A DNA stretch of 64,000 nt. Source: Rhizobiales bacterium 62-47 (GTDB lineage Bacteria > Pseudomonadota > Alphaproteobacteria > Rhizobiales > Xanthobacteraceae). The stretch spans positions 310,001-374,000 of the forward strand of contig MKVX01000005.1 of NCBI GenBank assembly GCA_001899255.1. Reading direction: 5' to 3'. This document shows, in pieces, positions 1-64,000 of this stretch. The notes beneath the pieces are model-generated. The model did not search any database. It worked only from the letters and a program-made list of their open reading frames with translations, and was not told the DNA's origin. The translations under genes and the position numbers were made by a program. Numbering within the stretch: the first letter of the stretch is position 1; each line of letters starts with the position of its first letter.

Positions 1-1
1 C

Positions 2-871
2 GACCGCGGCGCGATCTCGGTCTATGCGCAGGGCGACGACTATCACGAGCTGATCAAGAAGCGGCTGAAGACGCTGGCGCGCTGGCTGCTGGCAACGGCC
101 GGCGAAGGCGACGTCAAGGTGTTCGTCGATACGGCCGCAGTGATGGAGAAACCGCTGGCCGGCGCCGCCGGACTCGGCTGGCAGGGCAAGCACACCAATC
201 TGGTGTCGCGCGAATTCGGCTCGTGGCTGTTCCTCGGCGCCATCATGACCACGCTCGAACTGCCCTACGATGCGCCCGAGGTCGATCACTGCGGCTCGTG
301 CCGGGCCTGCCTCGACAGCTGCCCGACCGACGCCTTCATCGCGCCCTACAAGCTCGATGCGCGGCGCTGCATTTCCTATCTCACCATCGAGCACAAGGGA
401 CCGATCCCGCGCGAGCTGCGCAAGGCCATCGGCAACCGCATCTACGGTTGCGACGATTGTCTCGCGGCGTGCCCGTGGAACAAGTTCGCGCAGGCCGGCC
501 ACGAAATCAAACTCGCGGCGCGCGACGAATTGCGTGCGCCGCCGCTGGCCGAACTGCTCAAGCTCGACGATACCGCGTTCCGCACGCTGTTCACCAAGTC
601 GCCGGTCAAGCGCATCCATCGCGACCGCTTCATCCGCAACGCGCTGATCGCCGCCGGCAACTCCGGCGACATCGCTCTCGTCGATGACGCCATTCGCCTG
701 CTCGACGATCCCGATCCGGTGGTGCGCGGCGCGGCGGTGTGGGCGCTGGCGCAACTATTGCCGCCGGAGCAGTTCGAATCCCGCGCGCGCCATGCGCTCC
801 TGTCCGAGACGGATGAAAGCGTGCGTGAGGAATGGCAGAACGCGCTGACTTCCTCTCTCGCTGCGTGCTGA
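2..871 (+). CDS. queG: epoxyqueuosine reductase QueG (5' truncated by window edge)
   Basis: QueG carries out the last step of queuosine synthesis, reducing epoxyqueuosine in tRNA to queuosine with a cobalamin cofactor and two 4Fe-4S clusters in the cytoplasm. The reading frame is open from base 2, so the N-terminal part lies outside the window; about 289 residues remain. The iron-sulfur motifs are visible as [12 protein letters not shown] and, about 55 residues later, [11 protein letters not shown]. The C-terminal part (ending [13 protein letters not shown] and following) resembles the HEAT-like repeat that binds the tRNA anticodon stem. The frame upstream of the first internal ATG (119) still reads as QueG ([19 protein letters not shown]), so that ATG is not the start. 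Confidence 0.95.
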
Positions 872-951
872 GTCCTGATCCAAAGGCGCAGCCGGAAATA
901 CGATCAGCTTCGATAAGGCTTCGCAAAACTCCGTGGATGAACTCTCTATTC

Positions 952-1039
952 GTCATGGCCGGATTTATTCCGGCCATCTACGTCTTGCTTGTGGAGTTAC
1001 GGTAAAGACGTGGATGCCCGTGACAAGCACGGGCATGAC
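952..1039. repeat. intergenic double-hairpin palindrome, family A
   Basis: The element starts GTCATGGCCGG and ends CGGGCATGAC. It contains two hairpins (ATGGCCGG/CCGGCCAT and ATGCCCGTG/CACGGGCAT) plus an inner pair ACGTCTT/AAGACGT, so the whole unit can fold as a nested palindrome. It fills the gap between convergent genes queG and the SnoaL-like gene and may act as a bidirectional terminator. Similar GTCATGxCCGxxxxxxCCGGxCAT units are, from memory, widely dispersed in Bradyrhizobium-type genomes. No gene is seen in this gap. Confidence 0.7.
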
Positions 1040-1080
1040 CGCTGGAGAGCAATGACCTTTTCATCCGCCGAACAATTCGC

Positions 1081-1572
1081 TCATTTCGTCAAATGCCTTT
1101 TCATCTCGTCGCGCGCTTTCAACGCCGCACCCTGCTTGGCAATGATCTTCGTGATGCGTTCCGGCGCGAAGTTGAGATCGACGAACGCCGGCGCAGTGTT
1201 GGCAACCTCGTGATACTCGACGATCCTGCCGTCGCGCAGCCGCATGATGGCGACGCCTTCGAACATCGCGCGAGCACCGTTGGCCTCCGGGAGCTTGGAG
1301 CGATAGCTGAAGGTGTAGCGCGCGTAGAGCGTTGTGCCGTCGCTGACCGGATCGTGCATCACCCAGCGGAAATCCTCCGCCGTGCGATAGAACCAGTCAT
1401 CGATCATTTCGGCTATCCTGGCGTGGCCTTCGAACGGCCCATAGAACACGTCGTGATAGACGCCGTCGTCGGTGAACAGCGCCGCGAACGCCGCACCGTT
1501 GCGGGTTTCGACGGCGTCGCAGAACGCGCGAAGCAATGCGGTGTTGTCCATGGGCGTCTCCGTTGCGGCCAC
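1081..1572 (-). CDS. SnoaL-like / nuclear transport factor 2 family protein
   Basis: This 163-residue protein has the pattern of the SnoaL-like NTF2 fold: an N-terminal helix (LLRAFCDAVETRNGAAFAALF) followed by TDDGVYHDVFYGPFEGHARI and a C-terminal strand set ending in LRDGRIVEYHEVANT. These small cone-shaped proteins are single-domain hydrolases, isomerases or ligand-binding proteins, and the substrate cannot be read from sequence. It is monocistronic on the minus strand, between two intergenic palindromes or gaps. A second in-frame ATG (1551, MDNTALL) is an equally good start and would give 156 residues. Confidence 0.75.
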   Translation of the reverse strand: MAATETPMDNTALLRAFCDAVETRNGAAFAALFTDDGVYHDVFYGPFEGHARIAEMIDDWFYRTAEDFRWVMHDPVSDGTTLYARYTFSYRSKLPEANGARAMFEGVAIMRLRDGRIVEYHEVANTAPAFVDLNFAPERITKIIAKQGAALKARDEMKRHLTK

Positions 1573-1758
1573 TCGGGATGCCGCTTTTCGTTAACGTAAC
1601 GAAGCCATCCGCCGGTCACAACTCGTGACGGCATGACATCGCCCGGCGGGCCTTGCAGGACAGGTGGACTCGCCCCGTAGCCTGCTTGCGTTTATTTCGG
1701 CTTCATTCATATTTTGCCCATTCCGATTTCAGGAATTCTTTTTCAGGGGCGCTCCAAC

Positions 1759-3024
1759 GTGACAACGGTCAGACTCGCTCGATGGCTGGCGCCTGCCGGC
1801 TTGCTGCTCCTGATGTCCAACGCGGCCTCGGCGGGGGTCTGCCAGAACAAGCAGATTGCCTTCAACCGGCTGACCGGCCAGGACGCCGCGATCGTCGCCC
1901 GCATGCGCGCGGCCGGCGCCGCCAACAATTGCGCCGGCTTGATCGCGGCGGCGAACCAGCGCCTCGCTTTGCTGCAGCGTGTGGCCAGCATGCGGCCCGG
2001 TGTCGTCAACTGCGAGGACGCCACGCACAAGAATTCCGACCGGGATCCGCCGGGCTACGATGCGAAGGAAATGGCGCTGACGCGCCAAGTCATGTCCGCC
2101 TGCAGCGGAGCGGCCGCGCGCACGGCTGCGGCGCCGAGCCAAACCCAGAAGCCCGCGGCAAGTCCTCCGCCTCGCGCGGCGAGCCGCGCGGACGGCGACT
2201 GTTCAGACGTGTCGGGCACCGGCGGTCCGCGCATCCAGTGCAAGGAAACCAGAGCCGCGCCGGTCAATCCCGACAAGGCGTCCGCCAAGCCGCAAAAGAC
2301 GCCCGCGGTCCAAGAGAAACCCAAACCGACGGTCGTGCATTCGGCCGAGACCGGCATCGCAACCCGGATCGCGGCCGAACTTTTCCCGGAAGCGGTGCCG
2401 GAGCCGGCGCCGCCCAAGCCGGCCGAACCCACCGCCGAGGTCCGCCCCGACAGCACACCCGAGGTGAAAGCGCCCGCGGTCGCGCCGCCCTCCCCCGAAC
2501 TGACGGCGGCGCGCGAACGCCTGCGCACCTCCGCACGCGCGGCGTTGGCCTCGCCATCGTGCAGCGCGTATGAGCGCGTCGCAGGCGACGCCAAAGCCGT
2601 CGCTGCGGCCTATCGCACGCTCGGGGACAGCGCCAACGAGACCGCCATGAATGCGAAGGTCGCCAAGATCGACAACACCGTCAGCGAGATGCGGTCGTCG
2701 TCGCGCTGCGGCGGCTTCAGCGTCGCAACGCCGCAAAGTCAGGGCCGCAACAACGCGAAACCGGCCAAGGTGAGCGCCGCCGACTGCGCGACGATGATGA
2801 ATTACTGGAAAAAGATCGACCACGATGCCAAGGGCCAAAACAACGTCCGGGCCGATGTCGCCGTGGCCCGCATGGAGATGATGTCGGCCGGCGTTTGCAA
2901 CGATACCCGCTACAAGCCGGACTTGCGCGAATGCGCAACGGCCAGCCTGCGCTGGGCCGAAGCCAATGTCAGCGAGCAGGAAATCAAGCGGCGGCTCAAA
3001 GTCGCCAACTGCGCTCAACCGTAA
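1759..3024 (+). CDS. exported Cys-rich protein of unknown function
   Basis: From a GTG at 1759 the protein begins with a clear signal peptide (TTVRLARWLAPAGLLLLMSNAASA, cleaved before GVCQN), with an AGGGG Shine-Dalgarno nine bases upstream; an ATG at 1714 would add 15 residues before the signal. The mature part has an N-terminal all-helical segment with cysteines (CQNKQ, NNCAG, VNCED, SACSG). A long Pro/Ala/Lys/Glu linker (about residues 130-260) follows, then a second helical segment with more cysteines (SPSCSAY, SRCGGF, AADCATM, GVCND, RECAT, VANCAQP). Repeats such as LAALQRVA and TAMNAKVAKIDN suggest a duplicated helical domain with disulfides on either side of a linker. No family was recognised. 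It is probably periplasmic. Confidence 0.7.
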   Translation: MTTVRLARWLAPAGLLLLMSNAASAGVCQNKQIAFNRLTGQDAAIVARMRAAGAANNCAGLIAAANQRLALLQRVASMRPGVVNCEDATHKNSDRDPPGYDAKEMALTRQVMSACSGAAARTAAAPSQTQKPAASPPPRAASRADGDCSDVSGTGGPRIQCKETRAAPVNPDKASAKPQKTPAVQEKPKPTVVHSAETGIATRIAAELFPEAVPEPAPPKPAEPTAEVRPDSTPEVKAPAVAPPSPELTAARERLRTSARAALASPSCSAYERVAGDAKAVAAAYRTLGDSANETAMNAKVAKIDNTVSEMRSSSRCGGFSVATPQSQGRNNAKPAKVSAADCATMMNYWKKIDHDAKGQNNVRADVAVARMEMMSAGVCNDTRYKPDLRECATASLRWAEANVSEQEIKRRLKVANCAQP

Positions 3025-3051
3025 GCGCCTCGGCAACGGCGATCGCCTGCA

Positions 3052-3074
3052 CCCTCTCCCCTTGCGGGAGAGGG
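3052..3074. terminator. CCCTCTCCC/GGGAGAGGG hairpin between convergent genes
   Basis: A perfect 9-bp stem with a CTTGC loop sits between the convergent stop codons at 3024 and 3083. It lacks a strong T-tract, so it may be a dispersed palindrome that also ends transcription. Its core resembles the palindromes at 4657-4695 and 6888-7346. Confidence 0.5.
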
Positions 3075-3082
3075 AAACAGAT

Positions 3083-3874
3083 TCAGAACTCGGCCACCGC
3101 CGTGAGGATGCGCGCGATGTCCTGCGGCCGCGACAGCCGGTGGTCGCCGTCCTGAATCATCGTCAGCACCACGTCGTCGCTCGGCAGCCGTTCGGTCAGC
3201 GCGAAGGCGTGCCGCCACGGCACGTCGGGATCCTGCGCCCCCTGCAGGATGCGCACCGGGCAGCCGACTTCGATGCTGCCGCCGAGCAGCAGATGCTTGC
3301 GGCCATCCTCGATCAGCGCGCGGGTGATCGGATAGGGATCGCCATACTCCGATGGCCGCAGCCAGACGCCCTCGGTCTCGATCTGCCGCTTCACGTCGTC
3401 GGGGAAGCTCTGCCACATCAGCGCCTCGGTGAAATCCGGCGCCGGCGCGATAAGCACCAGCCCCTTGAGCGGCCTGCCGCGCCGCGCCAGATCGCGCGCC
3501 AGCAGCAATGCCATCCAGCCGCCCATCGACGAGCCTACCACTACCTGCGGCCCCTTGCAGAAGGCATCGAACACCGCGATGGCTTCCTCCAGCCAACAGC
3601 CGATGGTGCCGTCGGCGAAGCGACCCTCGGATTCGCCATGGCCGGAATAGTCGAAGCGCACGCAGGCGCGGCCGTGTTCGGCGGCAAAGCCGTCGAGCGC
3701 CAAGGCCTTGGTGCCCTGCATGTCGGAGTTGAAGCCGCTCAGCCAGAACAACCCTGGCGCCGCGCCGGGCCGCGCCCGCACCGCGATGCGGCGGCGCAAC
3801 CCGCCCGCGCCGACCTCGAGATAGACCGGTGGGGCGGCAGGTTCCGGTGGGGCGGTCGTATTTTCAATCATCAT
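3083..3874 (-). CDS. alpha/beta hydrolase
   Basis: The 263-residue protein has the alpha/beta-hydrolase order: oxyanion region (LFWLSGFNSDMQGTKALAL), FDYSGHGESEG, the nucleophile elbow VVVGSSMGGWMALL (Gly-x-Ser-x-Gly type), a late acid in LQGAQDPDVPW and the final histidine in DGDHRLSRP. This resembles the small serine hydrolases related to ABHD10/palmitoyl-protein thioesterase-like enzymes. The substrate is unknown. The gene is convergent with the upstream exported protein and divergent from infC. The start could be either of two adjacent ATG codons (3874 or 3871). Confidence 0.85.
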   Translation of the reverse strand: MMIENTTAPPEPAAPPVYLEVGAGGLRRRIAVRARPGAAPGLFWLSGFNSDMQGTKALALDGFAAEHGRACVRFDYSGHGESEGRFADGTIGCWLEEAIAVFDAFCKGPQVVVGSSMGGWMALLLARDLARRGRPLKGLVLIAPAPDFTEALMWQSFPDDVKRQIETEGVWLRPSEYGDPYPITRALIEDGRKHLLLGGSIEVGCPVRILQGAQDPDVPWRHAFALTERLPSDDVVLTMIQDGDHRLSRPQDIARILTAVAEF

Positions 3875-4055
3875 TATCCTCTGGTGCTGGCGCGTGGCGC
3901 CGCTTGCGGAACCGGCCGGGCAGCTTTAAGTGAGCCGGCGTGACCGAAATGCCGCTTTGATCCGGCTTTCGATTGCGCGTGGCGTCAGGTCGCTTGCCCA
4001 CCGACGCTTATTCCTTCAAAATATCGGCTTCCTTCACAACATTGGAGACTATCCC

Positions 4056-4595
4056 ATTCGCCGTCCCAACAGAGCCCCGCCCGTCGCCGCCAAGGATGGG
4101 CCGCGCACCAACGATGAAATCCGTAATGCCCAGATTCAGCTGATCGACCAGGAAGGTACCAACCACGGTACCGTGGAAACGGTCGTCGCGATCAAGATGG
4201 CTGCCGAAGCCGGCATGGATCTCGTGGAAATTTCGCCGAATAACAATCCTCCCGTCTGCAAGATCATGGACTACGGGAAGTACAAGTATTCGGCGCAGAA
4301 GAAAGCCGCGGAAGCGCGCAAGAAGCAGAAGGTCGTCGAGATCAAGGAGATCAAGCTGCGGCCGATGATCGACGATCACGACTACGACGTCAAAATGCGG
4401 GCGATGAAGCGGTTCTTCGAGGAAGGCGACAAGGTCAAGATCACCCTGCGCTACCGTGGCCGCGAAATGGCTCACCAGGACATCGGCACCAAGCTGCTCG
4501 ACAAGGTGAAAACCGCCGTCGCCGACATCGCCAAGGTCGAACAGGACGCCAAGTTCGAAGGCCGTCAGGTCGTCATGGTGCTGGCGCCGCGGTGA
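4056..4595 (+). CDS. infC: translation initiation factor IF-3 (rare ATT start)
   Basis: IF-3 binds the 30S subunit, prevents 50S joining and proofreads the start codon and initiator tRNA. The protein (about 179 residues, normal length) shows the N-domain ([40 protein letters not shown]), a Lys-rich linker, and the C-domain ([35 protein letters not shown]). I place the start at the ATT codon at 4056: it has a GGAG Shine-Dalgarno eight bases upstream and gives the family-typical N-terminus RRPNRAPP. An ATG at 3930 in the same frame would add 42 residues with no homology and no Shine-Dalgarno. A rare ATT/AUU start is the known basis of IF-3 autoregulation. It heads the infC-rpmI-rplT-pheST cluster. 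Confidence 0.95.
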
Positions 4596-4656
4596 GCGGG
4601 CCAGCCTTTCCACGCAGACGTGTTATCGGCTGGTCGTCCCCGCGACTGGCCGGTTG

Positions 4657-4695
4657 CCTCTCCCGCTTGCGGGGGGGAGGGTTAGGGAGGGGGAA
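4657..4695. repeat. GC-rich palindrome of the CCCTCCC...GGGAGGG type
   Basis: The unit reads cctctcccgcttgcgggggg followed by gagggttagggagggggaac. Its sequence closely parallels the inverted repeats that flank the DUF559 gene at 6888-6927 and 7307-7346, including the tail aggg(t)agggaggggg. It lies in the 345-bp gap between infC and rpmI. The rest of that gap shows only GGCCAGCC/GGCTGGTC pairing just after infC and a small hairpin before rpmI. Confidence 0.65.
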
Positions 4696-4896
4696 CGCCG
4701 CTGGCAGCGACGGGAATGGCGAAATCGGTCTTTCGCGAGATCGCTAAGTCGTTGCCTTTCGGCCGATCCTCTGCCATAAGCCCAGCTTCGTCGCCCGGCT
4801 GATCAAGGGCTGCCGTGGCGACGACCCGTGCGGGTTGCTTCCGGAAGGAAGAAATCGAGCACTTTCAACGCTCTAGCGAGCATTTTCGCCATGGAA

Positions 4897-4917
4897 CCGC
4901 CTTTCGGGGCGGCTTTT
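4897..4917 (+). terminator. possible attenuator hairpin before rpmI
   Basis: A 5-bp GC stem (CCGCC/GGCGG, loop TTTCGG) followed by CTTTT lies 24 bases upstream of the rpmI start. The rpmI-rplT mRNA is classically controlled in its leader by L20, so a leader structure here is plausible, but the stem is short. Confidence 0.3.
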
Positions 4918-4940
4918 GCCGTGGCCAGTAGGAGAGCCAA

Positions 4941-5141
4941 ATGCCCAAGCTGAAGACCAAATCGGGCGCCAAAAAGCGCTTCAAAGTGACCGGGACCGGC
5001 AAGGTGGTGTCCGCCCACGCCGGCAAGCGACACGGCATGATCAAGCGGACCAAGAAGCAGATTCGTCAGCTTCGCGGCACCCGCATCCTGTTCAAGACCG
5101 ACGGCGACAACATCAAGAAGTACTTCTTGCCGAACGCCTGA
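4941..5141 (+). CDS. rpmI: 50S ribosomal protein L35 (bL35)
   Basis: The 66-residue basic protein begins [20 protein letters not shown], the L35 signature, continues with [21 protein letters not shown], and ends YFLPNA. L35 is a small structural protein of the large ribosomal subunit. The start has an AGGAGAG Shine-Dalgarno (4929-4935). It is followed after 71 bases by rplT, as in nearly all bacteria. Confidence 0.98.
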
Positions 5142-5212
5142 CGGCCTGCCCGTTGCAACCCTGCCGCGTTCGCGCGGCATCAAATTACCCAGTCATTTGA
5201 AGGAGATCGGTC

Positions 5213-5572
5213 ATGGCTCGCGTCAAGCGCGGAGTGACGGCTCACGCCAAGCACAAGAAAGTCTACAAGATCACCAAGGGTTTTTCCGGCCGCCGGAAGA
5301 ACACCATTCGCGCCGCCAAGGCTGCCGCCGACAAGGCCGGCCAGTACGCCTTCCGCGACCGCAAGCGCAAGAAGCGCACCTTCCGCGCTCTGTGGATCCA
5401 GCGCCTCAACGCCGCGGTGCGGCCGTTCGGCATGACCTACAGCGTGTTCATCAACGGCCTGTCCAAGTCGGGCATCACCGTCGACCGCAAGGTGCTGTCG
5501 GATCTCGCCATCCACGAGCCGGCGGCGTTCCAGGCGATTGCCGAGAAGGCCAAGGCCGCCCTCGCCGCCTGA
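5213..5572 (+). CDS. rplT: 50S ribosomal protein L20 (bL20)
   Basis: The protein is 119 residues, the normal length, with the L20 hallmarks [19 protein letters not shown], an N-terminal basic extension ([22 protein letters not shown]) and the globular part [24 protein letters not shown]20 is an early assembly protein binding 23S rRNA and, in studied bacteria, the translational repressor of its own operon. An AAGGAGATCGG Shine-Dalgarno precedes the ATG. The gene sits between rpmI and pheS. Confidence 0.98.
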
Positions 5573-5604
5573 GCTTAGGCCGCTGGTGCGTCCCACAATA
5601 CGGT

Positions 5605-5730
5605 GTCATGCCCCGCCAACGGGTCCGGCTTCGCCGGCCCGAAAACAGGCTCCGGCGGGGCATCCAGTAACCACCGACCAATCATTCGAGCACCGGGGTT
5701 ACTGGATCATCCGCCTTCGCGGATGATGAC
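5605..5730. repeat. intergenic palindromic repeat, family B
   Basis: The unit starts GTCATGCCCCGCC and ends CGGATGATGAC. It holds an outer pair ATGCCCCGCC/GGCGGGGCAT, the pair CCAGTAACC/GGTTACTGG, and a terminal hairpin ATCATCCGCCTTCGCGGATGAT. This double-hairpin architecture with CCAGTA/TACTGG inside is, from memory, typical of dispersed Bradyrhizobium/Rhodopseudomonas repeats. It lies between rplT and pheS. Confidence 0.7.
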
Positions 5731-5778
5731 GACCCGATGTGCCGACGTGGAGCGGATTCCCATAAGGTAACCGTCGCC

Positions 5779-6861
5779 ATGTCTGATCTCGAAAATCTTC
5801 AATCCGAAATCCTCGGCCAGATCGCCGCCGCTGCCGACGAAGCCGCGCTGGAAGCGGTGCGTGTCGCCGCGCTCGGCAAGAAGGGCTCGATCTCGGCGCT
5901 GCTCGCCACGCTCGGCAAGATGGCGCCGGATGAGCGCAAGACCGAAGGCGCGCGGATCAATCTCGCCAAGGATGCGGTGACGCAGGCGCTGACCGCGCGC
6001 CGCGACATCCTCAAGAACGCCGCGCTCGACGCCCGCCTCGCGTCGGAAACCATCGACGTCACCTTGCCGCTGCGCGATGCGCTGACCGAGCAGGGCCGCA
6101 TCCATCCGCTGAGTCAGGTGTGGGACGAACTGACGGTGATCTTCGCCGACATGGGTTTCGCCATCGCCGAAGGCCCGGATATCGAGACCGACGACTACAA
6201 CTTCACCAAGCTGAATTTCCCCGTGGGGCACCCCGCGCGGGAAATGCACGACACCTTCTTCTTCAATCCGAAAGAAGATGGCTCGCGGCTGCTGCTGCGC
6301 ACCCACACCTCGCCGGTGCAGGTGCGCACCATGCTGTCACAGCAACCGCCGATCCGCGTCATCTGTCCGGGCCGCACCTACCGCATCGATTCCGACGCGA
6401 CGCACACGCCGCAATTCCATCAGGTCGAAGGCCTCGTCATCGACAAGAGCGCGCATCTCGGCCACCTCAAATGGATCCTGCACGAATTCTGCAAGGCGTT
6501 CTTCGAGGTCGACAACATCAACATGCGCTTCCGGCCGTCGTTCTTCCCGTTCACCGAGCCGTCGCTGGAAGTCGATATCCAGTGCCGCCGCGACAAGGGC
6601 GAGATTCGCTTCGGCGAAGGCGAGGACTGGCTGGAGATTCTCGGCTGCGGCATGGTGCATCCCAACGTGCTGCGCGCCTGCGGCATCGATCCCGACGTCT
6701 ATCAGGGCTTTGCCTGGGGCATGGGCATCGATCGCATCGCCATGCTGAAATACGGCATCGCCGACCTGCGGCAGTTGTTCGAAGGCGACGTACGCTGGCT
6801 CAATCACTACGGCTTCAAGCCGCTCGATATCCCGACGCTGGCGGGAGGATTGAGTTCGTAA
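5779..6861 (+). CDS. pheS: phenylalanine--tRNA ligase alpha subunit
   Basis: PheS is the catalytic subunit of the (alpha-beta)2 enzyme that charges tRNA-Phe. The 360-residue product starts [12 protein letters not shown] with the N-terminal coiled-coil tRNA-binding arm (about residues 1-90). The class II catalytic core follows with motif 2 ([20 protein letters not shown]) and motif 3 ([15 protein letters not shown]), plus the [12 protein letters not shown] segment. I choose the ATG at 5779, which follows AAGGTAA; an upstream in-frame ATG at 5737 lies in repeat-derived DNA. pheT normally follows directly, but here a DUF559 unit separates the two. Confidence 0.98.
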
Positions 6862-6887
6862 CAATCGTAATGAGTAACAGACTCTCC

Positions 6888-6927
6888 GTTCCCTCCCCCC
6901 TTGTGGGGGAGGGTCAGGGAGGGGGGT
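6888..6927. repeat. left inverted repeat of the DUF559 unit
   Basis: The repeat begins GTTCCCTCCCCCCTTGTGGG and ends GGGAGGGGGGT. It forms an internal hairpin and is the near-perfect reverse complement of 7307-7346. It starts 26 bases after the pheS stop codon. Confidence 0.9.
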
Positions 6928-6935
6928 AACCCGGA

Positions 6936-7430
6936 ATGCCACACGCCTCGGTCAGTGAGCGTCAACGCGACCGCGCAAAACAATTGCGCCAGACGATGAC
7001 GCCTGCCGAGACGTTGCTCTGGCGTTACTTGAAAGCGAATCGGATCGACGGGTTGGGCTTTCGCAGGCAAGTGCCCTTCCTGAACTACATCGCAGACTTC
7101 GCGTGTCTGTCGGCAAAGCTGATCATTGAGCTTGATGGTCACTCGCATGATTTCGATGCGCAGCAAAAGTCCGATACGACGCGTGACGCATTCTTCGCCT
7201 CCGAAGGCTTTCGCGTGCTGCGCTTCACCAATCACGACGTCATGTCGAATCTGGAAGGTGTCGTGGACGCCATTCGCCTTGCAGCTTCGCCATGCGCGAG
7301 TGGCTCACCCCCCTCCCCGACCCTCCCCCACAAGGGGGGAGGGAACAGAGAGGTCGCCCGCTCTGAAAACACCAACTCCGCTAAATCGATTCAATCCGCC
7401 GCTCTATCAGTTCGAGGTCCGCAGTCATGA
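6936..7430 (+). CDS. DUF559 domain protein (Vsr-like endonuclease superfamily)
   Basis: The 164-residue product has the DUF559 signature: an N-terminal helix with [39 protein letters not shown], then [12 protein letters not shown] (the D-x-H of the nuclease-like active site), [18 protein letters not shown] and a final NLEGVVDAI helix. DUF559 belongs to the restriction-endonuclease-like/Vsr superfamily; its biological role is not established. The domain ends near residue 115. The remaining tail ([18 protein letters not shown]...) is translated from the right inverted repeat and the spacer, and its stop overlaps the pheT start (ATGA). Confidence 0.85.
7307..7346. repeat. right inverted repeat of the DUF559 unit
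   Basis: It begins ACCCCCCTCCCCGACC and ends GGGGGGAGGGAAC, the reverse complement of 6888-6927 except for one base. It is translated as [12 protein letters not shown] within the DUF559 reading frame. Confidence 0.9.
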
Positions 7431-9835
7431 AATTCACGCTCTCCTGGCTGAAGGATCATCTCGACACCGACGAGCCGCTGCAGAAGCTCGCCGACAAGCT
7501 GACCATGATCGGGCTCGAGGTCGAGCACATCGACAACAAGGCCGAGCAGCTCCGGCCGATCCGCATCGCGCGCGTGATCTCCGCCGTGCAGCACCCGAAC
7601 GCGGATCGCCTGCGCGTCTGCATGGTCGATGTCGGCGATGGTGGAGCGCCGGTGCAGGTGGTGTGCGGCGCACCGAACGCGCGTGACGGCCTCGTCACCA
7701 TCTTCGGCCCGCCCGGCACCTACATTCCCGGCAAGAACATCACGCTCAGCGTCGGCTCAATTCGCGGCGTCGAATCGCGCGGCATGCTGATTTCCGGCGC
7801 CGAGATCGAGATCTCCGACGACCACAGCGGCATCGTCGAACTGCCGGCGGATGCGCCGATCGGCGCGTCCTATGTCGAATGGGCCAGGCTGATCGACCCG
7901 GTGATCGAGATCAACCTGACGCCGAACCGGCAGGACGCCACCGGCGTGCACGGCATCGCGCGCGATCTCGCCGCCGCCGACATGGGCAAGTTCAAGGACC
8001 CGGCGATCAAGCCGATCAAGGGCGAATTCCCCTGCCCGGTGCAAGTGAAGGTCGAAGACGCGACGCTATGCCCCGGCTTCGCGCTGCGGCTGGTGCGCGG
8101 GGTGAAGAACGGCCCGTCGCCGGAGTGGCTGCAGCAGCGGCTCACCGCCATCGGCCTGCGCCCGATCAACGCGCTGGTCGATATCACCAACTTCATGACC
8201 TACGACCGCGCCCGGCCGCTGCATGTGTTCGACGCCAAGAAGGTGCATGGAAATCTCACCGTGCGCCACGCGCGCGACGGCGAGGAATTGCTGGCGCTCG
8301 ACGGCAAGACCTACAAGCTCGACCCGTCGATCTGCGTCATCGCCGACGACAACGGCGTCGAATCGCTGGCCGGCATCATGGGCGGCGAGGCGTCGGGCTG
8401 CGACGAGAACACCACTGACGTGCTGATCGAATCGGCGCTGTGGAACGAGATCAACATCGCGCAGACCGGCCGCAAGCTCGGCATCAATTCCGACGCGCGC
8501 TACCGCTTCGAGCGCGGCGTGGATCCGGCCTTCATGGTGCCCGGTCTCGAACTCGCGACCAAAATGGTGATGGAGCTATGCGGCGGCACGCCGTCGGAGA
8601 ACGTCGTGGTCGGCAAGGCTTTCCCCGACGACCGCGTCATCGACTATCCGCTCAGCGAATTGAAGCGCCTCACCGGCATCGACGTGCCGCTGCCGGAAGC
8701 GCGCGGCATCCTGCAACGGCTCGGCTTCATGATGGCGGGCACCGGCCCGGTGGTGAAGATCGCGGTGCCGTCATGGCGCAGCGACGTGCACGGCAAGGCC
8801 GATATCGTCGAGGAGATCGTGCGTATCGTTGGCGTCGACAAGGTGCCGATGACGCCGTTCGACCGTGGCGACGCACCGCGCAAACCAGTGCTGACGCCGC
8901 TGCAGTCGCGCACCCGCCGCGCCAAGCGCGCTCTCGCCGCGCGCGGCATGGTCGAAGCCGTAACGTGGTCGTTCATCTCCAAGCCGCAGGCTGAATTGTT
9001 CGGCGGCGGCAGCGCCGCGCTGGCGCTGGCCAATCCGATTGCGGCGGATCTCTCCGACATGCGGCCGAGCCTGCTGCCGGGCCTGATCGCCACGGCGCAG
9101 GCCAACAGCGACCGCGGCTCCGGCGATGTCGCGCTGTTCGAGGTCGGCCAGATTTTCCGCGGCGACCGCCCGCAGGATCAATTCACCTCGGCTGCCGGCG
9201 TGCGCCATGGCTTCGCGTCGTCGCAAGGCCTCGGCCGCCACTGGACCGGTTCGGCAGCCGCCACCGCGTTCGACGCCAAGGCCGATGCCATCGCCGTGCT
9301 GGCCGCTGCCGGCGCGCCGGTGCAGGCGTTGCAGATCGTCCCCGGCGGCGCGAGCTGGCTGCATCCCGGCCGCTCCGGCACCATCCAGATCGGCCCGCAG
9401 AACATCCTTGGCTATTTCGGCGAGCTGCATCCGCGCGCGCTGGAAGCGTTGCGCGCCGACGGCCCGCTGCTGGCGTTCGAAGTGCTTCTCGACCGCATCC
9501 CCGACGGCAAGGTGAAGGCCACCCGCGCCAAGCCGACGCTGGAGCTGGCGGCGTTCCATCCGGTGTCGCGCGACTTCGCCTTCATCGTCGACCGCAAGGT
9601 GAAAGCCGCCGACATTGTGCGTGCCGCGCAGGCGGCCGACAAGAAGCTCATCACCGGGGTCAGCGTGTTCGACGTCTACGAGGGCAAAGGCATCGATCCC
9701 GACAAGAAGTCGCTGGCCATCGCCGTGACCATGCAGCCGCGCGACAAGACGCTGACCGATCAGGAAATCGATGCGGTGGCGGCGAAGATCGTCGCCGAGG
9801 TCGGCAAGAAGACCGGCGGCACGTTGCGCGGATAA
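7427..9835 (+). CDS. pheT: phenylalanine--tRNA ligase beta subunit
   Basis: The 802-residue protein is full length. Order of domains: B1 with [14 protein letters not shown]; an EMAP/tRNA-binding OB fold (about 40-150, [33 protein letters not shown]); B3/B4 editing region ([38 protein letters not shown]); B5 (about 400-475); catalytic-like B6/B7 ([34 protein letters not shown]); and the ferredoxin-fold anticodon-binding domain at the C-terminus ([39 protein letters not shown]). It pairs with PheS, and the beta subunit edits mischarged Tyr-tRNA-Phe. A GAGG Shine-Dalgarno precedes the ATG. Confidence 0.98.
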
Positions 9836-9980
9836 ACGTCGCGCGCAGCAAGATGCGAAGCGGGTGGGTGATTACGTCCGACAGAGCCGCCACCCCGATG
9901 CTCGTTTCGCTTTGCATCGCTCCTCATGCTTTAAGGAGGGGGTAAAGCAAGTGCTTCGTCATGACGGGGGATGAAAGTCG

Positions 9981-10745
9981 ATGCTGGCTGGTCTCACCGC
10001 CGCCGGACTGAGCGGACCGGCCCTTCTCGCGCTCGTCGTCACCGCGTTCCTCTCCGGTCTCGGGCGCGGCTTTTCCGGCTTCGGGTCGGCGTTGATCTTC
10101 ATGCCGCTGGCCAGCGCCGTGATCAGCGCACAGATGGCCTCGCCGCTATTGCTGATCGTCGAGATGATCGCCGCCGCCGGGCTGGTGCCCGGCACGCTGC
10201 ATCTCGCCAACAAACGCGAAGTCACGCTGATGGTGATCGGTTCGCTGCTCGGCGTACCGCTCGGCACCCTGTTCCTGCTCTATGCCGATCCGCTGACGGT
10301 GCGCTGGATGATCGTCGGCCTGATCACGCCGCTGCTGGCGCTGATGATGGCCGGCTGGCGCTACCCGCATCAGCCCACCGCGCCGGTGACGACTGCGGTC
10401 GGCGGCATCGCCGGATTCTTCGGCGGCGTAGCGCAGGTCGGCGGCCCGCCGATCGCGCTGTACTGGCTGCGCGACGCCACCGCGGCGGCGGTGACCCGCG
10501 CCAGCTTCATTCTGTACTTCGCGCTGGCGGATCTTATCATCCTCGCCACCTATCTCTGGGGCGGCCTGTTCACGCAAGCGGTGATCGTGCTTGCGCTGAT
10601 CGCCGGGCCGGCGTTCGGCATCGGCCTGTGGATCGGCACGCATATGTTCGGCCTCGCCAGCGAAACCACCTTCCGCCGCGTCTGCTACGCGATGATCGCC
10701 GCTTCGGCGCTGGTCAGCCTGCCGATCTTCGACGGGCTGCGCTGA
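9981..10745 (+). CDS. TSUP family permease (TauE/SafE-like)
   Basis: A 254-residue membrane protein with about eight hydrophobic segments and the TSUP/DUF81 pattern. The first repeat opens with LLALVVTAFLSGLGRGFSGFGSALIFMPLA. The second repeat holds GGIAGFFGGVAQVGGPPIALYWLRD, the conserved Gly/Pro motif. Family members move sulfur-containing anions such as sulfite, sulfoacetate or taurine-derived organosulfonates across the inner membrane; the substrate here is unknown. The next gene, a Tat-exported MBL hydrolase, starts 71 bases downstream and may be co-transcribed. Confidence 0.85.
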   Translation: MLAGLTAAGLSGPALLALVVTAFLSGLGRGFSGFGSALIFMPLASAVISAQMASPLLLIVEMIAAAGLVPGTLHLANKREVTLMVIGSLLGVPLGTLFLLYADPLTVRWMIVGLITPLLALMMAGWRYPHQPTAPVTTAVGGIAGFFGGVAQVGGPPIALYWLRDATAAAVTRASFILYFALADLIILATYLWGGLFTQAVIVLALIAGPAFGIGLWIGTHMFGLASETTFRRVCYAMIAASALVSLPIFDGLR

Positions 10746-10816
10746 CGACATCGTGCCTTGTCCGATGGACCGCGCCGGGATTAGCCTCGGACGTCATCGT
10801 TCAACGGGAGGCACCG

Positions 10817-11770
10817 ATGCTGCATCGCCGCGACCTTTTGAAGATTTCAGCGCTGGGCGGCGTCGCCGCGCTGGCGAAAATCCCCGCCGCGCGGGCGCAA
10901 CCGGCCACCGCCAAGCCGCGCACGCGCATCGTGTTCCTCGGCACCAAGGGCGGCCCGCGCGTCGAGACGGGCCGCTCCAATCCCGCCAACCTGATCGAGA
11001 TCAACGGCACCCGCATCGTGATCGATTGCGGCATGGGCGTCAGTCATCAGCTGGCGGCGGCGCACATTCCGCTGACCACGGTGAAGGACATCTTCATCAG
11101 CCATCACCATTCCGATCACAATCTGGAATACGGCAACCTGGTCTACAACGCCTGGGCCACCGGACTCTCGACGCCGATCCATTCGTTCGGGCCGAAAGGG
11201 CTCGAGGCGATGACCAAGACCTATTGGGAACTGAACAAGTTCGATATCGACACCCGCATCGCCGACGAAGGCCGCCCCGATCCGCGCCCGCTGCTGATCG
11301 CGAAGGATATCGATGCCGACGGCGTGGTGCTGAAGACCGACGACTTCACCGTCACCGCATTTCGCACGCCGCATCCGCCGATCACCGACAACTTCGCCTA
11401 CAAGTTCACGACGCCGGATGGCACCGTCGTGTTCTCCAGCGACACCGACTACAATCCGAAGCTCGCCGAATTCGCCAAGGGCGCCGACGTGCTGGTGCAC
11501 GAAGCGCTGTATGCGCCGTTCGTCGACAAACTGGTGGCACGGGTCAAGAACGGCGCGACGCTCGGCAAGCATCTGCTGGAGAGCCACACCACCGCCGAGG
11601 ATGTCGGCAAGATCGCGACCGCCGCCGGCGTCAAGCTGCTGGTGCTGAGTCATCTGGTGCCCGGCGATATCGACGTCACCGACGAGCAATGGACCGCCGC
11701 CGTGCGCAAGAATTATTCCGGCAAGATGATCGTGGCGAAGGACCTGATGGAACTGCCGTTGCCGGTGTGA
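10817..11770 (+). CDS. Tat-exported MBL-fold metallo-hydrolase
   Basis: The protein (317 residues from the ATG at 10817, preceded by GGGAGG) starts with a twin-arginine signal (RRDLLKISALGGVAALAKIP...ARA). The mature domain is a metallo-beta-lactamase fold of the RNase Z/arylsulfatase-like type. It has the zinc motif HHHSDH (about residue 95), FRTPHPPITDNFAYKF, SSDTDYNP with the bridging aspartate, VHEA, ESHTTAEDVG and LSHLVPGD with the last histidine. Family members hydrolyse phosphodiesters, sulfate esters or lactones; the substrate cannot be assigned. The open frame extends upstream to 9971 inside the permease gene, but that part has no homology. Confidence 0.88.
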   Translation: MLHRRDLLKISALGGVAALAKIPAARAQPATAKPRTRIVFLGTKGGPRVETGRSNPANLIEINGTRIVIDCGMGVSHQLAAAHIPLTTVKDIFISHHHSDHNLEYGNLVYNAWATGLSTPIHSFGPKGLEAMTKTYWELNKFDIDTRIADEGRPDPRPLLIAKDIDADGVVLKTDDFTVTAFRTPHPPITDNFAYKFTTPDGTVVFSSDTDYNPKLAEFAKGADVLVHEALYAPFVDKLVARVKNGATLGKHLLESHTTAEDVGKIATAAGVKLLVLSHLVPGDIDVTDEQWTAAVRKNYSGKMIVAKDLMELPLPV

Positions 11771-11788
11771 ACGGCGAGCAAGCCGCCC

Positions 11789-11892
11789 GTCATCCTGAGG
11801 TGCGAGCCAACTTCGGCGAGCCTCGAAGGAGGACGCGCGGGCGCGGATCAATCATCCTTCGAGGCGCGCAAGAGCGCGCACCTCAGGATGAC
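11789..11892. repeat. intergenic palindromic repeat, family C
   Basis: The element begins GTCATCCTGAGGTGCGAGCC and ends GCACCTCAGGATGAC. Outer arms CATCCTGAGGTGCG/CGCACCTCAGGATG pair almost perfectly and an inner pair CTTCG..GCCTCGAAGGA/TCCTTCGAGGC forms a second stem. It sits between the convergent MBL-hydrolase and amine-oxidase genes. A degenerate second copy starts at about 63916. Confidence 0.75.
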
Positions 11893-11939
11893 GCCGCGTA
11901 CGTTGCGGCGACTCGTTCGCAAACACATAACGCGCGATG

Positions 11940-13325
11940 TCAGGACTTCTTGCTGCGCTTCTTCTTGCCCGGCTTCGCGGCGGGTTCGGGTTTCGCCGGC
12001 CCGAGCTTCTTCAGCACGGCATCGGCGGCGCGTTCGCCGCTCTCCCAGGCGCCATCGACAGTGCCCGGCCAGGTCTCGTGCGTGGCTTCGCCGGCGAGAT
12101 ACACATTGCCGAACGGCTCCGCCAGAATCTTGCGCGACGGTTGCCCGCCCGGTGCCGCCGCCGACATCGCACCGAGCGCGAACGGCGCGGCGTTCCAGCG
12201 CGTCGCCACCGAACGCTGCACCTTGGCGACCGCTTCGCTGCCATAGAGGCTACCCAGCCATTCATGCGCGAACGCGATCATCGCGGCCTCGCCCTGCGCC
12301 GCCAGATCGCGCCCGAACGATCCCGCGACGTCGACGGTGCACAGCGACGACCCGCCGATGTTGGCATAGAGCAGCGCGGTGCGCGTGGTCGTGCTCTGCT
12401 CGATCACCACCTCGTCGCGCCCGAGTCCCAGCGCATTCGGCGGCAGTTGCAGCGCGATGCGATCGTAACTGCCGAGGCTGAGCTTGCTCGCAGCATCGAG
12501 CTGACGCTTCGGCAACTCCGGCGCGAACGGCAGGCGGCCCGAGGTCAGCACGTTGCTCGACACCGTGACGATGGCGGCGCGCGCGGCGATGCGGCCGGAC
12601 GCGGTTTCGACCGCGACATCGCGATTGCTCCACACCACGCGCGTCACCGGCGTCGACAGCGCCACAGGAATACCTTCGGCGAGCTGCGCCACCAGCGCGC
12701 CGAGACCCTGACGGCAGGCGATCGCCGCCGTGTGTTCCTGCGCATAAAACTGATCGAGCACCGAGAGATCGCGCAGATCCTTGCCGGTGGCGCTGGGCCC
12801 GAGCACGAACTCCACCGTGGCCGCCCACTCGCCGAGATCCTTCGGCAGCACATCGGCGCAGGATGCATCGGCCTTGCCGCGCGCGGCATCGTCGATGGCG
12901 CGATTGGCACGCACCAGCGTGGCGAGAAAATCCTCGGTCTCGCCGGCACGCGCGTTGCGGCGGCCGATGCGAATTTTTTGTCCCGGCGGCGCTGGTGTCA
13001 CCTCGACACCGGCGGCACGCGCCAGCTTGATGATGGGATTGGCATCCGAATTGTAAAGCCAGCGTGCGCCGCAATCGAACGGAGCATCGAACGCCGCCGC
13101 ATCGGTGAGACAGCGGCCGCCGATGCGGTCGGTGGCCTCGACGACGACGACCTTGCGGTTCGCCGCCATGATGCGCCGCGCCGCCGCGATGCCGGCAGCG
13201 CCCGCGCCGATCACGACAATGTCAACGTCGCGCGGCAACGGCGCGGCATATGCACCGCGAGACAGCAATGGCCCTGCGCCAAATGCCGCAGCCGCCGACA
13301 GAAAGCCGCGCCGGGTAATTGTCAT
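11940..13325 (-). CDS. Tat-exported flavin amine oxidase (FAD-dependent)
   Basis: The 461-residue protein starts with a Tat-type signal (ITRRGFLSAAAAFGAGPLLSRG...AYA). The FAD Rossmann motif follows: DIVVIGAGAAGIAAARRI then VVVVEATDRIGGRC, with the GARWL loop typical of monoamine oxidase/polyamine oxidase-like enzymes. The C-terminal FAD-contact motif is VYLAGEATHETWPGTVDGAWESG. The extreme C-terminus is basic (KPGKKKRSKKS). The family oxidises amines, yielding aldehyde, ammonia and peroxide; the amine is unknown. It is convergent with the MBL-hydrolase gene and shares a divergent upstream region with the YiiX-like gene. Confidence 0.88.
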   Translation of the reverse strand: MTITRRGFLSAAAAFGAGPLLSRGAYAAPLPRDVDIVVIGAGAAGIAAARRIMAANRKVVVVEATDRIGGRCLTDAAAFDAPFDCGARWLYNSDANPIIKLARAAGVEVTPAPPGQKIRIGRRNARAGETEDFLATLVRANRAIDDAARGKADASCADVLPKDLGEWAATVEFVLGPSATGKDLRDLSVLDQFYAQEHTAAIACRQGLGALVAQLAEGIPVALSTPVTRVVWSNRDVAVETASGRIAARAAIVTVSSNVLTSGRLPFAPELPKRQLDAASKLSLGSYDRIALQLPPNALGLGRDEVVIEQSTTTRTALLYANIGGSSLCTVDVAGSFGRDLAAQGEAAMIAFAHEWLGSLYGSEAVAKVQRSVATRWNAAPFALGAMSAAAPGGQPSRKILAEPFGNVYLAGEATHETWPGTVDGAWESGERAADAVLKKLGPAKPEPAAKPGKKKRSKKS

Positions 13326-13523
13326 GTCATGGTTTCCGAATTTTGAAGCGCACCGGGAACGTCGGGGGAACTTGCTGCATCAAAGCCATAACGAGGTATG
13401 TGCGGCATCCTTCATGGTGAATCAATCCTGATTCCAGCCTGCAACGCATGAACTAAATTGCAATGGCTTTCGACCATCATGGGAGGCAGCAAGCGGCCGG
13501 AACGAGCCGCGGGGAGACCGGTT

Positions 13524-14399
13524 ATGGGTTTGATGCTCGACACCATCGGCAAGCTGATCGCAGGCTACCTTCAGAAGGAAGTGCCCGGCTACGAACCGTT
13601 CACGCCGAGCGATCCCGAGCGGCTGCGCGAAATCGTCCAGCCCGGCGACGTCATTCTGGTCGAGGGCAACAATCGGGTGTCCGGCATCATCAAGTATCTG
13701 ACGCAATCGACATGGTCGCACGCCGCGCTCTATGTCGGGCCGATCGACGGCGCCAACGAACCCGACGGCGAACCGCATGTGCTGATCGAGGCCAATATCG
13801 GCGAGGGCGTCGCCACCTCGCCGCTGTCGAAATATTTTCCGTATCACACCCGCATCTGCCGCCCGGTCGGACTGAGCTACGAGGACCGCACCACCGTGTG
13901 CCGCTACGCGATCAACCGCATCGGCTTCGGCTACGACACCAAGAACATCGTCGATCTGATGCGCTACCTGATCCCGCTGCCGGTGCCGCAGCGCTGGCGG
14001 CGGCGCATGATCGCGTTCGGCTCCGGCGATCCGACCAAGATCATCTGCTCGGCGCTGATCGCGCAGGCGTTCGAGGCGGTGCGTTATCCGATCCTGCCCA
14101 AGATCACCCGCACCCGCAGCCGGCAGGCGCGCCGCGAGATCCTGCACATCCGCGATTCATCGCTGTATATGCCGCGCGATTTCGACATCTCGCCGTATTT
14201 CGAAGTAGTCAAGCCGACCATCGAACTCGGCTTCGACTACACCTCGCTGCATTGGGCCGACCGCCAGAAGCCGCTCGCGGAGGTAGCGGGCGCCTTCGAT
14301 CCGTTTCCAGGGTCTGTCCCGGCGCCGTCACTCGTTCCTCAAACGCCTGACCCGGCGTCGCCGCCTGCAGGCGCGGGAGTAATCGCGCCCGCCGCGTGA
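13524..14399 (+). CDS. YiiX/YebB-like permuted papain-fold amidase or hydrolase
   Basis: The 291-residue product (ATG at 13524, GGGGAG upstream) has the circularly permuted NlpC/P60 order. The motif REIVQPGDVILVEG opens the domain and the catalytic histidine lies in STWSHAALYVG (about residue 66). The acidic position follows in HVLIEANIGEGV, and the nucleophilic cysteine comes late, in KIICSALIAQAF (about residue 175). Family members act on lipids, amides or cell-wall peptides, and the real substrate is unknown. No signal peptide is evident. The Pro/Ala-rich C-terminal 40 residues look disordered. An upstream ATG (13458) without a Shine-Dalgarno is less likely. Confidence 0.75.
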   Translation: MGLMLDTIGKLIAGYLQKEVPGYEPFTPSDPERLREIVQPGDVILVEGNNRVSGIIKYLTQSTWSHAALYVGPIDGANEPDGEPHVLIEANIGEGVATSPLSKYFPYHTRICRPVGLSYEDRTTVCRYAINRIGFGYDTKNIVDLMRYLIPLPVPQRWRRRMIAFGSGDPTKIICSALIAQAFEAVRYPILPKITRTRSRQARREILHIRDSSLYMPRDFDISPYFEVVKPTIELGFDYTSLHWADRQKPLAEVAGAFDPFPGSVPAPSLVPQTPDPASPPAGAGVIAPAA

Positions 14400-14504
14400 T
14401 CGCAAACGCCTTGCCCTCACCCGGGATCGTCGCGCCGGTTGACCGTAGCCCCGCCGCCAACAGATAGTCGGCGGCATCTTTGGCGAGCAAGGCAAGCCGT
14501 TGCG

Positions 14505-16334
14505 ATGGACGACACCACACCCGACAACGCCGAGCCGGCACAGAGCGACGCTATCGATTTCGATCTGCTCGACGAACTGTTCCGCGCTGACGATCTCGAA
14601 CAGCAGGCCTCGGGTCTCGCGCGAGTCGTGCTGTCGGTGTTCGAGCATTACTACGCCCGTTCGCGGCACATCCCGGAACTCGCCAAGGCCGCCTTCGAGA
14701 CGCGCAACTGGCGCGAGACGGTGCGGCTGTCGCGCCATCGCCTGACCATTTACGCCGCCTATCTCGATCAGCTCACGCCGGTGCTGCGCAGCGGCCTGCC
14801 GGAAGTCGCCACCGACGAGAGCCTGTGGGAACTGGCCGAGCGCGAATTCCTCGCCGCCATCTTCCATCGCTACGAAGCCGATTTCGCTTTCGCGTTCTGG
14901 CACTCGCTGCGCCGTGTGTTGCTGGAGAACGAATGGCGGCCGATCGCCTACGACTCCGGCGCCGCCGAAGGCCGCTTCCGTTGCGTCGCCGAGACGGTGA
15001 TCGGCACGCTGCACGGCGCGCTGCCGATCGACGCCGATCTCATTCGCCAGGTGCTCGACGTCCCCGGCCTCGATGCGCAGTGGCGCGACATCGAGGACGA
15101 CGCGCGGCGCGTTGCGCAGATCGTCGCCGCCATGCTGCAACGGCTCGAACCGCACGACGGCGAACCCGTCCGCATCGAAATGGCCAATGCCGGCTTCTAT
15201 CGCAATCGTGGCGCGACACTGATCGGGCGCATTCATCTGCCGCCGCGATCCGATGGAAGCCCGCGCCAGATGCCGTTGATGATCGCGCTGCTGAACGGCC
15301 ATGACGGTATCTTCGTCGATGCGGTGCTGTGCGAAAGCGACGAGATCCAGTACGCGTTCTCCTCGACACTGGCCAACTATCACGCCACCAACCCGTATTA
15401 TCACGAGCTGGCGCAGTTCCTCGCCGAGCTGATGCCGAAGCGGCCGCTCGGCCTGCATTATTCGACCATCGGCTTCCATCATCTCGGCAAGGTCGCGGTG
15501 ATGAAGGAATTGCTCGGTGACCACGCGCGCGGCGAAACCCTCGACACCGCGCCGGGCTTTCGCGGCACTGTGGCGATCGGCTTTTCGATGCCGTCGTCAC
15601 GCTACGTGCTGAAGATCATTCGCGACCGGCCGACCGAGGGCTACAAATGGGGCGAGTTCGCCGGGCTCAATAGCGTGCTCGACAAGTACCGGCTGGTGCA
15701 CGAGATGGATCGCGCCGGCTCGATGCTCGACAACATCATCTACAGCAACGTCAAGCTCGACCGCGCCATGTTCGCGCCCAGCCTGCTCGACGAACTGCTC
15801 GAAGCCGGCGTCGAGACGGTGAGCCTCGAACGTGGCGCCGTGGTGTTCAAGCATCTCATCGTGCAACTGAAGCTGACGCCGCTGCCGCTGTTCCTGGCCA
15901 GCGCCTCGCATGACGAGGCCCGCACCGCCGTGATCAATCTCGGCGACTGCATCAAGAACAACGCCGCGGCCAACATCTTCAACAAGGATCTCGACGGCCG
16001 CAATTACGGCGTCAGCGGCATTCTCAAGGTCTATCTGTTCGACTACGACGCCGTCGAACCGCTGACCGAGGTCAAGGTGCGAACCAACGCCGACCGCGAG
16101 CCCGGCGAGGAGGACATTCCCGACTGGTACTTCGAGGACGGCACCATCTTCCTGCCCGAGGAAACCATCAGCGGATTGCGCATCGACGATGCCCGGCTGC
16201 GGCGCATGTTCCTCGACGCGCATCCCGACATCACCACCGTCGCCTATTGGGAGGCGATGCAGCAGGCTTTGCGCGAAGGCAAGGTGCCGCCGGTGCGCAG
16301 CTATCCCGCCGCCCGCAGGCTCCGCCGCGACTGA
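14505..16334 (+). CDS. aceK: isocitrate dehydrogenase kinase/phosphatase AceK
   Basis: AceK reversibly phosphorylates isocitrate dehydrogenase, directing carbon between the TCA cycle and the glyoxylate shunt. The product (609 residues from ATG 14505) has the N-terminal regulatory domain (VLSVFEHYYARSRHIPELAKAAFETRNW). The bifunctional kinase domain shows APGFRGTVAIGF with SSRYVLKIIRD (ATP-binding Lys), HEMDRAGSMLDN, the catalytic-loop region AAANIFNKDLDGRNYGV and the metal-binding LFDYDAVEPLTEV. A TTG at 14439 could add 22 residues. No icd, aceA or glcB lies in the window, so its partners are elsewhere. Confidence 0.95.
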   Translation: MDDTTPDNAEPAQSDAIDFDLLDELFRADDLEQQASGLARVVLSVFEHYYARSRHIPELAKAAFETRNWRETVRLSRHRLTIYAAYLDQLTPVLRSGLPEVATDESLWELAEREFLAAIFHRYEADFAFAFWHSLRRVLLENEWRPIAYDSGAAEGRFRCVAETVIGTLHGALPIDADLIRQVLDVPGLDAQWRDIEDDARRVAQIVAAMLQRLEPHDGEPVRIEMANAGFYRNRGATLIGRIHLPPRSDGSPRQMPLMIALLNGHDGIFVDAVLCESDEIQYAFSSTLANYHATNPYYHELAQFLAELMPKRPLGLHYSTIGFHHLGKVAVMKELLGDHARGETLDTAPGFRGTVAIGFSMPSSRYVLKIIRDRPTEGYKWGEFAGLNSVLDKYRLVHEMDRAGSMLDNIIYSNVKLDRAMFAPSLLDELLEAGVETVSLERGAVVFKHLIVQLKLTPLPLFLASASHDEARTAVINLGDCIKNNAAANIFNKDLDGRNYGVSGILKVYLFDYDAVEPLTEVKVRTNADREPGEEDIPDWYFEDGTIFLPEETISGLRIDDARLRRMFLDAHPDITTVAYWEAMQQALREGKVPPVRSYPAARRLRRD

Positions 16335-16420
16335 CGCAAGAGCGCCACCGCAGCGCATCTTGTCGATGCGCGGCGCGATCTCTATCTCTGCGAGGACCAT
16401 CAGCAAGGGATACCGCTGCC

Positions 16421-17173
16421 ATGTGGGACGCCGCCGTCAAGGCCCTGTCGCAGATCCTGTCGCCGCCGATGCGCGCCATCCTGTGGCGATCAATCGCGCT
16501 GGCGCTGGTGCTGATCGTCGCATTGGCCACCGCGTTGCAGCGGCTGCTGAGCTGGGCGGCGACCTCCGGCATGATGTGGGCGGAAGCCACGCTCGGCCCG
16601 GATTACCACACGCCGCTCAATGCGCTGTCGTGGATCGTCTCCATCGCCGCCGGTTTCGGCATCGTTTTCGGGGCGATCTTCCTGATGCCCGCGATCACCT
16701 CGCTGGTCGCCAGCGTGTTCGTCGATGATGTCGCCGACATCGTCGAGCGCGAACATTATCCGGCGGAGAAGCCCGGCACCGCGCTGCCGTTGTCACTCGC
16801 GCTGAGCGAAGGCGTCAAGTTCGCGTTGCTCACCATCGTCGTCTATCTGCTGGCGCTGCCGTTCGTGTTCATCGCCGGCGCCGGCTTCATCGCCTTCTTC
16901 GTCGCCACCGCATGGCTGCTCGGCCGGCAGTATTTCGAGATGGCGGCGATGCGTTTCCGCTCGGTCGCCGACGCAAAGGCGATGCGCAAGCAGAACGCAG
17001 CGATGATCTTCACCGCCGGGCTGTTGATCGCGGCGTTCGTGTCGATCCCCATCGTCAACCTCGCCACGCCGCTGTTCGGCATGGCGCTGATGGTGCATCT
17101 CCACAAGCAGCTGTCCGGCCCGCGTCCGGAATTGCTCGATCCCGTGCGCAAGACCAGCGTGCCGACGGTGTAG
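16421..17173 (+). CDS. EI24 domain (CysZ-like) membrane protein
   Basis: A 250-residue inner-membrane protein with hydrophobic segments at about 20-40, 75-95, 135-155 and 200-225, and the EI24/CysZ pattern LPLSLALSEGVKFALLTIVVYLLALP...GPGFIAF-like (here GAGFIAFFVATAWLLGRQYFEM). E. coli CysZ of this family promotes sulfate uptake; many alphaproteobacterial members have no proven function. The start at 16421 follows AAGGGA; the longer open frame to 16247 overlaps the aceK 3' end. The gene follows aceK by 86 bases. Confidence 0.8.
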   Translation: MWDAAVKALSQILSPPMRAILWRSIALALVLIVALATALQRLLSWAATSGMMWAEATLGPDYHTPLNALSWIVSIAAGFGIVFGAIFLMPAITSLVASVFVDDVADIVEREHYPAEKPGTALPLSLALSEGVKFALLTIVVYLLALPFVFIAGAGFIAFFVATAWLLGRQYFEMAAMRFRSVADAKAMRKQNAAMIFTAGLLIAAFVSIPIVNLATPLFGMALMVHLHKQLSGPRPELLDPVRKTSVPTV

Positions 17174-17204
17174 CCAAACTCATCGGATGACCCACAACAC
17201 CGCC

Positions 17205-17340
17205 GTCGTGCCCGCGCAGGCGGGGACCCATAACCCCTGACATTCATGATGATTGCAGAGCCGATGCCTGATCGGTTCGAACATCTCGTCACCAGCCACA
17301 ACCGACACGGCGTATGGGTCCCTGCTTTCGCAGGGACGAC
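17205..17340. repeat. intergenic palindromic repeat, family D
   Basis: The unit starts GTCGTGCCCGCGCAGGCGGG and ends CTTTCGCAGGGACGAC, with the outer arm GGGACCCATA pairing with TATGGGTCCC. It fills the space between the convergent EI24 and nth genes. The 50 bases in the middle show no feature. Confidence 0.7.
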
Positions 17341-17362
17341 AAGGACGAATGTGCGTCGCCCC

Positions 17363-18190
17363 CTACACCGTCTTTTCCGGCCAGCGGCACAGGTCGTTGA
17401 TGACGCACAGCTCGCAGCGCGGCTTGCGCGCGAGGCAGGTATAGCGGCCGTGCAGGATCAGCCAGTGATGCGCGTGCAGCATGAATTCGGACGGGATCAC
17501 CCGTTCGAGATTCAGCTCCACCTCCAGCGGCGTCTTGCCCGGCGCCATGCCGGTGCGATTGCCGACGCGGAACACGTGGGTATCCACCGCCATCGTGTGT
17601 TCGCCGAACGCCATGTTGAGCACGACGTTGGCGGTCTTGCGTCCGGCGCCGGGTAGCGATTCGATCTCGGCGCGGGTGCGCGGCACCATGCCGCCGAATT
17701 CGGCGATCAGCTTCTCCGACAGCGCGATGACGTTCCTGGCCTTGGTGCGATACAGCCCGATGGTCTTGATGTACTCGCGCAGCCGCTCCTCGCCGAGCGC
17801 CAGCATCTTCTCCGGCGTATCGGCAATCGGAAACAGTGCGCGCGTCGCCTTGTTGACGCCGGCATCGGTCGCCTGCGCCGACAGCACCACCGCCACCAGC
17901 AGCGTGAACGGGTTGAGATGTTCGAGTTCGCCGCGCGGTTCGGGATTGGCGGCGCGAAACCGGCTGAACGCCTCGTGCACCTCGGCGGCGGTCCAGGGTT
18001 TGACGCCGCGCTTGGCGGTCGATTTGGGCGCCGGCTTGGTCCGGGACGGCGTTTTGGCCGGTCCGGAGGCGGCGGCGGACGCGACTTTTTTTCGCCGCGG
18101 GTTTGCCGCAACGCCGTCGCAAGCAATTTTGGCGGGTTTGGCGGCGGTGGATTTTGCCGGGCGGGACAGTCGGCGGGTGCTTTTGGCCAT
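17363..18190 (-). CDS. nth: endonuclease III (DNA glycosylase/AP lyase)
   Basis: Nth removes oxidised pyrimidines in base-excision repair and cleaves the abasic site. The 275-residue product carries the glycosylase domain PFTLLVAVVLSAQATDAGVN. The helix-hairpin-helix LPGAGRKTANVVL with the catalytic lysine is followed by the catalytic aspartate in AVDTHVFRV. The 4Fe-4S loop CLARKPRCELCVINDLC has C-x6-C-x2-C-x5-C spacing. The first 60-65 residues are a Lys/Ala/Pro/Ser-rich extension not present in E. coli Nth. I use the ATG at 18190; the open frame continues to 18373 through the divergent DUF2244 gene. Confidence 0.95.
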   Translation of the reverse strand: MAKSTRRLSRPAKSTAAKPAKIACDGVAANPRRKKVASAAASGPAKTPSRTKPAPKSTAKRGVKPWTAAEVHEAFSRFRAANPEPRGELEHLNPFTLLVAVVLSAQATDAGVNKATRALFPIADTPEKMLALGEERLREYIKTIGLYRTKARNVIALSEKLIAEFGGMVPRTRAEIESLPGAGRKTANVVLNMAFGEHTMAVDTHVFRVGNRTGMAPGKTPLEVELNLERVIPSEFMLHAHHWLILHGRYTCLARKPRCELCVINDLCRWPEKTV

Positions 18191-18212
18191 GATCCCGGTA
18201 TAATGATTGGCG

Positions 18213-18737
18213 ATGACCACAGGCAACGACTTTGACCAGATCGCCGCGCCGGAGCCGACACTGTTCTCGGCGCTGCTGGTGCCGCATCGCTCCCTGAGCC
18301 GCAGGGGTTTCGCGGTGCTGATGGCCGTCATCAGCGTCTTGAGTTTCGCCGCCGGCATGGTGTTCCTGTTCATGGGCGCGTGGCCGGTGCTCGCGTTCTT
18401 CGCGCTCGATGCGCTGGCGATCTACTGGGCGTTCCGCATCAACTTCCGCGACGCCAAGGCGAGCGAGGAAATCTGCGTCACTCCCTCCGAACTGCGCGTG
18501 CGACGGATCAATCATCGCGGCGACACCAAGGAATGGGTGTTCAATCCGCTGTGGGTTCGGCTCGACCAGCAGACTCACGAAGAGTACGGCATCGAAAGCC
18601 TCTATCTGGTTTCGCGCGGCCGCAGCGTGAGCATTGCGCGCTTTCTTGGACCAGATGAAAAATCCAGCTTCGCCAAAGCTTTAACCAACGCGCTGCAGCT
18701 CGCGAAACGCGGCCCGAGCTATAACCCGATTGCCTGA
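18213..18737 (+). CDS. DUF2244 domain membrane protein
   Basis: The 174-residue protein has two adjacent transmembrane helices (about 30-50 and 54-72, FAVLMAVISVLSFAAGMVFL and WPVLAFFALDALAIYWAF) followed by a soluble domain with NFRDAKASEEICVTPSELRVRR, the DUF2244 pattern. The function is unknown. It is divergent from nth with only 22 bases between starts, a linkage often kept in Rhizobiales, so the two probably share a promoter region. ATG 18213 is chosen; a TTG lies two codons upstream. Confidence 0.8.
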   Translation: MTTGNDFDQIAAPEPTLFSALLVPHRSLSRRGFAVLMAVISVLSFAAGMVFLFMGAWPVLAFFALDALAIYWAFRINFRDAKASEEICVTPSELRVRRINHRGDTKEWVFNPLWVRLDQQTHEEYGIESLYLVSRGRSVSIARFLGPDEKSSFAKALTNALQLAKRGPSYNPIA

Positions 18738-18773
18738 ACGCTTGTCGGAAATCGGGTGGAGGCTACAGCGGCG

Positions 18774-19688
18774 ATGACCTACATCGGACACATGATGAAC
18801 ATCGCCACCGCCGAGCACCGCCTCGCCAAACCGGGACCCCAGGACGCCGCGCTGCGCGACTACGATTCGGTGCGGCGCGCCATCGCTTTCATCTCCGAGC
18901 ACTGGCGCGCGCAGCCGACCATCGAAGCCATGGCCGATGCCGCCGGCGTCACCGCCGACGAGCTGCATCACCTGTTTCGCCGCTGGGCCGGGCTGACGCC
19001 GAAGGCATTCATGCAGGCACTGACGCTCGATCACGCCAAAGGCCTGCTACGCGATTCCGCCAGCGTGCTCGATGCCGCGCTGGACTCCGGCCTGTCGGGA
19101 CCGGGACGATTACATGATCTGTTCGTCACCCATGAGGCCATGTCGCCGGGCGAATGGAAAGCCGGCGGCGCCGGCATGACCATGCGCTACGGCTTCCACG
19201 CCTCGCCATTCGGCACGGCGATCGTGATCGCCAGCGGCCGTGGCCTTGCGGGATTGGCGTTCGCCGATCCCGGCGAAGAACAAACCGCGCTGGCAGATAT
19301 GCGCAGGCGTTGGCCGCGCGCAACATGCGTTGAAGATCACGCCGGCACTGCGCCGCTGGCGCAACGCATCTTCGATACGCGGCTATGGCGTGCCGACCAG
19401 CCGCTGCGCGTGGTGCTGATCGGGACCGACTTCGAAGTGCGGGTGTGGGAAGCGCTGCTGAAAATTCCGATGGGCCGCGCGACGACTTATTCCGACATCG
19501 CCTGCAACGTGCAAAGCCCCAAGGCATCACGTGCGGTCGGCGCTGCCGTCGGCAAGAACCCTGTCTCGTTTGTGGTGCCGTGTCACCGCGTGCTCGGCAA
19601 AAGCGGCGCGCTCACCGGCTATCACTGGGGCGTCACGCGCAAACAGGCGATGCTGGGCTGGGAAGCCGGACAGGTTGGCGCGGCTTAG
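18774..19688 (+). CDS. AraC-HTH / methylated-DNA-protein-cysteine methyltransferase fusion (Ada-like)
   Basis: The protein (304 residues) joins an AraC-type helix-turn-helix domain to an alkylguanine-DNA alkyltransferase. The HTH lies at about 30-125 (QPTIEAMADAAGVTADELHH, GLTPKAFMQALTLDHAKGLL). The alkyltransferase spans about 140-300, with FEVRVWEALLKIPMGRATTY and the active-site VPCHRVLGKSGALTGYHWG (Cys about 270). It repairs O6-alkylguanine by irreversible transfer to that cysteine. The N-terminal zinc-cysteine AdaA domain that senses methyl-phosphotriesters in E. coli Ada is absent, so the sensing mechanism must differ. A GTG at 18756 is an alternative start. Confidence 0.9.
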   Translation: MTYIGHMMNIATAEHRLAKPGPQDAALRDYDSVRRAIAFISEHWRAQPTIEAMADAAGVTADELHHLFRRWAGLTPKAFMQALTLDHAKGLLRDSASVLDAALDSGLSGPGRLHDLFVTHEAMSPGEWKAGGAGMTMRYGFHASPFGTAIVIASGRGLAGLAFADPGEEQTALADMRRRWPRATCVEDHAGTAPLAQRIFDTRLWRADQPLRVVLIGTDFEVRVWEALLKIPMGRATTYSDIACNVQSPKASRAVGAAVGKNPVSFVVPCHRVLGKSGALTGYHWGVTRKQAMLGWEAGQVGAA

Positions 19689-19696
19689 GCCACGCT

Positions 19697-20320
19697 TCAG
19701 GATGCGAGGTCGAGTACCGAAGCAACGGTAGCATCGGCGTTGAGCCGATAGATCACCGGCACGCCGGTGCCGAGTTCGCGCGCGAGAATGCCTTCCGGCG
19801 TCAGCTTTTCCAGCACCATGATCAGCGCGCGTAGCGAGTTGCCGTGCGCAACGACCAGCGTGCGCTCGCCGCGCAACACGCATGGCAGAATCTCCTGCAC
19901 GAAGTAGGGCAGCGTGCGCGCCAGCGTATCCTTCAGGCTTTCGCCGCCCGGCGGCGGCACGTCGTAGGAGCGGCGCCAGATGTGCACTTGCTCCTCGCCC
20001 CATTTCTTACGCGCGTCGTCCTTGTTGAGACCTGACAGGTCGCCGTAGTCGCGTTCGTTGAGCGCCTGATGTTTGCGGATCGGCAGGCCGCTCTGGCCCA
20101 TTTCCTTCAACATGATGTCGAGCGTGTGCTGCGCTCGGGTCAACGCCGAGGTGAACGCGACGTCGAAGGTGAGCCCCTGAGCCCTGAGCCGGCTGCCGGC
20201 CTCCTTGGCCTCGGCGCATCCCCTCTCGGTCAGGTCGGGATCCTTCCAGCCGGTGAAAAGATTCTTCAGATTCCATTCGCTCTGGCCGTGACGCACGAGC
20301 ACAAGAAGCCGATCGCTCAT
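19697..20320 (-). CDS. gpmA: 2,3-bisphosphoglycerate-dependent phosphoglycerate mutase
   Basis: GpmA interconverts 3- and 2-phosphoglycerate in glycolysis. The 207-residue product starts [20 protein letters not shown] (phosphohistidine at about residue 11). It shows [50 protein letters not shown] and the second catalytic histidine in [11 protein letters not shown]. It is shorter than E. coli GpmA (about 250), as is usual for alphaproteobacteria. The open frame continues upstream to 20368 inside the dapB 3' end. It is probably co-transcribed with dapB, 22 bases upstream. Confidence 0.95.
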
Positions 20321-20342
20321 TCCTGTTGCATCCAATCTTGAG

Positions 20343-21158
20343 TTAGAAATCGCTGAGGCCGAGGACATCGGCCATCGAATAAAGGCCCGGCGCCTTGCCG
20401 TGTGCCCACATCGCCGCTTTCAACGCACCGTGCGCGAAGATCATGCGATCTTCCGCCTTGTGCGTCAGCTCGATGCGTTCATAGGGTCCGGCAAAAATCA
20501 CCGTATGCTCGCCCGCGACCGTGCCGCCGCGCAGCGAAGCAAAGCCGATATCGCCGACGCGACGCGCGCCGGTGATGCCATCGCGGCCACGCGCAGAATG
20601 ATCCTTCAGCGTGACGTTGCGCCCAGCAGCCGCGGCTTCTCCCAGCATGAAGGCGGTGCCCGACGGCGCATCGACCTTGGCCTTGTGATGCATTTCAAGC
20701 ACCTCGATGTCGAACGTGGGATCGAGCGATTGCGCCACGCGCCTCACCAGCGCTGCAAGCAGATTGACGCCAAGACTCATATTGCCCGACTGAACGACGA
20801 TGGCGCGCGAGGTCACGCTCTTGATGACGGCGTTGTCGGAGGCCGACAGGCCGGTGGTGCCGATGACATGGACGATGCCGCGCTGCGCGGCGATCGCGAC
20901 ATTGGCGATCGTCGCCGCGGGTGCGGTGAAATCGAGGATGCCGTCGGCATTGGCGGACAGCGACCAAAGGTCCGCGGATACGGCGACGCCCGACGCCGCG
21001 AGCCCCGCCAGCGTTCCGGCATCCTGCCCGATCCACTCCGAGCCCGGCGCCTCCAGCGCGCCGGTGACGACGGCGCCTTTGGTTTCGGCAATGGCGCGCA
21101 TCAGCGCGCGGCCCATTCGGCCGCCCGCACCGGCAACGATCAATCGCATATCCGCCAT
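20343..21158 (-). CDS. dapB: 4-hydroxy-tetrahydrodipicolinate reductase
   Basis: DapB reduces hydroxytetrahydrodipicolinate in the diaminopimelate/lysine pathway, feeding peptidoglycan synthesis. The 271-residue product has the NAD(P) motif [49 protein letters not shown] and the catalytic/substrate motif [19 protein letters not shown]. Length is normal. The order dapB-gpmA is shared by many Rhizobiales genomes. Confidence 0.96.
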
Positions 21159-21277
21159 GGCTCAGACCTCGGAATTTCCTGCGGTATAACGGGCACGGCG
21201 CCCTCCGGCAACCGCCGACAGTCCGGCTTTCACCCTCGCCGCGCAAGCAGGGCAGGCACAATGGCTCGACCTGGGCC

Positions 21278-21580
21278 TCAGGGCTGCGGCCCGTCGTAGC
21301 CTTCGATCACCACGATATCGCCCTCGCTGTGCGGACTGCGCATCGCGACCAGGCGGGTGTATTCGGGAGAGTTGTAGCAGGCGAGCGCCGTCTCGTAGTC
21401 CTTGAACTCGATGACCACGTTACGCGATCGCGACGAGCCTTCCTTGCTCTCGAAGGTGCCGCCACGCACCAGGAAACGGCCGCCATATTTCTTGAAGACC
21501 GAGCCGTTCTCCGCAACGTATTGCTTGTAGCCGTCCAGATTGTGGACGTCGACGCGACCGATCCAATAGCCCTTGGCCAT
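21278..21580 (-). CDS. DUF1330 domain protein
   Basis: A 100-residue dimeric alpha-beta barrel-type protein with the DUF1330 pattern: MAKGYWIGRVDVHNLDGYKQ, YGGRFLVRGG, VVIEFKDYETALACYNSPEY and a C-terminal GDIVVIEGYD. Function unknown; members resemble small ferredoxin-fold monooxygenases. It lies between pyrF and dapB on the minus strand, 12 bases after pyrF, and is probably part of the same transcript as pyrF. Confidence 0.9.
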   Translation of the reverse strand: MAKGYWIGRVDVHNLDGYKQYVAENGSVFKKYGGRFLVRGGTFESKEGSSRSRNVVIEFKDYETALACYNSPEYTRLVAMRSPHSEGDIVVIEGYDGPQP

Positions 21581-21592
21581 GCGAGTCTCCCG

Positions 21593-22303
21593 TTAGCTTT
21601 TTGCCTGTTCGATTTCCGCGACGATGGCTTCCGCCGCAGCCTTGGGATCGGCGGCGGCCATCACCGGCCGGCCGACCACCAGATAATCCGCGCCAGCGGC
21701 AATCGCGCGCGCCGGTGTCATAACCCGCTTCTGGTCACCCACAGCGCTACCGGCGGGACGGATGCCCGGTGTCACCAGACTCATTTGCGAGCCCGCGATG
21801 CTCCGCAGGTTGGCGGCCTCCTCCGCCGAGCAGACCAGCCCGTCAACGCCGATGGCCTTGGCCTGTTCGGCCCGCGCCTTGACGAGATCGCGCACGCCGA
21901 GCCGATAGCCGGCGGCGTGCAGATCGGCGTCGTCATAAGAGGTCAACACCGTCACCGCGAGGATCTTCAGTTGCGATCCGGCGCGCGCTTCGACCGCCGC
22001 CTGCATGGTCTGCGGATACGCGTGCACGGTGAGAAACGTCGCGCCGAGATTGGCGACGCTTTCGACGCCGCGCGCGACCGTGTTGCCGATGTCGTGCATC
22101 TTGAGGTCGAGGAACACCTGCTTGCCGGCATCGGCCAGCGCCCGCACCAGCGGAAACCCGCCGGCATAAGCCAGCTGATAGCCGATCTTGTAGAACGTCA
22201 CGCTTGAACCGAGCCGTGCGATCATGGCCTCGGCGTGAGCCACGCTCGGAACATCGAGTGCGACGATCAAGCGGTCGCGCGACGGAATGGACGTGCTAGT
22301 CAT
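21593..22303 (-). CDS. pyrF: orotidine 5'-phosphate decarboxylase
   Basis: PyrF decarboxylates OMP to UMP, the last step of de novo pyrimidine synthesis. The 236-residue TIM-barrel protein shows [20 protein letters not shown], the catalytic [28 protein letters not shown] and VVGRPV. Its start overlaps the end of the FMN-reductase gene by eight bases, so the two are translationally linked. Confidence 0.97.
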
Positions 22304-22883
22304 GCTGCCTCATCTGTTGGGCGACGTCGATCAACTGCCGGACCATCGCCTTGAGCGTATCGAGATCGGCGCCATGCCGCAGCCGATCCATGTCGTCATA
22401 TGCCTGGTCGGCGAACGAGAGCGACAATTGCGTGGGAATCACGGTGGCGCGGCAACCGGACAGGATCAGCCGCAGCATCGCCAGGGATCGCGCGCCACCG
22501 AAACGGCCATTCGATGCCGAGGCGAGCGCGAACGGACGGGTGCGCAAGACATGCCCGAGCGGCTCATCGCGTTCGCTGACCCGCGTCACCCAGTCGATGG
22601 CATTCTTGAGCAGCGGCGGCGGCGCCGAATTGTATTCGGGACTGACCAGCAAAACGCCATGGTGCGAGCCGATCATGCGCTTGAGATCGATCGCATGCTT
22701 CGGCACGCCGGAAGATGCTTCGAGATCGCCGTCGTAGATCGGTAGAGGAAAATCGGCCAGCGAGACTCGCGTGACCTCGACACCCGCCTCCGCGAATTCG
22801 GCAATCGCGGTCGCGGCCAATCGGACATTGCGCGAACCGCTGCGGAGCGAGCCGGGAATGACGAGGATCTTCAGCGAAGCCAT
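22296..22883 (-). CDS. NADPH-dependent FMN reductase family protein
   Basis: The 195-residue flavodoxin-fold protein has the phosphate-binding loop [22 protein letters not shown] and the flavin-ring motif [21 protein letters not shown]. Members reduce quinones, azo dyes, chromate or FMN with NAD(P)H; the substrate is not predictable. It is followed immediately by pyrF. Its start is 51 bases after the end of the methyltransferase gene. Confidence 0.9.
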
Positions 22884-22934
22884 CGGTTCGTTCGCGTCCG
22901 GAGAAGCCGACGGCCACGGGATTGCGGCGCCAGC

Positions 22935-23537
22935 TCAGCCCTTGCGATACACCCAGACGCGGGCCGGCGGAAGATTCATCCAGATGCGCTCCGAGGCTTG
23001 CGTCGAAACGCCGGGCAACGATTTCGGAATCGGCGGCGTCACCGAATAGGTGAACTGGACGAAGGGCGCACCGGGTGCCAGCGCCGCGAAAGCATCGCGG
23101 ATCAGTTTCAACCGGGTCAGCATCGGCTTGGTGACCAGCGGCAGGCCGGAGACCACCGCCGCCGACGGCGCGGTGAGCACGTTCCACAAGGAATCGCGAA
23201 GTTTGTAAGCGTCGCCCTGCACCACGGTCGCTTGCGGATAGCGATCGCGCAACAGCGCGCAAAAGCCGGGATTGTATTCGACCAGCACCAGCCGGCTTTG
23301 CTCGACGCCGTGCTCGATCAACGCATTGGTGATCGCGCCGGTGCCGGGTCCGAGCTCGACGACCGGTCCGGATGACTCGACATCGACATACTGCGCCATC
23401 GTGCGCGCGAGGACTCGCCCCGACGGCATGACGGCGCCCATGTGAAGTGGTTTTTCAATCCATGAGCGCAGAAAGCGAACTTCATCGTCGAGACGAAGCG
23501 GCTTCTTCAGTACGCGCACGGAGGGTTGCAAAGACAT
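22935..23537 (-). CDS. PmtA-like phospholipid N-methyltransferase (class I SAM)
   Basis: The 200-residue protein has the features of rhizobial-type phospholipid N-methyltransferases: FLRSWIEKPLHMGAVMPSGRVLARTM, then SAM motif I VELGPGTGAITNALI, LVLVEYNPGFCALL, VVQGDAYKL and VVSGLPLVT. PmtA methylates phosphatidylethanolamine three times to phosphatidylcholine. Related KsgA-like methyltransferases share the same pattern, so activity is probable rather than certain. It stands downstream of dnaJ on the same strand, with 93 bases between. Confidence 0.75.
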   Translation of the reverse strand: MSLQPSVRVLKKPLRLDDEVRFLRSWIEKPLHMGAVMPSGRVLARTMAQYVDVESSGPVVELGPGTGAITNALIEHGVEQSRLVLVEYNPGFCALLRDRYPQATVVQGDAYKLRDSLWNVLTAPSAAVVSGLPLVTKPMLTRLKLIRDAFAALAPGAPFVQFTYSVTPPIPKSLPGVSTQASERIWMNLPPARVWVYRKG

Positions 23538-23630
23538 TTCGCACCCGAGCAGGGGACAAGTCGGCGGGATGTCGAACTTAATTCACAAAGACGTAACGCG
23601 CACTTAAGAACCGGTCAAGCAAAACGCTTA

Positions 23631-24764
23631 TCAGGCCGTGCCTCGCGCGCCGAAGAAGTCCTTGACCTTAGTAAAGAAACCCGCAGCTTCCGGCTGGGTT
23701 GCACCGGACGACAACTTTTCGAATTCGGCCAATAGTTCCTGCTGCTTCTTTGTCAGGTTCTGTGGCGTTTCGACCACAACCTGAACGTACATGTCGCCGG
23801 TTTGACGGGAACGCAATACAGGCATGCCTTTGGCGGCGATGCGGAAGCGGCGACCCGACTGCGTGCCGGACGGCACTTTCACCTTGGCCTTGGCCTTGTC
23901 GATCGTCGGGACTTCGAATTCGCCGCCGAGCGCCGCCGTCACCATCGAGATCGGCACGCGACAATGCAGGTCGGCGCCGTCGCGCTGGAAGAACTGATGC
24001 GACGCCAGCGACAGGAAAATATAGAGATCGCCCGCTGGGCCGCCTTGAATGCCGGCCTCGCCTTCGCCGGCGAGGCGAATCCGCGTGCCATCCTCGACGC
24101 CCTGCGGAATATTGACCGACAGCGTGCGCTCGCGCGTGACACGGCCCTGTCCCGAGCAGGACGGGCACGCATCCTCGATCATCTGCCCGCGTCCCTGACA
24201 ACCTGGGCACGTCCGCTCCAGCGTGAAGAAGCCCTGTGCCTGACGCACGCGGCCGGCCCCGCCGCACATCGAACACGTCTTCGGCTTTGTGCCCGCCTTG
24301 GCCCCGGTCCCCGAGCAGGATTCGCACGTCACCGAGACCGGAATCTCGATCTGTGCCGTCTTGCCCGCGAAAGCTTCCTCGAGCGTAATCTCCATATTGT
24401 AGCGCAGGTCGGCGCCGCGCTCGCGGCCACCGCCACGTCCACGCTGTCCGGCCATGCCGAACAGGTCTTCAAAAATATCGGAGAACGATGAGGCAAAGCC
24501 CGCGCCAAATCCAGCACCGGCGCCGCGGCCGCCCTGCTCGAAAGCGGCGTGGCCGAAGCGATCGTAGGCGGCGCGCTTCTCGCCATCCTTGAGGACTTCG
24601 TAGGCTTCGTTGATTTCCTTGAACCGGGTCTCGCTAGCCTTGTCGCCCGGATTGCGGTCCGGGTGCCACTTCATCGCCAGTTTGCGGAAAGCGCTCTTCA
24701 GTCCGGCATCGTTGACGGTGCGATCGACTTCGAGGGTCTCGTAGTAACAGCGTTTGATCGACAT
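23631..24764 (-). CDS. dnaJ: chaperone protein DnaJ
   Basis: DnaJ (Hsp40) delivers substrates to DnaK and stimulates its ATPase. The 377-residue product has the J domain with [10 protein letters not shown] (HPD motif), a Gly/Phe-rich linker (about 75-125) and four zinc-binding CxxCxGxG repeats ([32 protein letters not shown]). The substrate-binding C-terminal domains follow. It follows dnaK on the minus strand with an intrinsic terminator in the 135-base gap, so its transcription probably comes partly from read-through. Confidence 0.98.
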
Positions 24765-24824
24765 CAGCTGCCCCCGCAGCAGTCATCGCAGGATCGTGTC
24801 CGGCCAGAAAGGGATGTCGGCTGG

Positions 24825-24853
24825 AAAAACGTCCCCGGGATTGTCCCGGGGAC
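24825..24853 (-). terminator. intrinsic terminator between dnaK and dnaJ
   Basis: Read on the minus strand, a perfect 10-bp stem GTCCCCGGGA/TCCCGGGGAC with a 3-base loop is followed by GTTTTT. It lies just after the dnaK stop and before dnaJ, so it can reduce dnaJ expression relative to dnaK. Confidence 0.8.
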
Positions 24854-24899
24854 TCCGATCATGTTTGAAGCGAACGGCATGGCGACCGAACCTCAGTCA

Positions 24900-26810
24900 C
24901 TATGCAGACTTCTTGTTCTTGTCGTCGTCAACCTCGGTGAATTCGGCGTCGACGACATCGTCCTTCGCGGCATCCTTGGCCGCGTCGCGCGCGGCATCGG
25001 CTTCCGCCTGCTGCTTGTACATCGCCTCGCCGAGCTTCATCGAAGCCTGCGCCAGCGTATTGCTCTTGGCCTTGATCGCTTCCGCGTCATCGCCCTTGAG
25101 CGCTTCCTTCAGATCGCTGACGGCGTCCTCGATGGCGCGCCGCTCGCTCTCCTCGACCTTGGAGCCGTGCTCGGCCAAGGCCTTCTCGGTCGAATGCACC
25201 AGCGCGTCGGCATGGTTTTTGGCATCGACCGCCTCGCGGCGCTTCTTGTCCTCGGCGGCGTTGGCCTCCGCGTCCTTGACCATCTTCTCGATGTCGGCTT
25301 CCGACAAACCACCCGAGGCCTGGATGCGGATCTGCTGCTCCTTGCCGGTGGCCTTATCCTTGGCGGACACGTTGACGATGCCGTTGGCATCGATGTCGAA
25401 CGTCACCTCGATCTGCGGCATGCCGCGCGGCGCCGGCGGAATCCCCATCAGGTCGAACTGACCGAGGATCTTGTTGTCCGCCGCCATCTCGCGTTCACCC
25501 TGGAAGACACGGATGGTGACCGCATTCTGATTGTCCTCGGCGGTCGAGAACACCTGGCTCTTCTTGGTCGGGATCGTGGTGTTGCGGTCGATGATGCGGG
25601 TGAACACGCCACCCAGCGTCTCGATGCCGAGCGACAGCGGCGTCACGTCGAGCAGCAGCACGTCCTTGACGTCGCCCTGCAGAACGCCGGCCTGAATGGC
25701 CGCGCCGATCGCCACCACCTCGTCGGGGTTGACGCCCTTGTGCGGCTCCTTGCCGAAGAACTGCTTCACGACTTCCTGAATCTTCGGCATACGCGTCATG
25801 CCGCCGACCAGAACGACTTCGCCGATTTCGCCAGCCGACAGGCCGGCATCCTTCAGCGCCTTGCGGCAGGGCTCAATGGTCTTCTGCACCAGATCGTCGA
25901 CCAGCGCCTCGAACTTGGCGCGCGTCAACTTCATGGTCAGATGCTTCGGGCCCGACGCATCAGCGGTGATGAACGGCAGGTTGATTTCGGTCTGCGTCGT
26001 CGACGACAGCTCGATCTTGGCCTTTTCGGCGGCTTCCTTCAGACGCTGCAACGCCAGCTTGTCGTTGCGCAGGTTGATGCCCTGCTCCTTCTGGAATTCA
26101 TCGGCGAGATAGCCGACCAGACGCATGTCGAAGTCTTCACCGCCGAGGAAGGTGTCGCCGTTGGTCGACTTCACCTCGAACACGCCGTCGCCGATTTCAA
26201 GCACCGACACGTCGAACGTGCCGCCGCCGAGATCGTACACGGCGATGGTGCCAGCCTTCGACTTGTCGAGGCCATAGGCCAGCGCCGCCGCGGTCGGCTC
26301 GTTGATGATGCGCAGCACCTCGAGACCGGCAATCTTGCCGGCGTCCTTGGTGGCCTGACGCTGGGCGTCGTTGAAATATGCTGGAACGGTGATGACCGCC
26401 TGATCGACCTTCTGGCCGAGATGCGCTTCCGCGGTCTCCTTCATCTTCTGCAGAATGAAGGCGGATACCTGCGACGGCGAATAGGTGTTCTTGTCGGCCT
26501 CGACCCAGGCATCGCCATTCGATGCCTTGACGATCTTGTAAGGGACAAGCTTCTTGTCCTTCTCGACGGTCGGATCGTCGTAGCGACGGCCGATCAGCCG
26601 CTTGACGGCGAAAATGGTCCGCTCGGGATTGGTGACGGCCTGGCGCTTGGCGGGCTGTCCGACGAGGCGTTCACCATCGTCGCTGAATGCCACGATCGAC
26701 GGCGTGGTGCGCATGCCTTCGGCGTTCTCGATGACTTTCGGGGTCTTGCCGTCCATGACGGCAACGCACGAATTCGTCGTGCCGAGATCGATCCCAATGA
26801 CCTTTCCCAT
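24900..26810 (-). CDS. dnaK: molecular chaperone DnaK (Hsp70)
   Basis: DnaK binds exposed hydrophobic peptides in an ATP-driven cycle with DnaJ and GrpE. The 636-residue product is full length. The nucleotide-binding domain shows [52 protein letters not shown] and [14 protein letters not shown]. The substrate-binding domain starts near [14 protein letters not shown], and the C-terminus is the acidic [14 protein letters not shown]. An RpoH-type promoter lies about 105-130 bases upstream. The dnaJ gene follows. Confidence 0.98.
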
Positions 26811-26912
26811 GTCTACAAATCCTTCTTGCTGCGGCAGGTTGGCAGGGCCCTGACGGCGCTCCGGTCCAAACCCCCTTGATATCGAACGTTCGCAATATTG
26901 CGATGGTGAGCC

Positions 26913-26942
26913 TCATATAGGAGGGGGGGTGGGGCCTGCAAG
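26913..26942 (-). promoter_or_regulatory. heat-shock (RpoH/sigma-32) promoter of dnaK
   Basis: On the minus strand CTTG (26942-26939) is followed after 18 bases by CTATATGAG (26920-26912). This matches the alphaproteobacterial RpoH consensus CTTG-N17/18-CYTATNT. It lies about 105 bases upstream of the dnaK ATG. No CIRCE element (HrcA operator) was seen in this region. Confidence 0.7.
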
Positions 26943-27184
26943 GACCGGACGCAACCTTGTTTCGCCAAAACCGTTGGCGACGAACGATAAACCCTAAGCC
27001 CGCAACCTCGCGGCCCGGTCGGATCGACCGGCCTTTGCCTTGACGAGTCAGCCCGGCATTCGCGGAGCCGTTGACGCATCCCCTGTCGCCGGGGCGGCAA
27101 AAGCCTTAGAATCGGCGCACGCCCGGCAGATTGGCCACAGCGGCCGACCATTGAACGGCCTCAATGCGAACCCAGACAATTTTC

Positions 27185-28129
27185 ATGAAACAGATCGCCC
27201 GACTTCTCAGCGCTTTCCTGCTTGCCGTGATCGTGAGTCCGGCACTCGCCGCCGACCCGGTATATCCGCCCGGCGTCCGAATCGGAATGGTTCCGCTGGT
27301 CGGCCTTGCATCTGCCAGATCCTTCACCGGGTTCGAGACCGAGGACCACACCGTTCGAGTCCTCGTCACCGAACTGCCGGCCGCCGCCTATAGCGAGGTC
27401 GAAAATACCTTCAAGGCCGGTGTACCGACCAATGCCGGGGTCAAGCCGGAAACCCTCGAGACCACCGCCGGCAAAGCCTACTACACCGTGGAAACCGGGC
27501 GGGATGGCACGACGCCCGTCCGCCGGTATTCGATGATCCTGTCGGGCGGCACGTTTTCGGGCTTCGTTGCCATGCAGGTGCCGGAAAATGCCGCCAGGAT
27601 CTATTCCGACGATGCGGTCCGGCAGATGTTTGCATCCGCCGCCATCCGCAAGGACGTTCCGGTCGCCGAGCAACTCGGCCTGCTGCCGTTCAAGACCAGC
27701 GAACTCAGCGATTTCAAGACGGTGCGTACCCTTGCGCCCGGGGCCGCCGTCATGCTGGCGGATGGCAACGAGGAGAGCGGCATCGAAACCGCGCCCTTCA
27801 TGGTGCTGGGTCTGGTCGCTTCGGCTCCCGACAAACCGGATGATCGTGCGCGCTTCGCCCAGCAGACTGCCGGCCTGATCCCCGGCTTGCGCGATTCCAA
27901 AGTGACAGTTTCCGAGCCGATCAGGATCGACGGCGCCCCCGGATATGAAACCCGCATCGACGCCGTAACCGGCAAGGACAACACACCCGTGACCGTGGTG
28001 CAGTGGCTGCGATTCGGAGCGGGGAACACCGCCATTCGCGTCATCGGCAGCGCGCCGCGCGACGAATGGGCCAAGGCCTTCCCGCGCTTCCGCGCCGTGC
28101 GCGACGGCATTCAGACCCGCGCGCCGTAA
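27185..28129 (+). CDS. exported protein of unknown function
   Basis: From the ATG at 27185 the product (314 residues) has a clear signal peptide, KQIARLLSAFLLAVIVSPALA, cleaved before ADPVYPPG. An ATG at 27164 would only add seven residues before it. The mature protein looks like two similar beta-rich halves (PPGVRIGMVPLVGLASARSF with DHTVRVLVTELPAAAY, and FKTVRTLAPGAAVMLADG with ETAPFMVLGLVASAP). No cysteines stand out and no catalytic motif was recognised. It lies between dnaK and grpE on the opposite strand. The 374-base gap before it contains the dnaK promoter and a 7-bp palindrome CCGGTCG/CGACCGG at 27015-27031. Confidence 0.75.
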   Translation: MKQIARLLSAFLLAVIVSPALAADPVYPPGVRIGMVPLVGLASARSFTGFETEDHTVRVLVTELPAAAYSEVENTFKAGVPTNAGVKPETLETTAGKAYYTVETGRDGTTPVRRYSMILSGGTFSGFVAMQVPENAARIYSDDAVRQMFASAAIRKDVPVAEQLGLLPFKTSELSDFKTVRTLAPGAAVMLADGNEESGIETAPFMVLGLVASAPDKPDDRARFAQQTAGLIPGLRDSKVTVSEPIRIDGAPGYETRIDAVTGKDNTPVTVVQWLRFGAGNTAIRVIGSAPRDEWAKAFPRFRAVRDGIQTRAP

Positions 28130-28156
28130 GACCGAATTTTATTGCAGAACGGCCTT

Positions 28157-28753
28157 CTACTCGGAAGCCGCAGCGGCCTTCGCCCCACCCTTCGAGACGC
28201 CGACCAGCGCCGGGCGCAGGATGCGTTCGCCGATCATGTAACCGGCCTGCACCACCTGCACCACAGTGCCCGACGGCACCGATGCGTCCGGCACTTCGTA
28301 CATCGCCTGCTGGAAATTCGGATCGAACTTTTCGCCCATCGGGTCGAACTTCTTCACCCCGTGCTTCTCCAGTGCATTGAGCAGCGAGCGCTCGGTGAGT
28401 TCGACGCCCTCGATCAAGGCCTTGAGGCCGGCGTCGGCGGCCGCGCGGGTTTCAGCTGGCACCGCATCGAGCGCGCGCTGGAGGTTGTCGGCAATATCGA
28501 GCACGTCGCGCGCAAATCCGGTGATGCCATAGGTACGTGCATCGCTGACTTCGCGCGCCGTCCTCTTCCGAAGATTTTCCATCTCGGCAAGCGTCCGCAG
28601 CATCTTGTCGCGCGCGTCCGCAGCCTCCTTGGCGAGCGCTTCAGCCGATCCGTCTTCGGGATCATCCGGCATGATGTAGGGCTTGGAAACAACCGGCTCG
28701 GCATCCCGTGCGGCTTGTTCCGGATTGTCCTTCGGCCCGTTAGGTTCGGTCAT
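28157..28753 (-). CDS. grpE: nucleotide exchange factor GrpE
   Basis: GrpE releases ADP from DnaK. The 198-residue product starts [17 protein letters not shown], has the long coiled-coil helix ([33 protein letters not shown]) and the C-terminal beta domain with [14 protein letters not shown] and the signature [21 protein letters not shown]. The ATG at 28753 is used; the open frame to 28834 covers non-homologous sequence. It lies downstream of hrcA on the same strand, 98 bases away, the usual hrcA-grpE order. Confidence 0.97.
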
Positions 28754-28851
28754 CACACTGCTTTCTCGAAAATCGTCACTGAGGATATTGAGGGGTTGCT
28801 GGGCGGGATATCGTGTTTTTGCCGTCAAAATCAAGCGCGCCGGTGCCGCGC

Positions 28852-29940
28852 TCAGCCGCCGAGCATGCGGCTGACGATACGGGCGGCATAATCCACCATG
28901 GGAATCACACGGGCATAATTGAGCCGGGTCGGTCCGATGACCCCAAGCACGCCGACGATGTGGCCGGCGCCATCATTGTAGGGCGCAATGATGGTCGACG
29001 ACCCCGACAACGAGAACAGCTTGTTCTCCGATCCGATGAAAATCCGCACGCCATCGGCGCGTTCGGCGCGGCCCAGCAGATCGATGACGCCACGCTTGGT
29101 CTCGAGATCATCGAACAGCAGGCGCACCCGCTCGAGGTCCTCCATCGCATGAAGATCCTCGAGCAGATTGGCATGTCCGCGGACGATCAGCTGGCGATCT
29201 TCGCCGGCGCCGCCGGACCAGCTGGCGAGGCCTGCCGAAATGACTTTCTGCGTCAATTGATCGAGTTCGCTGCGGCTTTCCGCGAGCGCCGTTTCCAGTT
29301 CCAGCCGGGCTTCGGCCAGCGTTCGGCCGCGAATCCGCGCATTGAGGAAATTCGATGCTTCCGTGAGGGCCGACGACGGCACGCCTGGCGGCAGATCGAG
29401 CACGCGATTTTCCACCTGACCGTCTTCGGCGACCAACACGACGAGCGCGCGCGCCGGTTCGAGGCGAACGAATTCGATATGTTTCAGCCGCACGTTGGAT
29501 TTCGCCGTCAGCACCACGGCCGCCGCGCGCGTCAAGCCCGACAGCCGCGTCAAAGCCTCGCCGAGCGCGGCTTCCACCGTCTGCGCCTTGCCGACCGAGG
29601 CAAGCTGCGACTGGATCGATTGCCGCTCGGGTTCCGAGAGGTCTCCGACCTGCATCAGCGCATCCACGAAGAAGCGCAATCCCAGTTCCGTCGGCAACCG
29701 CCCGGCGGACGTGTGCGGCGCATAGATCAGGCCGAGCTGCTCGAGATCCGACATCACGTTGCGGACCGAGGCCGGCGACAACGGCACGGTAATCAGGCGC
29801 GAAATGTTGCGCGAGCCCACCGGCTCGCCGGTCGCCAGATAACTCTCGACAATTTGCCGAAAAATTTCCCGCGAGCGTTCATTGAGCTGGGCAAGCCCGG
29901 CCTGTGGCGAAATCAGGCCGATCGGTTCGTGATGGGCCAC
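28852..29940 (-). CDS. hrcA: heat-inducible transcription repressor HrcA (GTG start)
   Basis: HrcA represses heat-shock genes by binding the CIRCE operator, classically upstream of groESL. The 362-residue product from a GTG at 29940 (GAGGAG upstream) starts MAHHEPIG. It has the winged-helix DNA-binding domain [27 protein letters not shown] and [17 protein letters not shown], then the GAF-like dimerisation domain ending in [19 protein letters not shown]. The open frame to 30015 is longer but carries no homology. It is divergent from rph. Confidence 0.96.
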
Positions 29941-29986
29941 GGCATACTCCTCGGTCACACGCCCAATCTGTCTATCTTCGCCGCCG

Positions 29987-30015
29987 GATACAAGCCAGAC
30001 CGTGCTTGGCGTCAA
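29987..30015 (-). promoter_or_regulatory. possible sigma-70-type promoter of hrcA
   Basis: On the minus strand TTGACG (30015-30010) and TGTATC (29992-29987) are separated by 17 bases, about 47 bases upstream of the hrcA GTG. The -10 match is modest. Confidence 0.35.
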
Positions 30016-30093
30016 CCGCCAAAGCCCTTGCCGCTGCCCTCCGCCGCACCTAAAAGCAGCCCCAAGATAATGTCCCCCTGCAGGAGAATTACC

Positions 30094-30816
30094 ATGCGGC
30101 CAAGCCGCCGTGCGCCGGATGAATTGCGAGCCGTTTCGCTGGAACGCGGCGTGGTCAAATATGCCGAAGGCTCATGCCTGGTGAAATTCGGCGATACCCA
30201 CGTGCTGGTCACCGCAACGCTGGAAGAACGGCTGCCGCCGTGGCTCAAGGGCCAGGGCCGCGGCTGGGTGACCGCCGAATATGGCATGCTGCCGCGCGCA
30301 ACCCTGGAGCGCACCCGCCGCGAAGCCTCCGCCGGCAAGCAGAACGGCCGCACCGTCGAGATTCAGCGCCTGATCGGCCGTTCGCTGCGCGCTACGCTCG
30401 ATCTCGAAGCGCTGGGCGAACGCCAGATCACAGTGGATTGCGACGTGCTGCAGGCCGATGGCGGAACCCGCACCGCCTCGATCACCGGCGCCTGGGTGGC
30501 GCTGGCGGATTGCATCGACTGGATGAAGAACCGCAACATGTTCAAGAATGGCGGCGGCAACGTGTTGCGCGATAACGTGGCGGCGATCTCCTGCGGCATC
30601 TACAACGGCACGCCGGTGCTCGACCTCGATTATGCCGAAGACTCCACGGCCGAAACCGACGCCAACTTCGTCATGACCGGCGATGGCCGCATCATCGAGG
30701 TGCAGGGCACCGCCGAGAAGACGCCCTTCTCTCAGGACGAATTCCTGGCGCTGATGGCACTCGCCCGCAAAGGCGTGGCGCGACTGGTCGATCTGCAAAA
30801 AATGGCCGTGGCGTAG
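30094..30816 (+). CDS. rph: ribonuclease PH
   Basis: RNase PH trims tRNA 3' ends by phosphorolysis. The 240-residue product (CAGGAG Shine-Dalgarno) shows [93 protein letters not shown] and [20 protein letters not shown]. Divergent orientation from hrcA is the usual alphaproteobacterial arrangement. The frame is open far upstream across hrcA, which is chance. Confidence 0.97.
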
Positions 30817-30868
30817 CCAGCGCGGCGCATGGCGTTTCGCCAAAAACCGCATTGACGTAGGATTGCGC

Positions 30869-31504
30869 ATGCATCGTCGAATCACCGGCAAGCTCGTCAT
30901 CGCGACTCACAATCCCGGCAAACTTGTCGAGATGCGCGAGTTGCTGGCGCCGTACGGCATCGAAGCGGTGTCGGCAGGCGAACTCGACCTCGACGAACCG
31001 GAGGAGACCGGCGAAACCTTCCAGGCCAATGCGCGCATCAAGGCCGTCGCCGCGGCGAAAGCCGCGAAGCTGCCGGCGTTCGCCGATGATTCCGGTCTTG
31101 CGGTCGACGCGCTCGAGGGCGCGCCTGGCATCTATTCCGCGCGTTGGGCCGGGCCGAGCAAGGATTTCACCGCGGCGATGACGCAAATCGAACGTCTGTT
31201 GCAGGAACGCGGCGCCGCGACGCCCGACAAGCGCACCGCGCATTTCGTCTCGGCGCTTTGCGTCGCGTGGCCCGACGATCACGTCGAAGAGGTCGAAGCC
31301 ATCGTCGAGGGCACACTGGTGTGGCCGCCGCGCGGCAGCGCCGGCTTCGGTTACGATCCGGCCTTCCTGCCCGATGGCCATACGCGCACCTTCGGTGAAA
31401 TGACCAGCATCGAGAAGCACGGCCTGCCGCCGCTCGGCCTCGGGCTGTCGCATCGCGCCCGCGCTTTCGTCAAGCTCGCGGAGATCTGCCTTGAGCCGCG
31501 CTGA
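30869..31504 (+). CDS. rdgB: RdgB/HAM1 family XTP/dITP diphosphatase
   Basis: The enzyme hydrolyses non-canonical purine nucleoside triphosphates (dITP, XTP) and so protects DNA from miscoding. The 211-residue protein begins [20 protein letters not shown] (nucleotide-binding THNxxK). It continues [69 protein letters not shown] and LSHRARAF. The ATG at 30869 follows TAGGA. The last 14 bases overlap hemW, so rph-rdgB-hemW form an operon. Confidence 0.96.
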
Positions 31505-32651
31505 CACCGATAACGCCTTCGGCGTCTATATTCATTGGCCGTTCTGCCTGTCGAAGTGTCCATACTGCGATTTCAACAGCCATGTCCGTCATACGCCAAT
31601 CGACGAAGAGCGCTATGTGCGCGCATTCACCCGCGAGATCGAAGCCAATGCCGCGCGCGCACCGGGCCGCGAGGTTACCTCGATCTTTCTCGGTGGCGGC
31701 ACGCCGTCGCTGATGAAGCCGCAGACCGTCGGCGGCATTCTCGATGCGATCGGCAAATACTGGCGCGTCGCGCGCGATGTCGAGGTGACTCTGGAAGCCA
31801 ATCCCACCAGCGTCGAAGCGACGCGCTTTCACGGCTATCGCGCCGCCGGCGTCAACCGCGTCTCGCTCGGCGTGCAGGCGCTCGACGATGCATCATTGAA
31901 GACGCTGGGGCGGCTGCACACGGCGCGCGAAGCCCTCGACGCGGTGGCTATCGCCCGCGCGGCGTTCGATCGCTATTCTTTCGATCTGATCTATGCAAGA
32001 CCGGATCAAACACCGCAGATGTGGGCGGACGAACTCAAGCTGGCGATTTCCGAAGCCGCCGAACATCTGTCGCTCTATCAGCTGACCATCGAGGAAGGCA
32101 CGCCGTTCTTCGGGCTGCACGCCGCCGGCAAGCTGACGACACCGGATGAGGCCACCGCACGCGCGCTTTACGACGTGACGCAGGAAGTCTGCGCACAGCA
32201 CGGTCTGCCAGCCTACGAGATTTCCAATCACGCGCGCCCCGGCGCGGAGTGCCAGCACAATCTGGTCTACTGGCGCGGACAGGAATATGCCGGCATCGGG
32301 CCCGGCGCACATGGCCGTCTCGATATCGATGGCATTCGCCACGCGCTGGCTACCGAGCGACGGCCGGAAGCCTGGTTGTTGCGCGTGGAAGCCAACGGCC
32401 ACGGCATCGTCACCGACGACCTGCTCAACAGCGAGGAGCGCGCCGACGAATTCCTGCTGATGGGATTGCGGCTTGCCGAAGGCATCGATCCGCGCCTTTA
32501 CGCCAGGCTGTCCGGTCGCGAACTCGATCCCGGACGCATCACGATTCTGCGCGAGGAAGGCGCCATCAGCATCGATGCCAACGGACGCCTCCGCGTGACA
32601 CGTTCCGGCTTTCCGGTGCTCGACGCCGTCGTCGCCGATCTTGCGGCGTGA
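31491..32651 (+). CDS. hemW: radical SAM heme chaperone HemW
   Basis: HemW (formerly annotated as coproporphyrinogen III oxidase) is a radical-SAM heme-binding protein that delivers heme to respiratory enzymes. The 386-residue product from a TTG start at 31491 has [20 protein letters not shown] (Cys-x3-Cys-x2-Cys cluster), [31 protein letters not shown] and the HemW-type C-terminus ([30 protein letters not shown]). It overlaps rdgB by 14 bases, consistent with translational coupling and a non-ATG start. Confidence 0.94.
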
Positions 32652-32665
32652 ATACGTAAAACAGA

Positions 32666-33868
32666 CTACGCGCCAAAGCTCTTGGGCGAACCGGCCACCG
32701 CCTGACCGCCGCCAGATGCCACCCGCATGACCGCAAGACCGCGCTGGTTGGTGCCATCGCTGCGGAAGCGGAACAGGCCATCGACGCCGGCAAAGCCCGA
32801 CGGATTGGTCAGCACATCCGCTGCAAAACGTTGACCGCCTTGCGTGCGCGCCAATGCCGCGACGAGCGCCACCGCATCATAGGCCAGCGTCGCAGTCCGT
32901 ACCGGTTGCTGGCCGAATTTGGCGCTGTAGCGCCCGGAGAAGGCGCGGAATCCGGACGGGTCCGGCGCGGCGTAAAGGCCGCCTTGCATCGTCGCACTGG
33001 CGAACACCCGCGGACTGTCCCACAGGCCGGTGCCGAGCAACTGCAAGCGCTTGAGATTGGCGCCTGCTGCCGTCAACGCGTCGGCAATTGCGACGACGTT
33101 ATCGCCGTCGTCGGCAAGGAACAGCGCGTCGGCACTGCCGAGTGCCTGCGCCACGTTGCGGACCGCCGTTGTGCGATCGGAACCGTATTTTTCGAATGCG
33201 ACGATGCGGCCACCCTTGCGACTGACTTCCTGCTTGAATGCCGCTTCGACGACGTTGCCATAGGCATTCTCAGGCAGCAGCGCGGCGAACGAGCGCTTGC
33301 CGGTGCTTGCGGCGTAATCGACGATGCGCGTGACGTCGGATTCCGGCAGGAAGCTGAGCAGATAGACGCCGCGACCGGCGACGCTCGAATCGGTCGAGAA
33401 CGCGATCATCGAGATGCCACGCGTCCGTGTCAGTTGTGCCGCCGCCGGAACAGAGAGCGCGAACAGCGGCCCGAGGATGATTTCAGCGCCCTCGTCGAGC
33501 GCTTGCTGGGTGCCTTGCTGCGCACCCTGGGCGTTCCCGGCGTCATCCTTGATCAGCAATTGCAGATTGGGGTTCTGGAACTCGGACAATGCCATTTCGG
33601 CGGCGTTCTTCATCGATTGCGCGGCAATGCCGGCATTTCCCGATGCCGAGAGCGGCAGAATCAGACCGACCTTGACCTGACCGGTGCCGACCGCCTGTGG
33701 CTGCTGCGCGGGTCCGGCCGGCGGGGTGGCACTATTCGAACTGAATGGATTGGTCAGCGATTGACCCCCGCCGCAGGCCGCCAGCAGCGGCGCGCCGAGA
33801 ATCAGACCCACCGCGGCGCGCCGCGTGGCTCCCGAATTGGCGTTCTTGGGATTGATCGGGCCCACCAT
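32666..33868 (-). CDS. LpoA-like penicillin-binding protein activator / ABC-type substrate-binding lipoprotein
   Basis: The 400-residue product (ATG at 33868) starts with a lipoprotein signal ending in the lipobox LLAAC, then a Pro/Gln-rich linker (about 45-75) and a type 1 periplasmic-binding fold. Recognisable parts are VKVGLILPLSASGNAGIAAQSM, NAAEMALSEF, IILGPLFALSVPAAAQLTRT, ISMIAFSTDSSVAG, FAALLPENAYGNVVEAAF and LQLLGTGLWD. It is divergent from rsmI with yraN beyond. The E. coli yraL-yraM(lpoA)-yraN neighbourhood has the same three, which favours an LpoA role (activating PBP1 peptidoglycan synthesis) over nutrient binding. It lacks LpoA's N-terminal TPR part. Confidence 0.8.
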   Translation of the reverse strand: MVGPINPKNANSGATRRAAVGLILGAPLLAACGGGQSLTNPFSSNSATPPAGPAQQPQAVGTGQVKVGLILPLSASGNAGIAAQSMKNAAEMALSEFQNPNLQLLIKDDAGNAQGAQQGTQQALDEGAEIILGPLFALSVPAAAQLTRTRGISMIAFSTDSSVAGRGVYLLSFLPESDVTRIVDYAASTGKRSFAALLPENAYGNVVEAAFKQEVSRKGGRIVAFEKYGSDRTTAVRNVAQALGSADALFLADDGDNVVAIADALTAAGANLKRLQLLGTGLWDSPRVFASATMQGGLYAAPDPSGFRAFSGRYSAKFGQQPVRTATLAYDAVALVAALARTQGGQRFAADVLTNPSGFAGVDGLFRFRSDGTNQRGLAVMRVASGGGQAVAGSPKSFGA

Positions 33869-34078
33869 CGTGTTTCTTCCGTTGACCGACCCAGATCGGC
33901 TGGATGTTGCCTGTTGACGATCTGGGGTGGGGATTAAGGCATATTGTCGGCGAATAGTTAACCAAAACAAAAGGTTTATACTCGTTTCGCCGATCCGGTT
34001 CGGCGCCTTTCAATCACAGTCGGACGCAGAGTGCAAAAGCGGTATCCTCCCTGCTCCGTCATCCACTAGATTGCGGCA

Positions 34079-35038
34079 ATGCGCACCACAAACGCTCCCT
34101 CCCACGCCGCTGCCGATCCGACCGCAGACGGTTCCCGGACATTCATGGTGGCCGGACATGCCCTGACCGCCGCGAAGGCTGTCCCCGGGCTACATCTCGT
34201 CGCAACGCCGATCGGCAACCTCGGCGATATCACCTTGCGCGCGCTGGAGACGCTGGCCGGTGTCGATATCATCGCCTGCGAGGACACCCGCGTCACCCGG
34301 CGGCTCACCGAGCGTTTCGGCATTACCGCCGTGCTAAAGCCCTATCACGAGCACAATGCCGCGGTGGCGCGGCCTAAGATTCTCGAGCGGCTGGCGCAGG
34401 GCGCCTCCATTGCGCTGGTGTCGGATGCCGGCACCCCGCTGATCTCCGATCCCGGCTTCAAGCTGGTGCGCGACGTCTGCGCCGCCGGCCACCCGGTAAT
34501 CGCATTGCCCGGCCCATCCTCCGTGCTGACCGCGCTGGCGGTCGCCGCGCTGCCGACCGACCGCTTTTTCTTCGAAGGCTTTCTGCCGTCGAAGCAGGCC
34601 GCGCGCCGCGCGCGCCTGACCGAACTGGCGCGCATCGACGCCACGCTGGTGCTGTTCGATTCCGGCAATCGGGTACAGGACACGCTGGCCGATCTCGCCG
34701 CCATCATGGGCGAACGTGACGCCGCGATCTGTCGCGAACTCACCAAGCTGCACGAAGAGGTCCAGCGCGGTCCCCTCGCGAGTCTCGCCGCAAACGCCGC
34801 CGAGCTGGAGACCCGTGGCGAGTTCGTGCTGGTGATCGGGCCACCGGCCGCGCAAGCACAGACTATGAACTCGAATCAACTCGACGACGTGCTACGCGCC
34901 GCACTCGCAGCCGGCAGCGTCAAGGATGCCGTGGCGCACGCAGTCGACGTTTCGGGCCGCCCGCGCCGCGAGATCTATGCGCGTGCGCTCGAACTCGCCC
35001 GGCAATCACATTCAGATGATCGCGATGACGAAGACTGA
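34079..35038 (+). CDS. rsmI: 16S rRNA (cytidine1402-2'-O)-methyltransferase
   Basis: RsmI methylates the ribose of C1402 in the decoding centre of 16S rRNA. The 319-residue product has the tetrapyrrole-methylase-type SAM fold: [76 protein letters not shown] and [15 protein letters not shown]. The first 40 residues (poorly conserved) could be shortened. The 210 bases upstream, shared with the divergent lpoA-like gene, hold no other gene. yraN overlaps by 14 bases. Confidence 0.96.
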
Positions 35039-35432
35039 CCGCACGTCATCGGAGTCTCCCAAAGCGGCCGCGCCCGAACGGGTGGCGGCATTTCGAACCG
35101 GCCTCTCCGCCGAGACTCGCGCCGCGGCTTACCTGGTGGCCAAAGCCTATCGCATCCTGGCGCGCCGCTACCGGACGCCTTATGGCGAGATTGATATCGT
35201 CGCACGCCGACGCAACCTGCTGACATTCGTCGAGGTCAAGGCACGCGCATCGCTGGACGATGCCGCGTATGCCGTGACGCCGCGCCAGCAGCAGCGCATC
35301 ATCGATGCCGCGTCAGCGTGGTTGATGGCGCACCCGGAACATGCCAGTTTCGACGTACGGTTCGACGTCATCCTGATTGCGCCGAAACGCCTGCCACACC
35401 ATCTCCCGGCAGCGTTCGACGCCAGCGTCTGA
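35025..35432 (+). CDS. YraN/UPF0102 family protein
   Basis: The 135-residue product has the UPF0102 nuclease-like fold: [37 protein letters not shown] (the D-x9-E-x-K type site: [20 protein letters not shown]) and [14 protein letters not shown]. The family is restriction-endonuclease-like (Holliday-junction-resolvase-related) with unproven function. I choose the ATG at 35025, overlapping the rsmI end; a longer open frame starts at 34926 within rsmI. rsmI-yraN-gshB appears to be one transcript. Confidence 0.88.
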
Positions 35433-35477
35433 TGCCTCGCCTGCAAACAACCGCCATTTCCTAGCCGGACACCCGAA

Positions 35478-36419
35478 ATGAAGCTCAAAGTCGCCGTCCA
35501 GATGGACCCCATCGCGCGCATCAATGTGCGCGGCGATTCCACATTCGCCCTGTTGCTGGAGGCGCAGAAGCGCGGCCACACGCTCGCTTATTACACGCCG
35601 GACAAGTTGTCGTTGCGCGGCAAGGATGTCGTTGCCCCGATGCAGCCGCTCAGCGTCCGCGATGACATCGCCAATCATTTCACCCTCGGCGATTCCAGGC
35701 GCGAGAATCTCGCATCGTTCGATGTCGTGCTGTTGCGGCAGGATCCACCGTTCGATCTCGCCTACATCACCAGCACGCATCTGCTTGAGCGCATCCATCC
35801 GCAAACGCTGGTGGTCAACGATCCGGCCAGCGTGCGCAACGCGCCGGAAAAGCTGTTCGTGATGGACTTCCCCGAACTGATGCCGCCGACGCTGATCTCG
35901 CGCGATCTCGACGAAATCAATGCGTTCCGCGCCGAACACGGTGCGGTGGTGATGAAGCCGCTGCACGGCCATGGCGGCGCGGCCGTGTTCCGCATCCTCC
36001 CGCAGGACATGAACTTCGGCTCACTCTACGACATGTTCGCGGCGACGTTCCGCGAACAGTGGGTGATCCAGCGCTTCCTCCCGGAGGTGAAGCGCGGTGA
36101 TAAACGCATCATTCTCGTCGACGGTGAATTCGCCGGCGCCGTGAACCGCGTGCCGGCCCCCGACGATCTGCGGTCCAACATGGTGCGCGGCGGCGCAGCG
36201 AAAGCAACCGACCTGACGCCGCGCGAGCGCGAGATCTGCGATCGCATCGGACCTGCGCTACGCGAACGCGGCCTGCTCTTCGTCGGCATCGACGTGATCG
36301 ACGATCACCTCACCGAGATCAACGTCACCTCGCCGACGGGCATCCGCGCCATCGCCAACCTGGGCGGCGCCGATGTCGCGGCGCTGATCTGGGACCGCAT
36401 CGAGGCCAAGCGGGCATAG
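35478..36419 (+). CDS. gshB: glutathione synthase
   Basis: GshB joins gamma-glutamylcysteine and glycine using ATP. The 313-residue ATP-grasp protein begins [20 protein letters not shown] and shows [46 protein letters not shown] (ATP-grasp loop), [37 protein letters not shown] and the terminal [13 protein letters not shown]. Length is normal. It follows yraN by 45 bases. Confidence 0.97.
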
Positions 36420-36524
36420 CGATACTCATTGACGGACAGCCTGAACATAGCGGGCCATTGTTCCTGAAATGTTCTTGTGGCTTGATCCGCTTTGCGCTAC
36501 CTTTGGTTGTGGGAGGCGCGGGCA

Positions 36525-38063
36525 ATGGTTCAAAAAGTCGCTACAGTCGCATTCGAGGGAATCGAGGCGCGCGCCGTCGACGTTCAGGTACAGGTCGCAC
36601 CCGGCCTGCCGGCCTTCGCCATCGTCGGCCTGCCTGACAAAGCGGTTTCCGAGGCCCGCGAACGGGTCCGTTCGGCCCTGCTGGCGTCCGGGCTGGCGCT
36701 CCCCGCCCGTCGCATCACCGTCAATCTGGCCCCGGCCGATCTGCCGAAGGAAGGCAGTCACTACGATTTGCCCATCGCGCTCGGCCTGATGGCAGCGATC
36801 GGCGCCATCCCCGCCGACGCCCTGACCGGTTTCACCGTGCTGGGCGAACTTGGTCTCGACGGGTCGATCGCGCCGGTGGCGGGCGTGTTGCCGGCCGCGA
36901 TCGGCGCCAATAGCCGTGACGAAGGCTTGATCTGCCCGGCTGCCTGCGGTGCCGAAGCTGCCTGGGCCAGCCCTGACATCCAGATCATCGCGGCGAGTTC
37001 GCTGATTCAAATCGCCAATCATTTCAAGGGCACGCAGGTGCTGTCGCGGCCTCAGCCACGCGTCCATGCCCGTGAAGCTGCGCTGCTCGATCTGCGCGAC
37101 ATCAAGGGCCAGGAAAGCGCCAAGCGCGCTTTGGAAATCGCCGCGGCCGGAGGGCACCATCTCCTTATGGTCGGGTCCCCCGGTGCCGGCAAATCGATGC
37201 TGGCGGCGCGGCTACCCTCGATCCTGCCGCCGTTGTCACCCGCCGAACTGCTCGAAGTTTCGATGATCGCCTCGGTCGCCGGCGAGATCGAGGGCGGCGC
37301 ATTGACCGACCGGCGTCCGTTCCGCGCGCCGCATCACTCCGCGTCAATGGCAGCACTGACAGGAGGCGGCGTGCGCGCCAAGCCGGGCGAAATTTCGCTG
37401 GCGCATCAGGGCGTTCTGTTTCTCGACGAATTGCCGGAATTCGACCCACGCGTGCTGGATTCGCTGCGTCAGCCGCTGGAAAACGGTGAGGTCGCGGTCT
37501 CGCGCGCCAACCACCGCGTCACCTATCCTGCGCGTTTCATGCTGGTAGCCGCGATGAATCCATGCCGCTGCGGCAGCGCTTACGAGCCCGGCTACTCCTG
37601 CAAGCGCGGCCGGGTCGATCGCTGCACGGCGGACTATCAGGCACGCATCTCGGGGCCATTGATGGATCGCATCGATTTGCGCATCGAAGTTCCCGCCGTC
37701 ACCGCCGCCGACCTGATCCTGCCGTCGCCGTCCGAGGGCTCGGCGGAAGTCGCCGCCCGTGTCGCCGCCGCACGCGATGTCCAACTGGCGCGATATGCGG
37801 CCGCGGGGTTGCCACATATCCGCACCAATGCCGAAGCGCCGGCATCGGTGCTCGACAGCATCGCCCAGCCGGACACCGCAGGGCTCAAGTTGCTACGCGA
37901 TGCCGCCGAAACCATGCGGCTGTCGGCACGCGGTTATCATCGCGTGCTGCGCGTGGCACGGACTATCGCCGACCTCGATGGTGTCGCGCAGATCGGCCGG
38001 CTGCATCTGGCCGAGGCGTTGTCCTACCGCGCGCTGGCCGAAGACCTCCGCCGCGCCGCATGA
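36525..38063 (+). CDS. comM: YifB/ComM family Mg-chelatase-like AAA+ ATPase
   Basis: The 512-residue protein is a ComM/YifB hexameric helicase; in naturally competent bacteria ComM drives branch migration during homologous integration of DNA. The N-terminal Lon-substrate-type domain (about 20-170) contains GLPAFAIVGLPDKAVSEARERVRSAL and LPKEGSHYDLPIALGLMAAI. The ATPase core has Walker A GSPGAGKSMLA, FRAPHHSASMAALTGGG, Walker B VLFLDELPEF and the Cys motif MNPCRCGSAYEPGYSC. The C-terminal part holds LSARGYHRVLRVARTIADL. The ATG at 36525 follows GGGAGG. It is downstream of gshB. Confidence 0.95.
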   Translation: MVQKVATVAFEGIEARAVDVQVQVAPGLPAFAIVGLPDKAVSEARERVRSALLASGLALPARRITVNLAPADLPKEGSHYDLPIALGLMAAIGAIPADALTGFTVLGELGLDGSIAPVAGVLPAAIGANSRDEGLICPAACGAEAAWASPDIQIIAASSLIQIANHFKGTQVLSRPQPRVHAREAALLDLRDIKGQESAKRALEIAAAGGHHLLMVGSPGAGKSMLAARLPSILPPLSPAELLEVSMIASVAGEIEGGALTDRRPFRAPHHSASMAALTGGGVRAKPGEISLAHQGVLFLDELPEFDPRVLDSLRQPLENGEVAVSRANHRVTYPARFMLVAAMNPCRCGSAYEPGYSCKRGRVDRCTADYQARISGPLMDRIDLRIEVPAVTAADLILPSPSEGSAEVAARVAAARDVQLARYAAAGLPHIRTNAEAPASVLDSIAQPDTAGLKLLRDAAETMRLSARGYHRVLRVARTIADLDGVAQIGRLHLAEALSYRALAEDLRRAA

Positions 38064-38177
38064 CGACACGTCAGGCGGCCGTGACGCGGGGATCGTCAAC
38101 GCGACGGTAACGACTTTTGTTTACGCTCTGCCAACCATAAGCCCGCCTGCAATGGGCTATCCCGGCGAGTGCGTGCC

Positions 38178-38645
38178 ATGTTGCGGATCAATATCTTTGT
38201 TTCGGTCATCCCCCTGCTTCTCGCCGGATTGTTCGGCCGCTCCGAGCCGGTGGCGATCAGCCACCCCTGCATCGCGGTGGGCAACGCCTCGATGCAGATC
38301 GCGACCGCTCTCTGGCAAGCCCAGACCCACGTCAGCTTCACCGCCAACCCGGCACTCGCAACGGTTCGCGTGCAAATCATCGACCATGCCGACGACGCCG
38401 ACTTCGCGGTCGTCGACGACACCGGCGACGTCGCTGTTGGCGCTTGCCCGACTAACGCAGCCACGCGCTATGTCGGTATCACGCCGACTTCATCGGCAAT
38501 GGAACCGGTGATCTATCTGACCCATGACGACAAAGCCGATCTGCGCGTGTTCGTGCAATCGCGGACGTTCACCGAGCAGGATGCCGCAGCGCTACTGGTT
38601 GCCGCGCAGAACAGCCGCTCGCATGTTACCGCCGCATCGCTTTAA
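38178..38645 (+). CDS. small exported protein of unknown function
   Basis: The 155-residue product starts with a hydrophobic signal (LRINIFVSVIPLLLAGLFG) without a lipobox. The mature part contains HPCIAVGNASMQIATALWQAQTHVSFTANPALATVRVQI, a pair of cysteines (HPCIA, GACPTN) and YVGITPTSSAMEPVIYLTHDDKADLRVFV. No family was recognised. A GTG three codons upstream (38169) is an alternative start. It lies between comM and the hybrid kinase, 114 bases after comM. The 166 bases after it hold no gene. Confidence 0.6.
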   Translation: MLRINIFVSVIPLLLAGLFGRSEPVAISHPCIAVGNASMQIATALWQAQTHVSFTANPALATVRVQIIDHADDADFAVVDDTGDVAVGACPTNAATRYVGITPTSSAMEPVIYLTHDDKADLRVFVQSRTFTEQDAAALLVAAQNSRSHVTAASL

Positions 38646-38811
38646 CGTTCCGTCAACCGTGATCGCAACAAGCCCGAACGGCGACATAACTTCAAACTCT
38701 TGGCAACGTCGGCACGCCATCCTCGCCATCTGAATGCAGGCAAATGCAGACCGCGGGCTCGTCTCGCGATTGCGCGGGGGGACGCGCAAAAATCCGCGGG
38801 GAGAAGAGTCG

Positions 38812-41064
38812 ATGAGGGGAACTTTTCGTATCAAGGCGCGCATGCGCCGATTCGCGCGTCGTCATCCCCGCATCAGCTTCGCGCTTCGCTCATTCATCCT
38901 GTTCTCGGCGGCATTCGGCGGCGCATACGGTTTCGTCTCCGGCAGCCGGACTGACGCCTACGATCCCAATACATTCGCGATCGGGGCGAGCTTCCTGTTC
39001 GCGATCGCCTGCGTGGCTTTGGCAACGCTGAGCATGCGAATGCGCTGGATGCGCAAGAAGATGCGCGGCCTCGCATTACACAACGAAGCACTGGTCGACC
39101 GCAACTGGGAGCTCAAGGAAGCCGAGGAGCGCGCACGCAACCTATTCGAATCGCAGAGCGACATCGTTCTGCTGCGCGCCGCCGATGGCACCATCACATT
39201 CGTCAACGACGCCTTTTGCGAACTGGCGCAGCAACCGCGCGAGGCCTTGCTCGGCAGCCAGTACGTCCTGCCGATCATCGAGCAGGGCAAGATCAACATC
39301 GATTCGCGCGGCACCCGGATTCATGACCAGAAGATTCCCAGCGCCGCCGGCCCACGCTGGATCGCCTGGCGTGAGGGGATCGTTCGCTTCGATGCCGGAC
39401 AGCTCGCTGAACTGCAGTGCGTCGGGCGCGATGTCACTGATCGCACCGAAACCGAACGGGCGCTCGCCGAAGCCCGCGATCACGCCGACGACGCCAGCCG
39501 CGCCAAGTCGCGATTCCTGGCCATGGCGTCGCACGAGATTCGGACGCCGCTCAACGGCATCATGGGCATGAACGGCCTGCTGCTCGAAACAACGTTGACG
39601 CCGGAACAGACAACCTATGCCAAGGCCATCAAGACTTCGAGCGAGGCGCTGCTGTCGCTGATCGATGAATTGCTTGACTATTCCAAGATCGAGGCCGGCA
39701 AGATCGACCTCGAGCATCGCCCGTTCGCCCTCGCGTCACTGATCGAGGACATCACCGAACTGCTGGCGCCGCGCGCGCAAGCCCGCAAACTCGAAATCGC
39801 ATCCTACGTCGACGAGCGGTTGCCGATGCAGGTGATCGGCGATGCCGCACGGCTGCGACAGGTCCTGCTGAATCTCGCCGGCAATGCCATCAAATTCACC
39901 ACCGAGGGCGGGGTGGCGTTGATCGTCGAGCCGGGCAAGCAGGCGAACGAGATCAGTTTCCTGGTCCGCGATACCGGCATCGGCATCGCGCCCGAAGCGC
40001 AAGCGCGCATCTTCCGTGAATTCGAGCAGGCCGACGAGCGTATTGCCCGTAACTACGGCGGCACCGGACTGGGCCTCGCGATCAGCGAACGCATCGTCCG
40101 GCGCATGGGCGGCCACATCACGCTGCAGAGCGCGCTGGGCCAGGGCTCGACCTTCGAGGTAACGATTCCGTTGCCGCCTCATGACGACGGCGACGGCATC
40201 GACAAGCCGATCGAAACGCCGGACCTGCGCGACACCTCCATCATGCTGATTGCGCCGCACAGCGTCGAAGCCTCGTTGATCGAGCGACGGCTTGAACGCT
40301 GGGGCGCGCAGACCTGCACCATCTCCGATATCGCCGTCGCACGGGCGCTGATTCCCGAACGCGCCTGGCACGCCATTCTTGTCGACGGCGCAATGAACCA
40401 TTCCGCTGTGACACAGCTGGGCGAATTGGCGCAGCCGCATGCCCTGCATCGGCTGATCATGTTCACACCAACCATGCGACACGAGTATCCTCCGGAAGCG
40501 ATGGCGGGGTATACGGGCTATCTGGTCAAGCCGTTGCGCGCGGCATCGCTTGCAACGCGGCTTTCGGCGCCTGCGCCAGCCCTGGCACCGAGCATGGCCG
40601 ATATCGACGAATCTACCGAGCCGGAGGTTTCTTCGCCAAATACCGTGCGCTCACCGCACCGGCTGACAATTCTGCTGGCCGAAGACAACGAGATCAATGC
40701 GCTGCTGATGCGTACGTTGCTGACCCGGATGGGCCATCAGGTGGTACTGACGACCAATGGCGAGGCCGCACTGGAATCCTGGCTCGGCGCCGAATCCGCC
40801 GGAACGCCTTACGATCTGGTGTTGATGGACGTGCAGATGCCGCGGCTCGATGGCATCGAAGCAACACGGCAGATCCGGGCGCGCGAGGCGGGGCAGCGCG
40901 TGCAACGCACGCCGATCCTGGCGCTGACCGCCAATGCGCTGGTGGAAGACCGCTATGCTTGCTTCGAGGCCGGCATGGATGGCTTCCTCGTCAAGCCGCT
41001 CGATCGCGACAAACTCGCCGAGGTGCTGGCGGGTCTCAAGCCGATGCATACGCTTGCGGCCTGA
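38812..41064 (+). CDS. membrane hybrid sensor histidine kinase with two receiver domains
   Basis: The 750-residue protein (ATG 38812 with GGGGAG) has two N-terminal membrane helices (about 24-44 and 55-77) and a PAS domain (about 105-220, [20 protein letters not shown]). HisKA follows with the phosphoacceptor in [20 protein letters not shown] (His about 241), then HATPase ([37 protein letters not shown]). There are two C-terminal receivers. The last (about 618-745) is intact: [24 protein letters not shown] (Asp about 673), LALTANA, FLVKPL. The middle one (about 473-590) lacks the N-terminal acidic pair ([10 protein letters not shown]) but keeps VDGAM and LVKPL. No Hpt or output domain or partner regulator lies nearby; the signal is unknown. 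Confidence 0.93.
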
Positions 41065-41100
41065 ACTCGCGACGGGCCGCGTCATCAAGACGTAATCAGC

Positions 41101-41118
41101 CTGTCACGCGGCTGTCGA
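41101..41118 (+). promoter_or_regulatory. candidate Pho box upstream of olsB
   Basis: CTGTCAC and CTGTCGA are spaced by four bases (41101-41107 and 41112-41118), closely matching the PhoB consensus CTGTCAT-N4-CTGTCAT. A further TTGTCAC lies at 41130-41136. The box is about 70 bases upstream of the olsB start. Ornithine-lipid synthesis is known to be phosphate-controlled through PhoB in rhizobia. Confidence 0.6.
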
Positions 41119-41188
41119 AGCCGCATGATTTGTCACGCCTCAAGACCGCAACGATTCAATTCCGAACAGCACGGTCGCGAGGATATCT

Positions 41189-42139
41189 ATGCCTACAGGT
41201 CAGCCGGCGCGATCGACGGCGCGCTTGATTCAGATGTTGCGGCCCGCGGCCGTCGGCACCGCCACGCAAACCGCCATCAGCTGGCTTACACCACAACCCG
41301 CGTCCGCGGTATGGCATCTCCCGCCAGCAGCCTCGCCGCTGCCGCTCGGCCGGCTGGGCGCACTCGAAGTGCGGCTGGCGCAGGACAAGCGTGACATCAA
41401 GCTGGCGCAGAAGTTGCGCTACAAGGTGTTCTACAAAAACGGCACCGCGATTGCCGACGCCGCTACTTTGCTGGCGCGCCGTGACAAAGACGCCTTCGAC
41501 AAGATCTGCGATCATCTTTTGGTCATCGATCGCGATGCCAAGCCGACGCTCGACGGCCTGCACAAGGTGATCGGCACCTATCGACTGCTGCAGCAGGAGA
41601 TCGCGCAACGCCACAACGGATTCTATAGCGAGAACGAGTTCGACATCGCCGGTCTGCTGCAACGGCATCCCGGCCTGCGTTTTCTCGAACTTGGACGATC
41701 CTGCGTGCTGCCCCGCTATCGCAACAAGCGGACGCTCGAGCTGCTTTGGCAGGGAATCTGGAACTATGTCCGGCACAATCGCTTCGATGTCATGATCGGC
41801 TGCGCCAGTTTTCATGGCACAGATCCCGAGCGTCTCGCGCTGCCGCTATCCTTCCTGCATCACTATGCTGCCGCGCCCGAGGACTGGCGCGCGCAACCGC
41901 ACGCGTCACGCCGGGTCGAGATGAACCGGATCGCCAAGAATGCCATCGATCCGAAGCAGGCGTTGCGCGACTTGCCGCCGCTAATCAAAGGATATCTGCG
42001 CGTCGGCGCCTTCGTCGGTGACGGTGCGGTGATCGATCATCAGTTCGGCACCACCGACGTGCTGATCATCATGCCAGTGACGTCGATCAGCGCCCGTTAT
42101 ATCGAGCACTTCGGCCCCGATGCGCGCCGCGCGGCATAG
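41189..42139 (+). CDS. olsB: ornithine N-alpha-acyltransferase (lyso-ornithine lipid synthesis)
   Basis: OlsB transfers a 3-hydroxyacyl group from ACP to ornithine, the first step of ornithine-lipid synthesis. The 316-residue GNAT-fold protein shows LEVRLAQDKRDIKLAQKLRYKVFY, DKICDHLLVID, VIGTYRLL, FLELGRSCVLPRYRNKRTLE LLW and IGCASFHGTDPE, all typical of the family. The first 50 residues are variable. olsA is not adjacent. A candidate Pho box upstream suggests induction when phosphate is scarce. GAGGA precedes the ATG. The 3' end is convergent with coaA. Confidence 0.9.
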   Translation: MPTGQPARSTARLIQMLRPAAVGTATQTAISWLTPQPASAVWHLPPAASPLPLGRLGALEVRLAQDKRDIKLAQKLRYKVFYKNGTAIADAATLLARRDKDAFDKICDHLLVIDRDAKPTLDGLHKVIGTYRLLQQEIAQRHNGFYSENEFDIAGLLQRHPGLRFLELGRSCVLPRYRNKRTLELLWQGIWNYVRHNRFDVMIGCASFHGTDPERLALPLSFLHHYAAAPEDWRAQPHASRRVEMNRIAKNAIDPKQALRDLPPLIKGYLRVGAFVGDGAVIDHQFGTTDVLIIMPVTSISARYIEHFGPDARRAA

Positions 42140-42153
42140 CCAGAGCGGAAACG

Positions 42154-43107
42154 CTACAACCGCCGCAATGCGACGGTCTCCACCACATGATCGGCGCCCT
42201 TTTTCAGGATCAGGGTCGCGCGTGGCCGTGTCGGCAGGATATTGTCCTCGAGATTGGCGAGGTTGGTGCGCTCCCAGATCGCCAGTGCGGTCGCCGTCGC
42301 CTCTTCGTCGGACAATGGCGCGTAGCGGTGAAAGTACGATCGCGGGTCGTGGAACGCGGTGTCGCGCAACGCCAGGAAGCGCTTGACGTACCAGCTGCGC
42401 AGCACCGGTTCTTCCGCATCGATATAGACCGAAAAATCGAAGAAGTCCGACACCACCGGAATGGCCTTGCCATCGCGCGGCAGCTTGCCGGTCTGCAGGA
42501 CATTGACGCCCTCGACGATCAAGATGTCCGGACGATCGACCTCGATCCATTGGTGCGGCACGATATCATAGGTCAGATGCGAGTAGACCGGCGCGCGCAC
42601 CTGCCGCCGGCCCGCCTTGATGTCACTGAGAAAGCCCAGCAGTTTCGGCAGATCATAGCTTTCCGGGAAACCCTTCTTTTGCATCAGGCCTTGCCGTTCG
42701 AGCACGGCATTGGGGAACAGGAAACCGTCGGTGGTGACGAGGTCGACCTTTGGCCGCGGTGACCAGCGCGCCAGTAGCGCCTGCAACACGCGCGCCGTGG
42801 TCGATTTGCCCACGGCGACCGAGCCCGCAACGCCGATGATGTAAGGCACCTTGCGATCCTCGATGCCGAGGAATTGCCGCTGCGCCACATACAGCCGCTG
42901 CATGGCATCGACGTAAATCGACAGCAGCCGCGACAGCGGCAGATAGATTTCCTCGACTTCGTTGAGATCAAGGCGATCATACATCGAACGCAGCGCCGCG
43001 ATTTCGTCGGCAGCCAGCGTCATCGGCATGTCGTCGCGCAAATGCGCCCACTGTTGCCGGGAAAAGATCCGATAGGGATTGTATTGCTGCTCGGCCCGCA
43101 TATCCAT
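42154..43107 (-). CDS. coaA: type I pantothenate kinase
   Basis: CoaA phosphorylates pantothenate, the committed step of coenzyme A synthesis. The 317-residue product has the P-loop [80 protein letters not shown] and [13 protein letters not shown]. Length is normal. It is the last gene of the histidine operon, 24 bases after hisE, a conserved placement in Rhizobiales. Confidence 0.97.
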
Positions 43108-43131
43108 GGCGCGGTTCTCCTCGCGTGAAAT

Positions 43132-43455
43132 TCAATCGCGCTTGCGCGCCGCCTTTTCTTCCAGCCCGGACATGGCGGTACGTTTCTCCAGCGCCAGCTC
43201 CACATCGGAGAGCGTGACGCCGCGTGATTTCAAAACCACCAGAAGATGAAACAGCAGATCGGCGCTTTCGGCGATGAGATGGTCGCGGTCGTTCTCGACA
43301 GTGGCAATCACCGTCTCGATCGCTTCCTCGCCGAGTTTCTTGGCGCAATGCTCCGGCCCCTTGTCGAGCAGCTTGCGGGTATAGGACGACTCTCCGCCGG
43401 ACGCCGCACGGGCGTCGATGGTCGCAGCAAGGTCGTGCAAGGTAAAACGTGCCAT
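43132..43455 (-). CDS. hisE: phosphoribosyl-ATP diphosphatase
   Basis: HisE removes pyrophosphate from phosphoribosyl-ATP, histidine step 2. The 107-residue all-alpha MazG-type protein starts MARFTLHDLAATIDARAAS and contains KKLGEEAIETVIATVENDRD and ESADLLFHLLVVLKSRGV, the metal-binding helices. The ATG at 43455 is used; an open frame to 43497 has no homology. It follows hisF by 56 bases. Confidence 0.96.
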   Translation of the reverse strand: MARFTLHDLAATIDARAASGGESSYTRKLLDKGPEHCAKKLGEEAIETVIATVENDRDHLIAESADLLFHLLVVLKSRGVTLSDVELALEKRTAMSGLEEKAARKRD

Positions 43456-43511
43456 TTGGAACTTTCTAGCATTTCCGGCATGGGCGCGGGAGCGCAAACT
43501 GGGGGGTTGGT

Positions 43512-44288
43512 TTACGGATCGAGCCGCATCGGCAAGCCGGCACGCTCCATATGCTCCTTGGCCTCGCGAATGGTGAATTCGCCGAAGTGAAAGATCGAGG
43601 CGGCCAGCACGGCGGTGGCGTGACCATTGCGGATACCGTCCACCAGATGATCGAGATTGCCGACGCCGCCCGACGCAATCACCGGAACCTTGATGCTGTC
43701 GGCAATGGCGCGGGTCAGCGGAATATCGAAGCCCTGACGGGTGCCGTCACGATCCATCGAGGTCAGCAGAATTTCGCCGGCGCCCAGCGAAACCACTTCC
43801 TGCGCGTATTCGATGGCATCGATGCCGGTCGCCTTGCGGCCGCCGTGGGTGAAGATCTCCCAGCGATCCGAACCGCCGGCACGCGTCACCCGCTTGGCAT
43901 CGATCGCTACAACGATGCACTGGTCGCCGAACTTCTCGGCGGCTTCTTTGACGAACTCGCGCCGGCTGACCGCCGCGCTGTTGATCGATACCTTGTCGGC
44001 ACCGGATTTCAGCAAGGTGCGGATATCGTCGACGGTGCGCACGCCGCCGCCAACCGTTAGCGGCATGAAGCAGGCCTCCGCCGTACGCCGGACGACATCG
44101 AGCATGGTGCCGCGATTTTCGTGGGTGGCAGTGATGTCGAGGAAGCACAATTCGTCAGCGCCCGCGGCGTCATAGGCAATTGCCGCTTCCACCGGATCAC
44201 CGGCGTCGCGCAGGTCGACGAAGTTGACGCCCTTGACGACTCGGCCGTCCTTGACGTCGAGACAGGGAATGACGCGCACTTTGAACAT
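43512..44288 (-). CDS. hisF: imidazole glycerol phosphate synthase subunit HisF
   Basis: HisF is the cyclase half of the HisFH complex that makes imidazole-glycerol phosphate and AICAR. The 258-residue TIM-barrel product begins [20 protein letters not shown] and shows [74 protein letters not shown] and [16 protein letters not shown]. It lies between hisA and hisE on the minus strand. Confidence 0.98.
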
Positions 44289-44297
44289 CGCGAACTC

Positions 44298-45035
44298 CTA
44301 CCCCGTGCGCGCGTTGCGCAGCAGCGCCAGCGCCGCCGCCGGATCGATGCGGCCGTCATAAAGCGCGCGGCCGGCAATCGCACCGGCGAGCTTCGCCGCA
44401 CGCGGCGCCAGGAGCGCCTTGACGTCGTCGATCGATGCAAAGCCGCCGGAGGCGATCACCGGGATGCTGATGTTGTCGGCCAGCGCAATCGTCGCGTCGA
44501 GGTTGAGACCCTTGAGCAGACCATCCCGCGCGATATCGGTGAAGATGATCGCCGCAACGCCGGCATCCTCGAAACGCTGCGCAATCTCCAGCGCGGTGAC
44601 TTGCGAGGTTTCCGCCCAGCCTTCCACCGCGACCTTGCCGTCGCGCGCATCGAGCCCGACGGCAACACGGCCGGGAAATTTCTTGGCCGCTTCCTTGACG
44701 AACGCCGGATCGCGCACCGCCGCTGTGCCGATGATGACTCGGGTGATGCCCTTATCGAGCCACGCCTCGACGGTTCGCAGATCGCGAATGCCGCCGCCGA
44801 GCTGCACCGGCATGGTGATGACCTTGAGCATGGCTTCGACGGCTTGCGCATTGACCGGCTTGCCTGCGAACGCACCGTCGAGATCGACGACGTGGAGATA
44901 CTCGAAACCCTGCGCCGAGAAGCTGCGCGCCTGTGCGGCGGGATCGAGATTGAAGACCGTCGCACGGGCCATGTCGCCCTGCTCGAGGCGCACGCACTGG
45001 CCGTTCTTCAGGTCGATGGCAGGAAAAAGGATCAC
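44298..45035 (-). CDS. hisA: phosphoribosylformimino-AICAR-phosphate isomerase HisA (GTG start)
   Basis: HisA isomerises ProFAR to PRFAR. The 245-residue TIM barrel starts at a GTG (45035) as [20 protein letters not shown] and shows [70 protein letters not shown] and [13 protein letters not shown]. The GTG overlaps the hisH stop (GTGA), so hisH and hisA are translationally coupled. The long upstream open frame in hisH is chance. Confidence 0.97.
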
Positions 45036-45682
45036 GGCTTCCACTTCAGAAAATTGGCGATCAGCGCCAGCCCGAAGCGCTGGCTCTTCTCGGGATGAAA
45101 CTGCGTGCCGATGGCGGTGTCCTTGGCCACGATGGCCGTCACCGGCCCGCCATAGTCGGCGCGCGCCAGCACATCGGCCTCGTTGGCCGCATGCAGATGA
45201 TAAGAATGGACGAAATAGGCATGGCGCCCTTTCGGCCCCAGTGGCAGCCGCTCCAGCACCGGGTGTTCGCGCAGCAGGTCGAGCGTGTTCCAGCCCATGT
45301 GCGGAATCTTCAGACTCTCGTCGCGCGGCGTGATTCTCTCGACATCGCCGGCGATCCAGTTCAGCCCGTCGGTAACGACGTTCTCCTTGCCGCGCGTCGC
45401 CATCAATTGCATGCCGACGCAGATGCCGAAGAACGGCCGCGCCTTGTCGCGAACGGCTTCGGTCATCGCCTGCACCATGCCGTCGAGCGCATCGAGCCCC
45501 TTGCGGCAATCGGCGAATGCGCCGACGCCCGGCAACACGATGCGATCGGCGCGAAACACCACGTCCGGATCGCGCGTCACGACGATCCGGTCCGGCGTTT
45601 CCAGACTGCGCGCGGCGCGTTCGAAAGCCTTGGCCGCCGAGTGCAGATTGCCGGAACCGTAATCGATGATTGCAACGCTCAC
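45032..45682 (-). CDS. hisH: imidazole glycerol phosphate synthase subunit HisH
   Basis: HisH is the glutaminase half of HisFH. The 216-residue class I amidotransferase has [36 protein letters not shown], the nucleophile loop [18 protein letters not shown] (Cys about 83), YFVHSYHL and [13 protein letters not shown]. It overlaps both the DUF2628 gene upstream and hisA downstream by four bases. Confidence 0.98.
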
Positions 45683-46209
45683 GTCGAAGCTCCCGGCTGC
45701 GGAAACAGCCCGACGATTCCCGGCAGCGGCGGCGGCCGCGAGAACGATTGGCCCGCCATCTCACGCGTTGGCGGCGGACTGCCGCGATCTACCGGCATTT
45801 GTTCGTCGTTGTTCTCGCGCTGCTTGTCGGTCCAGCGGTCGAAGAAGCGCCGCTCGGCGGCCTGCTCATCGTCGGCGACGATGACATCGTGCTGCCGCCA
45901 TTTGCGTCGCGACAGCGTCCAGCGCCGCAGGCTGGAGGCTTCGAAGCCCATCAACAGCGCGATCAGCAGGAACACCCAGAACGTTGCTTCCGAATCGACG
46001 TGCAGCAATGCCAGTCCGATGCTGATGCCGACCACGAGGACCATGTATCCGAGCGCGGCGAGCCAGAGGCGATGATAGAGCAGCCAGAACACGCCGCCAA
46101 TCAGCGCCCAAAAATGAAAGCCGTCGCGCACCAAGACGAAGCCGTCACTCGGTATGCGCGCGCGCAGCCCATTCGCCAATGGAGCATGAACCGTATAAAC
46201 CCGCATCAC
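45679..46209 (-). CDS. DUF2628 domain membrane protein
   Basis: The 176-residue protein has the DUF2628 pattern: [41 protein letters not shown] and two to three membrane helices (about 35-55, 50-68 and 75-90). A polar Pro-rich tail ([15 protein letters not shown]...GLFPQPG) follows. Function unknown, yet it sits inside the his operon between hisB and hisH in many alphaproteobacteria, with a four-base overlap to hisH. No direct link to histidine synthesis has been shown. Confidence 0.88.
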
Positions 46210-46233
46210 GATGTCTCCGCCAGCAACGCGCGG

Positions 46234-46827
46234 TCAGCCGCCGAGCTGACCCTTGGTGGATGGCACTTCCCCTGCGGCACGCGGATCGATGGCAACCGCG
46301 GCACGCAAGGCCCGCGCCAGACCCTTGAAGCAGGATTCGGCAATATGGTGACTGTTGTCGCCATACAGCGTCTCGACGTGCAGCGTGATGCCGGCATTGA
46401 TAGCGAAAGCGTTGAACCATTCGCGCACCAGCTCGGTGTCGAACTCGCCGATCTTGTCGCGCGGGAACTCCACCTTGAAAACCAGGAACGGCCGGCCGGA
46501 AATGTCGATCACCACGCGCGACAGCGTCTCGTCCATCGGCAGATGCACGCCGGCGTAGCGGGTGATGCCGGCCATATTGCCGAGCGCCTGCTTGACGGCC
46601 TGACCGAGCGCGATGCCGACATCCTCGGTGGTGTGGTGATAGTCGATGTGCAGATCGCCGACCGCCTTGACGGTGAGATCGATGCGCGAATGCCGCGCCA
46701 GCAGATCGAGCATATGGTCGAAGAAGCCGATTCCGGTGGCGACATTGGCGACGCCGCTGCCATCGAGGTTGACCGCAACCTCGATGTCGGTTTCCTTGGT
46801 TTTGCGCTTGATCGTGGCTGTGCGCAT
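46234..46827 (-). CDS. hisB: imidazoleglycerol-phosphate dehydratase
   Basis: HisB converts imidazole-glycerol phosphate to imidazole-acetol phosphate. The 197-residue single-domain form (no phosphatase fusion) shows [76 protein letters not shown]. It is the first gene of the minus-strand his operon, divergent from hslV. The 180-base gap holds a candidate heat-shock promoter for hslV. Confidence 0.98.
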
Positions 46828-46956
46828 GAAACGGGCTCTCCGTATCTTAAAAACGCGCCCTTTTAACAGGCGGATGCCACCGCCGCTACTGCGGGATGGG
46901 GCGTTTCTCGGCTCGACTTTGGCATATGGTGACCGGAATCCGCTGAATCCGTGCCA

Positions 46957-46985
46957 ATTGCAACCCCACGCCGCAACGCCTAGAT
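46957..46985 (+). promoter_or_regulatory. candidate RpoH-type promoter of hslVU
   Basis: ATTG (46957-46960) followed after 19 bases by CTAGAT (46980-46985). Its flanks echo the dnaK promoter: TTGCAxxCCCC and CCTAxATxAGG occur in both (dnaK CTTGCAGGCCCC and CCTATATGAGG). hslVU is a heat-shock operon in many bacteria. The first base of the -35 and the sixth of the -10 deviate. Confidence 0.45.
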
Positions 46986-47007
46986 CAGGGTCGTCGAAAG
47001 GACCCTC

Positions 47008-47595
47008 ATGAACGCATCACATCCAATCTACGGCAACGGATCGGCCCCCGGCAGCGACGGCCTGATCTGGCACGGCACGACGATCCTGACCGTCCGCAAG
47101 GGCGGCAAGGTGGTGATCGGCGGCGACGGACAGGTATCGATCGGCCAGACCGTGATCAAATCCAACGCCAAAAAGGTCCGCAAACTCGGCAAAGGCGACG
47201 TTATCGGCGGCTTCGCCGGCGCCACGGCCGACGCCTTCACGCTGTTCGAGCGGCTCGAGGCCAAGCTCGAGCAATATCCTGGGCAATTGACCCGTGCCGC
47301 AGTCGAACTGGCCAAGGATTGGCGTACCGACCGTTACCTGCGGCGGCTCGAAGCGATGATGATCGTGGCCGACAAGGAGGTCTCGCTGGTTCTGACGGGA
47401 ACCGGCGATGTGCTCGAACCCGAAGGTGGCGTCATGGCGATCGGCTCCGGCGGCAACTATGCGCTTGCGGCCGCGCGTGCCCTTGTCGACAGCGACAAGG
47501 ACGCCGAGGCCATCGTGCGGCGTTCGCTGGATATCGCCGCCGATATCTGCGTCTACACCAACCGCAACGTCACTCTCGAAACCCTGACAGCCTGA
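47008..47595 (+). CDS. hslV: ATP-dependent protease peptidase subunit HslV
   Basis: HslV is the proteasome-like peptidase of the HslUV complex. The 195-residue product contains the N-terminal-threonine sequence [38 protein letters not shown] and [20 protein letters not shown]. The active-site Thr is at about residue 24, so a prosegment of about 23 residues ([15 protein letters not shown]...) is removed, longer than in E. coli (one residue). Codons nearer the Thr give no clear alternative start. hslU follows after four bases. Confidence 0.95.
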
Positions 47596-47599
47596 ACGA

Positions 47600-48901
47600 A
47601 TGACCGACTTTTCCCCCCGCGAAATCGTTTCCGAACTCGACCGCTTCATCGTCGGCCAGACCGACGCCAAGCGCGCCGTGGCCATCGCCTTGCGTAATCG
47701 CTGGCGTCGCCTGCAACTTACCGGCTCCCTGCGCGAGGAAGTGCTGCCGAAGAATATCCTGATGATCGGCCCCACCGGCGTCGGCAAGACCGAGATCGCC
47801 CGGCGACTGGCGAAGCTCGCCGGCGCACCGTTCATCAAGGTCGAGGCCACCAAGTTCACCGAGGTCGGTTATGTCGGCCGCGACGTCGAGCAGATCATCC
47901 GCGACCTGATCGAAGTCGGCATCGCGCAGACGCGCGAGCGCAAGCGCAAGGATGTGCAGGCGCGCGCCCAGATCGCCGCCGAGGAGCGTGTGCTCGATGC
48001 GCTGGTTGGGGCCAATGCCGGTGCCGCGACACGCGATTCGTTCCGGCGCAAGCTGCGCGCCGGCGAACTCAACGACAAGGAAATCGAGATCGAGGTGCAG
48101 TCCTCGGGCGGCACGCCGATGTTCGAGATTCCTGGCATGCCCGGCGCGCAGATGGGTGCGATTTCGATCGGCGACATCTTCGGCAAGATGGGCGGCCGCA
48201 CCAAGACGCGGCGGCTGACCGTGGAAGACTCGCACGAAATCCTCATCAACGAGGAATCCGACAAGCTGCTCGATACCGATCAGCTGGTGCAGGAAGCCAT
48301 CAGCGCCGTCGAAAACAACGGCATCGTCTTCCTCGACGAAATCGACAAGATCTGCGTTCGCGACGGCGCGCGCACGGGTGACGTCTCGCGCGAAGGCGTG
48401 CAGCGCGACCTGCTGCCGCTGATCGAGGGCACCACGGTGTCGACCAAGCATGGCGCGGTGAAAACCGACCACATCCTGTTCATCGCCTCCGGCGCGTTCC
48501 ACATCGCCAAGCCGTCCGACCTGTTGCCGGAATTGCAGGGCCGTCTGCCGATCCGCGTCGAACTGAATGCGCTGACGCGCGACGACATGCGCCGCATCCT
48601 CACCGAACCGGAAGCCTCGCTGCTCAAGCAATATGTCGCGCTGATGCAGACCGAAGGCGTGACGCTGGACATTGGCGACGATGCCATCGACGCCCTGGCC
48701 GACGTTGCCGTTGCGGTGAACTCGACGGTGGAGAATATCGGCGCGCGGCGCTTGCAGACGGTGATGGAGCGGGTGCTCGACGAAATCTCGTTCGTCGCGC
48801 CGGACCGCAACGGCGAGACCATTCGCATCGACGCTGCCTATGTGCAAAAGCATGTCGGCGATCTGGCGAAGAACACCGATCTGAGCCGTTTCATTCTGTA
48901 G
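47600..48901 (+). CDS. hslU: ATP-dependent unfoldase HslU
   Basis: HslU (433 residues) is the AAA+ ring that unfolds substrates for HslV. Motifs: [40 protein letters not shown] (Walker A), [20 protein letters not shown], an I-domain (about 110-240), [10 protein letters not shown] (Walker B) and the C-terminus ending [12 protein letters not shown], which docks into HslV. Convergent with the smr gene 23 bases away. Confidence 0.98.
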
Positions 48902-48924
48902 TACTTGATCCGGTGCGTGCGGCC

Positions 48925-49530
48925 TTACCGCGCGCGCCGGATGCGCACATACAGCGCGCCACCACCGCCGTGGCCGATGTGCGCTTCCTCGAACCCGATC
49001 ACCAGTGCGCGGAATTCCGGTAGACCCAGCCACTCCGGTACCTGCCGGCGCAAGATGCCGCGCTCCGACTCCGGTCCGGTGGTGCGGCCCTTGCCGGTGA
49101 TCACCAGCACGAACCGCAAACCGTCGCCGCTGGCGCGTTGCAAAAAGCGCAGCAGCGCGCCATGCGCGCGCGTCTGGGTCATGCCATGCAGATCGAGCCG
49201 CGCATCGATGTCGGTCTTGCCGCGCGACAATTGCGACCGTTCGCGACGTCCGAGCGGCGCCAACGGCGGCGGGGATGGCGCGCGCGGCAGCTTTGCGGCC
49301 TTGGCGGGTTTACTGGCAGGCGCCGCATGAACAGCGCGCGCCGGTGCTGCAGCTACGGACGCTGCTTGAGGCTCGACCGCAGCGGCACTCGGCTTGGCGA
49401 TCCGCGCTTTCTTGCGCAGCGGCTTGGCCTGCCGCGCGACGCTCTCCCAGAGCTGGCGCTCCTCGTCGCTCAACATCCGCCGCCGACGCGGCGCGTGCGG
49501 CGCGTCGGAGATTTCCGGTAGCCGCTTCAT
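48925..49530 (-). CDS. Smr domain protein (MutS2-C-terminal-like)
   Basis: The 201-residue protein has a Lys/Arg/Ala-rich N-terminal half (about 1-105) and a C-terminal Smr domain. The Smr motifs are LDLHGMTQTRAHGALLRFLQ and ITGKGRTTGPESERGILRR, the LDxHG and TGxG motifs of this nuclease-like fold. Smr domains cut branched DNA or RNA in some proteins; a role here is unproven. The ATG at 49530 overlaps the mltA stop by four bases (ATGA), so it is in the timA-mltA-smr operon. Confidence 0.88.
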   Translation of the reverse strand: MKRLPEISDAPHAPRRRRMLSDEERQLWESVARQAKPLRKKARIAKPSAAAVEPQAASVAAAPARAVHAAPASKPAKAAKLPRAPSPPPLAPLGRRERSQLSRGKTDIDARLDLHGMTQTRAHGALLRFLQRASGDGLRFVLVITGKGRTTGPESERGILRRQVPEWLGLPEFRALVIGFEEAHIGHGGGGALYVRIRRAR

Positions 49531-50867
49531 GGCCCGCCCCGCCGATGCCAATGCGCGCGATGCCGATAATGGCCGCGCGCGCGTCGCTTCACTCCGGGCG
49601 CGGGTCGCGCATGCGGCAAAGGAACGGTTCGCGCCGCGGCGACCGGATCGAGACTATTCGGCACCAGCAGCACGAACCGGATGGGATTGCGCAGCCGGCC
49701 GGAGATTTGCCCGGCTTCGGTGCCCGCGCCGAAATAGATATCCGCCCGCGCCGGACCGACGATCGCCGAGCCGGTATCCTGCGCGACCATCAGACGATGA
49801 AACGGCGTTTTCGCCTGCGGCGCGTCGATCGGCAGCGTGCCGGTGATGAAGAACGGCGTGCCGTAAACGTGCAGCGCCTTGTCGACGGCGATCGAACGGC
49901 CCGGCGTCAACGGCACGCCCTGCGCGCCGACGGCTTCGTCCTTGTCGGACAGCCGCACCTCGCGGAAGAACACATAGGAGCGATTTTGCCGCCGCAGATC
50001 CTTGGCGCCCTCCGGATTGGCATCCATCCATTCGCGGATGCGCTGCATCGACATCTCTTCCTTCGGAATAATATTGAGATCGATCAATACCCGGCCCACC
50101 GGCGTGTAGCGATAGCCATTATGGGCATCGTAGTTGATGCGGACGGTCGATCCATCCTGAAGCCGCACCCGCGCCGAGCCCTGGATTTGCGTGAACAGCA
50201 GATCGGTATCGCTCTTGAGCCAGCAGATCTCCAGCCCGCGCCCGGCGATGGCACCGTCTTCGATCTGGCCGCGGTCGTAATACGGCACCAGCTTGCGGCG
50301 GCCGATCTTGCGGAACACCTGGCCGCCATTGGGCAGGCCGGTCGCATCCTGGCGAATTCCGCGCACGAACAGATTCGATGGCCGGCGATAGACCGGCACA
50401 TTGAAGACGTCAGTGCGCGTGCGCGAACCTTCGATGACCGGCTCGTAGTAGCCGGTGACGAAACCATCGTTTTCACCGAGGCGGGAGATCTGCACCGGGC
50501 GAAAATGTCGTTCGAAGAAAACGCGGGCTTGGGCAGCCGTGTTGATATGCGCGCTCCTGGCGGCCCGGCAAGGCTCATGCAGCGAACCGCCGAGCGCCTT
50601 GGCGTCGGCCGGCGGTTTGGTCTGCGCCAGGATCGGCGCGCAGCTGATGCGGAACGCCCGGAACGCCGCGAGCTGATCGTCGTCGTCCCATCCGGCGATC
50701 TCGCGCCATGTCACCGGATTGTATTGGCTGCCGGCGATTTCAAACGGCAACACGACATGGTGCCGTCGGGCACTGGCCGCCACAGGCAGCAGCGACAAGG
50801 CAACCGCCAAGGCGCCGGCTGCAGCGCAGCGGCGCCGCCACGCGCTACTGCGCGCTGCCGGTGCCAA
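49527..50867 (-). CDS. mltA: membrane-bound lytic murein transglycosylase A (TTG start)
   Basis: MltA cleaves peptidoglycan glycan strands with anhydromuramyl product formation. The protein (about 446 residues from TTG 50867) has a signal peptide (about 1-33, APAARSSAWRRRCAAAGALA...VAASA; no lipobox cysteine), the MltA domain (NDGFVTGYYEPVIEGSRTRT, LPNGGQVFRKIGRRKL) and a 3D domain with VAQDTGSAIVGPARADIYFG. The TTG, with GGAAG five bases upstream, overlaps timA by 23 bases. The open frame extends to an ATG at 50978, but that part reads through timA without homology. It ends in a basic His/Arg tail. Confidence 0.88.
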   Translation of the reverse strand: MAPAARSSAWRRRCAAAGALAVALSLLPVAASARRHHVVLPFEIAGSQYNPVTWREIAGWDDDDQLAAFRAFRISCAPILAQTKPPADAKALGGSLHEPCRAARSAHINTAAQARVFFERHFRPVQISRLGENDGFVTGYYEPVIEGSRTRTDVFNVPVYRRPSNLFVRGIRQDATGLPNGGQVFRKIGRRKLVPYYDRGQIEDGAIAGRGLEICWLKSDTDLLFTQIQGSARVRLQDGSTVRINYDAHNGYRYTPVGRVLIDLNIIPKEEMSMQRIREWMDANPEGAKDLRRQNRSYVFFREVRLSDKDEAVGAQGVPLTPGRSIAVDKALHVYGTPFFITGTLPIDAPQAKTPFHRLMVAQDTGSAIVGPARADIYFGAGTEAGQISGRLRNPIRFVLLVPNSLDPVAAARTVPLPHARPAPGVKRRARGHYRHRAHWHRRGGP

Positions 50868-51549
50868 CCAGCTTCCAGTTCGGATCGCGCGAATTGATAT
50901 CGCGGGCGAAGGTCCAGACATCGGTGATATCGCTGACCTTGTCCGGATTGCCGTCAACCACGGCACCGGTCTTGTCACGCGTCACCGAGATCATCTGCGA
51001 GACGAAGCGCACGGTGAGCTGGGTCGTCCGGTCGCGGACTTCCGCATTCACCAGTTCCGCCTTGTCGATGGAGACGAAACGGGTTTCGGTCTTCTGCTCG
51101 TTCTTCTCGCGCATTTTGATCGCGGCGTCGAAACTGTCATAGACCTCCGACGACAGCAGATCCTTCAACGCGCGACGATCGCCGTTGGCGAAAGCCAGCA
51201 CGATCATCTCATAGGCGCTGCGCGCGCCGCTGATGAAATGCTTGGGGTCGAACGACGAGTCCTGCGCGGCAATGGCATCGAAGCTCGCCGCTAAGGCCGA
51301 GCCCGGCTCTGCGAAACCCTTCCAGCGGTTGGTGGGCGGGGTGTCGTCGGCGTTGGGAAGCGGCGGCGGCTGATCGATCACGGTGCCGGGCAGCGGCACC
51401 ACCTTGTTATCCTGGGTCCCTTGAAGAACGTCCCGCGCGGCGCGGTCAAAGGGCGGCCGTTCGCTGCCCGTTCGCTGGCCCAGCACGTTGCGCAGACGCA
51501 GGAAGATAAAGACGGCCAATGCCAGAAAGATGATGGTGTAGATATCCAC
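50845..51549 (-). CDS. Tim44-domain membrane adaptor (TimA family)
   Basis: The 234-residue protein has one N-terminal membrane helix (MDIYTIIFLALAVFIFLRLR), a linker, and a Tim44-like domain (about 85-230). The domain begins FDPKHFISGARSAYEMIVLAFANGDRRALKDLLSSEVYDSFDAAI and ends DVWTFARDINSRDPNWKLVG. TimA/TimB are bacterial relatives of the mitochondrial import component; TimA is thought to anchor proteins at the inner membrane. It heads the timA-mltA-smr transcript. The 432 bases up to secB hold no gene I can support. Confidence 0.88.
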   Translation of the reverse strand: MDIYTIIFLALAVFIFLRLRNVLGQRTGSERPPFDRAARDVLQGTQDNKVVPLPGTVIDQPPPLPNADDTPPTNRWKGFAEPGSALAASFDAIAAQDSSFDPKHFISGARSAYEMIVLAFANGDRRALKDLLSSEVYDSFDAAIKMREKNEQKTETRFVSIDKAELVNAEVRDRTTQLTVRFVSQMISVTRDKTGAVVDGNPDKVSDITDVWTFARDINSRDPNWKLVGTGSAQ

Positions 51550-51981
51550 GTGGTATTCGCTTTCCGCTCGGAGGCCTGCAAATCACTCTATCGAGGACCA
51601 CTGACGCCGCACTCGATATCGCTCATGACCATGTAGGCACGAAATCAAGCCGAGCCAATGGCACCTTTTGGCACAGAAACCGCGACGTCCCCTGCCCGCG
51701 AGCAGCCCTGACCTCCGGTTGCCGTGCGACAATTGTAATCCGTTGCTTTGCCGAAGCAAATCGGCTTCCTCAAGAACACCCGCTTATTCAACAATTTGGG
51801 CTTATTTCAGCGGACGAGGGCCGGCCGCCTGCGGCAATCCGCGCCGACCGAGGCTGGTTCGGCTTGTCGAGGCAGGCAGGGCTATGATAGCCACTCGCCT
51901 CGACACGGCACTTTGCCCCCTTTGGAGCGAATAGGCTGTCATCCGGTTGAATTTTACCTGAACGCGCTCCAGGAGGATTTC
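51550..51981. other. gene-free interval between divergent timA and secB
   Basis: About 430 bases separate the two divergent starts. A frame in phase with secB extends to 51748 but shows no homology. The only signal I see is the AGGAGG Shine-Dalgarno just before secB (51971-51976). No hairpin, repeat or RNA gene was recognised. Confidence 0.6.
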
Positions 51982-52458
51982 ATGACAAATGGCAATGGCA
52001 CCCCGCCCGAGGCGGAATTGCCCCCGCAGCTGAACGTACTGGCCCAATACACCAAGGACCTGTCCTTCGAGAACCCGAACGCGCCGAAGTCGCTGGGTCC
52101 GCAGCAGCAGCAGCCGTCGATCAATATCCAGATCAACGTTGCCGCCAACAATATCGCCGAGAACGAGTTCGAGGTGGTGCTGTCGATCGAGGGCAAGGCC
52201 GACAACGCCGGCGCGGTGATGTTCAACTTCGAACTCGCCTATGCCGGCGTGTTCCGCATCGTCAACGTGCCGCAGGAAAACCTGCATCCGCTGATCATGA
52301 TCGAATGCCCGCGGCTGCTGTTCCCGTTCGCGCGCGAGATCATCGCCACTGCAGTGCGCGACGGCGGCTTCCCGCCGCTGATGCTCGATCCGGTCGATTT
52401 TGTCGGCCTCTATCGGCAGAACATGGAGCGGCAGGCCGCTCAGGTCAAACCGAGCTGA
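51982..52458 (+). CDS. secB: protein-export chaperone SecB
   Basis: SecB keeps preproteins unfolded and delivers them to SecA. The 158-residue product (AGGAGGATTTC before the ATG) shows [83 protein letters not shown]. Alphaproteobacterial SecB of this kind is well known. The gene is convergent with dnaQ, with two hairpin repeats in the 143-base gap. Confidence 0.96.
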
Positions 52459-52487
52459 CGCTTCGGATTGCTGCTCTTCGCGGCAGG

Positions 52488-52602
52488 TTGAGAGCATTTT
52501 CCGGCTAAGTGGCGTCCGCTTAGCCGTGAGAAGATGCTCTCAATCGATCATTTGCGCGTATTCTGATCGCGAAACAGGTAGCCACTTTTGCGGAATACGC
52601 GC
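52488..52602. repeat. tandem pair of Rhizobiales-type hairpin repeats between secB and dnaQ
   Basis: Two consecutive hairpins. The first has TTGAGAGCAT (52488-52497) pairing with ATGCTCTCAA (52534-52543), with an inner CGGCTAAG/CTTAGCCG. The second has GCGCGTATTC (52554-52563) pairing with GAATACGCGC (52593-52602). Both have the layout of the dispersed Rhizobiales unit with a CGGxxAAGTGGxxxCCGxTT centre. Between convergent stops they may end both transcripts. Confidence 0.7.
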
Positions 52603-53300
52603 TACGACGCGTCGCTGGAAAATTCGGCCCATATCGGCTTGTCGCCCAAGGTGGCGACAAATTCGCGATGCGCGATCTGCTCCGCCTCGGTCAAGCGCGG
52701 CGCCAGCGGAACCGTGCGCTGCCGCCGTGGCGTATCGCCGGCGGTGTGCGCCCGCGCCGCGACGTTTTCCGTCAGAATGAGTTGCGACTGCCGCGCGCCG
52801 ATCAGGTCGATATAGACCTCGGCAAGCAGTTCGGCGTCGAGCAAGGCGCCGTGCTTGGTGCGCCGCGAATTGTCGATGGCGTAGCGCGAGCACAAATCAT
52901 CCAGCCGGTTGGACACGCCAGGATGCTTGCGACGCGCTAGCAGCAGCGTATCCACCAGCCGCTCGCGTACGATGGCCGGCCGCGACAGCCGGCCCAACTC
53001 GGCATTGATGAAACCAACGTCGAACGAGGCGTTGTGGATCACCAGCGGCGCATCGCCGATGAATTCGATGAACTCGTCGACGACCTGCGCGAAGACCGGC
53101 TTGTCGGCAAGAAACTCCCCGGACAAGCCGTGCACCGCGAACGCCTCTTCCGGCATGTCGCGCTCGGGATTGATGTAGCGGTGGAAGGTCTGACCGGTCG
53201 GCATGCGGTTGAAAATTTCGACACAGCCGATCTCGACCAGGCGATCGCCGCGCAGCGGATCGAGGCCCGTGGTTTCGGTATCGAGAACGATTTCACGCAT
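52602..53300 (-). CDS. dnaQ: DNA polymerase III epsilon subunit (proofreading exonuclease)
   Basis: DnaQ is the 3'-5' proofreading exonuclease of the replicative polymerase. The 232-residue product shows the DEDDh motifs: LDTETTGLDPLRGDRLVEIG (Exo I), VIHNASFDVGFINAEL (Exo II) and HGALLDAELLAEVYIDL (Exo III with the His). The clamp-binding and polymerase-alpha-binding tail follows. It lies 24 bases after coaE in the minus-strand cluster ppsR-maf-coaE-dnaQ running away from the putative origin. Confidence 0.96.
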   Translation of the reverse strand: MREIVLDTETTGLDPLRGDRLVEIGCVEIFNRMPTGQTFHRYINPERDMPEEAFAVHGLSGEFLADKPVFAQVVDEFIEFIGDAPLVIHNASFDVGFINAELGRLSRPAIVRERLVDTLLLARRKHPGVSNRLDDLCSRYAIDNSRRTKHGALLDAELLAEVYIDLIGARQSQLILTENVAARAHTAGDTPRRQRTVPLAPRLTEAEQIAHREFVATLGDKPIWAEFSSDAS

Positions 53301-53324
53301 ATGTCGTGACCCAATTTGAGCGAA

Positions 53325-53927
53325 TCAGGATCGCCGTCGCGGTATCTTACGCACCTGTTCGAGGATTTCGCGGATTTGGGCCCGCACGGGCTCGAGTCCG
53401 TGCGAGGTATCCACGACGAAATCGGCGCGCTTGCGCTTTTCGGCATCGGGAAGCTGGCGGGTCAGGATCGCATCGAGCTTTTCCGGCGTCATGCCGTCGC
53501 GCGCCAGGATCCGTTCGCGCTGGGTTTCCGGCGCGGTGGTCACGACAACTACGGCATCGACGCGATTTTCGCCGCCGGTTTCATACAATAGCGGGATATC
53601 GACTACGGCCACCGGCGCGCCGGATCGTTCCGCGTCTTCCAGGAACTTCTGGTGATGCGCGCGCAGCATCGGGTGCACGATGCTTTCCAGCCGCTTCATC
53701 GCGTCGGCATCGTGCACGACCTTTGGCGACAATAGCGTGCGATCGACCTTGCCATTGACCGTCGTGCCGGGAAATGCCGCCTCGATGGCCGCTGCCGCCT
53801 CGCCCTCATAAAGCTGATGCACGGTGGCGTCGGCGTCGTAGACCGGCACGCCGGCCTCAACGAAAAGTTTCGCCGTCGTCGACTTCCCCATGCCGATCGA
53901 GCCGGTGAGCCCGAGTACCAACATCAA
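53325..53927 (-). CDS. coaE: dephospho-CoA kinase
   Basis: CoaE phosphorylates dephospho-CoA in the last step of CoA synthesis. The 200-residue P-loop protein has LGLTGSIGMGKSTTAKLF, VPVYDADATVHQLYEG, LESIVHPMLRAHHQ, VVDIPLLYETGGENRVDAVV and a C-terminal basic helix. The start may be either of two adjacent ATGs (53927/53924). The gap to maf is only 15 bases; in other alphaproteobacteria aroE is often found between the two. Confidence 0.95.
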   Translation of the reverse strand: MMLVLGLTGSIGMGKSTTAKLFVEAGVPVYDADATVHQLYEGEAAAAIEAAFPGTTVNGKVDRTLLSPKVVHDADAMKRLESIVHPMLRAHHQKFLEDAERSGAPVAVVDIPLLYETGGENRVDAVVVVTTAPETQRERILARDGMTPEKLDAILTRQLPDAEKRKRADFVVDTSHGLEPVRAQIREILEQVRKIPRRRS

Positions 53928-53942
53928 GCAACCTCAGTGTTT

Positions 53943-54551
53943 TCAAAGTCCAACCAGACGCTCACGGCGGAGGAAACCAAGCAACGGCAGCAAAGGCAAG
54001 CCGAGGATGGTGAAATGATCGCCCTCGATGCGCGCGAACAGATGGATGCCCAGCCCTTCGAGCTGATAAGCGCCCACGCTGCTCAATGCCGCAGGCCCGG
54101 CCGCATCGAGATAATCGCCGATGGCCGATTCATCCAGCGGGCGCATGGTCATGCGCGCCACCGCCACGTTCTCGAACAACACCTGACCGTTGCGCGCCAC
54201 CGCAACGGCGGAATGCAACTCATGGGTCTGCCCCGCCAGAGCGCGCAAATGTTCGGCAGCGCCGGCGCGATCGGTCGGCTTACTGAAGCGGCGCGCGCCA
54301 AGCGCCAGCGTCTGATCGGCGCCGATGACGTAACGCTCGGGATGTTGCCGGGACACAAACAGCGCCTTCTCGCAGGCCAGCCGCTGCGCCACGTCGCCGG
54401 GCAACGACAGGCCCGATTCGCGTTCGATGGCCCGCTCGTCGAGCGCTGCCGGCACTGCTTCAAACGGCAATTGCGCGTTGGCAAGCAAGTCCTGCCGCGC
54501 ACGGCTCTGCGACGCCAAAATCAACGGCTGCGCGCCCCGCCATGACGTCAT
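53943..54551 (-). CDS. Maf family nucleotide pyrophosphatase
   Basis: Maf proteins hydrolyse non-canonical or methylated nucleoside triphosphates. The 202-residue protein shows [40 protein letters not shown] and [18 protein letters not shown]. The C-terminus is [31 protein letters not shown]. The usual LASxSPRR is SQSRAR here, a mild deviation. Its start overlaps the ppsR stop by four bases, so the pair is translationally coupled. Confidence 0.92.
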
Positions 54552-55387
54552 TCGGGAACTCGCTGCCGTTGCCGATCGGCATACAGCTTCATCACCGCTG
54601 CGGCGCTTTCCTCGATCGAGCGCCGCGTGACATCGAGTTGCACCCAGCCATGCTTGGCACTCAGTCGTTTGGCGAACGACACTTCATCCGCTACCGACTG
54701 GCGGTCCGTATAGATATCGTTGCCGGCATTGGCACCCATGCTCAGCAACCGATTCTGCCGGACCTGGATCAAGCGTTCCGGCGTGGCGTGCAGACTGACG
54801 ACCAGCGGCTTCTTCAAGCTTTCCAACTGGTGCGGAATGGCGATGCCCGGCACCAGCGGCACATTGGCGGTCCGAATGCCGCGATTGGCGAGGTAGATCG
54901 AAGTTGGCGTTTTCGACGTTCGCGATACGCCGACCAGAACCACATCGGCCTCTTCCAGACCTTCGACATGCTGACCGTCGTCATGCAGCATGGTGTAATT
55001 GAGCGCATCGATCCGCTTGAAGTAATCCGCGTTCAGCACGTGCTGGGCCCCCACGCGGCCGGTAGTCGACGCACCGAGATAGGCGTGAAACAACTGCATC
55101 ACCGGACCGATGATCGACAGGCTCGGAATGTTGATCTCCTTGCACTTGCCTTCGAGCCGCTCGACCAGATCGTTTTCCAGCAGCGTAAACAGCACAATGC
55201 CGGGGGCTTCCTCGATCTCGGCAAGCACCCGATCGAGCTGCTTCTGGCTGCGAACCAGCGGATAGACATGTTCGACCGGCGTGACGTTGGCATATTGCGC
55301 AGCGACCGCGCGCGCCACCGTGATCAACGTCTCGCCCGTCGAATCGGACACCAGATGCAAATGAAAATAACTGCCTGAGGTCGGCAC
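54548..55387 (-). CDS. ppsR: pyruvate, phosphate dikinase / PEP synthase regulatory protein PpsR
   Basis: The 279-residue DUF299 protein is a bifunctional kinase/pyrophosphorylase that switches PEP synthase or pyruvate phosphate dikinase by phosphorylating a threonine. Motifs: [30 protein letters not shown], and a P-loop-like [24 protein letters not shown], ending with MLAxxD-like [14 protein letters not shown]. It heads the leftward cluster ppsR-maf-coaE-dnaQ. The Caulobacter homologue of this gene borders the origin of replication, as this one appears to do. Confidence 0.94.
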
Positions 55388-55837
55388 GCTAAACCTGTGT
55401 GTTCTGTGAATCAGTGTGGAATGTAAGCAAAGAATTAACCGGCAACCCGGTGCCCTTTGGATAACCGGTCATCTTCTTCACAGGCGCAATCAAAGGATAA
55501 GATTCCGGACCGTCGCGATGATACTGGGATTAACCCGGCTTGTCTCTGGATAAGCTGGGTATGATGGAACACAAGTATCTGAAGATTCATCCGATATCGA
55601 AACCTGCGATGAGCCGAAAGAATTCGTAGCGGATGTGGGCAAGTATCCGATAACGCGGGATGACATTGTGCCCGCGCAAATCACCGTCACTTAGACTCAA
55701 ACCTAAGATTCTATAAATATTATTAGAGGGAAGCGGTGCATGCGGATATGTATGTGCCCGCTCGTCTCGGTTTGCAGGTCGCTGCAGGCATCTCGGGCTT
55801 TGCAGCGGTATTGATAGCGAACCGATGAGGCATCCAG
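55388..55837. other. putative chromosomal replication origin (oriC)
   Basis: A 450-base gap between ppsR and hemJ, which point away from each other. It contains five GANTC sites (55408, 55501, 55584, 55694, 55707), DnaA-box-like sequences TTTGGATAA (55456), TCTGGATAA (55545), TTCTTCACA (55474) and TGTGAATCA (55405), and two TTAACC/TTAACCC half-sites that could bind CtrA. An AT-rich tract lies at 55691-55730 (ctataaatattattagag). In Caulobacter the origin lies in the same place between the ppsR homologue and hemE, with GANTC, DnaA and CtrA sites. No RNA gene or open frame was recognised here. Confidence 0.6.
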
Positions 55838-56260
55838 ATGTATGAGTGGATCAAGGCCGTCCATGTGATCGCGGTGATTTCCTGGATGGCCGGCATGCTC
55901 TATCTGCCGCGGCTGTTCGTTTATCACTGCGAGGCTGAAGTCGGGTCGAAGCAGTCCGAAACGTTCAAGGTGATGGAACGACGGCTGCTCAAGGCCATCA
56001 TCAATCCGGCGATGATCGTGACCTGGGTGCTGGGACTCTACCTTGCGTGGTCCGGCGGCTGGTATCTGAGCGGCTGGTTTCACGTCAAGCTGGTGCTGGT
56101 GCTGGCGATGTCCGCCGTCCATGGCCTGTTTACTCGCTGGGTACGTGAATTCGCTCAGGACCGGAATACGCGAAGCCAGAAATTTTACAGGATAATCAAT
56201 GAGGTACCGACGGTCCTGATGATCGGAATCGTCATCATGGTGATCGTGAAGCCATTCTGA
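55838..56260 (+). CDS. hemJ: protoporphyrinogen IX oxidase HemJ
   Basis: HemJ oxidises protoporphyrinogen to protoporphyrin in heme synthesis at the inner membrane. The 140-residue product has four membrane helices and the family motifs MYEWIKAVHVIAVISWMAGM, LYLPRLFVYHCEAEVGS, MERRLLKAIINPAMI and WFHVKLVLVLAMSAVHGLF, with the heme-ligand histidine near residue 9. In many relatives hemE (and hemH) lie just upstream; they are absent here. GAGG precedes the ATG. Confidence 0.93.
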   Translation: MYEWIKAVHVIAVISWMAGMLYLPRLFVYHCEAEVGSKQSETFKVMERRLLKAIINPAMIVTWVLGLYLAWSGGWYLSGWFHVKLVLVLAMSAVHGLFTRWVREFAQDRNTRSQKFYRIINEVPTVLMIGIVIMVIVKPF

Positions 56261-56296
56261 TGCTCGATCGCCAAGGTCTTTAAGTTCTCAACCACC

Positions 56297-56325
56297 TTGC
56301 GTGTGCGCTGCCGATTTTCTATATT
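56297..56325 (+). promoter_or_regulatory. sigma-70-type promoter of rho
   Basis: TTGCGT (56297-56302) and TATATT (56320-56325) are spaced by 17 bases, 37 bases after the hemJ stop. The transcript would have a leader of about 180 bases, in keeping with the long leaders of autoregulated rho genes. Confidence 0.6.
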
Positions 56326-56516
56326 CGCCATATCCCACCCCACGCAGGCGGATGTGGTTGCGTCCCGGTCATTAAATTAGGCCGGTCGCCACATCGGGTT
56401 TGAAGCCCTTCCCGGCACCTTCCTTGCTCAAGACCTGCGGGCTTGCCATTCAGGCGACCGCATTTTCGCAGAGCCACCTCGCACCCCCTTCTCAGTTTTT
56501 CCACAGGACCACCCCG

Positions 56517-57782
56517 ATGCGGGAAATGAAACTTCAGGACCTCAAGGCCAAGACTCCAGCCGAACTCGTGACGTTCGCGGAAGAACTCGGGGTCGAGAAC
56601 GCCAGCACCATGCGTAAGCAGGAGTTGATGTTCGCCATTCTCAAGCAACTGGCGATTCAGGAAACCGACATCATCGGCGAAGGCGTCGTCGAAGTGTTGT
56701 CGGACGGTTTCGGCTTTCTGCGTTCGCCCGATGCCAACTACCTGCCGGGCCCGGACGATATCTACGTCTCGCCGTCGCAGATCCGGCGTTTCGGACTGCG
56801 GACCGGCGACACCATCGAAGGTCATATCCGTAGCCCGAAGGAAGGCGAACGCTACTTCGCGCTGCTCAAGGTCAACACGCTCAATTTCGAAGACCCGGAG
56901 AAATCCAAGCACAAGGTCAACTTCGACAACCTGACGCCGCTGTTCCCGGACCAGCGCTTCAAGCTCGAACTGGACGACCCGACCCGTAAAGACTTGTCCG
57001 CGCGCGTCATCGACATCGTGGCGCCGATCGGCAAGGGCCAGCGCGCGTTGATCGTGGCGCCGCCGCGCACCGGTAAAACCGTGCTGATGCAGAACATCGC
57101 GCATTCGATCACGGCGAACCATCCCGAATGCTACCTGATCGTGCTGCTGATCGACGAGCGACCGGAAGAAGTCACCGACATGCAGCGCTCCGTGAAGGGC
57201 GAGGTGGTGTCGTCGACCTTCGACGAGCCGGCGGTGCGTCACGTCCAGGTCGCCGAGATGGTGATCGAGAAGGCCAAGCGGCTTGTCGAACACGGCCGCG
57301 ACGTGGTCATCCTGCTCGATTCGATCACCCGCCTTGGCCGCGCCTACAACACCGTCGTGCCGTCATCGGGCAAGGTGCTGACCGGCGGTGTCGACGCCAA
57401 CGCGTTGCAGCGGCCGAAGCGTTTCTTCGGTGCCGCGCGCAACATCGAGGAAGGCGGTTCGCTGACCATCATCGCCACCGCGCTGGTCGATACCGGCAGC
57501 CGCATGGACGAAGTGATCTTCGAAGAGTTCAAGGGCACCGGCAACTCGGAACTGATCCTCGACCGCAAGGTTTCGGACAAGCGCACCTTCCCGGCGATCG
57601 ATATCTCGCGGTCCGGTACGCGCAAGGAAGAACTCATCACCGATCCGCAGCTGCTCAAGAAGATGTACGTCCTGCGCCGCATCCTCAATCCGATGGGGAC
57701 CATGGACGCCATCGACTTCCTGCTCGACAAGCTGCGCAACACCAAGAACAACGCCGAGTTCTTCGACTCGATGAACACGTAA
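56517..57782 (+). CDS. rho: transcription termination factor Rho
   Basis: Rho is the hexameric RNA helicase that ends transcription at unstructured C-rich sites. The 421-residue product starts [19 protein letters not shown] and has the N-terminal Rho domain and cold-shock-like RNA-binding domain ([40 protein letters not shown]). The ATPase core follows: [49 protein letters not shown]. It lies in hemJ-rho order typical of the family. I use the ATG at 56517; an upstream in-frame start at 56400 has no homology. Confidence 0.97.
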
Positions 57783-57788
57783 GCTACG

Positions 57789-57868
57789 GTCATTGCGAGC
57801 GAAGCGAAGCAATCCAGAGCCAAGTAACAAGTCTGGATTGCTTCGTCGCTTACGCTCCTCGCAATGAC
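57789..57868. repeat. intergenic palindromic repeat, family E
   Basis: The unit starts GTCATTGCGAGCGAAGCGAAG and ends CTCCTCGCAATGAC. ATTGCGAG/CTCGCAAT and GAAGCAATCCAGA/TCTGGATTGCTTC pair. It lies between convergent rho and the DUF255 gene and matches a widespread Bradyrhizobium/Methylobacterium-type dispersed repeat from memory. Confidence 0.75.
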
Positions 57869-57885
57869 GACGAATTAATTGCTCG

Positions 57886-59916
57886 CTACAACGCGAGCAT
57901 CACCAACTCTTTTAACCCAGCAACGTTCGTCACCGGCAGCGAGCAGCTCTGGTTGCGGCAGACGAATGCGGCGGCGCCTTGCACGGCTTCGGCCTTCGCA
58001 CGCGCCATATGCCCGGCCGGCAATGCCCCGGCGCGCGGCGCATACAGGACGATGCTGGTCGCGTGCGGCAGTCGTCGCGCAGCATTGAGCAACGCGTCAG
58101 CCGCCGTCCCCTCGCCGACCACCACGATCTCGGCGCCGGTCAGATACAGATCGAGCGCGTTCAGCAGCGACAGGTGGCCGAAGATGTTCTCGCCGGCGAC
58201 CGGCAGCAGCTTGCCGAACAGCGCATCGATTTGCGTGCGCCATGCGTCGTCGCCAGTCAGCGTCGCCAACCGCACCAGATTCTGCGCGATCAGTCCGACA
58301 TGGTTTGGAATGGCATCGTCGACGGTCGAATGCGGCCGCACGATCAGGCCTTCGGCATCGTCGGCGGTGAGATAGTAGCCGCCGTGTTCGGCGTCGGCGT
58401 AGTGTTTGTCGAGCAGACGTTGCCAGGCCACGGCTTGCTGCAGGAAGCGCGATTCCCCGCTGGCCTCATACAGCGCCAGCGCGGCGCGGATCATCGCGGC
58501 ATAGTCGGAGGCCAGCGCGGGAATCAACAACTGTCCGGCGCGCCAGGAATGGCCGAGCCGGCCGTCGCGGCTCATTGATGTGGCCATGAAGTCGAAGGCT
58601 TTGCGCGCTATCACCAGCCATTGCGGTTCGCTGAATGTGCTAGCGGCATGCGCCAGTGCTGCGATCGTCAGGCCGTTCCAGTCGGCCAGCACCTTGTCGT
58701 CGAGACCGGGACGAATGCGCTTGGCGCGGGCGTTCAGCAGGATGGCACGCATCGCCGCAAGCTGCTCGGCTTCGGTCGGCGTATCGTCATCGCTCAACAG
58801 GCGATTGAGAATGGTGTGGCCTTCGAAATTGCCGTCGCGGGTAACGTCATACTTGGCGGCGAACAATGTCGCGTCGTCGCTGCCGAGCAACTGTTCGATC
58901 TCGCTTTGCGACCAGACGTAGAACTTCCCCTCCTCGCCTTCGGAATCCGCATCGAGCGAGGAAGCGAATGCGCCTTCGGGCGTCGTCATCTCGCGCACCA
59001 GCCAGCCGACGGTTTCCGCGGCGCGCTGGCGATATAGCGGGTTGTTGCTGCGGGCATAGTCCAGCGCCAGTAGATCGAGCAGCTGCGCGTTGTCGTACAG
59101 CATCTTTTCGAAGTGCGGCACCAGCCACTTGTCATCCACCGAATAGCGCGCATAGCCGCCGCCGAGATGATCGTAGATGCCGCCATGACTGATGCGCGTC
59201 AGCGCGAGGTTGCTGGTGATGAAGAAACGTTCGTCACCGGTGCGCGCCCCTGCCCGCCAGAGAAATTCCAGCATCGCGCATTGCGGAAATTTCGGTGCGC
59301 CACGCAGACCGCCGTTGATCGGATCGGTGGCGCGCGCGATCGACGATGCCGCGTTGTTCAGTTCAGTGGGGCCGATGTCGGTGGGGTTGCTTGCTTGCGT
59401 GCGTTGCGCGAGGCGCTGCACCAGTGCGTCGCGGTTCTGCGTGATCTTGTGCGGCTCGGTGTGAAACAGCCGCGACACCGTGCGCAGCACATCGGTGAAA
59501 CCGGCACGGCCATATTGCGGCGTCTTGGGAAAATAAGTGCCGCCCCAGAACGGCTCGCCGTCCGGCGTGAGAAACATCGTCAGCGGCCAGCCGCCCTGCT
59601 CGCCCAGGTGATGCAACGCATTCATGTAGATCTGATCGATGTCGGGCCGCTCCTCGCGGTCCACTTTGATGCTGACGAACAGCTCGTTCATCACTGCGGC
59701 AGTCGCGTCGTCCTCGAAGCTTTCGTGCGCCATGACATGGCACCAGTGGCACGCGGCATAACCGACGGAGAGCAGGATCGGCTTGTTGCTGCGCTTGGCT
59801 TCGGCCAAAGCGTCCGGTCCCCACGGCCACCAGTCCACCGGGTTATGCTGATGCTGCAACAGATAGGGACTGGTTGCGTGCGCGAGCCGGTTGGTGTGCG
59901 ATGTCGCCTCGGTCAT
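57886..59916 (-). CDS. DUF255 thioredoxin-domain protein (YyaL/SSP411-like)
   Basis: The 676-residue product starts [20 protein letters not shown] and has an N-terminal thioredoxin-like domain with [20 protein letters not shown] (CxxC-like motif CHWC), followed by [36 protein letters not shown] long (alpha/alpha)6 glycosidase-like domain follows. Members are called spermatogenesis-associated protein 20 homologues; function unproven. It runs opposite to rho and mnmE, and its 5' end lies 87 bases from the mnmE start. The open frame to 60033 overlaps mnmE and is not used. Confidence 0.9.
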
Positions 59917-60002
59917 GTTGCGGCCTTCCGGTGAATGTGTTTTGCAACGGTGGCCGCGATGGAATTGGCCCGTCGTCATGCGTGGTACTGGATAGATAGG
60001 AT

Positions 60003-61403
60003 ATGCACCCGCGAGAGCAAACCATCTTTGCATTGTCGTCGGGCCGCCCGCCGACGGCGATCGCCATCGTGCGCGTCTCGGGTTCTCAGGCGGCTAACAT
60101 CCTTTCATCGCTTGTCGGCAAACTACCGCAGCCGCGCGTTGCGACGCGCGCGATGCTGCGGGATCGCGGCGGTGCGATGATAGATGACGCTGTGGCGCTT
60201 TGGTTTCCGGGCCCGGCCAGCGCCACCGGCGAAGATGTCGCGGAGTTTCATATTCATGGCGGCCGCGCCGTGTTGGCGGCATTGCTCGCGGCGCTCGGCT
60301 CGTTCGACGGGACGCGCGCTGCGGAGCCCGGCGAGTTCACGCGACGCGCCTTCGAGAACGGCAAGCTGGATCTCACCGAAGCCGAAGGCCTCGACGATCT
60401 GATCCACGCCGATACCGACCGGCAGCGGCGGCAGGCGTTGCGGCAGTTGCAGGGTCTGCTCGGCGACAGGGCGCGCGCATGGCGGCAGCAGATCATCGAG
60501 GCGGCGGCGCTGATCGAGGCCGGGATCGACTTCGCCGACGAGGGCGACGTGCCGGAAGAACTGCTGGCGCCGGCGTTGCGCAAGATCGCCGCACTCAAGG
60601 ACGAGATCGAAGAAAGCCTTGCGGCATCGGCGCGCAGCGAACGTTTGCGCGAGGGTCTGGTGGTGGCGATTGCCGGTGCGCCGAATGTCGGCAAGTCGAC
60701 GCTGCTCAATGCGCTGGCGCGGCGCGAGGTGGCAATCGTGTCGCCGCATGCCGGCACCACGCGCGACATCATCGAGGTACAACTCGATCTCGACGGTTAC
60801 CCGGTGACGGTGATCGACACTGCGGGCATTCGCGACACCGACGATCCAGTGGAGCAGGAGGGCGTGCGGCGGGCGCGGGCGCGGGCGGCGGAGGCCGATC
60901 TGGTGCTGTGGCTGGTCGATGACGCGCCATCGGCGTTGGTGGGGATCGAGGGCGAGGCACCGGTCTGGCTGGTGCGCAACAAGATCGATCTGGCGAGCGG
61001 GAAGGGCGGTTTCACGGCTTGCGATTTCGTTGCGGCAAACCCGTGGCCGGATTGCGGCAGCGCGGACGACCGTGCGCCGTGGCGCGGGGCGGGGGAGCGG
61101 CAATTCGCCATCTCGGCGGAAAAGGGCGAGGGCGTGCCTGATCTGGTCGCCGGACTGGCCGATTTTGCGCAGCGATATTTTGGCGGTGGCGAAAGCGCGC
61201 TGATCGGACGGCAGCGGCACCAGCAATTGCTGCGCAACACGACAGATGCGCTGCAACGCAGCATAGGCTCAGCCGGACTCGGCGAGGAGGTTGTGGCAGA
61301 GGAACTGCGGATTGCCGTTCAATCCTTGGGTCGGCTGCTGGGTCAGGTGGATGTCGAGGATTTGTTAGACGTCATATTTCGGGAGTTTTGTGTAGGTAAG
61401 TAA
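60003..61403 (+). CDS. mnmE: tRNA modification GTPase MnmE
   Basis: MnmE with MnmG installs the (carboxymethyl)aminomethyl group at U34 of several tRNAs. The 466-residue product has the N-terminal tetrahydrofolate-binding fold, a helical domain ([20 protein letters not shown]), and an inserted GTPase domain with the P-loop [25 protein letters not shown] and [13 protein letters not shown]. The invariant C-terminal FCVGK (CxGK) follows. mnmG lies 531 bases downstream, unusually far, with parS sites in between. Confidence 0.97.
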
Positions 61404-61504
61404 TATTACATTGTTCATTATTGATATTTTATTATATATATCAATATGATAGTCATATGGAACCGGATTAGGGGCTGGCCCGACGTTTCCCCACCTGCCG
61501 GGGC

Positions 61505-61520
61505 TGTTTCACGTGAAACA
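61505..61520. promoter_or_regulatory. parS site 1 (ParB-binding centromere-like site)
   Basis: TGTTTCACGTGAAACA is a perfect match to the 16-bp palindromic parS consensus to which ParB binds. It lies between mnmE and mnmG. Confidence 0.95.
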
Positions 61521-61827
61521 ACTTTGATCGCTCGCCCGTGGACCGACCTTACCCATCCAGATCCGAGCCCACGGTCGATCGGCCACTTCGCGTTTTCACA
61601 TAGGGAGGAGTACGGCATCAGTCTCGCGCGTCCTCCGGTGCAGACGCGGTGGCGAGCAATTCAGGAACTGGGTAAGGCACGCAGGTTGCCTTCGGTCCGA
61701 AGGAGCCGGACGGGTTTGGCCTTACTGGCGGAATTTCAGCCCATCCCGGTCGAGCGAGTTGATCCGGATATTGGGTCAACCCACCCTGCGCCGGACCCGG
61801 CGGTCGGAACCTTGCCAAAGCCGCCCG

Positions 61828-61843
61828 TGTTTCACGTGAAACA
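61828..61843. promoter_or_regulatory. parS site 2
   Basis: TGTTTCACGTGAAACA, the second perfect parS, 323 bases after the first and about 90 bases before the mnmG start. Confidence 0.95.
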
Positions 61844-61934
61844 GCCACCCCGAAAATCCCGAGTTTTCTGTTTTCAGTCCGCGTGATCCTGCGCTAGAAG
61901 TCGCGCCAGCGGCGCAAATTCGATTGGTGCAGCC

Positions 61935-63809
61935 TTGGCCTTATCATTCGACGTCATTGTCATCGGGGGCGGTCACGCCGGCTGCGAAGCCGCGGCGGCA
62001 TCGGCGCGTATGGGCGCGCGCACCGCCCTGGTGACGCACCAATTCGCCACCGTCGGCGCGATGTCCTGCAATCCGGCGATCGGTGGGCTCGGCAAGGGCC
62101 ATCTGGTGCGCGAGGTCGATGCGCTGGACGGCCTGATGGGCCGGGTGATCGACCAGGCCGGTATCCAGTTTCGTATGCTCAACCGGCGCAAGGGTCCGGC
62201 GGTGCGCGGGCCGCGCGCCCAGGCCGACCGCAAGCTTTATGCCGCCGCGATGCAGGCGGCGATTCGCGACACCGCCAATCTGACGGTCATCGAGGGCGAG
62301 GCGGACGAATTGCTTCGCTCGGGCGACCGGGTGACCGGGATCAGGCTTGCCGACGGTGCGGAGATCGGAGCAGGGGCGGTGGTGGTCACGACCGGCACCT
62401 TTTTGCGCGGGTTGATTCACCTCGGCGAAAAAAGCTGGCCCGCCGGGCGAGTCGGCGAAGCGCCGGCGCTGGGCCTCTCGAAGTCGTTCGAAGCGGCCGG
62501 ATTCACGCTGGGCCGGCTCAAGACCGGCACGCCGGCACGGCTCGACGGCACCACCATCGACTGGGGTGCAGTGGAAATGCAGCCCGGCGACGATCCGCCG
62601 GAGCCGTTTTCGGTCCTGACCGACCGCATCACCACGCCGCAGATCCAGTGCGGCATCACTCGCACCACGGCGGCGACCCATGAGGTGATCCGCGCCAACG
62701 TGCACCGCTCGCCGATGTATTCCGGCCAGATCACCAGCACCGGGCCGCGCTATTGCCCATCGATCGAGGACAAGATCGTCCGATTCGGTGATCGCGACGG
62801 GCATCAGATCTTCCTCGAGCCGGAAGGGCTCGACGACAACACGGTCTATCCCAACGGCATCTCGACCTCGCTGCCGGAAGAGGTGCAGCAGGCCATCGTC
62901 GCCTCGATTCCGGGGCTGGAGCGCACCCGGATCATCCGGCCGGGCTATGCCATCGAATACGACCATGTCGATCCGCGCGAGCTGGCGCCGACCTTGCAGA
63001 CCAAACGGTTGCCGGGCCTGTTCCTGGCCGGGCAGATCAACGGCACCACCGGCTATGAAGAAGCCGCGGCGCAGGGGCTGGTGGCCGGGCTGAATGCGGC
63101 GCTGCTGGCCGGGGGCGGGGAGCCGATGGTGTTCGATCGCGCCGACGGCTATCTCGGCGTCATGATCGACGATCTGGTGACGCGCGGCGTCACCGAGCCG
63201 TATCGGATGTTCACCTCGCGGGCGGAATACCGGCTGACCTTGCGCGCCGACAATGCCGATCAGCGGTTGACCGACAAGGGTCTGGCGCTGGGCTGCGTCG
63301 GGACGGAGCGGGCGGCGCGCCATGCCGCCAAGATGGCGGCGCTCGAGGCAGCGAAGACGCTGACGCAATCGCTGTCGGTGACGCCGAACGCAGCGGCGAA
63401 ACATGGCTTGGCCCTCAACCGGGACGGCCATCGCCGCTCGGCCTATGACCTACTGGCCTATCCGGAGATCGGCTGGGCCGATGTCCGCGCGATCTGGCCG
63501 GAGCTGTCGGCCATTGACCCAGCCATCGCCACCCATGTCGAGATCGATGCCAAATATGCCGTCTATCTGAAGCGGCAGGTCGCGGACGTCGAGGCGTTCC
63601 GCCGCGACGAAGGGCTGGTTTTGACCGGAATCGATTATCGGGCGGTGCCGGGACTTTCGAACGAGGCGCGCAACCGGCTGGAGAAAGCGCAGCCTCATAC
63701 GGTGGGGCAGGCGGGGCGGCTGGACGGTCTGACGCCGGCCGCGCTGGGGATTCTGGCCGCCTATCTGCGCCGCGAGGCGCGGCGCAAGGCGTCAGCGGGC
63801 GCGGCCTGA
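61935..63809 (+). CDS. mnmG: tRNA uridine-5-carboxymethylaminomethyl modification protein MnmG (TTG start)
   Basis: MnmG is the FAD- and NADH-dependent partner of MnmE. The 624-residue product starts at TTG 61935 as [20 protein letters not shown] (FAD Rossmann motif), then [83 protein letters not shown] and [13 protein letters not shown]. The C-terminal helical domain follows. Length is normal. Just after it lies a parS site. rsmG, parA and parB usually follow and are beyond the window end. Confidence 0.96.
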
Positions 63810-63811
63810 GC

Positions 63812-63827
63812 TGTTTCACGTGAAACA
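63812..63827. promoter_or_regulatory. parS site 3
   Basis: TGTTTCACGTGAAACA, a third perfect parS, two bases after the mnmG stop codon and about 2 kb from site 2. Confidence 0.95.
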
Positions 63828-63856
63828 GGGGCGGGTGATCCCAAGCGCTGCCTTAC

Positions 63857-63881
63857 CCTCACCCTCGAGGGGAGGGTGAGG
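63857..63881. repeat. CCTCACCCTC/GAGGGTGAGG hairpin
   Basis: A perfect 10-bp stem with a 5-base loop, 47 bases after the mnmG stop. It may be the terminator of mnmG (no T-tract) and is loosely related to the CCCTCCC-type palindromes at 3052, 4657, 6888 and 7307. Confidence 0.5.
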
Positions 63882-63915
63882 AACCGCCGCCCGGTCTCGT
63901 GGAAAGGGAAATTGA

Positions 63916-64000
63916 CGTCATCCTAATGTGCGCGCTCTTGCACGCGGCGAAGGATGGGGCCAGAAAACCATCGACCGCTCATCATCCCCGAGGCTCGCCG
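63916..64000. repeat. degenerate copy of family C palindrome, cut by window edge
   Basis: The stretch GTCATCCTAATGTGCGCGCTC...TTGCACGCGGCGAAGGATG parallels the right arm (in reverse complement) of the family C unit at 11789-11892, with several changes. The remaining bases to the window end show nothing else. Confidence 0.5.

Follow-up and report, generated by a model that had tools for sequence, protein, structure and literature searches.

The ppsR/hemJ intergenic gap of Rhizobiales bacterium 62-47 as a candidate chromosomal replication origin in which hemJ takes the place of hemE

An origin gap between hemE and ppsR (the COG1806 gene) has been described for Caulobacter and Rickettsia (PMC1914354). 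For Rickettsia and Wolbachia, the origins were predicted in that work from neighbouring genes and from DnaA, CtrA and IHF sites, and the present analysis proceeds likewise. One neighbour of the Wolbachia origin has changed, too, but there hemE stays and COG1806 has moved elsewhere (PMC1914354), whereas at the locus described here ppsR stays and hemE has moved. The origins of Bradyrhizobium and Rhodopseudomonas given in PMC7020250 and PMC4036050 were, as their origin passages describe it, predicted by GC skew, Ori-Finder or signature sequences, and not located by experiment. Origin coordinates serve gene-dosage, strand-bias and growth-rate work as well as the building of plasmids. The family concerned includes soybean symbionts and Rhodopseudomonas.

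The window analysed here is the whole stretch of 64,000 bases (G000:C5:310001-374000) from a 4.9-Mb genome assembled in 23 contigs. An earlier note on this DNA had proposed a chromosomal origin in the gap between ppsR and hemJ. This proposal was supported by the position of the gap, its density of DnaA boxes, its AT-rich tract and conserved GANTC sites, the nearby turn in strand bias, and synteny across the order. We estimate the probability that chromosome replication starts in the gap 55388-55837 at about 0.9.

As in the Caulobacter crescentus origin (Cori), ppsR is a direct neighbour of the gap, which is 450 bases long here and 404 bases in Caulobacter (PMC1914354). Both gaps contain an AT-rich tract and DnaA boxes, including a G-box-like one in the present locus, and ccrM is present in both genomes. 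The parS sites are ~8 kb from the origin in Caulobacter and 5.7 kb here (PMC6399470). In contrast to Cori, which has hemE on the other side, the gap is followed by hemJ. The gene names given earlier around the gap were borne out by NCBIfam profiles: PpsR, CoaE, DnaQ, HemJ, Rho, MnmE and MnmG passed the cut-off, whereas Maf was the best match at its gene yet remained below the cut-offs. A flip of gene polarity at the gap had also been noted. The leftward and rightward runs are indeed present, but a DUF255 gene on the minus strand (57886-60033), located between rho and mnmE, interrupts the rightward run, and the left run is opposed by secB, on the plus strand directly left of dnaQ. The product of the interrupting gene is a 715-aa protein of the DUF255/Thioredox_DsbH type, encoded opposite to its neighbours. 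The coordinates of the features are given in Table 1.

Table 1. Features of the candidate origin gap and of the adjoining locus, in window coordinates. Row counts refer to the alignment of 79 gaps.
Feature	Position	Strand	Evidence or conservation
ppsR (known as COG1806/DUF299 in origin papers), conserved neighbour of the origin	54548..55387	-	NF003742, 336.5 bits
Candidate oriC, ppsR/hemJ intergenic gap	55388..55837	.	Sequence; top DnaA-box and combined count of 400 kb; GC3 turn
Three DnaA-box-like 9-mers in tandem	55396..55423	-	Plus-strand letters TGTGTGTTC (55396), TGTGAATCA (55405), TGTGGAATG (55415)
GANTC (GAATC)	55408..55412	.	45/78 relatives
DnaA box TTATCCAAA, 1 mismatch	55456..55464	-	NNGGGATAA forms in 38/79 rows
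DnaA-box-like TTCTTCACA, 2 mismatches to E. coli consensus	55474..55482	+	Identical in 60/79 rows
DnaA box TTATCCAGA, 1 mismatch	55545..55553	-	TTATGAAGA in 20/79, TTATCAAGA in 18/79 rows
DnaA-box-like TTGCCCACA, 2 mismatches	55634..55642	-	TTGTTCACA in 53/79 rows
Conserved AT-rich block, probably the DNA unwinding element	55686..55733	.	Two GANTC inside
GANTC (GACTC)	55694..55698	.	78/78 relatives
GANTC (GATTC)	55707..55711	.	75/78 relatives, N variable: 50 GATTC, 25 GAATC
DnaA-box-like ATATCCGCA, 2 mismatches	55741..55749	-	Identical in 29/79 rows
hemJ, in the place of hemE	55838..56260	+	TIGR00701
parS palindrome TGTTTCACGTGAAACA, mnmE/mnmG gap, place of the published rival, outside oriC	61505..61520	.	
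parS palindrome, mnmE/mnmG gap	61828..61843	.	
parS palindrome, just after mnmG	63812..63827	.	rsmG, parA, parB follow beyond the window

The sites that had been listed for the gap were all present: five GANTC (55408, 55501, 55584, 55694 and 55707), two one-mismatch matches to the DnaA box TTATCCACA (55456 and 55545, both on the minus strand), two TTAACC (55435 and 55530) and an AT-rich tract. The gap was compared with 7992 segments of 450 bases elsewhere in 400 kb of the contig, the combined count being the sum of two-mismatch TTATCCACA boxes, GANTC and TTAACC. Six DnaA-box-like sites with up to two mismatches were found in the gap, compared to a maximum of 4 elsewhere, and two with one mismatch, compared to a maximum of 1; none of the 7992 segments equalled either number. 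The combined count was 13 in the gap and at most 8 elsewhere. Five GANTC were reached by 49 of these segments and two TTAACC by 30. The AT content of the gap was 51%, compared to an average of 36% in the 400 kb, and 16 of the 7992 segments matched it. The most AT-rich 40-mer of the gap (55686-55725) contained 30/40 = 75% AT, a level found in 95 of 399,961 40-mers, of which 91 were outside the gap. In 300 dinucleotide shuffles of the gap, two one-mismatch boxes were reached twice, six two-mismatch boxes never, and two TTAACC twice. The number of GANTC alone was unremarkable (5 vs a shuffle mean of 2.12), as 22 of the 300 shuffles reached five. Judged by these shuffles, the boxes and TTAACC of the gap exceed chance, whereas its GANTC taken singly do not. 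One-mismatch matches to the IHF consensus WATCAANNNNTTR occurred at 55425 and 55488, given here as a raw count.

These sites could also belong to a mere divergent promoter region, since ppsR and hemJ both start from the gap. The DnaA and GANTC sites would then be regulatory or fortuitous, and the origin would be elsewhere nearby. GANTC sites are frequent in cell-cycle promoters, which suits this reading, as do several of the GC3 fits described below, which place the strand-bias turn slightly to the right of the gap. However, the box density is the highest of the 400 kb, and in other families the gap remains box-rich and AT-rich with hemE at the place of hemJ. We therefore consider a promoter region without origin function very improbable.

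Conservation of the candidate origin was assessed in 80 ppsR loci, the best of 320 that were found, with identity of up to 90% and with record names comprising Xanthobacteraceae, Rhodopseudomonas, Bradyrhizobium, Nitrobacter, Tardiphaga and some broader ones. The order ppsR/gap/hemJ was found in 78 of these best 80 loci, with gap lengths of 414-606 bases. The other two (L077 and L079), with no hemJ on the piece, were dropped; the counts therefore refer to 78 gaps and the alignment to 79 rows including the window. The 78 gaps contained on average 5.01 two-mismatch boxes (0.96 when shuffled) and 4.40 GANTC (2.40 when shuffled), and few one-mismatch boxes (0.26 vs 0.08). In the 78 relatives, the boxes at 55456 and 55545 were not kept in their exact form. 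Despite the variability of the best boxes, box-like words such as TTCTTCACA and TTGTTCACA were common across the rows (Table 1). In the tandem, the second 9-mer, TGTGAATCA, matches the G-box of Caulobacter, TGATCCACA, with one mismatch. Among the ten commonest forms, this second 9-mer starts with TGTGNA in 68/79 rows and the third with TGTGGA in 66/79, whereas the first (55396) was kept less well.

The most conserved of five segments of the 79-row alignment was 55685-55735, with 22 of its 51 columns at a conservation of at least 95%. This segment covers the AT-rich block with its two near-fixed GANTC sites. That the site at 55707 was kept in nearly all relatives with a changing N suggests that the methylation site is conserved, and not its letters. 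Two of the five GANTC of the window were kept in none of the 78 relatives. The parS core was absent from all 78 relative gaps and was found elsewhere on the locus in 62 of the 80 loci. With up to three mismatches allowed, a single copy of the 24-base core of the AT-rich block was found in the genome. The use of this block as a family-wide marker was rejected because, at up to three mismatches, the block was found in only 21 of 149 family genomes and 7 of 47 genera; it therefore marks a subclade only.

Across the order, ppsR was found in 54 of 61 genomes (in a few of them weakly), and the best 30 loci were kept, 28 of which were from other families. Among these 28 loci, hemE was located across the gap from ppsR in 26, and in the remaining two the contig ended 0.4-0.5 kb from ppsR. 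The 26 hemE/ppsR gaps had a mean length of 440 bases and a GC content of 51%, compared to 61% for their loci. They contained on average 5.69 two-mismatch boxes and 3.81 GANTC, vs 1.07 and 1.55, respectively, in mononucleotide shuffles, and the parS core was absent from all 26. Judging from the position of hemE in these loci, the ppsR/hemJ gap corresponds in position to the hemE/ppsR origin gap, from which hemE has moved away. The single hemE found in the genome is on contig C2 (L103, G000:C2:300635-301651), away from the gap. The photosynthesis cluster is described as the location of hemE in Bradyrhizobium sp. S23321 and in R. palustris (PMC4036050). The ppsR/hemJ gap would thus be an origin of the known hemE/ppsR kind, with hemJ as the changed neighbour.

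A different place for the origin has been published for the Bradyrhizobiaceae, in the same neighbourhood and ~6 kb from the gap in the present genome. In this Ori-Finder proposal, TGTTTCACG is the DnaA box specific to the family, and the predicted origins of ten genomes adjoin gidA and the skew switch, and all contain TGTTTCACGTGAAACA (PMC2275245). The rule was also applied to Oligotropha (PMC3091675), and TGTTTCACG is among three words used for Rhodobacteraceae (PMC6699656). Accordingly, the origin would here be the mnmE/mnmG (gidA) gap, 61404-61934. The palindrome is present in this gap, its AT content is 44% (average 36%), and parS-linked boxes are among the sites on which DnaA acts in Caulobacter (PMC6399470). 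However, the mnmE/mnmG gap contained no boxes at up to two mismatches, no GANTC and no TTAACC, and its palindrome adjoins parAB. Letter for letter, the 16 bases of TGTTTCACGTGAAACA are the parS consensus of Hyphomonas neptunium, and they fit the parS forms of Bacillus and Caulobacter (PMC7022226). A gel-shift assay of Hyphomonas ParB on the same sequence is described in the methods of another study (PMC6650430). The GC3 fits described below were also worse for the mnmE/mnmG gap. We give the placement of the origin at gidA hardly any credence and regard its palindromes as parS.

All four copies of the palindrome in the genome (up to one mismatch) are grouped around mnmG and rsmG, and a parA-like gene and parB come next; the fourth copy is 130 bases past the end of the window. 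The parA-like protein matched below curated cut-offs, and the ParB matched solved ParB chains. The cluster, extending from 61505-63827 to the fourth copy, is likely the chromosomal centromere, near both parAB and the candidate origin. In BTAi1, JSC-3b and GAS478, there were 6, 6 and 5 copies (up to two mismatches), respectively, in one cluster each near ppsR, vs 0, 0 and 1 copies of the backward palindrome used as a control. A later review of alphaproteobacterial gene order describes parAB as a good origin anchor, which fits the palindrome cluster near the gap (PMC8116508).

The consensus and the genome matches suggest that TGTTTCACG is half of parS. On this reading, the published family-wide rule seems to take half of a parS site for a DnaA box and to misplace the origin, by about 3.5-6 kb in the four genomes measured. 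Such an error would be small in distance but wrong in kind, as a segregation site would be named as the replication start. No printed correction of the rule was recognised among the titles and abstract openings of papers that were mostly non-subscription. The main text of Ori-Finder 2022 contains neither TGTTTCACG nor Bradyrhizobi, and the rule may thus have fallen out of use.

As a check of the origin, the earlier note had named beforehand a minimum of the skew no more than a few kb away. The raw cumulative GC skew of the whole 461,616-base contig reached its minimum at 58,296 (-5779, compared to -5740 at 55,500), within 3 kb. This minimum is 2.5 kb to the right of the gap, between the gap and parS, and is probably shifted by the DUF255 gene (57886-60033). 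Because this minus-strand gene separates the two candidates, a GC3 fit was chosen, which finds the point where the coding-strand GC3 skew switches from the left-arm to the right-arm pattern. The GC3 skew averaged about -0.02 for leading genes and about -0.14 for lagging genes. The first fit was based on a length-greedy gene caller, which produced wrong frames (e.g., hslU, coaE and maf). This fit placed the turn best in the ppsR/hemJ gap, with no other point within 2 log units and the parS gap 5.40 worse. For this contig, the analysis was repeated in 12 fits with a caller based on codon scores; the values for BTAi1 and JSC-3b are from the first caller. The best point shifted with the gene set between 55,507 (4 fits), 58,024 (1 fit) and 59,830 (7 fits), the last being slightly preferred over the ppsR/hemJ gap in 7 of the 12. 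Over all 13 fits, the ppsR/hemJ gap was 0.00-0.88 lnL below the best point, and the mnmE/mnmG gap 2.57-5.47 lnL. The GC3 turn, corrected for gene orientation, is thus at 55.5-59.8 kb.

In the first 400 kb of BTAi1, the gap is at 165,170-165,585, the raw minimum at 167,968, and parS starts at 169,308. The 20-kb blocks of BTAi1 had a positive skew between 0.40 and 4.2 Mb and a negative skew between 4.6 and 8.0 Mb, apart from which one block at 8.24 Mb was weakly positive; 11 negative or positive signs of the sampled blocks were as expected. GC3 did not separate the two candidates in this genome (gap -0.10, parS only -0.70 lnL). In Rhodopseudomonas palustris JSC-3b, the blocks were negative at 1.26-2.9 Mb and positive from 3.5 Mb round to 1.05 Mb, which places the turn somewhere in 2.9-3.5 Mb, a range that holds the gap (3.195 Mb). 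The raw minimum of 400 kb, a stretch that contains 1684 N, was at 3,355,717, which is 160 kb away from the gap. The GC3 fit was best at 3,110,707, 85 kb on the other side of the gap (gap -0.41, parS only -1.39 lnL). Raw skew minima were rejected as a means of deciding, as they fell between the candidates here and in BTAi1 and 160 kb off in JSC-3b. Genomes with the gap and parS far apart were sought for separating the two by skew, but the palindromes were within ~25 kb of ppsR in all 12 genomes examined, which had been chosen among the 61 of the order for their small number of contigs. Since GC3 favours the gap over parS here and is undecided in BTAi1 and JSC-3b, the strand-bias support for the origin is moderate, whereas the support from sites and synteny is strong. 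A second dip of the cumulative skew, 110-160 kb from the gap, was observed in JSC-3b (G002:C1, ~3.24-3.36 Mb) and BTAi1 (G001:C1, ~0.24-0.28 Mb).

Apart from these results, the comparison with Caulobacter had included CtrA and TTAACC. This part did not stand, as TTAACC was poorly kept (mean of 0.38 per gap in the 78 relatives) and no TTAA-N7-TTAA site, the CtrA consensus as tabulated in PMC4285127, was found in the gap at up to one mismatch. Such sites are regarded as a feature of Cori and not as universal. Direct repression by CtrA at the gap is therefore not supported. A search for CtrA among response regulators gave 52 matches, from which CtrA was not singled out.

From the arrangement of the sites we infer how the origin may work. 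DnaA would bind the array of boxes, which are for the most part weak and concentrated in the left two thirds of the gap, and would open the AT-rich block 55686-55733, from where two forks would leave. The dnaA gene is at C5:187.5k, 177 kb from the gap, and its product contains all three Pfam domains. The new origins would be parted by ParB acting at the parS cluster, which is located 5.7-8.3 kb rightward of the gap. A further-reaching proposal, which we hold to be unlikely, combines three elements: CtrA has no direct part at this origin; CcrM methylation of the two near-fixed GANTC gates opening, as a counterpart of Dam/SeqA; and the TGTTTCACG-based coordinates of the Bradyrhizobiaceae mark parS and need correcting. 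The conserved GANTC pair offers a concrete test case for methylation control at an origin. CcrM probably methylates both GANTC of the AT-rich block and would thus link opening to the cell cycle. Its orthologue in this genome is a 385-aa protein (L214:1357-2514, G000:C11) that matched CcrMI (6pbd) with 526.5 bits.
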